Of a stretch of 64,000 nt of DNA, positions 1 through 64,000 are shown one piece after another. This stretch comes from Loxodes magnus. Its lineage: Eukaryota > Ciliophora > Karyorelictea > Loxodida > Loxodidae. The notes beneath the pieces were generated by a model. The model had not been told where the DNA came from and searched no databases. It was given only the letters and a program-made list of their open reading frames with translations. The stretch is taken from contig CAMPDV010001709.1 in NCBI GenBank assembly GCA_946699065.1, positions 34,919 through 98,918 on the forward strand, read 5' to 3'. Position 1 is the first letter of the stretch. Every line of letters starts with the position of its first letter. Made by a program: the position numbers and the translations under genes.

Positions 1-29
1 TTTAATTATTCCAACCTTCTTTATTATGC

Positions 30-1061
30 ATGGAAACCAGACTAATAATGCAAGACCTAAGACTACGCAGGACCAAACTAACTGACCGAACGAACACGAA
101 ATAATAGAACGAATAATAGAAAAAAAATAGCAATATACCCATGATTGGTCGAACTGTACTAAAAGGAGGAGCACAAAATAAGAAAGGAATGTGGCAAAAA
201 AAGAAAACAACCTAAGTAATAATTTAACAAAATAATGAACAACTCATTTCAGTTAACGTCCCTGAAGAATAAATGTAAAGGGTCTACTAAAATGCCTATG
301 ATGATTTATCAGAAATGGTGGCCGCAATTTACTTTAACCATTACTTGGAAAACACTGATTTAGTAGAGAAAAAGGCCAAAGACTAAGAAGTTATACAAGT
401 GTTTAGAAATAAAATATGGAAGGATTACGGACAAGCAGTGGCGAAGTTCATAGTGAAATAAAACGGAATTGTATACGTGGTATTTAACAATGAAGAAAGA
501 TACTAACATTTCACTTAATTCAGGGAATGAACGTTCAAAGGAGTTAGAATCCCTATCTAAGCTAGAAACTAATTGGAATATTTTGACATTCATAACTACC
601 CAATTTACTTCACAATCAACGAATACTCAAATATGAAGGAAGTAATGGAAATAATAAGATAATATGGAAAATCAAGAGGAGAGATATAGCATACATATCC
701 AAACACAACAATGCTAACAGGGAGCAGTGTAGTCTACCTAGATTTAAAGGATGAAGACGAAGCAAAAAGGATACCAGAAGTAATAGATTTGAATGGAAAC
801 AAAATGAGAATATAACACCCAGTAAATTTTATCTGCTGCCTATGTAAAGTGAAAGGGCACACAGACCAGCAATGCAGAAGGGTAGAAGCAGCAAAAAGGA
901 AAAAGCTACATACAAGAGAATTAGAGATGCTTGAAGGAGAAGCTATTTTAACAATAAACAAACCAGATTTTGAAGCAAATCAAGCAAATAAGAGGATAAT
1001 TGAAGAAGAAGAATAAATGATTATAGAGGAATCAAGGGAAGAAAAAAAGGAAATAAAATGA
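30..1061 (+). CDS. Retrotransposon ORF1 protein, CCHC zinc knuckle
   Basis: An open frame of about 343 codons (TAA/TAG as Gln) ending at TGA 1059-1061. A nucleic-acid-binding chaperone of the retrotransposition particle is the usual role of LINE ORF1 proteins. The middle (about 708-830) reads like an RRM-type fold: VVYLDLKDEDEAKRI, then a DLNG turn. Directly after it comes a knuckle C-x2-C-x4-H-x4-C (CLCKVKGHTDQQC, near 834-875), then a basic and acidic helical tail. ATG at 30 is the first in frame; ATG 141 or 189 are alternatives. One internal TGA (REWTFKG) would read as Trp. The protein differs from the shorter gag-like ORFs elsewhere in the window. Confidence 0.75.
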
Positions 1062-1190
1062 GGAGAATAGAAAAATAATTAAAGCAACTAAACAATTAAA
1101 TAATAAAAAGTTTTTTATGCTTAAAGAATAAATAAAAATTATTTTTCATCAAAATGGAATTGGACATATGTAAGACAGAGGGATAGAGAA

Positions 1191-4100
1191 ATGTTCAAAT
1201 AATTAAATAAAATAGAAAACAATCAACTAAATAATAAGATATACCATAAAGCAAATTAGAGAAAAGGATAGGATAGTTGATAGTAAAAATGCTAAACCCT
1301 AACAAAAGAAATAAGAAATAAGCAAAATAGTATAATGGAGTATGTCAGGAAAAACGTAAATAAAGAAAAAAAGCAAAAAGAAATAGAACAAACTCAAGAA
1401 GAAAAAGAATAAGATGCAAGATAAAAGTGAGAAGAAAGAAGTAAATTGAAGCAAACTTCAATGAGAATGTACTATGCTAAGAAACCGATAAACAAAAATG
1501 AACAATTATCCGACTTCAACTAATAGGAAAAGGAAAAGGAAAAGGAAAAAGAAGAAGATTAGAATAGATAAGAAGAAGGAAAAGGTAGATAATAAGATGA
1601 AAAAGACAAAAAAGGGGAAAGAACTAATAAAGAAAATAATATGGAAGTATAGAATGATAGATAAGAAGAAGAAAAGGTGGAGAAGGAAGATGAATAAAAA
1701 GAAGAATAAGGTGAAGAGGAAGTAGAGGGAATGAGTGTAAAAAATGATTAAGAATAAGTCATAAAAATAGGGACAGCAAATGTTAGGGGAGTAAGAAGTG
1801 CAAAAGAGGCACTAGCCAAATTCATGACTCAAAAAAGTATCCACATAATGGCAATATAAGAAATTTAGATTGAAGACTAAAAAGATATGTGTAATATAGC
1901 AGGATATAAAAACTTAATAAATGTGGGATCAAAAAAAGGAAAAGGAGTAGCATTCTATATTAGAAACGACATATGTAAGGAGATCAGAGAGATATAGAAT
2001 GAAGTAAACCAAATAACGCTCTTTGGAGGAGCGAGAGTAATGGCAATAGAAATAATGAAATAATTAGCAGTAATAAATGTCTACGCTCCTGTTGCAAATA
2101 ACAACGAACAGTATGAGCCTTTCTATAATTTAGTGAATGAATTTAAACTATAAGCAATAGAAAAAGGACTTAATATAATGATAATAGGAGACTGAAATGC
2201 GCACATAGAAAAATGACTGCCAAAGAAAACAAACTCAGCAGGAAAGAGAATGACACAGTTTATGGAATAGAATAATTTAATATGCCTAGACCCAACTGAA
2301 ATAGGTACCTTTATTCACTAAAACAATGAGTATAAAATAGATTACTTTTTAATCGAAGAGAGTATGAGAGAAAAGGTGTTAAAGAGTGATTTTTATTACT
2401 CATAAGTAATAGGTGACCATAGGCCTGGTATTATATAGGTAAAGATGGGTAAAGAAGTAAGAAAGCCATAAAAGATAGCAAAAATAAACTACCTACTATT
2501 AAAGAAAAAAGAGATATAAGAAAAATTTGAAAGATTTATACAAGAAAATCTCTAAGAAGAAGAAATTGATAACCTAAACGGCACATAGACTTATAAATGA
2601 TGAAAGAAAAAGATATAAGAAGGAGTTCAAATAGTATGTGGAAAATTCAAAACATAAAACTCTAAGATATATAAATATTCAGAAACAACAAAATAGTGTA
2701 GTAAAATCTTTAGAAAATGCAGCAAACAATTAAAATAAAGGGTAAAGAACAGAGAACAAATAAATGAAAATCAATAAATTGAGAATCAAAGAGGATACCA
2801 AAGAGTAAGATAAGAATACATTTAATCAAGAAAAAAAGATAAAAGAAACTAACTAAACCTATTTATGGACAATGTAAATAAAGGAAGTCTAACAGATATG
2901 TGGAAGAAACTAAAAAGCTTACTTAATAGAAAAAATAATTAATGAGTACCCTTATTAAAAGAAGATGTTAATACTTTCAGGGATGAATGGTAGAAACTGT
3001 ATGAAGATGGCGATAATACGCTACCAACTAAATTCTTAAACAAGAGATAAATAGTGGTAAACGAATATGAAATTTGAGAAATCATCAACTAATTGGCGAA
3101 ATGAAAAGCAGCAGGACCTGATGAAATACAAGTAGGCACAATATTAGCAGGTGGGAAAAAACTAACAGAAGTAACATGTAAAATGATAGTTAAGATGATT
3201 TAAGAGGGAGTAATACCTTAAGAGATGAAATAATAATACATAATATTAATATGCAAAAAAGGAGGACAGATGAACCCGATGAATTATAGACCAATCTCTT
3301 TACTGAATCATGCTTTAAAAATAGTAGATGCATGAATTTTCTAGCAACTATAAGGATATCTGCATAATGATGAAAGCGAATATTAATATGACTTTAAAAA
3401 AGGAAAATCATGCTCACTATAAATTTTCAACCTAAGAACAGTATAGGAATGATCAATACGGAACAAAAAAGATGTTTTCGTAATATTTGTTGATATTAAG
3501 AAAGCGTACGACTCGGTGCAAAGAAAAGATATATGATAAATCCTAAACGATCTAAAAGTACCGGAATAGATAATTAAACTCCTAGCAAACTTCTAATGTG
3601 AATAAGAAATTAAACTTAAAATCAATGAATAAATAGCAAAATCATTCGCGACAAATAAAGGACTAAAACAGGGAAGCATAACGTCGCCAAGACTATTTAA
3701 CTTAATAATAGCAAGACTTCTCCATAGCTTGGAAGATTAAAAGCTAGGAATTACGATAGACTTTAAAAACTAAGAGGGATGAACACAAGAAATATATGCA
3801 GGATGTTTTGCATATGCAGATGACCTAGCCTTAATAAGTGAATGAGAATAATTAGAGGAAGTAATCAAAAATTTAACCTCATGGGCAGAAAAATACAAAC
3901 TGGAAATTGTTGATAAAACAAAATGAATGATATGAAAAGCAGCAGAAAATAGAAACTGAGAAAATATAGGCAATACTATTGAGGTGGGAAACTTAAGAAT
4001 CGAAAGAGTAACGTCCTTTTAGTACTTAGGGCATATAATAGAAGAAACCATCAGCTTTGAAAAACACATGGAGAACAGACTAGAAGCAGCTTAAAAGATG

Positions 4101-5361
4101 TAAACATGAATACTGGGTAAAATAACAATGAATAAGGGATTAACACCATATAACGCAGGTATAATGATAAAAACGTTCGTAAGCTCAGTATTCAGCTATG
4201 GGACAGAAGTTATCCCATATTGTGAATAATTTGTAGGAAAATAAGTGATGGAACAATTAGAAATAATATAGAGAAGATCTTTACGAGCAATCATAGATGC
4301 CCCTTTCTAAGTGTAAAATGAGATGCTAGAATACGAGTTACAGTTTATGAAATTTAAGCATTACCTATGGCAGAAAACGCTGAGATTAAGAGGCAGACTA
4401 ATAGGTAACTAAGGAAAAACAGTAGATGGATTAATGTTCGACCTAAGTAAAGAAGAGAACTTTATTTTTGGACAATACTGCACGACAATAAAATTAGAAT
4501 TAAAAATTGAAGATAAAAATATATTTATAGATGATGGTAATAATAATCAAAAAGGGAAGAAAAACATTAATCGTGCAATTTGAGAACATAGAGTATACAT
4601 AGAAGATAGAGAAAGAATGGAGTAAATGATAACAACTCTACAGTATAGAAAAACATGATTTGATGAATATGTAGTAGGACCACCCAACTACCTGAGATAC
4701 AATAAAAATAGAAAAGAAGAAATATGCTACATATTTAGAATAAGAACGAGATGTAATGGGAGCCAGGATTGTTTAAAAGAAAGACACCTAGTTGCGACAA
4801 GCAAATGCCCTTTCTGTAATGATGCAAGAGAAAACGAAAGGCATATCATAGAAAAATGCTCAGAATACAAAGAAAGTAGATAAATATGTATTAGAAAGTT
4901 AAGAACAATAGGAGTAGAAAGACAAGGAATGGAACTATTTGATATAATATGAGGTAGCAAAATTCGAAAAATTCATTAGAACCTAAGAAGAGTAAAAAAG
5001 AGCTAAAACTGACTTGATAATAAAAGATTATATCAAAAACATATTAGAAAAAAGAAAAAAAGGATACTTAGAAAAGAAAATTGAATGGAAAAAAGAAATA
5101 GGAAAAGATTATAGAGCAGGAAAAGGATAGTTTTTATGAGTTTATAAAAGCTTGATTAAGAAGAAAAGAATTAGAAACGAAAATTAGCAAAGTATGTAAA
5201 AAAAAATAATGGACGCTTGTAACAAAGAATCAATAAAACGTAGATAGATAGAAGACAGAAGAACAAGAGATATTGAAGAAGAAAATGATGAAGATATGGA
5301 ACTAATAAGAGAAGAATTTTTATTACCTGAAGGCTTACTTGAAGAAATAGACATGTGTTGA
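1191..5361 (+). pseudogene. Retrotransposon ORF2: APE endonuclease plus reverse transcriptase, one frameshift
   Basis: The endonuclease domain starts near 1764 (KIGTANVRG). It continues with the E-containing MAIQEIQ, then VINVYAP, GDWNAHI, IDYFLI and GDHRPG, all APE-family motifs. Reverse transcriptase motifs follow: AKWKAAGPDEI (3096), NYRPISLLN, FVDIKKAYDSVQ (3486), GLKQGSITSP and the catalytic FAYADDLAL (3810). A Cys/His cluster, C-x2-C-x7-H-x4-C (CPFCNDARENERHIIEKC), lies near 4808. Many in-frame TGA codons fall at Trp-like places (GDWNAH, DIWQIL). At 4951-4960 this copy reads GGTAGCAAAA where the truncated copy has GGTACGGCAAAA. This 2-nt loss shifts the frame, and the original frame then ends at TGA 5359-5361. 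The start ATG is uncertain. Confidence 0.85.
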
Positions 5362-5374
5362 AACATTTATTAAA

Positions 5375-5405
5375 GAGCTGCGCACCAACGAGGTGCTACG
5401 CGCTC
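5375..5405 (+). other. 3'-terminal hairpin of the retrotransposon
   Basis: The 31 nt fold into a stem (GAGC/GCTC, GCG/CGC, CACC/GGTG with small bulges) around a short loop, just after the ORF2 stop. The same sequence is conserved at 59788-59818 in the minus-strand copy, followed by the same AT tail. A conserved 3' hairpin is what LINE reverse transcriptases often recognise, so it is probably the template-recognition element (inference). Confidence 0.7.
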
Positions 5406-5429
5406 TATAATCAAATTTATTTATTTATG

Positions 5430-5780
5430 CAGAGTTTTATTAGTTTTTCAGTTTAAAATATTCTTCCTAATCTTGTTTAAATTCTAAATTGTTTAATTCA
5501 TAACACTAAATATATAATGATTAGATATGATCTTACTATATTAAGATTTTGTTAAAAGCTTCGTTAAGATCAATTTATTAACTTATTTTTATGATCTTAT
5601 CTTTTAGTAATTGATTTTAATTTTATAGTTGCTACACAGTAAAAGTAAGAGAATCTAGATGTTAAATAAAGTCTAGAAATGATTGTTTCTATTTTTTTAT
5701 TTTCAGTCCTTGGGAGTATATTTCAATTAGAGAGTTTTATTAGTCAATATTCTGTTAGTTTTTATTCGATTATTTCTTAG
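5430..5780 (-). pseudogene. Fragment of a gag-like ORF (N-terminal part)
   Basis: About 150 bp (5631-5780) match 53931-54076. On the minus strand both read as protein with conservative changes: NHFQTLFN then I/D, QIL, LLL and NYK. In the second copy this stretch precedes a two-knuckle gag-like ORF. Here no knuckle follows, because the sequence runs into the 3' end of the retrotransposon at ~5426. The fragment is probably interrupted by that insertion. Confidence 0.4.
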
Positions 5781-5804
5781 GAGCAATTTTTTTATATAAT
5801 AAAA

Positions 5805-6420
5805 GGATTGTGATAAATAGGTAAAACTCAAAAAGAAAGTTATGAACTGGAGTTGAAAATTAAAGATTCCATAGAATAATTAAATTTGTTGCTAGAGATA
5901 ACTGAAGTTATTAAGAAAAGAAATTTAGATTTAGTAAATAAAACAGAAAACTCTAAAACAGAATCAAAATTGGAAAATTAAATTAAAATATATATTAAAG
6001 AAATAGAAAAATAATATAATCTAAGAAGCTGTAAGATAAAAGATTAATGAGTTAATATAATTAAAATACTAAAATTTTCTTATAAAAATACTATTCGATC
6101 CTAAACTAATTAAAAATTGTAAGATGCTTTGAAGTTTGAAGAAGATGATATATCAATAATTTTGAATAAATTTTATAAGATTATATAGAATAATTAATTT
6201 CGGAATTTATTAAAATTGTACCATAATAAGCATTTATAATGGTTGGAAAACATTAAAAATTGACAATCTAAGAACAAGTTTATTAAAAAACTGAAAGCTA
6301 TAGAGATTTTTAACATTTTTAAATTTGTATTTAAATAAAAAAATCTATAAGAATAATTACTTTTATACAATATCTCTATATTTCAAAAAGCCAAACTATG
6401 TATATTTTATAACTTTTAAT
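5805..6420 (+). CDS. Possible hypothetical coiled-coil protein
   Basis: An open frame of about 200 codons rich in Glu, Lys, Leu and Gln, with helical heptad-like runs (IEQLNLLLEITEVIKKR). TGA falls at Trp-like sites (DQWVNII, NIKNWQSK). No recognised domain and no certain start or stop. Because TAA and TAG are sense here, openness alone is weak support. Confidence 0.3.
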
Positions 6421-6424
6421 TATT

Positions 6425-7270
6425 TTTATATTTATTTTGATCTATAATTTAGTTAATTTTTAAATTTAAATGACAATTTTTTTATTTTTCTTTGTACTTT
6501 TCTTATCATTCTTACTTTTTCAAAATTCCTAACTTTGATTAATCAAAGCATTTTTTTCTTTTTTTTTAGAAAAGTTTTCTTAACTAATTTAATATAAACT
6601 GATAATGTCAATTAAAAATAAAAAAATCTAGAAGTTATTTTTATAAAAAGATACAAATTTTTAAGTTTTCTATTTATTTTTTTAATTAACAACTATTTAA
6701 TTATTTCTATATTTTAAAACTTAATCCTGATTACATAAGTTTTATGCTTTTTCTTAGGTTTTAGTTAAAAAATGTTAAGAATTTATTTTAAATATCTTGT
6801 AAATTAATATTTTTAACTTATTCTAATTATATTTTATTTTTAGCATTTACTTTTGTTTCACATAAAACAATAAGACATTTTCGATATAATACATTATTTT
6901 TAACTTTCATTCAAAAAATTAGATTCTAATATTTAAAATTTTAATTTAAGCTATTTTAGTTTCTTAATTAGATATACAAGCAACTGTTGTATTAAATATT
7001 TGCAAGATCTGATATTTTTAAATGTAGTTTTTTGTGTTTCTTATTATTTAATTAGTAATGATGCTTTTTGTTTTTGACAAATTAAGTTATCTAAATCTCT
7101 GCTCTTGTTTAAATTTTTGGAGGATGATTTGATTGATTATATGCTAAAAGTTTAAATTTCTGAGAAGCTTATAATTTCTAATATTTTTGATAGAGGCATA
7201 AAATTATCTGAATGTATATAAAAGAATTTTAATTTTTTAAAAGTTTAAATCTTATTATATATAGTCAAAA
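6425..7270. other. AT-rich spacer without a recognisable gene
   Basis: Very AT-rich, with T and A runs on both strands and no convincing motif in any frame. It separates the coiled-coil frame from the gag-like ORF starting at 7271. Confidence 0.5.
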
Positions 7271-8131
7271 ATGGCTGGCTTCAAGAAAGGTTTTTTTACC
7301 ACCTCCTCAGAGTAGGAGAGAAAACCTGAAGCATCATCTCTAACCACGTCTTAGCTTTAACTAACCCACTCTTCTTCCTAAGATTTATTAGATACTCAGA
7401 AAATAATTTTTGAAAACCTCTAAAAAATGCAAAATGATAATAACGAACTTTCCATACAACTTAATTCACTGAAAGAATAAATCTAATGCCTGATCAATAA
7501 CGTGAACACGCTAAGATAAGAAAATAGTAACTACAAGACTGAACTCAGCAATCATCCTTAGGTATTAGAATTTAACTAGAGAATCAAGCAGACAGAAGAA
7601 AAATTAAACTAATTCGCTGAGATTACTGAGAGTCTGTTTTTAAAAAATCTCTCTCTCAACGATCCTATGGATATAGAGCCAGCAATTCAACCAGCAAAAA
7701 GAAATAGAATGAAGGAAAAACCTAAATGCTGGTTCTGCAGAAAACCTGGTCATTTTGTAAGACAATGCTGGAAATATTAAAATAAACAAAATGAAGAGAA
7801 TAAAAGAATTTAAAAAACATTGAATAAATTAAGCAGATTGTATGTTACTCAAGAGGGTAAAATTTATAGACTTAAGATAACAAACGTAAAAAATTAGTAA
7901 ATCGGACCTGAAGATAATATATGATTTAGATCCTAGTAAATAATTGGAAAAGAACTAGATTTTAACCAAATCCCTATAATAAAACCTGGAGAAAAAGTAA
8001 TAGTCGATATGTAATAATGTAGCATAAGACAGAAGAAGACTATGAAGAATATATCCAGAATACTTTTTTTTAACATTTATAAACATTATATCAGTGATGA
8101 TCCTAATGAAAGGTGGTATCACTTTAATTAA
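7271..8131 (+). CDS. Gag-like zinc-knuckle protein, copy 1
   Basis: Begins ATG GCT GGC TTC (MAGFKKGFF). An S/T/Q-rich N-terminus leads into a coiled coil. A conserved NDPMDIE segment then precedes a basic stretch and the knuckle CWFCRKPGHFVRQC (C-x2-C-x4-H-x4-C). The C-terminal part contains RLYVTQEGKIYRLK. An in-frame TGA at 7922 is followed by clearly continuing protein (WFRSQQIIGKEL), so it reads as Trp. The frame probably ends at TAA 8129-8131, giving about 286 aa. Copies 2, 3 and 4 share the order coiled coil / D-P-M-x-I-E or M-E-I-E / knuckle / GKIYR-like motif. Likely a nucleic-acid-binding ORF1 or gag of a mobile element. No polymerase is linked to it. Confidence 0.7.
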
Positions 8132-8640
8132 TTATTATTATTATATATCCTTTTTACAAAATTAGTAAGTACACTTTTAAGATTAATTTTAATTTATTCC
8201 TTATTTAAGCTACTATCAATAATTTGTGACCTTAAAAGAAATAATATTTTTATTTATTTTTAAGGCGTATAATATTGAAAAAATAGCTCCAAAAAAACTA
8301 AAGTTTTAAATTTTCTTGTGGAACTATGTTAAAAATCTGATCGATATATTTATCTTAAATAATTATGATCTTAATTTCTCTTAATTTGCTTACAAATTTT
8401 ATTTACTTAAGTCTCCCTATAACTTCATAAGACACTATCCAAATAATTTAATTAACAATCTTATAAAAGCTTATTAAATTTACTTTATCTAAGCTAGTAA
8501 AAATATTTAAACTTTTATTATCTATATATTTTAATTAATGATAGTCTATGTTAATATTTAATAAAAATCTAAGCTGATTTATTTGGTTAATCTGGTAATG
8601 TCTATAAGATCTTAGTAAAGTATGTATTTAAATATAATTA

Positions 8641-8721
<81 letters not shown>
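8132..8721. other. AT-rich spacer with an (AT)n microsatellite
   Basis: No gene seen. It contains a perfect AT dinucleotide run of about 75 bp at 8646-8719, ending at the ATG of the next gag-like ORF. Confidence 0.6.
8646..8719. repeat. (AT)n microsatellite
   Basis: Uninterrupted TA/AT dinucleotides directly abutting the start of gag-like copy 2 (ATG at 8722). Non-LTR elements can end in simple repeats, so this could mark an element junction. Confidence 0.95.
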
Positions 8722-8724
<3 letters not shown>

Positions 8725-9597
8725 GCTTCTAAGAAATAACAGAACTTTGAACAAAACATTTAAGCAGGGAATCTCTCTAAAAAATAAAAAAGCGAAATAA
8801 TTACAATGAGTGAAAGTGAGAAATACGATTGATATGACGAACATTAACCACTTGGAAATCCAGAATTAAAAAAACTTCCGACACAAACTCAAATAGAAAT
8901 ATTATCTAAGTCATTAAAAGAGTTTATGTTTAAAAATAGATACCTCACTGATAAAGTGGGAAAATTAGAAAAACTAATAACGTCGTTACTTGAGAAACAA
9001 TTTTAATAATCATAAGAAATAGAAAACAAACTGGAACAAAGAATTCTTTAAATTTAATAATAAATTCAGGTAACGCCATTTTCGTTTTAACAGAATTAAT
9101 CAGATCCTATGGAAATAGAAAATGAAGCCTCAAATTAAAATAAACAGTAAACGTTTATTTAAAATAAGTAGTAAATTTAAATTAAATAAGTGTTACAGGA
9201 ATAATAGTTTAAAAGAAGAATAAAATGCTACGTGTGCAATAAATAACACCAATGAAAATACTGCTACTAACTAAGCGAAATTTAAAGAAAGAATAAATAA
9301 GATATTTTTAGAAAACTATTTAGGATATACCCAACATAAAGCGGAAAAATTTATAGAAAAAAATTCTTTATTCAAATCTTAATCCTTGGAGAAATAATTA
9401 GGAACGCTACATGCAAGACTAAAACTATTCAGAATATTAAAGGATGGTGCGCTAATGAAGTGCTACATCGCCTAACTAAGCCTAGTAGGAATTCAAGACA
9501 AACTAATAGAGACAAGCTGATAGAATAGGTCAGATGGCTGGCTACTAAGGCTTTAAAAAAGCTTTTTAACTTTTTAACTTTTTTTATTAGTTTATAA
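8722..9597 (+). CDS. Gag-like zinc-knuckle protein, copy 2
   Basis: A single uninterrupted frame of 291 codons plus TAA, almost the same length as copy 1. It starts MASKKQQNFEQ. A charged helical region follows, then Q-rich coil, the conserved SDPMEIE, and a knuckle KCYVCNKQHQWKYC. The spacing here is C-x2-C-x3-H-x4-C and the Trp is TGA. RIYPTQSGKIYRKKF follows, matching copy 1. A second TGA reads as Trp in KYDWYDE. At 9446-9475 the DNA resembles the retrotransposon 3' hairpin (GAAGTGCTACATCGCC against GAGGTGCTACGCGC), suggesting mobilisation by the LINE machinery. Confidence 0.65.
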
Positions 9598-9599
9598 AT

Positions 9600-10080
9600 T
9601 TTAAGATATTTTAGTTGGAATCAATAATTATAAACATTTAAATATTTAACAACATTATTTCAAATTACTATCTAATTTTACTAACTACAGATATCAAAAC
9701 TATACAACATTTTAAATCACTAATTTCATTAACTATATTCAACAACTAATATACCAAAATATCAATCTTCAAATTACCTATTTATTCTTATACTTTAAAT
9801 ACTTCCCACATAAATATACTAAATATATGTGTGCACCAAAATACATACACACATTTTCAATCATCTCTACTTTTTATACATTTCCTATAATAATTTGTAA
9901 AGAATACAAATATAAGACACAATCTACTTAAACTAACCATTTATTTTTAATCAAATATCAGAAATATATTTTCAAATCAATTAAGATTTTACAAAGAAAA
10001 AGAAATTAAATATTTGAAAATATCTATTAAAATTAAATAGAATTAAAGGTATAATTAAAAGAAAATTTTATAAGCGATGA
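9600..10080. other. AT-rich spacer
   Basis: Low-complexity AT sequence between the gag-like copy and the start of the duplicated block. Nothing recognised. Confidence 0.5.
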
Positions 10081-11349
10081 TAAAAGACAAGAAGACTTAA
10101 TAAACCACATTAGAATAGAAGTTTGACATTTTTAAACATAAACTTAAGCAAAATGATGTTTCTTAATTAAATCAGAAGCTTCATTTATCAGCAATTTTAT
10201 TGAAGTGAAATAATTATAAATTTTATAGTTTAAGGCTTATTAAAGTATTATTAAAGATTTATCTCTTAATTAATCTCATTCGAAACTATATTTACTATGA
10301 AATATAAACTTATTTTATTATTTCTTATGATTTAATTAAATATCTTGTATTTACTTTAAATAAATATAAAACATATTTATTCTTCTATATAGAATACTAT
10401 TTTAAGATCTTTTATTTTATTCTTAAACTAATTTATTGCTAATTTCTTTAACTATTCGTTAAGCTAAAAAATTATTTTATTTTTATAGCTTCTAAAATTA
10501 CTTAATGAATATCATAAAAAATTAAAAATTTTATTTTTCCGTTTAAAAAATAAAATTTCTAAGAATTAAGAATCAATAAAATAGAAAAATTTGACATAGA
10601 ATGTTAGACTAAGATTTATTTCTTTATTTTATTACCGAATTTTTATAATTTATGATATTATAATAAATTTATAGCTTTTTTATATTAAATTTTATTAATT
10701 AATTAAAAATAGTTTTTTTATATTTGTTTTCTTATCATTATTTTTATTTATCTTTTTTAATTTTTTATTATATATAATTAAAGCTTTTATAAAGATGTTT
10801 TTATTTATAAATTGTTCATTTATTTCTCTTTTTATTATAATATTTTATTTTGATGCTTTTGTTTTACTTTAATATATTATGAGAGCCAATTCTTTAATTA
10901 TTAAGCCTCCAATATTATTAATTATGTGTTTTAATCAGTTTAAGCAATATAATTTAATCTTTTTATTTTATTTATTTTGTTATATTTAAAGCTACCTCAT
11001 TCTGTAGTTTTACCTTAAATTTTCTTTTTTTGTTCTTATCTAGTATATTTATCTTATAAAATGACTTATTCATATGTGAAATTAACATATATTATTGCTT
11101 TTTAAAGATTAATTTTAATAATTACATTAATTAATTTTATTTAATAAGAATAATTAATTTTATATCTACACTTGCAAATATAAATATTTCACAGGATTCT
11201 AAATTCAAAAATCTTTTAATTGTTGGAAACGGAGAAGGCTTAAAAGAATGAAGTAAAAGGTGAGAAGAAAATAAGATTTATTAGTAAATGATGAGATTTA
11301 AGGCATAATAAAAAAATGAAGTAAGTAAAATTTTAAATTGTGATAATAT

Positions 11350-11640
11350 CTCTAATCTTAGAGAGTTACCCGGTCTATTCCAAGATTTTGAAGAAAGTTT
11401 GTTTGAAAATTATCTGGCTTTATAAGGGTTAGAAGTTTATGATTTTCGAATTTATATTCATTACTCAATGTATTCTCTGTTTGCAGAAACTGATTAGCAG
11501 TATATCTGCTATAACTATTTAAAATTTCATTCAGAAAGAGAAACATGATGAGAACTACTTTTCACAAGCATTAGAAGTTAATACTTCATTGATTAAAAAA
11601 ATTCGCAAGCATCTTTTGGTAAATAAAGCATTTATAATAA
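11350..11640 (+). pseudogene. Coding-like remnant, copy A
   Basis: A plus-strand frame reads NLRELPGLFQDFEESLFENYL and IYIHYSMYSLFAETD. After one extra A near 11520 it continues as KHDENYFSQALEVN and IKKIRKHLLVNKAF. Copy B (40384-40680) lacks the extra base and is open across the same stretch, with conservative changes. A decayed gene of unknown function. Confidence 0.4.
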
Positions 11641-12681
11641 TTAAAATTTTCACACAATTTTTTAGTTAAAAAATTTAAATTTAAAATTATTAAGTAACTT
11701 TTATTATGCTATGAGATTAAATATACACAGAATTAGTTCAAACTTAAAAAATCAACGTTATTTCAAATTTTGTCTTATAGATTGAAAAAAGTAACCTTTT
11801 TTAGTAAAATTATAGAATAATTATTTTAAAATTAACATTTAAAATTGTATTACTTAAAAATTATTCAGATTATCTTTGTCTTAATTATAAATTTAGAACT
11901 AGTATTATCGCGCACTAAGCATCAATTAAAATTATTTAAAATTAACGATCTAAATTTTTTAATAAGTACATATTAAATTATTATATTAGGATTTGAATTA
12001 ATGAATATCAAAATAAATAATTTTCATATCTTCAATAAAAAATTAAATTGTTTTCTCAAATTAAAAAAATTAAACCTTTTAAGCTTTATTAGTAGATCAA
12101 CAAACATTCAAAAGATCTAACTTGAAAGATTTTAATTTTTTTACTATTTAATATATTATTTTCTCTCATCTCTTTTTTAATAATTTATAATTAATTTATT
12201 TTATGAAGAAAAATAAATTTTTAATCATAATTTGCTATTTAGCAATTCTGAATTCATAAATATACATGAAAAAAATTAAATATTTTCTAACTGTCTTTTT
12301 ATTAAATTTATAATCCTTACCTATAATAAATATCAAAAATAGTTAAGTCAATAAATTCTTATATTAAAAAAGTAAAAATTGTATAAAATAAATCTAGACT
12401 ATAAATATTTTTATTTTAAATTTAGAGAGATGTAATTAAAAATTTATGTAGATAAAATTATTAACATTATTAAAATATATCTAAATATATTTATTCTTTT
12501 TAATATATATCTCCTTAAAAATTTTGTCCATCTTTAAAATTTCCTGAAGTGAAAAAAGCAAAAAAGAAATTTTAAAATATTTAAAATATTACTAATTTCT
12601 CTAATACTTTTTATCTAAAAATTTTTATACTTCTAACGACTTTATCTTTATAAAAAAATTGTAAGCCTTAGCATTAAAATT

Positions 12682-14010
12682 TTAAAAATCTTTATTCCGT
12701 CCGAAAAATCTCTTGTAGTGTAAAACGCTGAGCAAAAAAACAAAATAAAATTTTTTCCATTTTATTTCGATGTTATAGTTAAAAAATAACTGATAGAGAT
12801 TATTAAATAACTTTATTAGACATTTTATATTCAAATTGTCAAAATTTTTTCCAAAATTAAAAAAAATTATATTCAATGCTTAATTACATTATGGCTCCCC
12901 AAATTTTTTAACCCATAACCTTCAAAAATATTCATTTTATACATATTCGATTATTTAAATTAAAAAATATCCGATCTCTTTAAATCAAAAATTTTTTCTT
13001 ATTCCGTCCGAAAAAACTCTTGTAGTATAAAACGCTGAGCAAAAAAACAAAAATAAATTTTCACGCTTTTTAGCCTTAAAAACATTTTTTACTTTTTAAA
13101 TATTTATTTTCAAAATTAATCTTAAAAAATTTTTAAATTCTTGAAACCAAAAAATACTTTGTTCTTAAAAAAAAAATTAACTCCAAACTAAAACGAAAAA
13201 AAATATTTCGAATTTTTTTTGAAATTAAAAAATTTTAAAATTTTTTTGTCTTATTACAGTTCTAAAAATAAAAAATTAAACAAACTTTTTATTCCCAATA
13301 TTAATATAAACTTTTCACTAATTCCGTTTCTCCTTTCAAAATTAATCCATTCTCCTTCATATCCTTTAATTAAAAAACCTCACTCTTTAATAATTTAATC
13401 ACCACTCCCATCCCTTATCCCTTTTTACCCTTTTTTAGTTCCATTTCAAATATTTTTTGTCCTAACTTTCACACTTTTGTTCCGACGCCACTTTTCCCTA
13501 TAGTGCAAAACGCTGAGCAAAAAAACAAATATTTTATTTTCATTATTTTTATACTATATAAACCCTTTTCTACTTTTTCAATTACTATTTTAAGAATTGT
13601 CTTAAAAAAATTATATGTTCTTAAATTCAAATAATATTCTTAAATTTAAAAAAATTACACTACTTAATTAAAAAATTCTTTCTTTTCCTTTTTCAATTAT
13701 CTAAAATTCAAACACTTTTTTTTATTTGCAACTCAAACTATTTTTTTCAAATAGAAATATTTTTACTCTACTCTCTTAAATTAAACAAAAGTATAAACTC
13801 TCAACTAATTCCATTTCTCCCTTTTAACTAATCCATTCTTAATCTTATTAAAACTTAAACTTAAAAAACCTCACTCTTTAATATATTCATTAAACATTAC
13901 CATCCCTTTTTACTCTTTATTAGTTTGTTTCAAATTATTTTTTGTCCAAACTTTCACACTTTTGTTCCAACAGAAACATTTTTTATTTAGTGCAAAACAA
14001 TGAACAATCA
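12682..14010 (-). repeat. Four diverged tandem modules with a conserved block, copy A
   Basis: A block reading TGTAAAACGCTGAGCAAAAA on the plus strand recurs at about 12718, 13023, 13502 and (worn) 13985. It is often preceded by TTCCGTCCGAAAAA, and the intervening sequence is much more diverged. On the minus strand it reads FVFLLSVLHYK and, in two modules, continues NKSVKV, QKG, IKEWGFL with TGA as Trp. This may be a repeated exon. The conserved edge is T-rich followed by CAG, like a 3' splice site. Function unknown. Confidence 0.5.
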
Positions 14011-15002
14011 AATATTCTATTTTCATTTTTTTTATTATTTTTAAACATTTAAAAACATTAATTTAAATATATAACTATTACACATCCTTAAATTATTAAA
14101 CGCAAAATCTTTAAAATAAATAATATTTAATAACTTTAAAATTATAAAATTATAAAATTAAAATTAAAACATTCTTTACTTATAAATTATTATTCTTACC
14201 TTCCTTCTTTTATAAACAAACATTTAACTTTTATTATCTAAAAAACAATCTACTCATTAAAAAAAAATGCTTTAACAACTTTATACTCTTTTCACTCTTT
14301 ATAATATTTATATTCCCTAAATAGTATTTATACTCTAAATACTCTAAATAGTATTTATAACCAACTTTTATTTACTAACCATACACACACTAAATAGTAT
14401 TTATAACCAACTTTATTTAAACTTATAAACAATCTTTCATATATAAATATATTAACTCATAAACATATTAACATATATATAAATATATACATATATAATG
14501 ATATACATATATAAATGTATACATATATATATATATATTAATATAGAAGAAGAAATACCTTCAAACTCATAAAAATATTTACATGTATATAAATATAAAC
14601 ATATAAATATATATAGTTATTAATTTAATTTTTTTAATTAATAAGAGTTATTATTAAGTATATCAGTTGTTCACTCTCATACTTTGTGACCAGACTCATC
14701 CATCACTACAATAATGAAGTTCTTACAACCTTTATTCACATTAACAAACTCACCCCCTTATTTCACAAAACATACACTCTATTACATTATCTTTAAACCA
14801 TTTGTACCAACTTATATTAATTAAAACTTACCATCTATTTAATTAAAACGTAAAAAAACAACCTTACATACTAATTCTTACTCCAATTATTACATTCTAA
14901 AATAAATATATCTAAACTAAAAATACCTTTTCCTAATATTGATTAAAATATATATTACTATACGAAACTTATAAACATATGTGTCAAATTGTATATTACC
15001 CC

Positions 15003-15344
15003 CTGATCAGTAAATACTTACGTTCTATAAGTTAAGAATATTCAAATAACTTACCTAAGTTAAGAATATTAAAATGCTTACATGCTATAAGTTAAGAATA
15101 TTAAAATAACTTACATCCTGTAAGTTAAGAATATTAAAATACTTACATGCTATAAGTTAAGAATATTAAAATAACTTACGATCTATAAGTTAAGAATATT
15201 AAAATAACTTACTTCCTATAAGTTAAGAATATTAAAAAAACTTACATTCTATAAGTTAAGAATATTAAAATGCTTACTTGCTATAAGTTAAGAAATATTA
15301 AAATGCTTACTCTCTATAAGTTAAGAAATATTAAAATAACTTAC
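15003..15344 (-). repeat. Tandem array of intron-like units with 3-nt spacers, array A
   Basis: On the minus strand, eleven consecutive units each start GTAAG, contain TTTTAATATT and CTTAAC, and end TTATAG, TACAG or TTAG. Units are 27-31 nt except the last, a 19-nt unit GTAAGTATTTACTGATCAG. In order the spacers are AGA, CAA, AAT, GAA, ATC, CAT, GAT, CAT, none, AAC. Every spacer is exactly three bases or absent. The array starts 80 nt after the end of the RING/ubiquitin-like ORF on the same strand. It could be serial introns with 3-nt exons, or a minisatellite that happens to look like introns. Confidence 0.85.
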
Positions 15345-15424
15345 CTATTTTAAAAATAAAAATTTAGAAGTGCAACGTACATCCTTTGATTAGATTATTT
15401 ACCATCTACATATATTATAAAAAA

Positions 15425-16663
15425 TTAACTCCATTCCATTTATAACTATTCCCCATCCATTATCTTTGAAGATTGCATTGTCTATTTTTTCTCTAACTCA
15501 TTGCCATTCTTATAGATAGCCAATGACCAGTAGTATAATCTTGTTTATTTTTCTATCATGTAGTATAGCTATTCGATAGTAGTGTCTTGCTTAACCTCAA
15601 GCTTCACAGATTTATTATTCGGAGATACTATCGATATTTAGATTTCTTTATTCGTGACCTTTGTCGATTAAGATTAGGAAACTTACTATGGCTTAACTTT
15701 TTATACCTCTTAAGGAGTAACTGGCTTCAACATATTCTATTACTTAACCTCAGATAATAATTATTAGCACTAATGATATTATGTCGCAAGCACCTATTTC
15801 TCGTTCAATAGATCCTAAACCTATTTCTCAATACTCATCTTCTAACTCTATAGATCCTATAACTACTATCCCATCTACATAATCTTTCTCTCATTGTTAC
15901 CACTAACCTAGTCAAGCTTCTTCAAAGCATCCTTAGTTACAACCAACTCATTTACTATTTATGTTCTCTCCTATTAAATATTCGAAACTTGCTAACTCAA
16001 CTACTAAATCTAAGCTAGATAATCACCGTTAACCTGACTTAATGTTTCCATCTAGACTCTCAGTCTATCCCTCTCCTCAAACACATTAACCGATACCTAG
16101 GAGATCTATTAAAAAATTTCTTAAGCTTCCTTAACTAACTTTGATACCAACTACTCCACTCTAGGATGAATACTACTTTCTTAGGTGGCTTATTAAACAT
16201 TACCCTATTTACTGATCTATAGCTACTAATACTTGAGATATCCTAACTATTAACTTAACTATCTAGCCAACTATTTTAACTCTCTCTATTTAACCAAACT
16301 ATTCCCGAAAACATATTGGTTGAGATTATTTATTAACTATTAGAGAAAGCTAGTCTGCTACTCAGACAACATTGTATATGCCAAACGGATTTTAGTCTAA
16401 TAACCTTCAAATAAAGTAATGCTACTTTGTATCCCCTTTTACTCTAAACGTTTTAACAACTGAGTATCCTCTGGTAACTAAGAAGAACGTAACTTATGGA
16501 TCTATTAACAAGATTAGTCGAAACATCTGATACTCAAGTTTCTCTAATACTAATCAGATGCACAAGTGAGACAAATATTGTGCTAGCATGGAAGGACCAT
16601 TGGAACTTTCCTCTATCCATCGAAATCTCCATTACAAGATTGACATTTAACAACCTAGGACAT
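15425..16663 (-). CDS. RING finger / coiled-coil / ubiquitin-like domain protein, paralog 1
   Basis: ATG at 16663 to TAA 15425-15427 is 413 codons with no frameshift and no TGA. Residues ~7-55 form a RING finger: CQSC, then PCQHNICLTC, then RCFDQSC. The middle (~130-300) is a Gln/Leu/Glu coiled coil. The last ~75 residues resemble ubiquitin in order: EIQISIVSP, VKLEVKQDTTIEQL, SLAIYKNGNEL, IMDGEQLQMEW. A RING with a ubiquitin-like tail suggests an E3 ligase or scaffold (inference). The plus-strand S/T/P-rich open frame here is its antisense shadow. No in-frame TGA follows for a long way, so either TAA is the stop or the reading continues into the intron-like array. Confidence 0.8.
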
Positions 16664-16684
16664 TTCTTTTATTATTATTTTTAG

Positions 16685-17200
16685 AAAATTTCACCCTTAA
16701 AGCAAGAAACACTTACTAGACAAAAATTAGCACAATTACCAGAATTAAACAGAAATAATAATAAAATATTAAACTTACTATCTTATTTTATGAATTATAT
16801 CTATTTTTATAAATATAAACATATAATAAATTATTAATATTAAACAATTAAAATATTATTATAATATTATTTAAATATTATTTTTAATTTTAAATTAATT
16901 TTTAAGCTCACTAAATTAAAAAAAATTTAATATTTTAAATTGGTTTATAAGAAAAAAATTAATAAATTGAAATTTCTAAAGCACTAAAGTTTATAAAAAG
17001 AGCATTAAAAAAATGTAGTTTTAATGCAAAACCTTAAAATGAGTAAGAGAAAAAGGTAAAAGAAATATAATATCATAAATTAAAAATAAATTTTACTCAA
17101 AGATGAGATTTAAACCTCTTAATTTTTTATTTTTCCGTTATTTATTTTATTTTAATTAAAATTATTTTTAGATAATTATTTTTTTTTAATTAATTTCAAT
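16685..17200. other. AT-rich upstream region of the RING gene
   Basis: No gene recognised. It probably holds the promoter of the minus-strand RING gene, but no motif can be named. Confidence 0.4.
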
Positions 17201-17207
17201 TAAAAAA

Positions 17208-17487
17208 GTTTTTGGACCGGAACTCCTTTCCGATTGTACAACCCGACGCTCTCTTTTTATGGAATAATGGGGATATCCTGCTGTACTCCAGGCACAGCTA
17301 CTAGGGAGCTCCATCGCTATGAGCAGCCAGGCTTCAAGTCCCTACCAAGAGCGGATAATCTCAAAGACAGTATTCCCTTCAGAAAAAGACTCTGACCAGG
17401 GACTTTCTCAGTGACAGGAAAGGAACTTGTTCCTAGCCATAAAACCAGAAAGTGTTGTCACGAGGGTCATTCTCAGCTCCCACCATC
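17208..17487 (-). ncRNA. GC-rich structured RNA or SINE-like copy, left
   Basis: About 280 nt, far richer in GC than its surroundings. On the minus strand it starts GATGGTGGGAGCTGAG and ends in a hairpin CGGAA-AGGAG-TTCCG followed by AAAAAC and T6, a Pol III-type terminator. It pairs as an inverted repeat with 17562-17846. Two hairpins keep their shape but not their sequence between the copies: CGGAA/TTCCG here against CTGCAA/TTGCAG there, and GCTGT/ACAGC against TGCTTT/AAAGCA. Such compensatory change indicates an RNA structure. GAAAGTCCCTGG recalls the CR-I of RNase P/MRP RNAs, but the rest does not clearly fit. Confidence 0.55.
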
Positions 17488-17561
17488 TTTTCAATTATTA
17501 GATAATTATTTTTAAAGATTAAAACTTAACTTTTTTAAGATTAGCCTTTTATAATTAAAAA

Positions 17562-17846
17562 GATGGTGGGAGCTGAGATTGACCTTCTGAATCATACTTT
17601 CTGGTTTTATGGCTAGGAACAAGTTCCTTTCCTGTCGCTGAGAAAGTCCCTGGTCAGAGTCATTTTCTGAAGGGAACACTGTCTTTAAGATTATCCACTC
17701 CTGGTAGGAGCTTGAAGCCTGGTTGCTCATAGCGATGGAGCTCCCTGGCAGCTGCTTTTCGAAAGCAACAGGATATCCCCGTTATCCCATGAAGGGAGTG
17801 TTGGGGTCGTTAAACTGCAAGAAGTTGCAGTACAAAAACTCTTTTA
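17562..17846 (+). ncRNA. GC-rich structured RNA or SINE-like copy, right, with target-site duplication
   Basis: The same ~285-nt RNA as the left copy, on the opposite strand, head to head across a 74-bp AT-rich gap. It ends CTGCAAGAAGTTGCAG, then AAAAACTCTTTT. A 14-bp direct repeat AAGATTAGCCTTTT flanks it at 17537-17550 and 17864-17877, as expected of a target-site duplication after retroposition. A short frame (MSNQASSSYQEW, also on the other arm) exists but is better explained by the RNA. Confidence 0.55.
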
Positions 17847-17879
17847 GTTTAAAATTAAAAATTAAGATTAGCCTTTTTA

Positions 17880-20068
17880 AAACTAATTAAATTATAATAA
17901 TTTGAGAATATTTTACTTAACATTTTTTGTTATTATTTATTCCATTTGTTTATAAACTTTTTTTAAGATATTTTTATAATTTTTTTATTCTTTTTTAGCT
18001 TAAAGGTTAATCTTAACTTTTCCCTATTTAATGTGCTTTTTTCCTTGATTTTAGTTTTATTTAATATTTTTTTGTTAAATTATATATATCAGTCAATCCA
18101 AAGTACTCAAAGTTAAGATTAGAATACTTAATTACAAAAGAAATTTTTATTTTATATAATTATTAAATCAAATTATTTAACTCTAGCTTTTATTACTTTA
18201 GCTTTATCCACAGAAAATAATTTTTCATTGTATTAAAAAACAGAATACCTTAAGAAAAATGATTAAATATATTAGAAGCGCTCAAATATACTCTTCTTTT
18301 TATATATTTTAGTTTCAAATATTTTAATCTATTATTATACTTTATTTGCATATACAAGAATAAAAATTTAATATAGAATTAAAATTTGAAGTTATGCCTT
18401 TTTAATAACTCTTACTTCACATTAGTACCATTCATTTTTCTTATACATGTATTAATTATTTTCGTCTAATTATGCTTTATCGGTATTTTAAAATAGATTT
18501 AGAAATAATTCCTCTAGTGATGTAATCTAAATTAAATTGACTATTAAAACACATAGCTAATTTAAAAATTTACTTCTAGTTAAGATACTTTTTTTAATTT
18601 TCTTTTTCTTCTCCTTAAGTTATTACTTGTTCTACTTTAGATCTATGTAATTATTACCATTTGAATAAAATTAATTAACTTTATTCCTTTTACAACAACA
18701 TTCATTTATAGTACTTTTATGAATTCTAATATTTCATTTTCCTGTTAACGAATTCTTATGTATTGCTTAGTAAAATAATTTTTTGTTATTAGTTTTTTTT
18801 TTTTTTTATTCTTCTCGTTTTTTTTCTATGCAAGTAATATACAAAATTAGCCAGCTCCATTTTAAATGTAGACCAAATTAATTGAACCTGAATATATCTA
18901 ATCTATATAAATTAAGTATTTTACAAAGGTATTTAATTTTATACAGTTCTTAATTCTTTTTAAAAGTTTCTTAAATATTACAGTAGTTATTCATTAAAGG
19001 ATAGCAAAGCTATATTAAGTGAAAAAAAAGTTAAAGTGATGCTAAATAAATTGATAAAGATAAAAGGTTTGGCTACCTTTTCTTTATTTTATAGTTTGTT
19101 TAAACTTAAAGAAAGCTTTTTTTTGTGAAATGAATGAACATTCTTAATGGAAATTTTTTAAGGTATTTAATAAAACTGGAGTATATAAAAGCTAAAAAGA
19201 TAATTAATGGGAGTAAAAAGAATAATGACATTATAAAGATTAAATTAAACTAAAAAGATATTATATAAATGATTGATTGTATTAAAAACCTTTACTGGAT
19301 TAAAAAATTCGGATATGAAACTTAATTTATTAAGTTTAGATTTAATCTCAATATAAAGTATAGAAGCATACAAGCTTCATCTATTTTTTCTGTTGAGTAG
19401 ATACATTTTAATAGCTATTGCCTTATAAACTTAAATAGAACTAACTTTCCTTTTAATATCCTTATTTTTCTATTTATTGCATAGAATAAAGTGAAAACTA
19501 TATAATGATTAAACTTATGAAGTAAATTAAATAATTTCCTAAGTTTGAATTTTTAAAGAGTAAACTAAATTTTGCAGGTTATTTAAGAGTGGAAATTATA
19601 GCTTTGTGATAGTTGTAAGGTACAAATCTTAAAAATTGAATGGAAAAAATACGAAAAAAACGAGTGAGAATGAGGCATTATTTTAAGGGTTTTGATATAA
19701 TATTTTTATTCTTTTACACTTATATCATTAATTACCTAGACAAATTGGAATCTTTATTTGTTATTTCCAAGAAAAAAATTATATTGGTCATAGGATTTAA
19801 TTTTGCTAAATAAAAGCAAATATACCTTACTATAAATAATAAGAGATAAATCATTAATTATGCTCTAAATAAAAAATTATTAAAACATGTCTCGAGAATA
19901 TTCTGCAATGCTTAACTTTTAGTAATGAGATAAAATAATTAAAAGGCAAAAATAAAATTTTAAACTTAAAAAGAATTAAGAATTTCCTGAATAAATTAAC
20001 TGATTTTGATTAAAAAAAGGAGATAACTAAATTTTATACTTATAGTATCTTTATTTAATAAAATATAA
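17880..20068. other. AT-rich region without a recognised gene
   Basis: About 2.2 kb of AT-rich sequence with T runs (for example near 18797-18808). No protein motif or RNA fold was recognised on either strand. Confidence 0.45.
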
Positions 20069-20141
20069 GCCCGGCTAGCTCAGTCGGTAGAGTATCAGAC
20101 TCTTAATCTGGTGGTCGTGGGTTCGAGTCCCACGTTGAGTT
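20069..20141 (+). tRNA. tRNA-Lys(CTT)
   Basis: Complete cloverleaf: D arm AGCTCAGTCGGTAGAG, anticodon arm CAGACTCTTAATCTG with anticodon CTT, T arm GTGGGTTCGAGTCCCAC. The 3' acceptor strand (GTTGAGT) leaves one or two weak pairs with GCCCGGC. A T run follows as terminator. Confidence 0.9.
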
Positions 20142-20491
20142 TTTATTCAAAAAATAAAAAAGAGAAAAAGGAAATTTGAAAAAATCCTTTTTATTAGCAT
20201 TTAATAAAAGTAAGAAAGAAGATGAAAGTGAACATTTTAAGTTGAAAATACTAGAAGTATTTAAATTTTAATCATTTGCATAATTTATTAAAAATAAATA
20301 AATGCTTACTTACAAAAAAGAATAAGAGATACTAGATTATATATTTTCATTTTAAATCAAATTCCCTTAGCATTCCTTAATTATTTTATTGAACTTCTTT
20401 ACTTTCTTTACTTGTTAAATCATAAAAATAAGAAATATTTTTACTTTACTAAAAGCATCCTTTGATTAAAAACTTGCTTTTTGTATTCCTT
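20142..20491. other. AT-rich spacer
   Basis: Between the tRNA terminator and the 3' end of the membrane-protein gene. No feature seen. Confidence 0.5.
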
Positions 20492-23400
20492 TCAATTTAA
20501 ATGGATGAAATCATAAGCTTCAATTTCTTATTTGAAGCTTTTTTAATTCTTTTTTAAGTTAAAGTCAATTTTCTCCTCTTTTTAAGTTTATTATAATTCC
20601 TATATTATTTATTAAGTTACTTAGACATCCTCAGAACTAAGGGAGTTTAACTCAAGCTAGGAGTTATAATTGAAGAATTGATTTTCTTAGCCTAACTCAT
20701 TATATTAATTATTTTACACTTAGAATAGCAAATATTTAATCTTTTAGAGACTTAGTGAGACAGATTTCCTTATTTTGAATGTTCTTCTATTTCTCTTGCT
20801 TCTTCTATATCTTTATCTTTCAGATATCTTTTAACTATTTCTTCTTTTTATTTCTGGAAATTTCTAATTTTTAATTTTTCTATCTTTGTTAGTATTTTTT
20901 TAATTTATATTATCAATTATCAAAGATGCTACATTTTAGATATCTTATTGTTTGAATAAATCTTCAGGTAAGTTTAATTTTCTCTAGTTTTCTATTATAG
21001 GATTCAATTTTCTAATTCTCGAAATAGATTTTTTTCTATCTCTTTCTTAATTTTAATCTTAAGATTCATCAGATTAGATGTCTTCACTTCAATTTAAAAC
21101 TAGATTCTTCCTTTCTAGTAAAAAGCTTTAATCGCTTTAAATAATTTTAAACTATTACTAAGATTGGTTTTAGTCCACTGATTCTGATTTTTATTCAAAA
21201 GAACCTTCAATAAGTTTTTGAATATAAACTCCTTAGTTTTTTATTTTTAAAGGGTTATTTATTTGATCTGTAAAGTATTAAGTCAAATCAGCTTTCAAGT
21301 CACTCAACTCCTCACTTACATCATGAGTTTCATCTCAAGCAGTCTTTTTTCTTAATGGTTTATTAAACTCTATAGAATTCTAAAAATTCTTTAGGTTTTA
21401 GCTTGTGTCTTGCTTCTATTACTTTTAAGCTACTAAAGAGTCCTCAAAAATTTACTCGCTGGCATTCCAAACATTTAGATTAACTTATATTAGCTTGTCC
21501 AAGTCTTCTTTCCTTGTCTGAACAGATCGACATACTAAATCATTTATTCTCTTTTCAAAGTTCCTATTTTAGTCAAAAGCTTGACTTTCATTAGATCGCT
21601 GAATAATTATTCTTGCTGTCTTTCAAAATCTAAGATCTTATTGATGAATTTTTTGATGTACCTTTTACAATGCTTGAAGTTTTCTAGGTCCATTCTCCAA
21701 TCATATTTAGGAGTCTGCCATTGGACACATAGAATCATGAACAAAAAGTATTAAAGAATTTATGAGACTTGAACATTATTACTTGCCTTATGCTTAACAT
21801 CATTTGTCTAGCTTAGAATTATAAAAATATTACATTTGCCACTATTATTATAAAGAACAAAGCCAAACCTGCTAAATTGTTTAGAGCTGCAGAAAGGAAA
21901 AATAAACCACAGTAGATAGTAACTCCACTTAGTAGTATGCTATACTGCTCACATTTGTTTAGAGAAGTTGCTTAGAAAGGTTATAACAAGTGCTAATAAT
22001 AAAAAGCTAAGGCCAAGACTAGCAGTATACTTAAAGCTTGAATTTGAACATCGAAGAATTGAAATAAAACAGATATCGTGGAGATTAATATTTTCCTATA
22101 TAAAATTATAAATTCCCAGTACAAAAAATTCTTTTTATATCCAACATAAAGGAATCCATACTTTGGTTTTACCTTTATAAGACTAAAGGCATCTTTATTT
22201 CTTCTTATCATTAAAAGAATAGAGCTGGAATTCCTATTCCCCAAATTATCATACCAGGTAGTCCAACTGTAATGGCATACGTTTTATGCTTTGGAGTTCA
22301 ACATTCAATTTCAGTATCATAATTATTGAATAATTTACAATTGATACTCATACAGGAAAATACTGACTGCATACTTTGCCCCATATTTGGATGAAATGTA
22401 AAAATTGCAACGGTAATTATGAATTCATTTTTCAAGTAAAGAGTAAACTTTTAATGCAACTAAAAATAGTTGAAATGACGAAGATAAAATGGGTAAAAGG
22501 GCCATTAGGATTAATTTTCTATAAAACACTTAATAAGCTTGCTCCTAAGATTTAGACTACATAAAGCAATCAAAACTGAAAAGTGATGAACTCACATTTC
22601 CTGTTTGTTTCTGTATACTGAATATCAATATAGCTGAATCAGACCAATTAAACTTAAACAGCTATTAACACTAATAACTACAAGTAATTCATTAAAATTT
22701 TGAAATATACTGAATATAACTATTCAGCTCTCTTAGCAGTGCTTATATGCTTTTGCTATGACAACAAGAGTTACAATAATGATTACTATAATCATGAATA
22801 TTCTTATTATATTAGTTTAAGATTCAGGACAAGGTCCACATTTATTTTTTCCTACTCCTTCGTAATTTAATAGGTAAGAGTTGCATAAATTATTTGTATA
22901 GCCTGCAGCACATTCTTCTTTTCAGTTAATGACACTTCGATAGTTTTTATGTGCTAATAAATCAGAATTAGGAACGTCAGTTCCAAGACAACTGCTAACT
23001 CCAGGACATTTTATAACATTATTACTTCAGTATCCTGATTATGGAAAAATATCAGCACCTTCTGTGTATTCAACTTGTCTGGACATGATTCGCAATCAAT
23101 GGCATTTAGCTTTAAAGAGTATTTTGTTTAATCGCAAACGTAACAGATTCCACCAGACTGATAAATTTCACCTTCTATACAATATCTTAAATTTATGGTA
23201 AATACTTAAGAAGTTCAATTTTTGAATGAAAATGAATCATTTTACTAACCAAACTCTTCATTAATTTTTCTAACAACTGCTTCTATACCAATGTAAGAGC
23301 CTTAAACTCCTTGCATTATCTGACCACTTACATTAAATAATCCTTAGTCAGAGTAAAATTAGTCTTGTCCAGAAAGAGTAGCTTAGTCTTTAAATTACTT

Positions 23401-26400
23401 TTAAATTTGGAATAAAAGCTCAGTGTGTTGGGATGTATAAACTTGCTGACCAAATTAATCTATTAATATAAAATGATAAGCTTCCTTTTTTACCTGTCTA
23501 GGAACGTAAACTTCTACATAATTGTTTTGAATATTTTATTCGCTTTAAAGCAATCTACCATTAGAACACTTAGGAATCTTATTATAAATATTTTCTAATT
23601 AGATAATAACATATCCAAAAAAATAGCTTAAGAGGTTATTTAATTTCCATATTTTGCTTAATTGTTCAAATAATATTAGCAGAATAGTTCTTATTCTGTA
23701 ACTTCTGGATATAAATATGGAATTTTATTTTCCCAACTGATAGCACCACCTTCATCCTATCATGCTTAATTATTCTAAAAAGTGTTATAAGATAAATTAA
23801 ATTACCAAAGATAGTCAAAACACACTAATCGGATAGCTCCTCCTTGGGCTTATCAGGTTTATCATTTTTTCTGGCTTAGTTTTAATAAAAAGTATTGATA
23901 GATATGCTTACATTCACCTGTAGCACTAAAATAGCACCTTCATCTTGATAAGCACTACATTAACTAAAGTTAGAGTTAAAGATTTTTATGAAATTAAAGT
24001 TTTTAATTATTAGCGTTAGTAATGAATAAGCATCCACCAGAAGCTTCTGTAATATTGTATAATATAGAATCTTAAATTGTAATGTCCTTACTTTCTTCTA
24101 GATAAATAACTCCACCTTCTTTTTATCCTCCTCCATCTCTAAATGTAGTTCTTACTATAAGTGACAGTGATGGAGAAATTAAATAAACATATCTTAAGCT
24201 AAAGTTTACGAAAAAATCTTAGTCCAATGTAACTTAGCAGTTATTACAGTAAATACTTCCATAAATATCATTGCTCTGGTACTTATTTCTCCAGGAACTT
24301 AAATTGATATCATTTCCAAAAATGACTTCTCCTTATTTTCCTCAGTGGTAAAATAGGTAATATATAGAGAATGCTTTAGAGGCTGGTAGTTAAGAATATA
24401 GTTAAAGAAATAAAGAATTGGAAATAGTTAGGTATCAGTTAGTAATAAAGGATTGTTAGTTTGGTATTTAATTATAAAAGATTTACTGAAATGATAGGTA
24501 GTACTGTGCAAAACAATTATTTGCTTTATTTTGAGAGGTTGATTATAAACTTTGGATTTGAGCATATAAATAGTAGCTAGGCTTGCTATATTATTAGTAA
24601 GAACTGAATTTTAAATCTTATTGCTTGAAAGGGAAGATATTATAGATATAGCTGATCCTTTAGGAGTTTCAAGATATATTCAAATCTTTAATCTATATCT
24701 ATGATTCTGACTCAGCATATACGAAGCCTCCTTGCTTATCATCTGAGTTATTAAAAGCCTTGCACTTAGATAAAATTAGCTAGGCGTTTGAAGTTAAGTA
24801 AATAGCGCCTCCTAAAGAAGCATTATTTGCAAGAAGCATTCTCAAAATTTGGCTAAGTGACTTTTGCGCTTACTAAGAGCCTGCATATTTATGGTTGGTT
24901 TTGATTAAAAAGGGAATTTTTTACTTAAAATAGAGGAGAATGAATGATATAGAGCAGCATATTGATAAGCATAGTTACTAGTAAAAGATGAGTTTTATAT
25001 ATTCATTCTAACATTAACTAGCTAAATTTATCCTTTTTTATAGGCAGTGTTCCCAACTAATCTTACATTTATAAATTAAGCTTCTACGTCTTCAAAGCAA
25101 AGTAAAACATCTTGTGATGTATTTTCTATCATTTTAGTTCTTTAAAAAGATATCAAATTAAGAAATCCAAAGCTTCTAAAATATCCCAAACAAGTCTAAT
25201 AGTAATAGTTTTGCTCAAAGATTCAGTCTCTATCATCATAATTCAAATCTTGGAAACCAAAAATCAAACCAATATTCTTGAAGAAAGTACAGTTTTCCGT
25301 TCTTATTATTATTGGATATCCTGCATCCCACTTTGTCTAGATTAAGTATGCAAAATTAAATTGATTGCCTGTATCTATGTTATAGCTGAATTCACACTAC
25401 TTTAAGTATATTTCTCAAACTTAATTCAGAGAGTTTTATCCCATTAATAAAGCTGGAATTTTGGTTTATTAGAGTATTGTACTTAAACTTTACTAATATG
25501 AACTATAAATAATTCCAATTTTACAAAGCAATCAAATATTTTGTAGAGGTTTAGTTAGAAAATTCAGAATTTCTAATTTTGCTATCAATCCTTAATAACA
25601 TTCTATCCAAAATTTAGAAACTACAAATTTATTTTCCGCTGCTTCCCTAAAATTTACTGCTTATTATTTACAAATTTACTATATTATGCATCCTGGCTAG
25701 TTTCAAATCTGCAGCTGCCATTCAACCTATATTTTCCATTAAAAAAGTGTTCTCAATTTTAAAGGAGGCAGTTTAAGTTTTTCCATTTACATTAAGCATT
25801 CTAGATTATCTAATTATTAGATAGCTAGTCTTTATTATTTAAACTGCTAGTTTAGGAAAATGTGCAATTAGTTATCAGCACTTATTACCAGAACTTAATT
25901 TCCATTCAAGGCTATAAATTACAATTATTGCGCCTTATCATTCCTTATGCAATCCTATACTCAGTTTACTATCATTCCTCCACCTCTTTCATTATAGTTA
26001 TCAGAAAATATATTAAAATGGATATGCAGAGTTAACTATAATTCAACAACTAATATAGCCAAAATCTGTTTCAACTCAATTTTGAGTCAATCAGTTATTC
26101 ATTCAGATTTAGTTATAGCAAAAGCTACAATTAGTCATCTTAATATCTTCTACCATTCTTATTTACTCAAATATTATATCTTCAACTATTCCAAAATTGT
26201 CATCTTATAGACACAAGCCACAGAAAAATCTGCTTTTTTACCTCTTAACTTCTATATCATTTCTTATTAAGCATCTAAAGTTAAAACCCTTAAGACTTTA
26301 AAAAACCAATTATGTGTAGTTTAACATTACTTTGCTTATGGGACAATATTTTCGGAACCTTTCTTCTGAATACCTCTAATTATGGCTCAATATATTGCTG

Positions 26401-26990
26401 CTCAGTATCACTTATATTTAACTACTCAAATTATTGATGTAACTAAGTTATAGCTAAACTAACCATTTTATTTACCATTTTAGCCTTCTCTTGCTGCTCT
26501 TTATTAGGTGCCATTAAAATCGCTCTCATACCAAGTATCTTAGTTTTAAATATCTTAATAACAGTCATTTAAATCTCCTGCTAAATAACTTACAGTTCTG
26601 AATCAAAAAGAGAGCTTCAATTTCACTGTATAAATAGTATAAATATGATCAAATTAAGCTTTTAGTGAAGGTAACTTCGTTTGTTTAGATTAGTTGAGTC
26701 TGGTTTGATTTTAAAGTCCATGAAACGCAATTCCTGCATAGTTTTAATCTCCACTTTTTTAATCTAAATTATGGAAATAATTTATTTCACTCCCTCTATT
26801 AAATTTGAGACTTCCACAATCAAATTCTTCGTGCTCTAATACTCAATACATACTAACTAAATACTTTTATGAATCAAGAAACTAAAAGTCTGTCATTGAA
26901 TTCTAAATTACAAGATTAGCATTCAATCTAATTACGATGATGCTTAGAAAACTAATGAAACTAAACGTTATTTAAAATCAGTTTTTCTTG
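20492..26990 (-). CDS. Large ciliate-type surface membrane protein (beta-helix repeats, Cys-rich stalk, TM domain, cytoplasmic tail)
   Basis: Minus-strand gene ending at TGA 20492-20494. The N-terminal two thirds repeat short GGVIYL- and GG-type segments with Asn/Ser-rich strands (for example near 24080-24120), typical of parallel beta-helix ectodomains. A Cys-rich part follows (22830-23180: CAAGYTNNLCNSY, NKCGPCPES). It runs directly into a hydrophobic segment, IIRIFMIIVIIIVTLVVIAK. Further membrane segments (21850-22240) include PKYGFLYVGYKKNFLYWEF, a pattern found in large Tetrahymena and Paramecium transmembrane protein families. The tail (20492-21700) is charged and helical. A hydrophobic SFISFLSIIVIRLNA near 26945 may be the signal peptide, so the start is approximate. 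Several frame changes imply tiny introns or decay. Confidence 0.6.
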
Positions 26991-28200
26991 AATGATCTTT
27001 ATCAGAGATTATGTATTTTTAGATTTTCAGTTCCAAAAAAATAAGGCTCTTCCGAAATATCCCTTGCTAAGCTTCATGAATAACAATATTCATCAAGTAA
27101 AGAAAAAGAATCATCTCTCGAAAAGAAAGCTTCTTCACATATATTACAGGATCACTTATCATTTTTATAGCAATATACATTTGGAAGATTCATATTTAAT
27201 ACAAATGTGTGAATTTCTAATATTACGTTCTAAAATTTGAAGTGGCTTTAAAAAAAAAATTGAATATCTGTTCGCATGAAAAGAATTTTAGCTCTTTCCT
27301 TAGAATCGGAAGTACATTTAACTAAGTCTTAAACTTAGTCTTTTGGATACTGAAAGTAATAAAGGTTTTAAATAGTTAATTGCTTAAATTACTTGTATAA
27401 GCTTTTTCAGTAGTTAGTTTACTTTAGGAGTAAAAAGTAGTTAGTAAAACTGTCAAGAGCCATTGAACTTAATTCCTACTATAGATCGTCAAAAAAATGA
27501 GTTCTATTTGTCAAAAGAACCTTAATATATCTCTTCTAAACTCCTTCTGCCAAAGCTTCAGCTAATGAAAGATAAGGCCAATACAAAGTTCCTAACCCTT
27601 TGTATAAAATGCAGCCAGGCTGATATTCCCCTGGTTTAAATTTTGAGTTTTCATTTGGTTATTCGCTAGATGCCCCTACGAAATAGAGGATTGTGTTAAG
27701 TGGAATGGGATTTTTGGTATTTTCCCTCGAAAATCAGTCAGATGCCAGTTATCGAGAAATTTTCTATTATTATAGCACGCAATAGAGAAAAATTCAGAGT
27801 AATATTGAATATAACGATGTTATGCCCCTCTCCCTCGCGAATTCGCACCAAAAGCGATAGTTTTTGAGTGCTGGAACTAACAAAAAGGGAAATATTTGAA
27901 GAAAACGAAGCTTCCTGAGAAAGTAATAACGCAGGAGACCTTTTATTCAAGCAATCTAAGTTTTGATGTTTCCATCAGTACCATTCTCACAATTAATAAG
28001 CTAATTTCAACAGGTACAGAGATATCTTCATTTCCTAAGAATATTAAAATTGCGCTACTTGAACAAAATATAATTTCGCTTATGAATCCGATTAAACTAA
28101 AAGTTTTCTATTCCTAGTAACTATAATAGATGAATACGTGAGATACTTAAACTAGTTTTGTTTGGATAACAGTAAAATGGATATTTTTAAATTAATATGA
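26991..28200. other. Unassigned region before the archaeal-like island
   Basis: Less AT-rich in 27480-28110 than around it. A plus frame at 27896-28117 reads KKTKLPEKVITQETF and onward without a known motif. A minus frame near 27000-27200 has a Cys pattern (CNICEEAFF) that could be a 5' exon of the membrane protein. Nothing firm. Confidence 0.3.
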
Positions 28201-28990
28201 AAGTAGACGCTCAGAGGAGGATTAAATATCCGAGCAATCACAACCTATCTTAATTGTATACAAAGGTTATTTATACAATATCCAAAGGATCCTATTGAAA
28301 TTTATATGATAGCTATAAAGGATTTTCTTGATAGATTAGTTGGCAGAAATTTCCCGGGAAATACATTAAATGTGCATATGAGCAGCCTTAAATTTTCAAT
28401 ATCAAGAAATTGCATAAAAGTCTCTTGCTCAGGATATGTTATTAGAAATACCAAAAATGCTACCTAATTTTTTAATAAAGGCCTTGCTTAATACTATTGA
28501 TAATCCAAAGCACAAACTTATTGTGAAACTTATCTATTCAGCAGGATTTAAAGTAAATAAGATTATCTAGTTAAAAATGGTTAATCTTGACCTCAAGAAA
28601 GGATTTAGATGAGAATGTAAAGGCAAATATAGCAAGGATATATTGTTTGCCATTGCAGACAGCCTTGAGGATAAAATAAAGGAGTATAAGAGGAATAATA
28701 ATAGCTCATTGCTTTTCTCGAGAAGAAATGGGCATCCTATGTTCGGAATGTGCAGCAAATTTATCGAGCAGCTGTCTTAAGTGCTGTTATTGAAAAGTAT
28801 TTACATCCTCATACCTTAAAGCATACCTTTGCAACTTATCTTACTAAGAATGGCTATGATGTTAGCTCAACTCAATTCTTACTAGGATATTCTAGCATCC
28901 AGACAACCTCGATGTACTAAGGCTTCGCCCAAAATGATCTGTTCATTGTCACTTAGACAGTTTACCATAATAATAAACAGTTATTTTTTC
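28201..28990 (+). pseudogene. Archaeal XerA-like tyrosine recombinase, eroded
   Basis: Tyrosine recombinases cut and rejoin DNA through a covalent Tyr link. The N-terminal SAM-like part reads FIQYPKDPIEIYM, KDFLDRL, GNTLNVHMSSLKF. After a frameshift near 28466 comes LIVKLIYSAGF and INLDLKKG-type sequence, then IADSLEDKIKEY and LLFSRRNG. After another near 28780 comes HPHTLKHTFATYL, NGYDVSSTQFLLGY and SSIQTTSMYQ. Phrase order and wording match archaeal (especially DPANN) XerA proteins. Catalytic positions are damaged: GLR is GFK, HxxR is HTLK, and LGH is LGY. With frameshifts and in-frame TGA it cannot be functional. Confidence 0.75.
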
Positions 28991-28995
28991 TAGAA

Positions 28996-29696
28996 ATGGA
29001 TAAATACTGTGTCCGCATATCAAACTGAGATGATTTTATTGCAAGAGACAAGGTAAAGGGATTGTCAAATACCCGTAAAAGTTAATTTGACAGAAAGTTT
29101 TTGGAAGCAAAAAAAATATCAATATTTTAAACTCAGTCTAATTTGCTGACAAGCTTCATATGGATTAAAACATGGAGATTGAACGAATTCTATAGGAATA
29201 GGGTTGATTTCCTTGGCACAGAAGCAACAGAAGTTCTTAAGTATGATGAGCTTACTGACATTGGTTTGCTTGATGGGATTGATACAAAAACAATGTTAAA
29301 GGCATTAATCTCAATCTTTTTGCATTAAATCAGGAATTGAGCAAATATAGCCTTATTATTACCTTTAATGGAGAATCTATTGGAATACCTTTCCTAAAAA
29401 AGAAAGATCCTGACATACTGCCTAAATCCCACTCTTTGTTGTAAAGGCAACAAGTAGGAGAGTAGGGTAATTAGGCGGCCTTAAAGTGATTGAAAGTAAC
29501 TAGGTATACAATGAAAAAAGATAATAAAATTTTTATGGCGGTAATCCTGTGTGCTTATAGAGAATGTATCAGGCAACAGGCAGATGAGTATTATTTAAAG
29601 CTTCTCTTTAAATACAATGAAGAAGATGTTGCTAATCTCAAGATAATTGCTGACTTTACAATAGATAGGCTACAAGAAACAGTGAATCATCCCTAA
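28996..29696 (+). pseudogene. RNase H-like (YprB-type) exonuclease, archaeal-like, eroded
   Basis: Starts MDKYCVRIS, DDFIARDKVKGLS. The first exonuclease motif, normally FLDIEATG, is here FLGTEATE, so the catalytic Asp is lost. IGLLDGIDTKTM, then LSKYSLIITFNGESIGIPFL, ILPKSH, GGLKVIE and YNEEDVANLKIIADF follow. These are the successive motifs of the predicted 3'-5' exonuclease family PF13482. They are spread over at least three frames, so several indels separate them. It lies directly between the recombinase and the helicase, with no spacer of ciliate character. Confidence 0.7.
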
Positions 29697-29756
29697 AAAT
29701 TAGTTTATAATATCCAATATATCTTTCTGCTTATGAAGCATGAGTAGATTAAGAAA

Positions 29757-30560
29757 ATGATTCCAAAAAAACTTAATGAAGTACATGAAAAAGAAAAGAT
29801 TCAGAAGCTAAGGCCAACACAAATGGAGGTAATAAAAGCAGAATTATCGAAAAAAAAGCATATCCTTGTGTAAACGCCAACTGCATCTAAAAAAAAACTG
29901 ACCACAGAAATTAAATTACTTACATCTCTGATTTAAGGAAAAGGAAAGAAACTTTGTATTGTCCCATTAGAGGCATTTGCATCTAAAAAATACAAGGAAT
30001 TTAAGATAAAATTTGAATATTTTGCCAAATTTGCTCTTTTTATTGGTTGCATTGAGATATCTGAGCCCTATCTTGCAAAATATAACTTGATCATAACCAC
30101 AAGCGAAAAGCTAGACTCATTGCTTAGGCATCATGCACCCTGGATTCTAAACATTTAAGTAATATTCATTGATGAAATCCATCTTCTCAAAAATCCGGGA
30201 ATTGAGTTGATGAATAGGTTTTTCCTACTAAATATGCTACTTTTAGAAAAGTTATAATTTGCAGATGTCAAAAACGTTTTATATCATCTTTTGAAAAGGA
30301 CTAAAGAGAAATATTATCTTCCAAGCTCGTCTCTGGCTGCTTACACTCATAATATTCTATGTATCCTGGCATGTGTATTCTTTTCACTGGCTTTCTTTAA
30401 ATGAGGGGAAATATTAGCGAAATACTTGCAGCACAGCTTAGCTGAGGCTTGCATTTTGGATAAATTAGCCTAACCAAATGTCCTCAAATATAAAAAGAGA
30501 GAATTTATCAGCTTTCTTTGCATTAGATGTCTATATCTCATCTGTACCAGGTATAATTAA
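29757..30560 (+). pseudogene. Archaeal Hel308-type Ski2 helicase, truncated and eroded
   Basis: Starts MIPKKLNEVHEKE, then LRPTQMEVIKA (Q-motif region). Motif I is damaged: TPTASKKKL in place of TPTASGKTL. Next come IVPLEAFASKKY (Ia), ISEPYLAKYNLIITTSEKLD, then SLLRHHAPW and FIDEIHLL (motif II, DExH). The run TTSEKLDSLLRH.APW is characteristic of archaeal Hel308/Hjm repair helicases. Similarity fades after about 30300, so the second RecA domain is missing or unreadable. One TAA stands inside motif I's lead-in (ILVQTPT). Confidence 0.75.
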
Positions 30561-31250
30561 AATCATGTATAATCTTTGGTTTTACTCAACTTTTTCCCAA
30601 AATAATATAATTCCTTTAAATACAGGGATAATTACAAAAAATTGAGATTCATCTAACCCTTTTTGTAGAGTTCTATCTTTTTCGGAAAAAACATGACCCG
30701 AATAACATCATAGGTCCATTTGCAAGCTTAGCAGGCTTATAACAGTCTTTGCTGCATTGTTTGAAACATTTCTATTGATATAAAAATCTAATTAAATCTT
30801 GTTAGAGCAAATGTATAATTCCTAATTACATAAATCAATTTCTGAGTAAGGCTCATTATAAATTTATAGATTTAGTAGAATTTGATGAAGAAGATAAAAA
30901 AAAGTTTAATATTAAGCTGATTGTTAAAAAAGAGCCTGTTGTTACCCTCTTGATATTTTATCCGAGAAAGAATTCCAAAAAATAAGAAAGTTAGATTACT
31001 TTAAAAAGATGTGAAACTAAGCAGAATTGAAGAAGATGAGAAAGAGAGAAGGTTCGAAGAAGACGAACGCGTAAAGCAAAAGAAAGATGAGGATTCAGAC
31101 TATATATGTCAGAGCAGCTGACCGTATATAGAGAACTTGATGTAATTCCATCTTTGGAAGAGTGATCCGAAAATACCTCAAGTGACAAAGTTAAAGGCAC
31201 ATGATCTCCTAAATCTGTGTGAAGGTAAATTGGTGTTAAGAGATGTTTCT
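30561..31250. other. Unassigned remainder, possibly more island sequence
   Basis: The plus strand shows coding-like scraps (KFIDLVEFDEEDKKKFNIKL near 30860; RIEEDEKERRFEEDERV near 31023) but no family could be named. The right border of the foreign island is therefore uncertain, between 30.3 and 31.2 kb. Confidence 0.3.
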
Positions 31251-31254
31251 GGGA

Positions 31255-34200
31255 ACCAAAGATTTTGAAACAAGCAAAAAGCTGATGACTACTAGCCCTA
31301 TAGTTAGAATGATCACTATACCTACTAAAAGTATTACTTGCAAAGTAATTCTATGATTATCATTTGCATTTATAGATATTCCTGATATAGTACCTACTAA
31401 TGCTACTAGTAAAAGAAGAATAAACTATAGTCAGTTAACTTTCTAGTAAGTAATTACCTTTTTTATTAAAACTAAGCAAAAGTAAAGAAGGTAATAGAGT
31501 ATATGATAGCATGACTAATAGGATACAATTAAGTATCTAGTTAATAAGTACTAGAAATTAGCAAATCAAAGTCTTTAGAATTATGAATCATGTCTTCTAC
31601 TTTATATTAATGGTGTCTTTCTGAACTTCCTATCAATGTGGACGAATCAATATAACTAGTGGAACATAGAAAAATAAAGCTAAATTACTAAATATTATAG
31701 TTATTATATGAGGTTAAGAAAGACACTACTTGGAACAATCTAAGTCTAAAAAGGATTCTCAAACTTCTATTTCAAAGTTTAGATTACTATCCCTTCCATA
31801 ACTACATCTCATTATTTAAGCTAGTAAGAAAATTACTCCTATCAAAGTTATTTCTATCAAAGCTGGAGAGCATTTATAAGTTAGTTTTCCTTTATTTCTA
31901 AGTAACTTCAAATTATAATAGAAAAGCTATTGCCAATAATACTGTTAAGAAACCAAAACCACTTCATAGCTTTATTATACCTCAGAACGCTAAATCTGTT
32001 ACTCTCGTTGTCAAATAACTAAACGAAATAGACTAAGCAGAACTTATTTAGTATAGAAGTGGTCTTAAATCAGGTCCTAATCAAATGTATTAGGCAAATT
32101 AAATAAAAAGTATCTATGAAAAGAATTCATCTTCACTTGTCATTCATACTTCTTTGCTCAAAATTTCCTATTTTCTAGATTTTCATATTTTAAATCCAAA
32201 AAATGAAGTTAGCAAAGCTATACTAAATAGTACTACTTATTATATTATTATTGCGTTGTATCTTCTCTCATATTTTTTAACTCTCCGTACTGCAAAATCA
32301 CAGTTATCACTATATAGTTCAAATGAATCTTTAGGAATGTTAGTTGTATTATTATTTCAAATAGGTTCATTATGTTTAGTTCAAACGATAGCACAAGTTT
32401 GGCAGTACTCAAGATAAGGCACAAGATGTAGATTTCAGTTAGAATCATAGTAATTATTCATAAAGAAGAAGTTCTGATTATCTCTAAAGATGCTATTTTT
32501 CTCAAATTTTATGCTTCCATTACATCCTAAAAATTTCTTATTTCTCATTTTTTAAATCAGATTAGCAGGAATATAGTAGTCTAAGCCTTCTTCTATGCAT
32601 TGCTAAAGGCCATATGCTAATATTATTGGCTATTCTAAGTAGTAGCAAGAAGTGAAATGAATAGAGCTATTACATTACTCTTGTACTTCTAGTAATTTTT
32701 AGCCTTCTTCTCCTACATACTCAATTGGATTTATGGTCATTAAACCATTTAAAAGTCTTCTTACAGCTTTGAGTACTTCAGGCTAAATTTAAGCTTCGTA
32801 ATTATAAGCATTATATAAAAGCACAAAATTAGTATCTCCCTCTTACCATCCTAGTTCCATTAGTTTATCAACTGAAAACCAAATAAAATTAGCAGCAGGC
32901 GAGGAAAAGATAATTTTGATTTCCCTTTGCATGATTTGATTTGCAAGTTGTTCATATACTTGAAGATTTCATACATTATCTCCTTTTATGAAAGTAGTAT
33001 CATAAGAGTTCATTACAGTTCTATAAGTTTCTTAAAGATTTTATATGCTAAAATTTCAAATTTATCTATTTGAAGGCTCGAAATCTTCTAAAACAATTCT
33101 AACTTTATTTAAATTCATTTTTTCAGTTAATTTGAGGTACATTATACCAAATAAATTTCAGGAAATGTAGTTATCTAGAACATTACTATAGAGATTGGTG
33201 TTGTTAAGTTGATCTTCTTTACTTGTAATAATATAAGGAATATTAATTCCAAGCTATTAGAAAGTAAAATAAACTGGACCTCAATTTGATATAATCAAAG
33301 ACGCTAAATGGGTAATTCTTATATCACTTTATTATCTGCAAGTACTTATAAAGTAAAGCTTAAGTTGAAATCCAACCAACCATAGACAGTGGATTCTCTT
33401 TAAGCAAAGATCTTCCTGGTATTATTTTTTCTGTGCTTATGTAAGAAACTACACAAGGAATGTGATAAGAGGGTAATTAAAGAATCGATTAAGCTGAAGA
33501 CATTTATGATCCGTTAGAGAAAAATCTATATAAAAATTATCAGGTGGAGTGTAAGTTTGTCCTGGATATAGCACTGAATTCTTCTATATTACCCAATCCT
33601 AAGATATTTGAAAAACTTCATCAGGCTATCCTTTCTAGTTATTATAAACAGAAAACTAGGCTTTTATTTTATTATTTTGATTAAAGAGTTGTTTGAGCAT
33701 TTGCTTATTGGTAAAGTAGCTTTCTTAAGAAACAAAAGTTAAAGAAAGTATCGTATAGTATGCAGTCAATTCGAAATAGGATTTCGGAATAAATCCTTTC
33801 GGAGTAATTCCAATAACTTCGTCGTCTAGAACATTGATATGAATTTAGGTATTGGATTAAACTAATTAAGTTACTTCTGGATTAATCAAATAAGAAGATT
33901 GTAATCCTAATATCTAAAGGTATTTATCAGCTGTAATTTATAAAAGGTAAATTTAAAGCATAGCGAAAGCTTATAAACAAATATCTGGTTATAGTAAACT
34001 ACAGGAGCAGCATAGAGTCTTAGCATCTTAGTGATTTATTATGGAGTAGTATTTTATATTTATTAGTTGTAGCATTAAGTTGAATTTAATCCATAATAAG
34101 AGTGTAGAGGAATATTAACAGTGGTAGTTAGGTTTATTTGATTAGTATCAAAAGTCTCAAGAGGTTTATAAAATGTTTATTCTTATTGATATATTAACGA

Positions 34201-34340
34201 AAGCTGTTTAAAGTTTAGTTTGTCTAATAAAAGTTATAGCGGTTGTGGTTCCTATTGATAGGTTGGCATAATTAAATATAGATTTTGTTGATAGAATTAC
34301 TAGTCTGTTGTATAGCGTAGTGACTGTATTTAGGTTAGTT
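31255..34340 (-). CDS. Class C GPCR-like receptor (ANF-type ligand-binding domain plus 7TM)
   Basis: Extracellular periplasmic-binding type I domain: NWGPVYFTFQQLGINIPYI (about 33255-33315), then PIILAYGLQQCIEEGL, KFLGCNGSIKFEKNSIF and EPIWNNNTTNIPKDSFEL (32370-32680), the usual end of such domains. The 7TM part (31260-32000) includes CSPALIEITLIGVIFLLAQI, IITIIFSNLALFFYVPLVI and VILLVGIVIILTIGLVVIS, like GABA-B-type receptors. TGA reads as Trp in EPIWNN, RPHWQEV and QKTWFII. A likely 15-nt intron, GTAATTACTTACTAG, lies at 31443-31457. Other frame changes may be introns or damage. Start not identified. Confidence 0.55.
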
Positions 34341-34344
34341 TATA

Positions 34345-36480
34345 GGTATAATAGACATTAAAGGTGATGTGTAGAATAATTTGAATGGTATAAGTTTGAA
34401 TTTGATTTTGTATGTGTTAGATTTGTTTTGTTATAAGGATAAAGGCACTATACTGTACTTATCTATTGTATATGATACATAGTGATCTAAGTAAGTTGTT
34501 GTTGACTCTAAAGATAGCAATAAAGATTTGATTATAATGAATAAATAGTTGATATATTAAATGAACTATTGCTTTACATTAAGTATATGAGTTTGGTTTA
34601 AAAAAGGAAACATAATAATATTTGATCTTTTATTAGTTGTTAAATAAAATTGAAGAATTATGGATAAGATTAAATTATTAGCAATCGAAAAAGATATTAA
34701 TAATGATAAAAACTAAATTAAAAAGTTAAATTAATTTTAATTTAAGAAATATTTCATAAGGTGCTTATATCTATTTTTTCAATAAATGCCTTAATCATTT
34801 GATAAAACTTAAATCATTTATAATATTTAATTTTAGTAAGAAGTGATTCATAAATTTAAACAGATCAGAGTATATATGAATAAAGTATTTAAGTTGATTG
34901 ATAAATTAAAATAATTTAAGTATTATATTGATTTATTAGAGGATTAGAGGAAATTAAGCATAAAGTCTATTATAATATCTTAAGCGAATCATTTATTTTC
35001 AATCTATTAGCAACTCTACAATTAACGTGCTTGAATGTTTATTTATTGTACCTAAAATGTTTATTTAATGCATGCTAATAGAATGTGGATTTAACTAAAG
35101 TTTTTATAAATAAAATAGAAATAAATAAATTAAAGAAATAAATTAAGATTAATTTTAGAATTCATTTTAAAGCTTTCAAAAGTTTTTACTCATCTGTGAA
35201 TAAATCAAATTTTGGATCATTAATTAACTTAGACATCTTTGTACTAAAGTTCGCGCTTAAGATGAGAAAAATACATTTTTAGGAAATTGAAAAGGAATTT
35301 TTTTAATTCTGGAAATAGTTGATTTGAGAAAAAAGAGAAAAAAAGAAAAGTAGATAAACTAATGAAGATAAAAATAGAAAATAAATGTAAAATTTAAATT
35401 TTATTTTACTAGTTTATTTATAAAAAATTATTTTAGAATAAATTTATAAAAATTATAACCAAAAATTAACTGCTTAATTAAATGTGACCATTCCTTTTTA
35501 CACAGTATAAGGCTTAGTTATATATGAACCTAAAATTTCTATCAGTCAACTAAAAGATTTAATTTAATTAAATTAGGAGACAAATATTTCTCAGTTTTTA
35601 GGCTTTTTTGATTTAGTTAAATGACAGTAGCTGTATTTACTTATAACTACTAAAAACTGTTAATTAATTTGAAAAATTATTATTAAAGTAAGTTGAAATA
35701 TATAAAATAGTGTGCATACAAAATAATTTTTGGAATGATTAGAACTTATAAGAACCAATATTGTAATAAAATGCCATTAATTAAAATTTAATCTTTTCAA
35801 TTGGCTTTGATAAATCAGTTCTAAAGCAGATGAACAGAATAGTGTTTAAAAGCAATAGAAGATTTTATGAAGTGTTCATGAAAGCTAATTAGTTATAATG
35901 AATATATTAAACTTTGAGTTTTTGTTGAACTGTTTAAGTTTAAATTTATAAATAAGATAAATGAATCAAACCTTTAATATAAAAATTAAATAAATAAATA
36001 TAAGCTTAAAGAATTATATAATAAAGCTTTAATTATCTGGTTTTTCTATTTATTTTCATTAAAAAGGAAGATCAGATTAATTAAATAAACTTACAATCCT
36101 TTAAATAGAAAATGTTTTAAAAATTATAAAACTTAACTAAAATTTAACATTTTTCTATCAAATTAATTTAAGCTTAAAATTATTTAGACTTTAACTTTAT
36201 AGTTAAGAATAAACATTTCTTTAGAAAAAAGCATTTCTCTAAATTTATTTTAGAGATTAATATTTATAAAATATAATCTTAATAATTTTTTATTAGTTTT
36301 TATTTAAAAATCATATATTTTATGGTTCCAACTAATATATAATTATAAGTATTTTAATATTCTTTGTTCAAAGTTTTGTTTCTAGGAGCAATCATTATTC
36401 ATATTTCAATCTTTTAAGAAAAATTTAATATAGATAAATCCTAAATTATTAATAACCTTCATTATTATTCTTAAGCTTAA
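34345..36480. other. AT-rich region, one weak open frame
   Basis: Mostly AT-rich. A plus frame from ATG 34660 reads MDKIKLLAIEKDINND and continues through helical K/Q/L-rich sequence to about 35090, without motifs. Not strong enough to call a gene. Confidence 0.3.
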
Positions 36481-37890
36481 TACTTCATTATATGGTTATA
36501 ATAAAGATTTATGTAGCTTTTTTCAATTTATGTGAAATAGAAGTCTATATAAATAAATTTAAGCTATATTTGAAGCTCATCTAGAAATCTATGTCCTTAT
36601 GCTATTTAAATAAAATAAGGATTTAGTTTTTTAATTAGTTGCTTGAGTTTCTGACAGATACTAAAATATTAATTAATTAAATTTGATTTCTATATTATAA
36701 GCTTTAAATCGTTATTTGAATGTATTCAATTACTACTAAATACATTTTCATATTTTATAATTGAAAATTCTTCCTGAATAGCTTTAAATAGAATATTTAA
36801 TTTATAAGTAATTTTATAGAACTTCATTGTAAATAATATTAAGATAAATAAGCAATTTGCAGTTTATTTTAGCTATTTATTTTGATCTATATAAGTTTAT
36901 AGATTCAATTTTAGCTTAATAGACCCAATATTAATACATTTTCTCTTTAATTTCAATATCAGATTTAACATCAAATTAGTATATCTTTAATAAACCTCCT
37001 ATCAAATTATCATCCTCTTATTTTTAATTAACTAAATCATACACTAAATTAATACAAACAATACATCAAAGCTAGAATCATTTTATAAAACTGTAAGATC
37101 TATTCAATAAATATAAAAGCGAGTGCATTGCTAAACTAATAACCACAGATACAATAAATCACTACTTTAGTAATTCATTAATCAATAGATTTATTTTCAA
37201 ACTTCCAAAACTTAAACTTATATTCTTCTTTGTATGCTCTAGTTATTATATACTCGCATCAAGACAAATACCTCAATAATAACCAAAAACTCTCTTCCTT
37301 ACTCAATTAAGAAATGCTTTTTTAATCAAATTATAAGTATAAACTTTATAAAAAGCTTAATAGCTCTTGGTATATTATAATTACCTAAGCTTTTCATTAT
37401 TTATTTTTCTTTTACCTTTAATACTTAAACAGCAGATTCAGAAGTTTTTTACAGAGATTATTTGGATATAATGTATACTGCACTCCTCTTAGCTATTTTT
37501 TTAAACGTAGTGCTTATGTTTAATTGATCAATTTGCTTTTTTCACTTCTATAAGTAAATTTTTTCTGGTTGATCTTTAGATCTACATTCATTGACTAATT
37601 TTAAAGGAATATGCTTTCGGTTAGCACTGCAAAATGGCTGAATTTTGTTTCTAATCATTCGATTCTAATATTTACTGAGTACTTATTTTAAATCTTTTAG
37701 TATGCGATTTCCCCTTCAAGCTCTTATACATTCTTAAAAGTTTAAAATTCTCCTATTACATAATTTTAGTTCTACAATAAATTTTGCTAGTCGTATCTTG
37801 ATTGGGATAGATCTTATTCAGAAGAGATTTTTGCGTAAAATGTTAGTTTTTTATATAGTAGGTAATGAAAGGATAAAAATAAGTGAATGA
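36480..37890 (+). CDS. Possible multi-pass membrane protein
   Basis: A plus frame ending at TGA 37888-37890. It contains hydrophobic stretches (LDIMYTALLLAIFLNVVLMF near 37466; ILFLIIRFQYLL near 37640) and TGA codons at Trp-like positions (FNWSICFF, SGWSLDL, NGWILFL). The upstream part is Gln/Asn/Ile-rich and may not belong to it. No family recognised and no start defined. Confidence 0.35.
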
Positions 37891-38439
37891 TAAATTTAGT
37901 TTATAAGGTAAATAGTAAATTTTAATTGATTATTGTATATAATATTTAATTATTTAATTTAATTTTAACTTAAATATATTTTCTAATGGATAGTTCGTTA
38001 ATCTCTTTAAATAAATGGTAAAACAGTTTTGCTTATAGCATAAAAATCTAAAGGGATAAGCATTATATTTAATTTAAGTTATATAGAAATAATAGCAAAA
38101 ATATAAGAAAATAAAATATTTTTCTTATATTTAAATGATTTAAAAGGATGTAAATATGTTTTAATAATAATATACTTATAAGTATAATTAATTAATTAAT
38201 ACTTTTATACTTAATTCTATTTAAACTAAGTCAGGATATTATTTTCCTTATATCAGATAATATAATTAAACTATTATAAAGTAAGTTATAAAATTATAAA
38301 TCAAAATAAAAATATATAATTTATTAAGAGTATCTGTTTAACTAATATTTTAAATTACCTAATTATTCTCTAGGTAAAATTACTTTTTTCCTTAAATATG
38401 AAATTCTACCTATTTTGTTTTTTAAAAATGAAAAATATA

Positions 38440-39235
38440 ATCAACCACGATAAAACTAAAGGTAGGTCTTTAATATTTAGATAATATATTCCAAGAACAT
38501 ACAGTTCTTTATTATCTGTAGCTATATCTAGTTAGTATAATTGAATCATATCGGGAAGTAGAGATAATACGATAAAGATATGGGACTTAACAACTGGCTA
38601 GTGTAAGAGTACTTTATAGGGACATACGAATCCTTTATTATCTGTAGCGATTTCAATAGACCAAAAAAGGAATCGTATCGGGAAGTTCTGAAGGTACGAT
38701 AATGATATGGAACTTAGCTTCTGGTTATTTAAAAATTTCTTTGTAAGGACACGAATGGTGTAAATTCTTTAGCGATATCAAGTGATTGGAATTGAATTTT
38801 ATTGGGAAGTTATGATAAATCGATCAATAAATGGGACTAGCTAACGTAAGGGTTCCTTGTGGGGATATACAGATTCTGTGTTTTCTGTAGCGATTTCAAG
38901 TGACCAGAACTGATCATATCAGGAATTATTGATAAGATAATAAATATATGGGGATCCACAATTAGACAGCTACTTCGAACTCTTCAAGGTCATTCAAATA
39001 ATGTATCAAGTATTCAATTTAGTAATGCTTCAAGTGTTTCAATTTCTGGATCATGTAAATATGGAACTTTTATATAGGTGAATGTATATAAACTCTTTAA
39101 GGCTAAAAAATGATCTAAATTCTATAGCATTGGGTAAGGACAAGAAATAAATAGTATCAGGAGGATATGATAATACTGTGAGAAAGTGGAAAATAATAAG
39201 TTGAGAGAAAGTAATAACTATTAAGACTTTTAATT
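38440..39235 (+). pseudogene. WD40-repeat protein, frameshifted
   Basis: At least four WD40 repeats: AISSQYNWIISGSRDNTIKI, then WDLTTGQCKSTLQGHT; later IVSGSSEGTIMIWNLASG; ISSDWNWILLGSYDKSINKW. A single-base change of frame is needed within repeats 2, 3 and 4, so the gene is broken unless tiny introns account for it. The Trp in three NW positions is TGA. WD40 propellers bind proteins and nothing shows a specific partner. It lies just before duplication copy B. Confidence 0.6.
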
Positions 39236-40383
39236 TTACAATTTAAGAAGTTTATTATTACTATTAGGTAAAGCATACTATGTATTTAATTACGTATAAA
39301 AGCTTTAGATTATATAAACCAATTAAAAATTAAGATATTTACGCATGGTAAAAAACAAAAAGACTTAAGAAACAACATGAGAATAGAAGTTTGACATTTT
39401 TAAACATAAACTTAAATAAAGTGATACTTCTGAATTAAATCAGAAGCTTCATTTAATAGGAATTTGATTAAAGTGAATTAATGATAAATTTGATAGTTTT
39501 AGGTTTATTAAATGATTATTAAAGATTTATCTCTTAAGCAATCTGCTTTAAAACTAGATTTGGTATGAAATATAAGGTTATTTTATTATTTGTTATGATT
39601 TAATTAAATATCTTGTACTTATTTTAAATAAATATAAAACATTTATTCTTCTTTATATAGAATACTAATTTAAGATCTTTTATTTTATTTTTTAACTAAT
39701 TTATTATTAACCTCTTTAACTATTCGTTAAGTTAAACTAATTATTTCAATTTTTTAATTTTATAACTTCTAAAATTACTTAATTAATATCTTAAAATAAA
39801 GATTTATTTTTTATAATACGACAAAATTAAATTTCTAAGAATAAAGAATCAACAAAATTAAAAAAAATAGACATAAGATGTTAGATTAAGATTTATAACT
39901 TTTATTAATTTCTGAGTTTTTATAATTTATGCTATTATAATAAAGTTTAAACTATTTTTATATTTAATTTTTATTAATTTATTAAAAATAGCTTTTTTAT
40001 ATTTGTTTTCTTATCATTATTTTTTATTATATATAATTAAAGCATTTATAAAGATATTTTTATTTATACATTTTTTTAATTTCTCTTTTTATTATAATCT
40101 TTTAATGCTTTTGTTTTACTCTAAGTATGAAAATTAATTCTTTAATAATTAAGCCTCCAATATTATTTAGTATGTCTTTTAATCAGTTTAAACAATACAA
40201 TTTAGTCTCTTTATTTTTTCTTTTATTTTGCTATATTTACAGCTACTTCATTATGTAGTTTTTTCCTCAGATTTCCTTTTTTTTGTTCTTAACTTGCATT
40301 ATTATGCTGTAAAGTGACTTGTTTTAATGTAAAATTAACATATATTATTGTTTTTTAAAGATCGTTTTAATAATGACATTATT

Positions 40384-40690
40384 TAATCTTAGAGAGTTCT
40401 CCGCTGTATTTCCAAGATATTGAAGAAAGTTTGTTTGAAAAGTATCTGACTTTATAATGGTTAGAAGTTTATAATTTTCTAATTTATATTCATTACTCAA
40501 TATATTATCTGTTTGCAAAAACTGATTGGCAGTATATCTGTTATAACTATTTAAATTTCATTCAGAAAAAGAAACATGATGAGAATTACTTTTCACAAAC
40601 ATTAAAAGTTAATACTTCAATGACTAAAAAAATTCACAAGCATCTTTTGGTAAAAAAAGCCTTTATAATAATTAAAATTTTCAAAAAATT
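40384..40690 (+). pseudogene. Coding-like remnant, copy B
   Basis: Open across its length: LFAKTDWQYICYNYLNFIQK, then KKKHDENYFSQTLKVN and KKIHKHLLVKKAF. Compared with copy A most changes keep the frame and chemistry, and it lacks the extra A. One site is TGG here and TAG in copy A. Function unknown. Confidence 0.4.
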
Positions 40691-41699
40691 TTTTAGTTAA
40701 AAAATTTAAATTTAAAGCTAAGTAACTTTTATATGCTATGAGATTAAATCTACACAGAATTAGTTCAAACTTAAAAAATCAACGTTATTTAAAATTTTGT
40801 CTTATAGATAAAAAAAGTAACCTTTTTTAGTAAAATTATAGAATAATTATTTTAAAATTAATATTTAAATTGTATTACTTTTAAAATTATTCAGATTATC
40901 TTTGTCTTAATTAGAAATTTAGAGTTAGTATTATCGCGCACTAAGCATAAATTTAAAATTATTTAAAATTAACGATTTAAATTTTCTAATAAGTAGATAT
41001 TAAATTATTATATTAGGATTTGAATTAATGAATATCAAAATAAATAATTTTCATATCTTCAATTAAAAATTAAATTATTTTCTCAAATTAAAAATTAAAC
41101 TTTTTAAACTTTTATTAGTTGATCAACAAACATTCAAAAGATCTAACTTGAAAGATTTTAATTTTTTTACTATTTAATATATTATTTTCTCTCATCTCTT
41201 TGTTAATAATTTATAATTAATTTATTTTATGAAGAAAAATAAATTTTTAATCATAATTTGCTATTTAGGAATTCTGAATTCATAAATATACATGAAAAAA
41301 ATTAAATATTTTCTAATTGTCTTTTTATTAAATTTATAATCCTTACCTATAATAAATATCAAAAATAGTTAAGTCAATAAATTCTTATATTAAAAAAGTA
41401 AAAATTGTATAAAATAAATCTATATTATAAATATTTTTATTTTAAATTTAGAGAGATGTAATTAAAAATTTATGTAGATAAAATGATTAACATTATTAAA
41501 ATATATCTAAATATATTTATTCTTTTTAATATATATCTCCTTAAAAATTTTTCCATCTTTAAAATTTCCTGAAATTAAAAAAAAGAAGTTTTAAAAATAT
41601 TTTTTAATTACTAACTTCTCTAATACTTTTTATCTAAAAATTTTATACTTCTAACGTTTTTATCTTTATAAGAATATTTTAAGCCTTAGCATTAAAATT

Positions 41700-43040
41700 T
41701 TAAAAATTTTTATCCCGTCCGAAAAATCTCTTGTAGTGTAAAACGCTGAGCAAAAAAACAAAATAAAAATTTTTCCATTTTATTTCGATGTTATAGTTAA
41801 AAAATAACTGATAGAGATTATTAAATAACTTTATTAGACATTTTATATTCAAATTGCCAAAATTTTTTCCAAAATTAAAAAAAATTATATTCAATGCTTA
41901 ATTACATTATGACTCCCCAAATTTTTTAACCCATAACCTTAAAAAATTTTCATTTTATAAATAATCGATTATTTAAATTAAAAAATATCCGATCTCTTTA
42001 AATCAAAACATTTTTTCTTATTCCGTCCGAAAAAACTCTTGTAGTATAAAACGCTGAGCAAAAAAACAAAAATAAATTTTCACGCTTTTTGACTGTAAAA
42101 ACATTTTTTACTTTTTAAATATTTATTTTCAAAATTAATCTTAAAAAATTTTTAAATTCTTGAAACCAAAAATATGCTTTGTTCTTAAAAATATTAACTC
42201 CAAACTAAAACGAAAAAAATTTTCGAATTTTTTTTGAAATTAAAAAATCTTAAAATTTTTTTTTCTTATTGCAGTTCTAAAAAAAAATTTAATTTAAAAA
42301 TTTTTTTTAATCCAACTTTTTATTCCCAATATTAATATAAACTCTCCACTAATTCCGTTTCTCCTTTCAAAATTTATCCATTCTCCTTCATATCCTTTAC
42401 TTAACAAACCTCACTCTTTAATAATTTAATCAACACTCCCATCCCTTATCCCTTTTTACACTTTTTTAGTTCCATTTCAAATTTTTTTGTCCTAACTTTC
42501 ACACTTTTGTTCCAACACAACTTTTCCCTATAGTGCAAAACGCTGAGCAAAAAAACATATATTTTATTTTCATTATTTTTATAACTCTTTTAAACCCTTT
42601 TCTACTTTTTCAATTCTTATTTTAAGAATTGTCTTAAAAAAATTATATGTTCTTAAATTCAAATAATATTCTTAAATTAAAAAAAAATACACTACTTAAT
42701 TAACAAAATTCTTTCTTTTCCTTTTTCAATTATCTAAAATCCAAAATTCTCAAACTAATTTTGTCTTATTCACAAACTCAAAATGTTTTTTTTATTTATA
42801 AAATTTTTTACTCTCCTCTCTTAAATTAAACAAAATATATAAACTCTCAACTAATTCCATTTCTCCCTTTTAACTAATCCATTCTTAATCTTATTAAAAC
42901 TTAAACTTAAAAAAACTCACTCTCTAATAAAATTCTATCAACATTACCATCCCTTTTTACTCTTTTATTAGTTATGCTTCAAATTTTTTTGTCCTAACTT
43001 TCACACTTTTCTTCCAACAGAAAAATTTTTTAGTGCAAAA
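41700..43040 (-). repeat. Four diverged tandem modules with a conserved block, copy B
   Basis: The blocks matching those of copy A lie at about 41736, 42044, 42533 and 43030. The core ACGCTGAGCAAAAAAACA is kept in the first three while the spacers have drifted, and the fourth is worn in both copies. Minus-strand translation of the first again gives FVFLLSVLHYKRFFGR. Confidence 0.5.
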
Positions 43041-43564
43041 CAATGAACAAAAACAAATATTTTATTTTCATTTTTTTCATTTTTTCCATTATTTTTAAAC
43101 ATTTAAAAACATTAATTTAACTATATAACTATTACATTTCCTTAAATTATTAAATGCATAATCTTTAAAATAATATGTAATAACTTTAAAATTATAAAAT
43201 TAAAATAATATAATAATTATAAAATTATAACATCAAATTAAAATTATAAATAATTACCTTCCTTCTTTTATAAACAAACATTTAACTTTTATTATCTAAA
43301 AAACAATCTACTCATTAAAAAAAAATACCTTAACACTCTAAATACTCTTTTCACTCTTTATAATATTTATATTCCCTAAATAGTATTTATACTCAAATAG
43401 TATTTATAACCGACTTTTATTTACTAACCATACACACACTAAATAGTATTTATAACCAACTTTATTTAAACTTATAACCAATCTTTCATATATAAATATA
43501 TAAATATATAAACTCATAAACATATAAACATATAAATATAATAATAATAATAATATACTTAAAG

Positions 43565-44368
43565 TTAGTAGAGTTTTGCATTCTCTGGAATTGCAACCAG
43601 TTCCTGCGGACAGTTTTTTTAACGTGGGTGTGATCCACGACCTTTTTATTAAGTGGAAGGTTACCACTGTAACCATTCAAGTGGTCTAGCAAAATGCTTT
43701 TATTTGTAGATCCCTGTTGGAGTTATTCATAGTTTATTGAGTTGTCTCCATGTTCTTTTCTGCTCTTATTCGTTTATTTTCTTTCATTATCAACAGTTTT
43801 TTAAAATATGATGATTTGATTTGCAACATCAACAAAGTTTGTATTATTGTCTTTATTTCGTTCTTTTTTATGATAATTTATTTTCTATATTTTCTAATCT
43901 TTTAATGAAACTTGTAGCAATCATTTCTTTTTCTGGATTCAATTCTGTTTTTAATTCTATTGGTATTTTTTCTATTTCCATTTTTGTGTCGTATTTAAAA
44001 TTTTATTATGATTAAGTTCAGAGTTATTCTTCCGTTATTAATTTGCTACAAATAAGTTATCTTCTAAGTATTAGTAATTCGTTGTTCTAATCTTCTATGT
44101 TACTCATTAGTTCCCGTATTTTTTCGCCTAAGTTGTAAGTTGTTTCTTCATAATTTGAGATTACTTTTTACATTTGGTCTAATTAAATTTAAAGTTTTTG
44201 ATTAGTTTCGTTTTTAGGTTAACTTATCTCTATTTATCCTACCATAGCTTTACCTTCTGAAGAAGAACTTGACTCCTCCTATTGTTATTATTTTTTCTAA
44301 ATTTCTTTTGCCGCTTTTCTCTTTAGGTTTCTAAGTTAATTTTTTGAGAGTCGAAGAGATTAATCCAT
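43565..44368 (-). CDS. Gag-like zinc-knuckle protein, copy 3
   Basis: ATG 44368 to TAA 43565-43567 is 268 codons in one frame. Order: basic N-terminus, Ser/Glu-rich segment, coiled coil (EELMSNIEDQNNELLILRRQ-like), KMEIEK, then the knuckle CWCCKSNHHILKNC with TGA as the first Trp (copy 1 has TGG at the same place), then ITPTGIYKQKHF, the counterpart of GKIYRKKF. It interrupts the AT-repeat zone of duplication copy B and is absent from copy A, so it inserted after the duplication or was lost from A. Confidence 0.65.
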
Positions 44369-44760
44369 TTTTACATATAAATATAAATATTATGTAATTA
44401 ATAAGAGTTATTATTAAGTATATCAGTTGTTCACTCTCACTTTTTGAAATCTGACTCCTTCATCACTACAATAATGAAATTATTACAACCTACATTCACA
44501 TTAACAAACTCACCCCCTTATTTCACAAAACATACACTCTATTACATTATCTTTAAACCATTTGTACCAACTTATATTAATTAAAACTTACCATCTATTT
44601 AATTAAAACGTAAAAAAACAAACTTACATACTAATTCTTACTCCAATTATTACATTCTAAAATAAATATATCTAAACCTAAAATACCTTTTTCTAATATT
44701 GATTAAAATATATATTACTTGAGTAAACTTATAAACATATGTCAAATTGTATATTACCAT

Positions 44761-45425
44761 CTAATCAGTAAATACTTACGTTCTATACAGTTAAGAATAT
44801 TAAAATAACTTACCTAAGTTAAGAATATTAAAATAACTTACAATCTATAAGTTAAGAATATTAAAATAACTTACCTTAGTTAAGAATATTAAAATGCTTA
44901 CATACTATAAGTTAAGAATATTTAAATGCTTACCTAAGTTAAGAATATTAAAATGCTTACTCTCTATAAGTAAATAATATTAAAATAACTTACCTAAGTT
45001 AAGAATATTAAAATAACTTACCTAAGTTAAGAATATTAAAATAACTTACCTAAGTTAAGAATATTAAAATAACTTACCTAAGTTAAGAATATTAAAATAA
45101 CTTACCTAAGTTAAGAATATTAAAATAACTTACCTAAGTTAAGAATATTAAAATAACTTACCTAAGTTAAGAATATTAAAATAACTTACCTAAGTTAAGA
45201 ATATTAAAATACTTACCTAAGTTAAGAATATTAAAATACTTACCTAAGGTAAGAATATTAAAATAACTTACCTCCTATAAGTTAAGAATATTAAAATAAC
45301 TTACCTAAGTTAAGAATATTAAAATGCTTACTTGCTATAAGTTAAGAATATTAAAATACTTACCTAAGTTAAGAATATTAAAATGACTTACCAACTATAA
45401 GTTAAGAAATATTAAAATGCCTTAC
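44761..45425 (-). repeat. Tandem array of intron-like units with 3-nt spacers, array B
   Basis: About two dozen minus-strand units of the form GTAAG...TTTTAATATT...CTTAAC...AG. Roughly ten central ones are near-identical 28-mers joined with no spacer. The other junctions carry TTG, CAA, GAG, AGA, TAT, ATT or AAC, always three bases. The final unit is again 19 nt, GTAAGTATTTACTGATTAG. The array follows the ubiquitin-like ORF of paralog 2 exactly as array A follows paralog 1. Confidence 0.85.
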
Positions 45426-45505
45426 CTATTTTAAAAATAAAAGTTTAGAAATGTAACGTACTTCCTTTAATTAGATTATTTACCATCTACATATATTATA
45501 AAAAA

Positions 45506-47290
45506 TTAACTCCATCTCATTTATAACTATTCTCCATCCATTATATTTAAAGATTGCATTGTCTAGTCGTAGACTAACTCTTTGCCATTCTTAGAGATAG
45601 CCAATGACCATTCGTATAAATTTGTTTATTTTTATATCATGTCACATAGCTATCAGATTTTAGTGTCTTGCTTAACCGCAAGCTTCACAGACTTATTATT
45701 CGGAGATACTATCGATATTTAAAATTCATATTTTAATAACTTTGCTCGTAACTCATACAACTAACTCGTTAACTATTTCCTTTCCTCCATTAAAATTTAT
45801 ATCTAGTTTGACAAATTAGATATCTCCTATTTCAAACTCTCTATCTACTAACCCAACTCATGATTTAATGAAATATTATTATTATTAGCCTTAGTAACCA
45901 CATTCAACTCATTCTCTCTCTAACTATTTTACTCACTCAATCTATTGATTTAAACCCTTAAATGATCATTGTCCTCTCTCTAAAGATCAAACTCATTCTA
46001 CAACTCTCTTATCCTTTGCTCTTTCTATTAATCTTGCTTTTCATACTACTACTATTAAAATATATTCCTCTAATCCTTCTCTTAAATAACCTACAACAAC
46101 TCACTTATTTGCAATTTATATTAAACACCCTCACTCGATAAACTATTTATTTACTCACTCAAACTCTTAGACTATTCCTCTAACTTATCTTTATATCCTT
46201 ATAACTCGAAACTTTTTTACTGCAAGATAGCATTCTACTACTAGATCAAACTCTTTATTTATAATTATTGATCCTCTATTGCTTTCTAGTTACGAGATAT
46301 TTATTCCCTCTAGTCAGTCAACACCATATCCTTATCTCTTATAACCTAAAGCAACTTTTATATTTATTCTTCACTTTCCTTTTGTACACTCTCATATGAT
46401 TTAGCCTACAACTATAACTCCTTTCATAAATGCTATATAGTTCTCTAAAAAGATTATTTCTATTCTCTAACTCGCAACTCCTATAGTGGCTGAATCTCCT
46501 TTATCATTTTCTCAAAGACCTAAACTTCCATATTCTTTAAACTAAGAATAGCCTTATACTTAGAATATTCTTACTCATCCTTTATTCACTTCTCTTACAA
46601 CTATACCTCCAACCTCTCTATCTCCACCTTCTTTATCTCACATTACTATATAGTAACCTATTACATTAGTCCAATACTCTCTAGTCTTTCAAATAGATTA
46701 TTTTAACCCATTTCCTACCTACACTATTCACCTTAGTCCTATACTCTTAACACCACCTCCTCACATGCTTACTCTAAACTTCTCTTGATTTTATCATAGA
46801 TCTACATTATATATTTTCTATTTAACTTATAATCCTCAGCCAACTACTTTTATCATTGACCCAAAACAGAAGAATATTGCTTCAACCTCTCCTTTATAAC
46901 ACTCAAAGTCATTTACATACGAACTTACATAATAGGAACGATCTCCTCTTGTCTAACACATTGATGATTCTTATGAGAATCCTATTAACATTTTTCACAT
47001 ATTAATGCACTGTCACTCAGACAATATAAAGCTAGAATCTCATTATGCTACTAACATATACTTAGTAAGTTTTATTTGGACTCCTCTTAAAGATGTAAAT
47101 CTAGTATTTCCAATTCTTCAATTGGTCTATCAGTGATGATGTTGTGCTTTCTACAGTTGAATATTTGCTAGAACTTATAGATGCCTTTCAAACATCTCTC
47201 ACAAAGAATACATCCACAATCCAACTTTCTAGGCTTTTTAAGCTCTTAGTTGAACTCTTCTTCACAAGCTTCACATTAAGATGCTTGCAT
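45506..47290 (-). CDS. RING / B-box / coiled-coil / ubiquitin-like domain protein, paralog 2 (TRIM-like)
   Basis: ATG 47290 to TAA 45506-45508 is 595 codons in one frame. Residues 6-50 form a RING: CEAC, then LDCGCILCERC, then CRKH. Residues ~77-109 form a B-box type 2: C-x2-H-x7-C-x7-C-x2-C-x4-H-x2-H (CQQHNEILALYC, LICEKCQQDSHKNH). A very long Gln/Glu-rich coiled coil fills ~120-500. The last ~75 residues are ubiquitin-like: FQISIVSPNNKSVKLAVKQD, SLAISKNGKEL, IMDGEQLQMRW. TGA reads as Trp at four sites, for example GQWQKQL and KIWQL. The end of the gene lies in duplication B; the RING and coiled coil are outside it and differ strongly from paralog 1. Probably an E3 ligase (inference). Confidence 0.85.
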
Positions 47291-47427
47291 TTTATTTTTT
47301 GAATAAACTAAAAATTAAAAGAAACTAAATTTATGGCTTAAGAGATACTTAGATATTAATAGTATTATTTTATTAACTTAATACTTAATAAATAGAAGAA
47401 TAATTACTATTAAAATTAAATTATAAA

Positions 47428-50400
47428 ATGGAAGAATTTTCCCTCTAAAATATTTTAGATAGAATATTTTGTTACATAGCCAAGGGATAAGATAAATTTT
47501 AGGAAAATATCGCGAAATTAGTAAGACTTAATAAAATTTTAGCAGGATAGCTAGATGATACCTATAATAGCTTCTAGTAGATAACTAAATTAATATGCGT
47601 GACAGAATATCAAAGAAAAATAACAAATATTTCCATCATTACAGAATCTTAACTTAAGTTATAATCGCATCCAAGACTTCTCGCTTATCAACTAAAAATA
47701 ACTAGAAAAGTTAGTAGTTACTCTTAACTAAGTTTAATAAATTTTCTAAAATGCTGATCTCTTAGAGTTGACAAAAAGATGATATTTCCTGAAACTAATT
47801 GAAAAACTAGAAGAAATGGAGAATTACATTTAGTGCTTGATACTTGCTATATTGAAATAGAGTTTATAAGAAAACGCAAGATAGTATATTAATTTTGACT
47901 TATCCACAAAAAATAGACTTGTAATAGAACCTCTTTAATCTGAAGTATTATTCGTACTTAGAATAGAAATTAAAACTTTAAGAATAGATTAAGAGTCACT
48001 AACATTGGATAAGTATGAGTAACAAAATAAAAAACAAAAATTTTTAAAGCAACTAGCAAACATAATAAGTGCAAAGGGATTTTTTATAGTGCATGGAAAG
48101 ATTGAAACTTATGATTTTATTAATTTTAATGAATATATGAAAAATTAGAGATTAAATTAGCATGTTGAATATATTGCTGTTCTCTTAGGTGAGGAAAGTA
48201 AAATAACAAGATATTAAAAAGCTCGTATAAAGAAATTCAAACACCTTAAAAAATGATTATAGTTAACCATTAAAAATTCTATTACTCTTAATGTATAATA
48301 CCAGGGTTAATTTCCAGAGAAGTGCAAAATTCTTCTTAATTTCCTACTTATTAGCTAAAATCCATTTCAACTATGAAAATCTGCATCTCACCTCGTACTT
48401 ATTAAGAATAATAAATTATTATAATCTTTATAGCTCCATATAGGTAAAAAATTTATCATTATTATAGCTGAGAAAAAAATGAACGAAACTTAATAATAGC
48501 ACGAAATAGCAGCTCCAAAGTAAAAAGAAGTACTCAATGGAGTAAAAGTAATCCATTCGACATTTCTGAAATATTTCAAAGAATTAAAGATATTTAGATT
48601 AGTCTAAATCTTAATCTCAGGAAATAATTTAAAGTACTAATAGCCAATAAAGTAGAAGCAGTTTTATTAATCAAGACATTTAAATTGAATAATTTTTTTC
48701 ATAGCTACTTAAGATGAAAAATAGCAATCAAGAGGCAGAATTTTAAACAGGTTATTTTTAAAAAACTTAAAATAGATCTACTGCTTCTTTTATCTTCAGG
48801 TGAATATTTAAAATATTGGAAAGACATACTTCTGATAAACTTATAGAGTAGATAAATTTAAATATACACAACAGTTTTTCCAATAATGAAAACTAAACTA
48901 AGATACAGTAAATAAGTAAAAATAACTGAAAATTAGTAAGGTAAAACAACTAGAAGTAAGGCAATTAAACCTTGGTATCCTTGAAGAAATAACTAACTGA
49001 ATGCCTTTAAAGTTTTTTTGAAATAAACGAGTCCAAAAGAAGTTAAACTTAAAAGGATAATAATAGATAGGTAACCAAAATGCTTAAAGCAAGTAGAAAC
49101 ATCTTGAAGATAAATTTTTATCTCCTTTCAATTTATCCACATTTTCAATCTTTAGACTTTATCAAAGATACTAATTAAAGTAAAGTGATAAACTAAGTTA
49201 AAAAGTAAGAATGATCAAGATATGAGCGACAGGCAAAACAGTAATCGGAGTAAAAGCAAAAAATAGTAAAAGTAAATTAGACAAAGGATATAAAGCCAGG
49301 CTACTCAAAAATTTCTAATTTAAAGAACTTGCAAATACTAGTCAAATTTAGAAAGTTATTAAAACTCTAATTTGCAAATATTATAAGTAAGCAGAAAAAC
49401 TTACTTAAGTTTTAAAAAACCTACTATGATATTAAAATAAAAAGGAATTAAAGCAACGCCAAATGAATATAAGAGCTTAGGGAATAAATCAGTTTCTCTA
49501 TTAACTTGAGAGAAGCATCCTAGAAATCAGGGTTACATAGAAAGAAAACAAGTGTCTTAGATTAAAAATGATAACAAAAAAGAAATAAATAGTAGGATTT
49601 GGCTAAAGAATACAAAATCAAATAAGAAAAGCCTAAATATTAAATTTCTCGTTTATCTATATCAGATAATACCCCAAAAAATAAAGCAATGAGGAATTGA
49701 CAAAGCACTTTGAAAGAAACTTTAGTATCTAGAAAAATATTCAAAGCATATTAACTAGACTATAATAGTAAGAACTTGTATAGAAAGACTAAGAAAAGTT
49801 AAAAAAATTGAAGAAAAGGATTAAAAAGCAGTTTATTATAAGGAAATGAAATTAAGATAATTTGTCGAAAACAGGAAATAAAAGCGAAAAGAGTAGTCAA
49901 GGTCAAAGAGAAATATGTAGGAGAGTTTAAATTAATCTATTAGTAACTCTAAAATTAGTATTTAAAGATGTTTTAGAACTTTTGAGATAGAAATAAAGTG
50001 ACGATTATTATAATCATGTTTTAAAGTTCGAAAAAGTGAATAAACCAGTTCGTACTACAAAAAACGAGCAAAGAAACCTTAAACTCAGAGATGGTCTTGA
50101 ATAAAAATTTTAATAGTTAGATTGAAAGGTGAAGTAGTTTCAATAAGTATGATCAGCTAATAAATTACTCATCAATCTTATAGAACATAATAAGACCTAT
50201 TTCATGAACCAAAACGTACTTAGACTAGTAGATAATTTTCTCATTTTTAAAAGCTTAAAAATGAGTTAACCTAATCTTAATAACTATTTTCTTACCAGCA
50301 AAGATTTCAGACATATTCCCCTTCAATTACTTCTTCAATCAAGCTAATAATGTCTTTCGAGAATCTCTCATTTTTGTATACAAAGCGAAATTCTTCCCTC

Positions 50401-50430
50401 TTTTATGTTGGGTAAAGGAATAATAAAATC
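47428..50430 (+). CDS. Long unknown protein frame, divergent from the RING gene
   Basis: From ATG 47428 the frame reads MEEFSLQNILDRIFCYIAKG and is helical. One shift near 47690 moves it to a frame (QLEKLVVTLNQVQQIFQNAD) that stays open and protein-like for about 2.6 kb: Lys/Gln/Leu-rich, with NEELTKHFERNFSIQK near 49690 and LINLIEHNKTYFMNQNVLRL near 50170. It is a divergent neighbour of RING paralog 2 across ~140 bp. A passing resemblance to the helical RIH repeats of calcium-release channels is too weak to use. The downstream border with the ABC pseudogene is arbitrary. Confidence 0.4.
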
Positions 50431-51610
50431 GATGATCTCTTAAGCAGCAATTCCACTAGGACCTGATTTTAAGCAATAGCAAGACAAAATTTAATTTTTA
50501 ACCTGAATTAACAAAGTTTTGGATGAAATTCTATATGTTAAGTATTAAGCTATGAAATTAAGCTTAACAGGATTATAAAAATTATACCTATAAATTATAT
50601 AGATTTATTAATAATAAAACCAGCTAAATTTAGCTTCTCATTGTCGCATATACTTATCCATTACCTGAATCGATGATTGAGTCAGTTTAACAGATAGCAG
50701 AAACAGAAATTTAATGATAAGTATAGAAAGATGTCATTATTATGCTTAAGCTGATATAGAGAAATCAGTTCGTTCAGATAAAGAAACTGAAAATAGTTAA
50801 ATTAGCTAAGGGAAAATTGAGTATAGAAACGTATAATTGGATTATATACCTTAGCTTTCTAATATACTCAATTTAGTTTATTTCATAGTTTAGGCTCATT
50901 AGGAAATAGGAATAGCAAGCAGAACTGGATCGGAAAGTCATCCATTTGCTTATGATTATTTAGAATAGTAGAAGTAGAAAATGGAAAAATTATTATTTAC
51001 GGAATGAATATATAAGACATATCTTTACATTCACTAAGAAATAGTTAAGTGTTATTCCTCAAGACCCCATAATATTTACCGGAAGTTTGAGAATGAATTT
51101 AGATCCCTTTGATGATTATGATGATTAAATAATTATTAGTACTTGCATAAATTAATATATTGGAAAAGTTTTAAAGCTAAAATGATAATCTATCAAGTGA
51201 AAAAGAGGATAAAAAAGAAAGTGGTAAAGATGTAATGGAATGTAAAGTACTCGATAAATAAATACAGGAGTAAGGACAAAACATAAGTGTAGGAGAAAGG
51301 CAGCTAATTTGTATAGGATGAGCAATATTAAGGTAATTTATTATATTTCAGATGCAGCAAAATATTGGTAATGGATGAAGTAACAGCTTCAATTAATTAG
51401 AAAGCAGATTAATTTATACAGTACTAATAAAAGAGAAATTCTAAGATAGAACAGTTCTAACTATAGCGCATAGAATTCATAAAATTCAAGGATATGATAA
51501 AATACTTGTCCTCAAGCAAGGTAGAGTTACCTTATTTGATACACCTAAAAAACGTGATAGGAAATTTAGAAGAGGAAAGTTTGGAAATACAAGGAAGCAA
51601 ATGAATTTAT
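50431..51610 (+). pseudogene. ABCC-type ABC transporter, C-terminal part, frameshifted
   Basis: Second half of a multidrug-resistance-type transporter. The lead-in reads AETEIQMISIERCHYYAQ, then GKIEYRNVQLDYIPQ. Walker A is broken by loss of a G (RTGSESHP in place of RTGSGKSS). LFRIVEVENGKIIIYGMNI follows in another frame, then VIPQDPIIFTGSLRMNLDPF. ERQLICIG..AILR (signature region) and ILVMDEVTASIN (Walker B) follow. A 19-nt intron, GTAATTTATTATATTTCAG, at 51333-51351 restores the frame between AILR and CSKIL. A TGA stands where the family has Arg, so this is decay rather than Trp coding. Confidence 0.75.
51333..51351 (+). other. 19-nt spliceosomal intron
   Basis: GT...TTTCAG. Removing it joins AILR to CSKILVMDE in the expected ABC ATPase order, whereas reading through breaks the frame. 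It sets the size class expected for introns in this genome. Confidence 0.75.
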
Positions 51611-53350
51611 ATATAAAATTAAAATTTATGCTTATATAAATAAAGAATTTACATTAGACTAAAGAACAGTACTATTATTAATAACTTTTTATTAATTTAA
51701 TAAAAATCTTTCAACGCTTATAAACGATGATTACTCTGTTTAGTATTTTTTTAATTTCAACAAATAATAGATCTTTACAATTAGGTGAATAAAATGATAA
51801 AAAAGAAAAACGTAAGGATTTAAATACCTGATTTAGAATACATCTCAGTAAAATGAAAGCTTTTATAAAGAAAAGAAAATTTAGTTAATAAACTTAGAAA
51901 TATATTGCTGCAGCAAGAGAAATAAATTAAAATTTAATTGCGCTTTACTTAGAAAAAAATGTAGAAAGAGAAATAAAGCAGCATTTTAAAACTTTAGCAA
52001 TCTATTTTTCTTAAAGAAAAATGTTATAATTATACTAAGTTCTACATTAAAAATAAATCTCATAAAGGAAAATAGATAAACTTTATATCCTATAAAATAT
52101 TAGATTTTTAAATAGATGGTTATAATGATATTTTATATTTCTCTCTATTAAAGCAAAATATAAAAGCATAACAAATATGAACCTTATAGCTACTAGCTCT
52201 ATTATAAGAAATAAATAAAAACTTGCTAATTTTAAATTTAGATGCTAATATTTTTATTTATTTCCAGTTATTTAATTTATAGTTATTTTCTTCTTGCTTC
52301 AAGTTCTGTATAATTGATAGTGACTTTAGTAATTATTAAATTTAGTAGGATGCAAAATTATAGAAAGAAGACTTAAAGTATTAATAAATAAATACTTAAG
52401 TGCTTTAATAATAAATTATCTATATAATTAAGCTAATATTGCTCAAATCAAATGCTAAACCTTTAATAAGGCACTCAATACATTTATTTACTTTACTGAG
52501 GAAAGATAAATCTAACTCCTACTGTCTTCATAAATCTAACTTTGAACTATGAACTTAAAATTTAGCCAATTAAAAATAAATTATCAATCATACTTTAAAG
52601 CAAAAGAAAGGTGTATACTTGCTCTGCTTAACTAAGTTATTTCTTAATTAATAAAAATCTTTTAATTTAGACTTTTTAATTTTCTTCTTTAGTAAAAGAA
52701 ATATAGTATTAATGCTTAAGAAAGCTGCTATTAAATTATAAAGCATTTCTATATTTAGAAGTTAATATTAAAGCATTGCCAATAAATCTTAAGCTGATAA
52801 TTAATTTCCCTTAAAATATATCTCTCTTTATACAAATTCTAGATAACTTAAGAAATTAATTATTAATTAAATAAAAATTAGTTCTACCAAATAGAAAACT
52901 TGAAAGTGATAATATATAAAAAGATTTAATTTAGATAAATGAAAAACTAAATTACTTTAAATCATAAAGTAATAGTTATCTTAGAAAATATTTAATATGG
53001 GCTATTATATTAATATTACTTATAAACACTTCTTTTCTATTTTTACCTTCAAATCAAAAATACAAAAGCAAAATTATTTTAACTTTAAACATTAGAGTTA
53101 AAACAGAAAAGAAATCTAGATATATCTAACTTATGTTTCATTTTTACTCATAGAACGTTTCTTCAAAGTAATAGTCATGAGATATTTTGCAAATTTAAGT
53201 AAAAAGCATGCTATAAATAATTTTACATCCCTAAGACTTTAAATTCTTTATATTTAAAATTTTAACATAACATAACATAATTTATTAAAGTGACTTCACT
53301 TTTATTTGATTTACCACTAATTAGTTTAGGAGTTTTAAGATGTAAATGAA
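51611..53350. other. AT-rich region, no firm gene
   Basis: A plus frame near 51855-52140 (MKAFIKKRKF, YIAAAREINQNLIALYLEKN) looks weakly protein-like and helical. The rest is low-complexity AT sequence. Confidence 0.35.
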
Positions 53351-54080
53351 TCGTTCAGGTCTTCTTAAAAGATTGCTTCTTCTATTGCATATCGTGTTGT
53401 ACAGATTTAACCTTTCTTGATCTTAGGAATTTTTCTTCAATCTCAATTAGGTCCTAACATCTTCATCGTCCTTCTTTTTTGAGCATTTACTATATCCAAT
53501 AGTAATTAATCTCCACCGAATAATTTTTTCTTGTAAAGTCTTCCTTCTGGAGAACAGTATAATTTTGTCATATTATTTCATATCTTTCAATTATTAGATT
53601 CTTGCTTCTTCTGAAAATGCCAGCATCTTCTAAAGATGTATCCAATCTTTTAACAATAAAAACATCTTGCTTTACAATATTTCGAGTTATGTCCTATTTT
53701 TAAGCATTTTTAGCATTTTTGGAATTTTAAAAAATTGACAATTTTTTTCCGATCCGAAAAAGAATTTAAATTTTGTTCTTCTATTATTATAGGACCATTA
53801 TTAAGATTATAATTGTATGGTTTATTAATTTCTACTATTTTTTGCACGTTTTTCCAGTTTTTAATTATCTTGCACCATCAAGGTTTTAATGCTTATTTCC
53901 GTTTTTAACCATTAATTTTGTTTTATAATTATTGTACAGTAAAAGTTAGAGAATCTAATCGTTAAATAAAGTCTAGAAGTGATAGTTGGATTTTTTTTCC
54001 CCGCTTCTAGGGAGTATATTTCGATTAGAGAGTTTGATGGTTAGATTTGGTGTTAGTTTTTGGTAGATGATTTCTTATAA
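53350..54080 (-). pseudogene. Gag-like protein with two zinc knuckles, copy 5
   Basis: Minus strand. The N-terminal piece (53931-54076) matches the fragment at 5631-5780. A frame change follows, then NNGPIIIEEQ and a first knuckle CQKCLKIGHNSKYC, directly followed by CFYCQKIGYIFRRC, where Tyr replaces the His. LYCSPEGRLYKKKLFGG corresponds to the GKIYR motif of the other copies. TGA reads as Trp in GPNWDWRK. At least one indel makes this copy doubtful as an active gene. Confidence 0.5.
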
Positions 54081-55480
54081 TTTTATATATATAAATTATA
54101 TATTAGAATATCAAAGTTAGACTGTTATACTTGTTTGAAAAGTAAAATAAATGAAATAATTTAATCTTCTTTACGAGTTTATTTAGGAATAGCAATAAGA
54201 TATAGTATTTAAGAATATTAACTAAAATATTAGTTTTAAGCATAAAAATAAAATTAAAATTAGTATAGCCAAGTATTAGGAAATAAAGCATGATAAATAG
54301 GTAAGTTAAATTAATAAATCTATTGCATCAAAAAGATGATTTGGCAATAAAAGCATTTGTAATTTCTAAGAACTATACACATATTTTAAATTAGTGTTAT
54401 TGAATATTTGATTTATGCATCTAAAATTGAGTTAATTTATGGTATAATAGTAATTTAGTTTAAATAATATAATTAGAGCCAAGAAAATGAAAGTTTATAG
54501 TGAAATTGCAAGGATAGACTGAATAATATATGAAAGGCACTTATAATAATAAAATAATTAGTTTAGGTAAATAGTACATAAAGGAAATAATAATTGAATA
54601 TCATAAGGTAAAGTGTTACAACGAATAGCTATTTATAGATTTGTTTTAATATCTATTAGTATATGCTAAATAAAGTTAAAATTATAAAGTATTTACTTAT
54701 AAATTTAAGAGTTACTAAAATAATAATATCAAGGTTAAGTCCCTTATGCTATCTAAGCATATAAATAAATATAAAATTCTTTAGTAAACTAGTTTTCATT
54801 AATAATTAATTTATCTAATATTAAATAAAAAGTAGACATACAGTTAGCTGTTTAAGGATTATTAAAACTTAAATTCAAAAAGCTTAAGAGAAATAAATGC
54901 TATATTAAATAGAATTAAGAGCATATACAAAATTAAAACTATTATACCATATAATAAAAATATTATTTCAGAATTCTCACTATCTAAACATTTTTATATG
55001 ACCAAGTGCAAAAATATTATTTACAACTTTTAGATGGTTAAAAGAAATATAATGAGCAATGTGTGTATTAAATAAAATTAAAATAATAACTAAACTAATA
55101 ATAAAACTTAACTAATTTTAGGGGTAAAATTCATTTTATTATAAGTGACTACTCTGGATGAAAATCTATTTAAATAACTATTTATTATTATTTTAAAGTT
55201 AAAATTATTATGATCTAGTTAATATAGTATCTCTATTGAAGGATATAAGCAAGTCTTTAATGGTCATTAATTAACTTAAATTATTATAAAATAAAGATAA
55301 ATTAAATTAAATTAATTAAATATCCTGGATATATAAGAGCAAGCAGTTATTAACTATAAGAGTAAAATAACTAATTTATTATAATTTAAGAGAAAATCAA
55401 GTTTATTAATGTTTCACTTTATTTGCTTATATACTTCTTAAGCTTTACATTTTTCTTTTACTATTATCAAAATTGGAATT
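54081..55480. other. AT-rich spacer
   Basis: No gene recognised in either strand. Composition is close to background throughout. Confidence 0.45.
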
Positions 55481-55739
55481 TAAGAGAACCCGCTATTTGA
55501 ATGCAATGAAATCTATGATTGGAAAAAATTGTTATCTAAATTAAAAAAATCTAAATATTTAAAAAATTTATAGAAGAGTGAACTAAATTTAGAATTAAGT
55601 GCTAAAATAATTTTATTAATACCTTAATCAATAAAACTAAATTATAGAAGCTAACAAAGTATAGCAAATAGACTAGATTGTTAATCTAATTTAATAATTA
55701 ATATAATTTAAATTTAAATCGAGAAACTTAAAGAAAGAC

Positions 55740-56262
55740 TATTAAAAAATAGACTTAAAGTTTATATCAGTCTTTTATCTTAGTTTTCTAGAGCTATATA
55801 GCAGTTCTAAAATTAGCAAAATTCCTTATGAAGTTGAATTTCCTCTTTTAGATAAAGGATAAAATCTTTCCTCTTTATTTTTAAAATTAATCAACTGGCT
55901 TAAGTACTAGTACTTGATGAAGGGATTTTTTGATAACTGAAAGTTAAGCCATTTTGATATAAAATTTAAAAATAAACTATAAAATAACTCTATCCTAGAA
56001 ATTTAATAGAAGGAGCTAAAGTAGATTAGCCACTAAATTGATATCATACTAATCTAAGAATATCAGAAATTTAACTATTATTTTATACTCTTTTTATACC
56101 TAAATTAGAGAAAAATTCTATTAGTTAGGAAGAAAGAAGTGCTAAGCTTATAGATCAATTATTAAAAAGTAAATAGAAATTTTTACTAGGAAACTAAATT
56201 ATATTGGCAGATATTGTTTTTGAGTGAAATTTTTATAAATAAAATTACTAAATTTAAGTGAC
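55740..56262 (+). pseudogene. Glutathione S-transferase (theta-like) remnant
   Basis: Pieces of a GST in more than one frame: KISKIPYEVEFPLLDKGQN (thioredoxin-like domain), FLITESQAIL (the ES.AI glutathione-binding turn), then EGAKVDQPLNWYHTNLR and SAKLIDQLLKSKQKFLLGNQ, then ILADI (helical domain, FL.G..I..ADI). Frame changes between the first two and the rest mean decay, or tiny introns that could not be placed. The active-site N-terminus is not readable. Confidence 0.6.
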
Positions 56263-57070
56263 TAAAATTTATAATTTGGATTCTAAAAATAAACTTCAGA
56301 TAGATTTGAAGAGTAAATGCTTGAATTTATGAAGATAAAAGAATTATAAGAAAAGTCATTAAATTCTATAGTAACTTCTGGAAAAAGGAAAGATTAATTA
56401 GTTACAAAACAAGTCATGAAGATTAAATATTTTCTTCAGAATATTCCTTTATTAAAAGTTAAATATCTGAATAGAATAACTAGTGCTTTTATAATAGAAA
56501 GTATAGAGTAGGTTTTATTATTGCATCGATATAAAAACTTAAATTTGATTTCTTTAAGTAAAAGTCTTAATTAAATTTACTAAAATGCTAAATATTATAT
56601 TTAGAATATAGTTTAAAGAATTATTCTTTATATATAATAAATATGCTTTATATCAATTTAACTATTTAAGTTTAATACTTATATTTTAAGTTTTAGTTTC
56701 TTAATAATTTATATTTAAGAAAGATAAATATCTTAAAAACTGGATTAAAATATTAGACTTTTATAAATCATGATACTTAGCCCTTAAATAAGCTAACGTT
56801 ATACTTTAATTAAAATTATTTTCTGTAACAATTGTTGAAAAGATTACGCTAAATTTAAATTTAAATTTTTACCTAATAAAAAAGAATAGCTTTTAAATAC
56901 AAAAATTTTGGTAAGTGTTATATAGATAAGTTTTACCAAACTAGATATAGTTAGTTATACCTTTTATAACTTGCAGTATTAAATCCTAAAATTAAAATAT
57001 TTTTTATAATTTAATATATTATACTATTCTATGAAGTCTTTATTTAGTATAATTAACACACTTTTAAAAG
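56263..57070. other. AT-rich spacer
   Basis: No feature seen apart from the approach to the tRNA gene. Confidence 0.45.
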
Positions 57071-57141
57071 GGCTGTTCCGGGAATTTAACCCGGGACCTC
57101 TCGCACCCTAAGCGAGAATCATACCACTAGACCAAACAACC
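57071..57141 (-). tRNA. tRNA-Pro(AGG)
   Basis: Complete cloverleaf on the minus strand: acceptor GGTTGTT pairs with AACAGCC (one wobble), D arm GGTCTAGTGGTATGA, anticodon loop in TCTCGCTTAGGGTGCGAGA with anticodon AGG, and T arm CCGGGTTAAATTCCCGG (A where C56 is usual). A T run (CTTTTAAAAG) follows. Confidence 0.9.
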
Positions 57142-57149
57142 TGTTAATT

Positions 57150-57860
57150 AAGATATAAAAAGTTCTTTAAATATGAATATTGTTTCTTTCTACTCATATT
57201 TAAGTTTTTTATTTTAGAATGAAAGAAATTAAGAATCATTTTTATGATGATTCTTAAAAAGAAAAATAGTTTTTTCGGTTTATCAACTCAATCTTTATTC
57301 CTCTAATTTTACCTCTTATAAGAAGTTTTAAAGCTAATATTTTCCAGTTTTTTGGAGTTTTAAAACTCGCGAGTCTTGATTCTCTTCGTGTTTAAATCTG
57401 CTTATCAGGATTTATTTTTGCTATTTTTTCAGGTTTCAATATGTCTAAAATTCTTTTTATCCTATATACTTCACCATTCTTCCTACATAAATCTAGTTCT
57501 TCACCTGATTCATTTTCTCTTTACCTGTTTTTATAGTCTTTATTCTTTAAATTTCTTGAAGGCAGGAAATTTTTTCCATAAGTGTCATTTAATTTTACAA
57601 TAGTAGCATAATTTTCTAATCTTTGTACATTTTTCCCTTTTAGTAGTGACTTTTCAATTTCTGTATTATTTTGAAAGCTTCCCTACATTATATTAGTTCT
57701 TTTAAGTACTTTTTCTATTTTATTTTCTTATTCTTGTAATTTCTTCTATAACACTGCAGTCTATTATAAAAGTAATAATAATAAAATTAAGTTTGGCAAT
57801 CTTTGAGGAATTTCACCTCTTCCTGCCGATCGCCGGATTGCTCCGGGATTTAATAAAAAT
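57150..57860. other. 3' region of the gag-like element, with a GC-rich hairpin
   Basis: Between tRNA-Pro and the gag-like pseudogene. On the minus strand, CCGGAGCAATCCGG (near 57832-57845) forms a 5-bp stem closed by GCAA, just past the TAA of copy 4. It could be a 3' recognition hairpin like that of the LINE. The rest has no recognised gene. Confidence 0.4.
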
Positions 57861-57862
57861 GT

Positions 57863-58697
57863 TTAAAAATTTGATCTCCTCTCTCTTGGTTATATTGTCT
57901 TCGGTTTCATCTTCCATTCTGTTCTAATTTCTTTCTGTAGATCTTGCCGCTGCTTCATATAAAGTCTTTCTCTATCTCTTCTCTATTACAGTTGATGTTT
58001 TTTCCTTTATTGCGCTTGTAGTTTTCTTTGCTTTGTTCAGTATTAATTCTTGAAACTTAGGAACTTCCTACATCCTCTTCATAAATGTTCTCCCGAATTA
58101 CAATAATAACATCTTTTCTGAATTCTTTTAGGTTTTCTTGTTTCTTCCTTTTCAATCACCATTGGATCACTTTTTTGCTTATTTTACTCTATTTTTTGTT
58201 GTAGTTACTCTTCTATTTTTTCAAGTCTATTATCCAGTTCTGTCTGTTTCTGAAGCTAATTTTGGATTAGCTACTCTGATCTTTTGATATGTTCCAAAAA
58301 GCGCTAGTTCTCTTTCCTAGGACATGAGTCTTTATTCTATTCCTTCTACTAAGTTAAACTGTTGCATTAGCTTATCATTGTCCTTCTTTGGCTTCTTAAT
58401 CTCTTCCTGGAGATTTATTATCACTTTGATGAGCTATTCCATGCTCATCTGGCCAGAAGGATTAAATTATAATACCTCCTGGTACAAAGTAGACTTCGTC
58501 TTCTTTCTGAGTTTCTCCTGAGACGTTGGGGTGATTGCATGAGTGATTTTCTTAGTTTACTTCTGTTCTTCTTGAACCTATGTTCCCGATTATTAAGAAA
58601 AAGGTTAGGGTTAAGTAAAAGAAGACTGGCTGAGAGTGGCCTCTGGTTTCCTCTCCTTCTTGGAGGTGATTTAGAAAGCTTTTTTGAAGCCTTCGAT
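57863..58697 (-). pseudogene. Gag-like zinc-knuckle protein, copy 4, start codon lost and one frameshift
   Basis: Matches copy 1 from its first residues: GFKKAFQITSKKERKPEA against GFKKGFFTTSSEQERKPEA. The ATG GCT of copy 1 is ATC GAA here, so the start codon is gone. A coiled coil follows, then one frame change near 58300. The new frame carries SDPMVIEKEE, then CYYCNSGEHLWRGC (C-x2-C-x4-H-x4-C, Trp = TGA) and a long basic tail to TAA at 57863. Confidence 0.6.
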
Positions 58698-58699
58698 TT

Positions 58700-59650
58700 T
58701 TTTTAGTCTATTATAGTTATTTGAGAAGTTTGAGTATGGTTGTATTTCCCTTTAATAATTGAATAATATTGATTTGAGTATAGATAAAGGTATATATAAA
58801 TTTTGGTTATGTTATTGAATAGAAGAATGAATAATTATAGAACTAAGTTTACTTTTAAGGAACTAACTGTTTAATTATTGATATGATAAATGGTTTAGTT
58901 ATTATAGCTATAAACTAATTTAAAAGAATACCTAAATTATAAAAATATGAACTAAAGCAGCAAAGGAATGTTGATATAGATTTGATTAATTTGATTAAAT
59001 AGAGAGACATTAAATCCTTTAGTTGATATAGTTAAATGAATAATAGAAAGGAATAATATATATGTAATAATCTATATCTGTTAAGGATTAATTTATTTAA
59101 ATATTAAGATAATTATAATTATTAAACTTACACTAAAGTAAAAAGTTTAAGAACATTCATTAAAATAGGTACTTCAAAAGAGACTTATGGTTTGTGGGTA
59201 AATATAATGATAAAAATTAAAGTTAGTTAAATTAAAAAATATAGAAAAATAGAAATTTTAAGAATATAATATCTTAAAGCTAGCAGTTTAAAATTAAATA
59301 ATCACAAAATTATAAGCTTAACACAAAAACTATTTGGATAAATGTATAGTAAAAATGAAAGATATAATTAAAGCTAAACTTGAGAATGGTAATTAAACTA
59401 TCTTTAAATATTTAAAAATATAAAAGCTTTCTTAAAAATTATTTATTGTAATATGAAAAATTTATAAATAAAACTAAAAAGAGAAAGAATATAAATATAG
59501 TAATTAGAATACAAATAAATATTACTATCACTAAAAAGGATTTATTATATAAAGTAGATTAAAATTAAATAATGTAATTAATATCCTCAATTTATATCTA
59601 TCTCAGTAATATTCATTTCATATTTACTAACATTCTAAAATACTTAATCA
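58700..59650. other. AT-rich spacer
   Basis: Upstream of copy 4 and downstream of the tRNA-Lys. No gene recognised. Confidence 0.45.
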
Positions 59651-59652
59651 AA

Positions 59653-59726
59653 CGCCTAAGGGACTTCAACCCTTTACCACCAGCTTAAAAGGCTGGCGCT
59701 CTACCGACTGAGCTGGCTTATTTAAT
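59653..59726 (-). tRNA. tRNA-Lys(TTT)-like, possibly degenerate
   Basis: Minus strand. The D arm GCTCAGTCGGTAGAGC and anticodon arm CCAGCCTTTTAAGCTGG (anticodon TTT) are perfect. The T stem AAGGG/CCCTT is intact, but the loop TTGAAGT lacks the usual C56 and the acceptor strands pair poorly. It may be a pseudogene or an unusual functional copy. It sits ~60 bp past the 3' hairpin of the truncated LINE. Confidence 0.6.
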
Positions 59727-59779
59727 ATATCTTATATTTATTAAATATTATCATTATAACAAATTAAAATAAATAAATT

Positions 59780-60336
59780 TGATTATAGAGCGCGTAGCAC
59801 CTCGTTGGTGCGCAGCTCTTTAATAAATGTTTCAATACATGTCTATTTCTTCAAGTAAGCCTTCAGGTAATAAAAATTCTTCTCTTATTAGTTCCATATC
59901 TTCATCATTTTCTTCTTCAATATCTCTTGTTCTTCTGTCTTCTATCTATCTACGTTTTATTGATTCTTTGTTACAAGCGTCCATTATTTTTTTTTACATA
60001 CTTTGCTAATTTTCGTTTTTAATTCTTTTCTTCTTAATCAAGCTTTTATAAACTCATAAAAACTATCCTTTTCCTGCTCTATAATCTTTTCCTATTTCTT
60101 TTTTTCATTCAATTTTCTTTTCTAAGTATCCTTTTTTTCTTTTTTCTAATATGTTTTTGATATAATCTTTTATTATCAAGTCAGTTTTAGCTCTTTTTTA
60201 CTCTTCTTAGGTTCTAATGAATTTTTCGAATTTTGCCGTACCTCATATTATATCAAATAGTTCCATTCCTTGTCTTTCTACTCCTATTGTTTTTAACTTT
60301 CTAATACATATTTATCTACTTTCTTTGTATTCTGAG
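59780..60336 (-). mobile_element. 5'-truncated copy of the LINE
   Basis: Reverse complement of about 4858-5420: the last part of ORF2, the 31-nt hairpin (59788-59818) and the AT tail. It begins abruptly at the sequence matching CTCAGAATACAAAG, typical 5' truncation. It keeps the 2 nt missing from the first copy, so its reading frame is the better guide (ELFDIIWGTAKFEKFIR). It ends with TGA after ...IDMY. Its 5' junction lies about 10 bp beyond the tRNA-Ala 3' end, just past the T5 terminator. Confidence 0.9.
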
Positions 60337-60346
60337 ATAATAAAAA

Positions 60347-60419
60347 TGGAGAACACGGGTATCGATCCCGTTGCCTCTCGCATGCAAAGCGAGCGGTCTT
60401 GCATTTGAGCTAGTTCCCC
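60347..60419 (-). tRNA. tRNA-Ala(TGC)
   Basis: Minus strand. Acceptor GGGGAAC/GTTCTCC, anticodon arm CTCGCTTTGCATGCGAG with anticodon TGC, T arm ACGGGATCGATACCCGT. The 3' strand of the D stem (GACC) weakens one pair. TTTTT follows as Pol III terminator, then the truncated LINE. Confidence 0.88.
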
Positions 60420-61500
60420 TTGATAAATATAGATTTGGTTTTCTTAAATACATAAAAGAGGGATTATAATTAGTATTATAGATTAATAAAGGATTATAAT
60501 TTATTTATTTAGCTATATTTTAATTATTTATTATGAGTTTTAAAATAGTTTCATTATTTGCTTAATAGCTATATTGCTATGTAATTGTAAAATCTATATT
60601 ATGATTGTGGTGCTCTAAGATAATATAATGGTTTCATTATTTTTATTATTATACTTTTTATTATTTGAATGAACTGCAATGTTTATAATTAAATATTTAG
60701 CTTTTAATTAAGCTTTTATTTTATTTTTATTCAAATTCATTTAATCAATCTTTTCAATTTTTATAAGCATCAGCAATCATTTTTCCTTCATTATGTATTA
60801 TTGAGTCATAAGTTCCAAAATATTTTTATAATTAAGTTTTATATAAATTAATTCATTTGAGCATCTGCTTATAAATCATATTTTATAATTAACAAATTTA
60901 GAATCACTATTTAATCTCAAAAATACTTAATTGCTAGAAAGTAACTGGATTGCTTTTTTCTTAATATATATCTAATATGCTGATAAACCTTTTGCATTAA
61001 AATGTTTTAATGTTTGCTATTTAACACAAGTATTAGAATCTTATCTTGTTTAGCAATCTAGAATTGCCTGAAGAACATTTTTACTCTCTGCTGGAATTCC
61101 TTAGAAAATAAATCAATTAAGAAGGCATTAGTTCTTGAATGTTAAGTCTTAGTACTAGTTAACTCTGCACTAATTTATTGGCTTTTCCTATATTAAAATT
61201 GATAAAAATTAGAATAAACACTATATTCTACTATTCTGCTCCTTGTCTTTCTAAAATAAAAGCTAAATAATGTTTCTAATAGTAGTTATGTTTCTGTATA
61301 GCTTACTTAGATAATGAATATGCAAATATAAAAAAGAAAAGGTAAATTTAAAAGTTTGATTATAAATAAATATGGAAATGATAATAATAAGAAATAAAGA
61401 TTTATAAGAATAATATTTTAAACCATGTAATAATGCTATCCTATTATTTTATTTAGTTATATCATTTAATTATTAAATATTAAGTCTATCAATTCTTTTT
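60420..61500 (-). other. AT-rich region with a weak minus-strand open frame
   Basis: Around 60730-61250 the minus strand reads GIPAESKNVLQAILDCQTRQ and on through plausible sequence to KWLLMLIKIEKID. No motif, start or stop could be fixed. It may be a small gene downstream of the LRR gene or a remnant. Confidence 0.3.
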
Positions 61501-61506
61501 AAGTCT

Positions 61507-63768
61507 TCAACTAAAGTCTTCCTATTCTAAATCCATTTCTTCTATTTCGTTTAACTTCTTAGAAAAGCTATAGTAAATTACTATTTTTTTTAATTTTTGG
61601 CTTAACTTAACGATATATTCTTCTTTTAATTTAGAACAACCAGATAAATTTAATTTTTTTAAATTATTCCAAATTTAATATTAAAATCCTTATTCATCTT
61701 ATAAAGGAAACGCTTCTTAGTTTATTTCTCTATTATAACTTAAGTCTAAGTAATCAAGCTAGTTACAGTTTTTCATTATTTAAATAACATCTTCGTTACC
61801 TAAATTGCAATAAGCTAACAATAGTTCTTTTAAAGTTAATATTTTTACTATTTCATTAATTCAATTTTTCTGGTTTATTTCACATAATTAAAATTTAATA
61901 CTCTGTATTTATTAGCAATAAGTATTTAATATATTGAAAGTATCTTTTTATAATCCTTGCATATCAATAAGTTAAATTTCTTTTAATTTCTAGCAATTTT
62001 GTAATATAAAATTAATAGTTTATGGTTCAAGTTAATAAAGTTTCTCTAATTATAAATATTAAATGTTCTTATTATAAATTTCTATTTAATGAAATGTCTA
62101 ATCTTAAATATTATCTTAATTGTTAAGTTCCAATTACTTTAAATTAGGAGATTTTATAAATATCAATTATAAAATGTCATCTATTAAATTATTACAACTC
62201 TAAATGCTAACACTCACAAGTTAAAGTAACTTTTTATTTTAAGAGCTTTAATCTTATTCTACTGCTTAAATTCCCTAAGCTAAACTGGAATACTTTAAAT
62301 GTTAATCATCTATAACAGTGATATTAATCAAGGATAATGATGCTAAGAAGGGAGAGTTATATAGCACTAACTTGATAAATTGATTACTTATTTATACAGG
62401 TCCATGTAAGTATAATTACTATAACTTAAATTATTCTTAAATCTAGAAGTTAATATTACTCATTAGCTGCTATTCTTTTTCTTATATTTATACATTTTCT
62501 TATTCATCCTCTTCAATTTCTCAATTGTATAAGCTGAGATCTTTCAAATTTTTAGATCTACAAACTAAAAGAATAAATCAATAAGAATTATAAAATTTTA
62601 TATTACTAATACTAATAGTTTATAAACTGTTTTGCCAATAAAAGAATTCTTAAGTTTCTTACACTGAAGTATCTTTACATTCTATATCTAAATTTTATAG
62701 TTAAGAACCCCCAAATTTATTTAATCATTTTTTTAATGTTTCAAGTTTTATAAGTGAAATAGTAATTAGATTAGGACAAAATTCTACTATACTTTATATA
62801 TCAAAGGTATAGTAAATGCTAATATATTTTAGATTTTATCCCTTTAATTATAGAAAACTCTTTATCTTTTCATATTCTAATTTAGTACTTTATAAATTTA
62901 GACTTTTCAAATTCAAGTTTTAGCAAGAATCTAGCAAGAATTATCCTGTTAATTACTATGTGTTATATAAGTAAATTAATTCTAGCTTAGGTAATTATTG
63001 TAAAAACCATAAAGATTAATCATTTAAATCTCCGTCGATTCTTAGGTATCTTAGCTAGCTAAAATGAGAAATAATAAAGCATAAGTTATTATTTAAGTTT
63101 ATCTCTTTTAAATTCAAATCTTTAATTTATAGTTATTAATTGTTTCTTAAGCCTTGCAGTCTTTATTAGATACTAACTAACAATATATCAGAAATCTAAT
63201 TTTTCAATCTTTCGGGAAATTTATAAGTGCTTATTGTTAAAGTCTCTAAATCAGATATAGATATTTACTTTAAAGTTCATTTAACTTAGCCTTTGGTAAT
63301 TTACTTATCTTCTTAATTATTACCAATTGTTAGAAACCTATAAAAGTACCTATATTAGTTGAAATATCTATTGACTTATTGCAGAATAGCAATGTCTTTA
63401 TTTTCTAAGAACTTAATAGTGTAATTTATAATATTTTGATTCTTCCAAACTTTTTATATTTAACTCTCCTTCACTTTTTAGTTTTATACTTAAAGCTCAA
63501 TTTTATTTATCCCAATTGTATCTTCTTAGTTTCCCAGCGTATTTAGTTACTGATTGAAATCTTAGTTTATATCTTGCTTCAATTCTGTTCTTTGATTTTC
63601 TGCTTTAAAACTATTTTGAAGCTTTGCTTCTTCGTTTCGTCCTAATCCTTTATCCTTCTAAGGTTGAGATGAAGACGTAGCCTAGTTTTACTGATGTTCA
63701 GTTAGCTATATCTAGGATTATTCCTTCTAGCTAGTTTGTTCTTTGTTATTAACACAAAAAGCTTCCAT
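61507..63768 (-). CDS. Leucine-rich-repeat protein
   Basis: ATG 63768 to TGA 61507-61509 is exactly 754 codons in one exon. The N-terminal ~130 residues are Gln/Asn/Lys-rich and look disordered (MEAFCVNNKEQTSQKE). The rest is a run of irregular LRRs: LRYLRIDGDLNDQSLWFLQQ, LELIYLYN, LKSLNLQS, LKQLELNN, LDYLDLSYN, LKKLNLSGCSKL. Such proteins bind other proteins and the partner is unknown. One internal TGA (LETLKKWLNKF) reads as Trp while the final TGA stops, so a single gene shows both uses of TGA. Confidence 0.8.
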
Positions 63769-64000
63769 TTTATATAGTAAAAGGTAGTGTGGTTGAAATA
63801 AGGTATTTACATTGTAATTAGATAATTCTAAAGAGAATTGTAGAGTAAATTCTAAAGTAAAGTATAGTTATAAAGACACTAATACTTTATATTTAACTAT
63901 TACTAAATCAGTTACTTCTATTCTTCTTAATTAACTACTATATACATCTCTACTTTATACTCTTACCTATATCTACTTACTATCTATTTCTCTACTTTAG

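Follow-up and report, generated by a model that had tools for sequence, protein, structure and literature searches.

The micro-exon genes (MEGs) of schistosomes are built of exons of about 6-36 nt and ordinary introns. The MEG coding region consists mostly of very small symmetrical exons, whose inclusion or skipping is neutral for the reading frame, and the encoded proteins evolve fast (PMC4350168). The same appears to hold for the gene that we describe here from a protist, the ciliate Loxodes magnus, and that we call gene A; it would work like a MEG, but it is not one. In its array the predicted exons are 3 nt long, the repeat unit is a near-identical intron of 27-31 nt plus one triplet, some junctions have zero length, two of the segmented regions (L009 and L027) hold more than 100 introns, no signal peptide was seen by eye, and the host is a ciliate and not a platyhelminth. 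The bicycle genes of aphids, a large and fast-evolving family, also resemble the present genes in having many small internal exons that are nearly all in one phase. However, that phase is phase 2 and here it is phase 1, which places our genes outside the phase-2 definition, and bicycle genes encode putative secreted effectors whereas ours encode RING/ubiquitin-like proteins; the sections of the bicycle-gene paper considered here mention neither tandem identical introns nor 3-nt exons (PMC9168663). The author of a first-pass annotation of this DNA knew of no described equivalent. Among the open-access articles listed in our literature searches, none reported near-identical introns in series with exons of one codon, and MEGs and bicycle genes are the nearest architectures known to us.

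In evolutionary behaviour the nearest systems are the zinc fingers of PRDM9 and the repeats of TAL effectors, in which near-identical units carry one or two hypervariable codons, are reshuffled by recombination, and have a constant part that is translated. Here, in contrast, the constant part is apparently spliced out and the variable triplet alone is left. Recursive splice sites, or zero-nt exons, juxtapose AG and GT and subdivide very long introns; the AG/GT arrangement likewise occurs in 231 of 828 units in our set, but these units are mostly 27-28 nt long and stand in tandem. Finally, compared with the ordinary tiny introns of L. magnus (mode 17 nt; PMC11441545), those of the arrays have greater length, are nearly the same as one another inside any one array, and are placed every 3 nt.

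The window, by which we mean the whole 64-kb stretch of DNA analysed, belongs to an assembly of 705,730,643 bases in 7843 contigs. The published L. magnus assemblies measure 706 Mbp (macronuclear) and 848 Mbp (micronuclear), and the species uses genetic code 27 (PMC11441545). In the genes studied here TAA and TAG stand for Gln and in-frame TGA occurs inside coding exons, so that both size and code agree with the macronuclear genome of this karyorelict ciliate, which is most likely what the assembly represents. Introns are not dense everywhere in that genome, since 22 of the 29 matches to the chaperonin domain (PF00118) span nearly the whole domain in one piece. Gene A lies on the minus strand and is predicted to consist of the following parts.

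15430-16663, minus strand: gene A exon 1; 1234 nt, 411 codons plus 1 base, translated without internal TGA and with TAA/TAG as Gln.
15431-15637, minus strand: ubiquitin-like domain of gene A; AlphaFold mean pLDDT 91.9, Foldseek TM 0.93 to ubiquitin.
15384-15429, minus strand: intron 1 (15429-15406, 24 nt), 3-nt exon ATG (15405-15403) and intron 2 (15402-15384, 19 nt), from segmentation and from the homologous series in divergent loci.
15345-15383, minus strand: 3-nt exon GAT (15383-15381) and a 36-nt intron, GTACGT...AATAG, that abuts the array with no exon between, from segmentation; GAN precedes the intron in paralogues.
15025-15344, minus strand: array A proper, ten units of 27-31 nt, GTAAG...CTTAAC...(TATAG, TACAG or TTAG), with the 3-nt exons AGA CAA AAT GAA ATC CAT GAT CAT and one zero-length junction at 15055/15054, from sequence and segmentation.
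15003-15024, minus strand: 3-nt exon AAC (15024-15022) and a 19-nt intron, GTAAGTATTTACTGATCAG (15021-15003), from segmentation; the intron has the size of ordinary L. magnus introns (PMC11441545).
14706-15002, minus strand: gene A tail, small exons GGG, TTTCGTATA, GAAAAG, AAT, TAT, ATG, TTG, AGT, GGG and GTT with introns of 19-33 nt between them, from tail alignment and segmentation.
14677-14705, minus strand: gene A last exon, TG ATG GAT GAG TCT GGT CAC AAA GTA TGA, ending in the stop, from segmentation and the tail stop scan.

Exon 1 runs unbroken from its start at 16663 to 15430 and, being 411 codons plus 1 base, ends in phase 1. The product of gene A is a RING/coiled-coil/ubiquitin-like protein, with the reservation that the RING match (RING_UBOX, 3.2e-4) falls under the curated Pfam cut-off and that the coiled coil was seen by eye; the Rad60-SLD match (1.2e-6) is over its cut-off. 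The protein begins MSQVVKCQSC with the RING finger, and no signal peptide was seen by eye. Protein searches, which in part covered the best 7995 candidates by shared words, returned no homologue at E 0.001. Within the genome the ubiquitin-like exon has at least 150 matches (the best 150 of 595 candidates scored). At two loci, L031 and L032 (assembly G000, C278:46600 and C902:144500), the same ubiquitin-like domain opens a different gene, the 620 nt examined showing no array, and short matches that resemble these two occur among the genome matches listed.

Eleven minus-strand GTAAG units beginning at 15344, with the spacers AGA, CAA, AAT, GAA, ATC, CAT, GAT, CAT, none and AAC, were found exactly as first described. 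Nine of the ten spacers do measure three bases, the other being zero, and CTTAAC, which had been assigned to every unit, is present in ten of the eleven and absent from the last, the 19-nt intron GTAAGTATTTACTGATCAG. The ten bodies of array A vary in length between 27 and 31 nt. TRF reports a period of 33, 65 or 131 with 86-88% matches, and the array can be called a head-to-tail minisatellite of 10-60 bp units, but that class alone leaves the hypervariable spacer of fixed length unexplained. The array had also been placed just past a gene; it lies instead inside the 3' part of gene A, the same architecture running from 15429 to 14706. Two parts of the tail follow the paralogues rather than the segmentation as computed: the 6-nt exon GAAAAG, which had been merged into an intron and was taken from the 6-nt exons of paralogues, and the last exon, which had been split at a weak donor and was read through on the paralogue pattern. 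The predicted peptide across the triplet joins is NGQTKWNPWSQRVSYRKELYVEWGL, and the predicted C-terminus is NGQTKWNPWSQRVSYRKELYVEWGLMDESGHKV, the protein ending ...KELYVEWGLMDESGHKV.

A paralogue of gene A, gene B, lies 30 kb away in the window, with these predicted parts.

45511-47290, minus strand: gene B exon 1; 1780 nt, 593 codons plus 1 base, ending in phase 1, with a B-box, a coiled coil (by eye) and a ubiquitin-like domain.
44783-45425, minus strand: array B, 22 units of the same family as array A, 15 of which abut the next without an exon; 3-nt exons TTG CAA GAG AGA TAT ATT, then AAC.
44437-44782, minus strand: gene B tail, exons AAC, ATG, TTTACTCAA, (AAAAAG), AAT, TAT, ATG, TTG, AGT, GGG and GTT plus the last exon to TGA, from segmentation and the tail stop scan.

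The predicted C-terminus of gene B is ...KKELYVEWGLMKESDFKK. Among the codons listed, exon 1 of gene B contains at least three in-frame TGA read as Trp. As regards the traits of TRIM/RBCC-like proteins, the B-box of gene B is over the Pfam cut-off (3.3e-8) and a RING was not called, gene A has the RING under the cut-off and no B-box match, and the coiled coil was judged by eye. Soon after the gene B tail, at about 44370-43600 on the minus strand, there is an open-looking stretch with Cys/His-rich motifs (by eye) that may be the ORF of an inserted retroelement.

Array A had 173 listed matches in the genome, many of which overlap one another within a shared array. The loci taken for analysis were 20 with arrays, each no longer than 10 kb, and a further 20 shorter ones from paralogues, among them L031 and L032, where the domain is in another gene; most A-type loci are linked by alignments of at least 800 nt at 93% identity or more, the cut used. 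Units were counted where four or more GTAAG donors form a chain, and 38 of the 39 sources examined gave units. The bodies of the resulting 828 units range from 21 to 38 nt, and AG stands exactly 3 nt before the next GTAAG in 594 of them and 0 nt before it in 231, so that 825/828 have the GT donor and AG acceptor of spliceosomal introns at one of these two spacings. The exceptions are two 2-nt spacers in L021 and one in L038 that is a misparsed TAA triplet. When bases were shuffled within units, AG fell at spacer 3 or 0 in 4.7%, in keeping with the earlier judgement that the arrangement is hard to explain by chance. In a scan of spacers 0-12 between neighbouring GTAAG donors, AG was rare besides 0 and 3, and the largest other count (spacer 1, 32/921 pairs) is of the kind that AGA triplets produce. 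Over the two strands of the 64-kb window, chains of at least four donors with a constant spacer of 0-9 nt occur only in arrays A and B, and zero such chains were found in reversed and complemented copies of the window.

Segmentation, whose scoring rewards splice-site-like ends and has no preference for multiples of three, led to the same rule. In 21 A-type regions, 588 of 596 internal exons were multiples of three in length, compared with 453/1540 (29%) in dinucleotide shuffles, and the divergent loci gave 301/307 as against 304/1026 in shuffles; a coding region apparently formed of tandem, very small symmetrical exons is the trait that these genes share with micro-exon genes. The 21 regions came from 25 sources (L014, L019, L024 and L025 gave none, and L028 is without its upstream end), and the divergent set comprised 13 of 14 loci, L034, whose array extends past the edge of its piece, having been omitted. 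At the most divergent loci, L042-L046, the bodies differ greatly from the array A bodies (e.g. GTAAGTTGATATTTAATGTGAAAATGAAG), and one anomalous copy, L044, has a 2-nt exon. Reported L. magnus introns have a mean of 19.3 nt and a mode of 17 nt, 93% of them being no longer than 25 nt, and lengths that are multiples of three are reported to be depleted; some introns of the tails are of this usual size (17-21 nt), whereas the array bodies measure 27-31 nt and 30-nt bodies are common among them, two points against reading them as introns (PMC11441545). At the level of sequence, the exon/intron periodicity is established by these counts.

Among the alternatives, the one that survives best holds that the array is a minisatellite within one composite intron, which would be removed whole by pairing its first donor with its last acceptor, with triplets that are never retained and flanking tail exons that are real. 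The arrays do grow in a minisatellite-like manner, as the long GAG/GAA or zero-exon runs of L009 and L027 illustrate, and 3-nt exons could readily be skipped. However, nothing would then hold 594 spacers at 3 nt while body length drifts, nor would zero-exon units be expected as the only other common class, and we consider such a composite intron unlikely.

The phase of the tail was set independently by exon 1, and the first exons of both A and B end in phase 1. With 3-nt exons in that phase, a codon takes its first base from the end of one exon and its other two from the start of the next; the one-codon exons of the first-pass annotation are thus right in length, but the codons are split between neighbouring exons. 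Read in the exon-1 phase, seven tail exons and the start of the last exon give [LI]YxEWGL at 12 of 13 loci, L038 reading KYWKWGL, and all 13 rows run to an in-frame TGA. These rows were entered by hand from paralogue alignments and segmentation, with the 2-nt exon of L044 entered as GGG. The conserved residues are encoded by synonymous codons (Leu by TTA/TTG/CTA/CTG/CTT, Arg by CGT/CGA/AGA, Glu by GAA/GAG, Trp by TGG/TGA). Over all pairs, which are not independent, single-base codon differences were synonymous and nonsynonymous in 102 and 63 cases in phase 1, 38 and 177 in phase 0, and 5 and 169 in phase 2. When bases were relabelled within tail columns, the synonymous fraction of phase 1 was reached in 175/2000 trials; the argument is therefore carried by the contrast between phases and not by that null. 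Each of the conserved tail codons straddles an intron, and their synonymous substitution and the continuity of phase, both plain in the aligned copies, are evidence that the exons are probably joined in RNA.

Of 18 aligned A-type tails, 15 come to an in-frame TGA no more than 14 codons past the final junction; an early stop is missing from L026 and L028, and no last acceptor was found in L027. In L043 the conserved Trp is encoded by TGA only a few codons ahead of the stop, in a region reported to be poor in coding TGA. The last exons of many A-type copies (L009-L023 and the window) have a second in-frame TGA soon after the first (e.g. TGA GAG TGA), which may back up the first; stops in this species depend on context.

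For the array proper, codon usage (mean log-likelihood -3.94 in phase 1, -3.88 in phase 0 and -4.37 in phase 2) gives phase 1 no advantage over phase 0, a point in favour of the composite intron, and the phase of the array therefore rests on continuity with its flanks, which exons of nearly always 3 or 0 nt preserve. Taken together, the spacing rule, the phase and the codon conservation of the tail indicate that the units behave as introns and the triplets as coding exons that split codons. We infer from this that the units are spliced and that the array triplets are included and translated: array A is very probably the middle of a coding region that is cut into 3-nt exons and spliced into a hypervariable peptide ahead of the conserved tail. 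A chain of introns with one-codon exons, as first proposed, fits the strict exon length of 3 or 0, the free intron length, the constant phase up to the stop and the conserved tail residues, and the other initial suggestion, that of recursive splice sites, is borne out to the extent that the zero spacers are AG/GT junctions resembling such sites.

The earlier contrast between near-identical bodies and freely varying triplets holds throughout the A-type arrays, and the hypervariability of the triplets is as well established as the periodicity. Among units of equal length, the 29-nt and 30-nt bodies differ by 0.023 and 0.017 per site and their triplets by 0.62 and 0.40, ratios of 27 and 23; where adjacent bodies are identical, the triplet differs in 86 of 119 pairs. 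A composite intron predicts triplets as uniform as the bodies, and this 23-27-fold difference in diversity per site is a further argument against it and for triplets that are retained as exons. Two loci that are 97% alike over 9.7 kb (L018 and L019) nevertheless have no three consecutive triplets in common and two consecutive ones at a single place, and two others on separate contigs that are 96.4% alike (L004 and L005) have the same triplets throughout the stretch compared. The L009 and L027 regions, with 105 and 124 introns respectively and mostly GAG/GAA triplets or zero-exon units, look like recent runaway amplification resembling plain minisatellite growth. A zero-exon unit could come from a 5-nt deletion where a triplet ends in AG.

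The domain upstream of the array varies as well. In 22 copies of the ubiquitin-like exon pN/pS is 1.16 overall; 18 of 69 codons exceed the chosen threshold of 0.4 nonsynonymous differences per pair, and the other 51 have means of 0.055 synonymous and 0.060 nonsynonymous differences per codon. Several of the 18 hypervariable codons (15637-15431 and paralogues) lie 3-4 residues apart on a predicted helix, as if one face were under diversifying selection. To judge by its sequences, the variability of the gene family looks like diversifying selection on a recognition protein, and from it we infer a role in recognition and an exchange of units between arrays; a higher mutation rate at the triplets could also be a source of variability.

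We suggest the following working of gene A. After the ubiquitin-like domain, spliceosomal introns of about 17-38 nt would alternate with exons that are 3, 6 or 9 nt long and all in phase 1, and the series would close with a short last exon ending in TGA; in mid-series, one intron-plus-triplet unit would have been multiplied into an array of near-identical introns. The introns would be recognised across the intron, each removal setting the next donor beside the growing exon, and splicing would be recursive at AG/GT junctions where two units adjoin with no exon. The mature RNA would then retain one triplet per unit, and the joined triplets would form a hypervariable peptide between the domain and the [LI]YxEWGL tail. 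Units could be gained, lost, skipped or exchanged between arrays, and this peptide would then change by whole residues and, because the exons are multiples of three, without frameshift.

The remaining alternatives fare worse than a composite intron. Two conserved half-sites with a fixed, free gap of 3 nt are typical of dimeric binding sites, and the array could on that ground be non-coding DNA or RNA with a bipartite protein-binding motif, TATAG-NNN-GTAAG, whose likeness to splice sites is incidental. In divergent paralogues, however, the left half-site is replaced (e.g. by AATGAAG) while AG and a GTAAG-like donor remain, 231/828 units have no gap, and the similar exons of the tail are conserved at the codon level, chiefly in one phase, and we regard a binding motif as very improbable. 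A function driven by hairpins was rejected; the commonest body folds at -4.8 kcal/mol, but two of the four commonest bodies do not fold, and there is thus no conserved structure. That the units are IESs removed in macronuclear development is suggested by the ciliate host and by a unit size near the 26-bp minimum of Paramecium IESs, but it is scarcely credible, since the assembly size equals that of the macronuclear assembly, so that the units, if the assembly is indeed macronuclear, are still present in somatic DNA and not cut out at the DNA level, the assembly's authors found no canonical IESs in L. magnus, and the unit ends are GT...AG (PMC11441545). Just as implausible, and rejected on unit lengths, is translation of the unspliced array as an 11-residue repeat of 33-nt units with TAA/TAG as Gln, because units of 27, 28, 32 and 34 nt shift the frame freely and the open frame through array A (14987-16690 under table 6) is expected of an array without TGA in the sequence shown.

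With the triplets of array A read as coding exons, a fast-evolving protein seems to have its last part spelled out in numerous 3-letter exons between tiny near-identical introns. If this is true, dozens of consecutive introns standing 3 or 0 nt apart would mark a lower limit for splicing, and every codon of a protein region would be split by an intron. The constant part of a minisatellite would be removed at the RNA level, so that through recombination single residues could be gained, dropped or replaced with the frame intact, and the biology of introns would be linked to the way hypervariable recognition proteins evolve. Three questions would also become accessible to testing, namely by what means exons below the size needed for exon definition are recognised, whether splicing at AG/GT is recursive, and how intron arrays originate. 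Genes of such a build would be easily overlooked by gene finders.

A search of the genome for three GTAAG donors joined by two AG-NNN-GTAAG junctions gave 38,924 matches, compared with 666 for the reversed pattern; among those listed, the matches form largely overlapping series and include bodies unlike those of the gene A/B family. We treat the occurrence of 3-nt exon arrays genome-wide as a lead and not as a result. To the wider proposal that Loxodes builds variable peptides residue by residue, from interchangeable intron-plus-triplet modules that are spread over the genome, recombined in DNA and then spliced, thereby providing a frame-safe diversification of a large family of recognition proteins and of other genes, we would give about an even chance. 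Arrays of AG-NNN-GTAAG with other bodies are found in assembly G000 at C10:95925-96967, C15:1387638-1388528, C4:2195290-2196802, C27:513938-514443 and C12:964526-964834, and may be other 3-nt-exon genes. Elsewhere in the window, positions 1431-2192 of the plus strand have a weak endonuclease/exonuclease/phosphatase match (9.1e-5, just under cut-off), perhaps from a LINE, and positions 8645-8719 are a perfect AT dinucleotide run of 37.5 copies.
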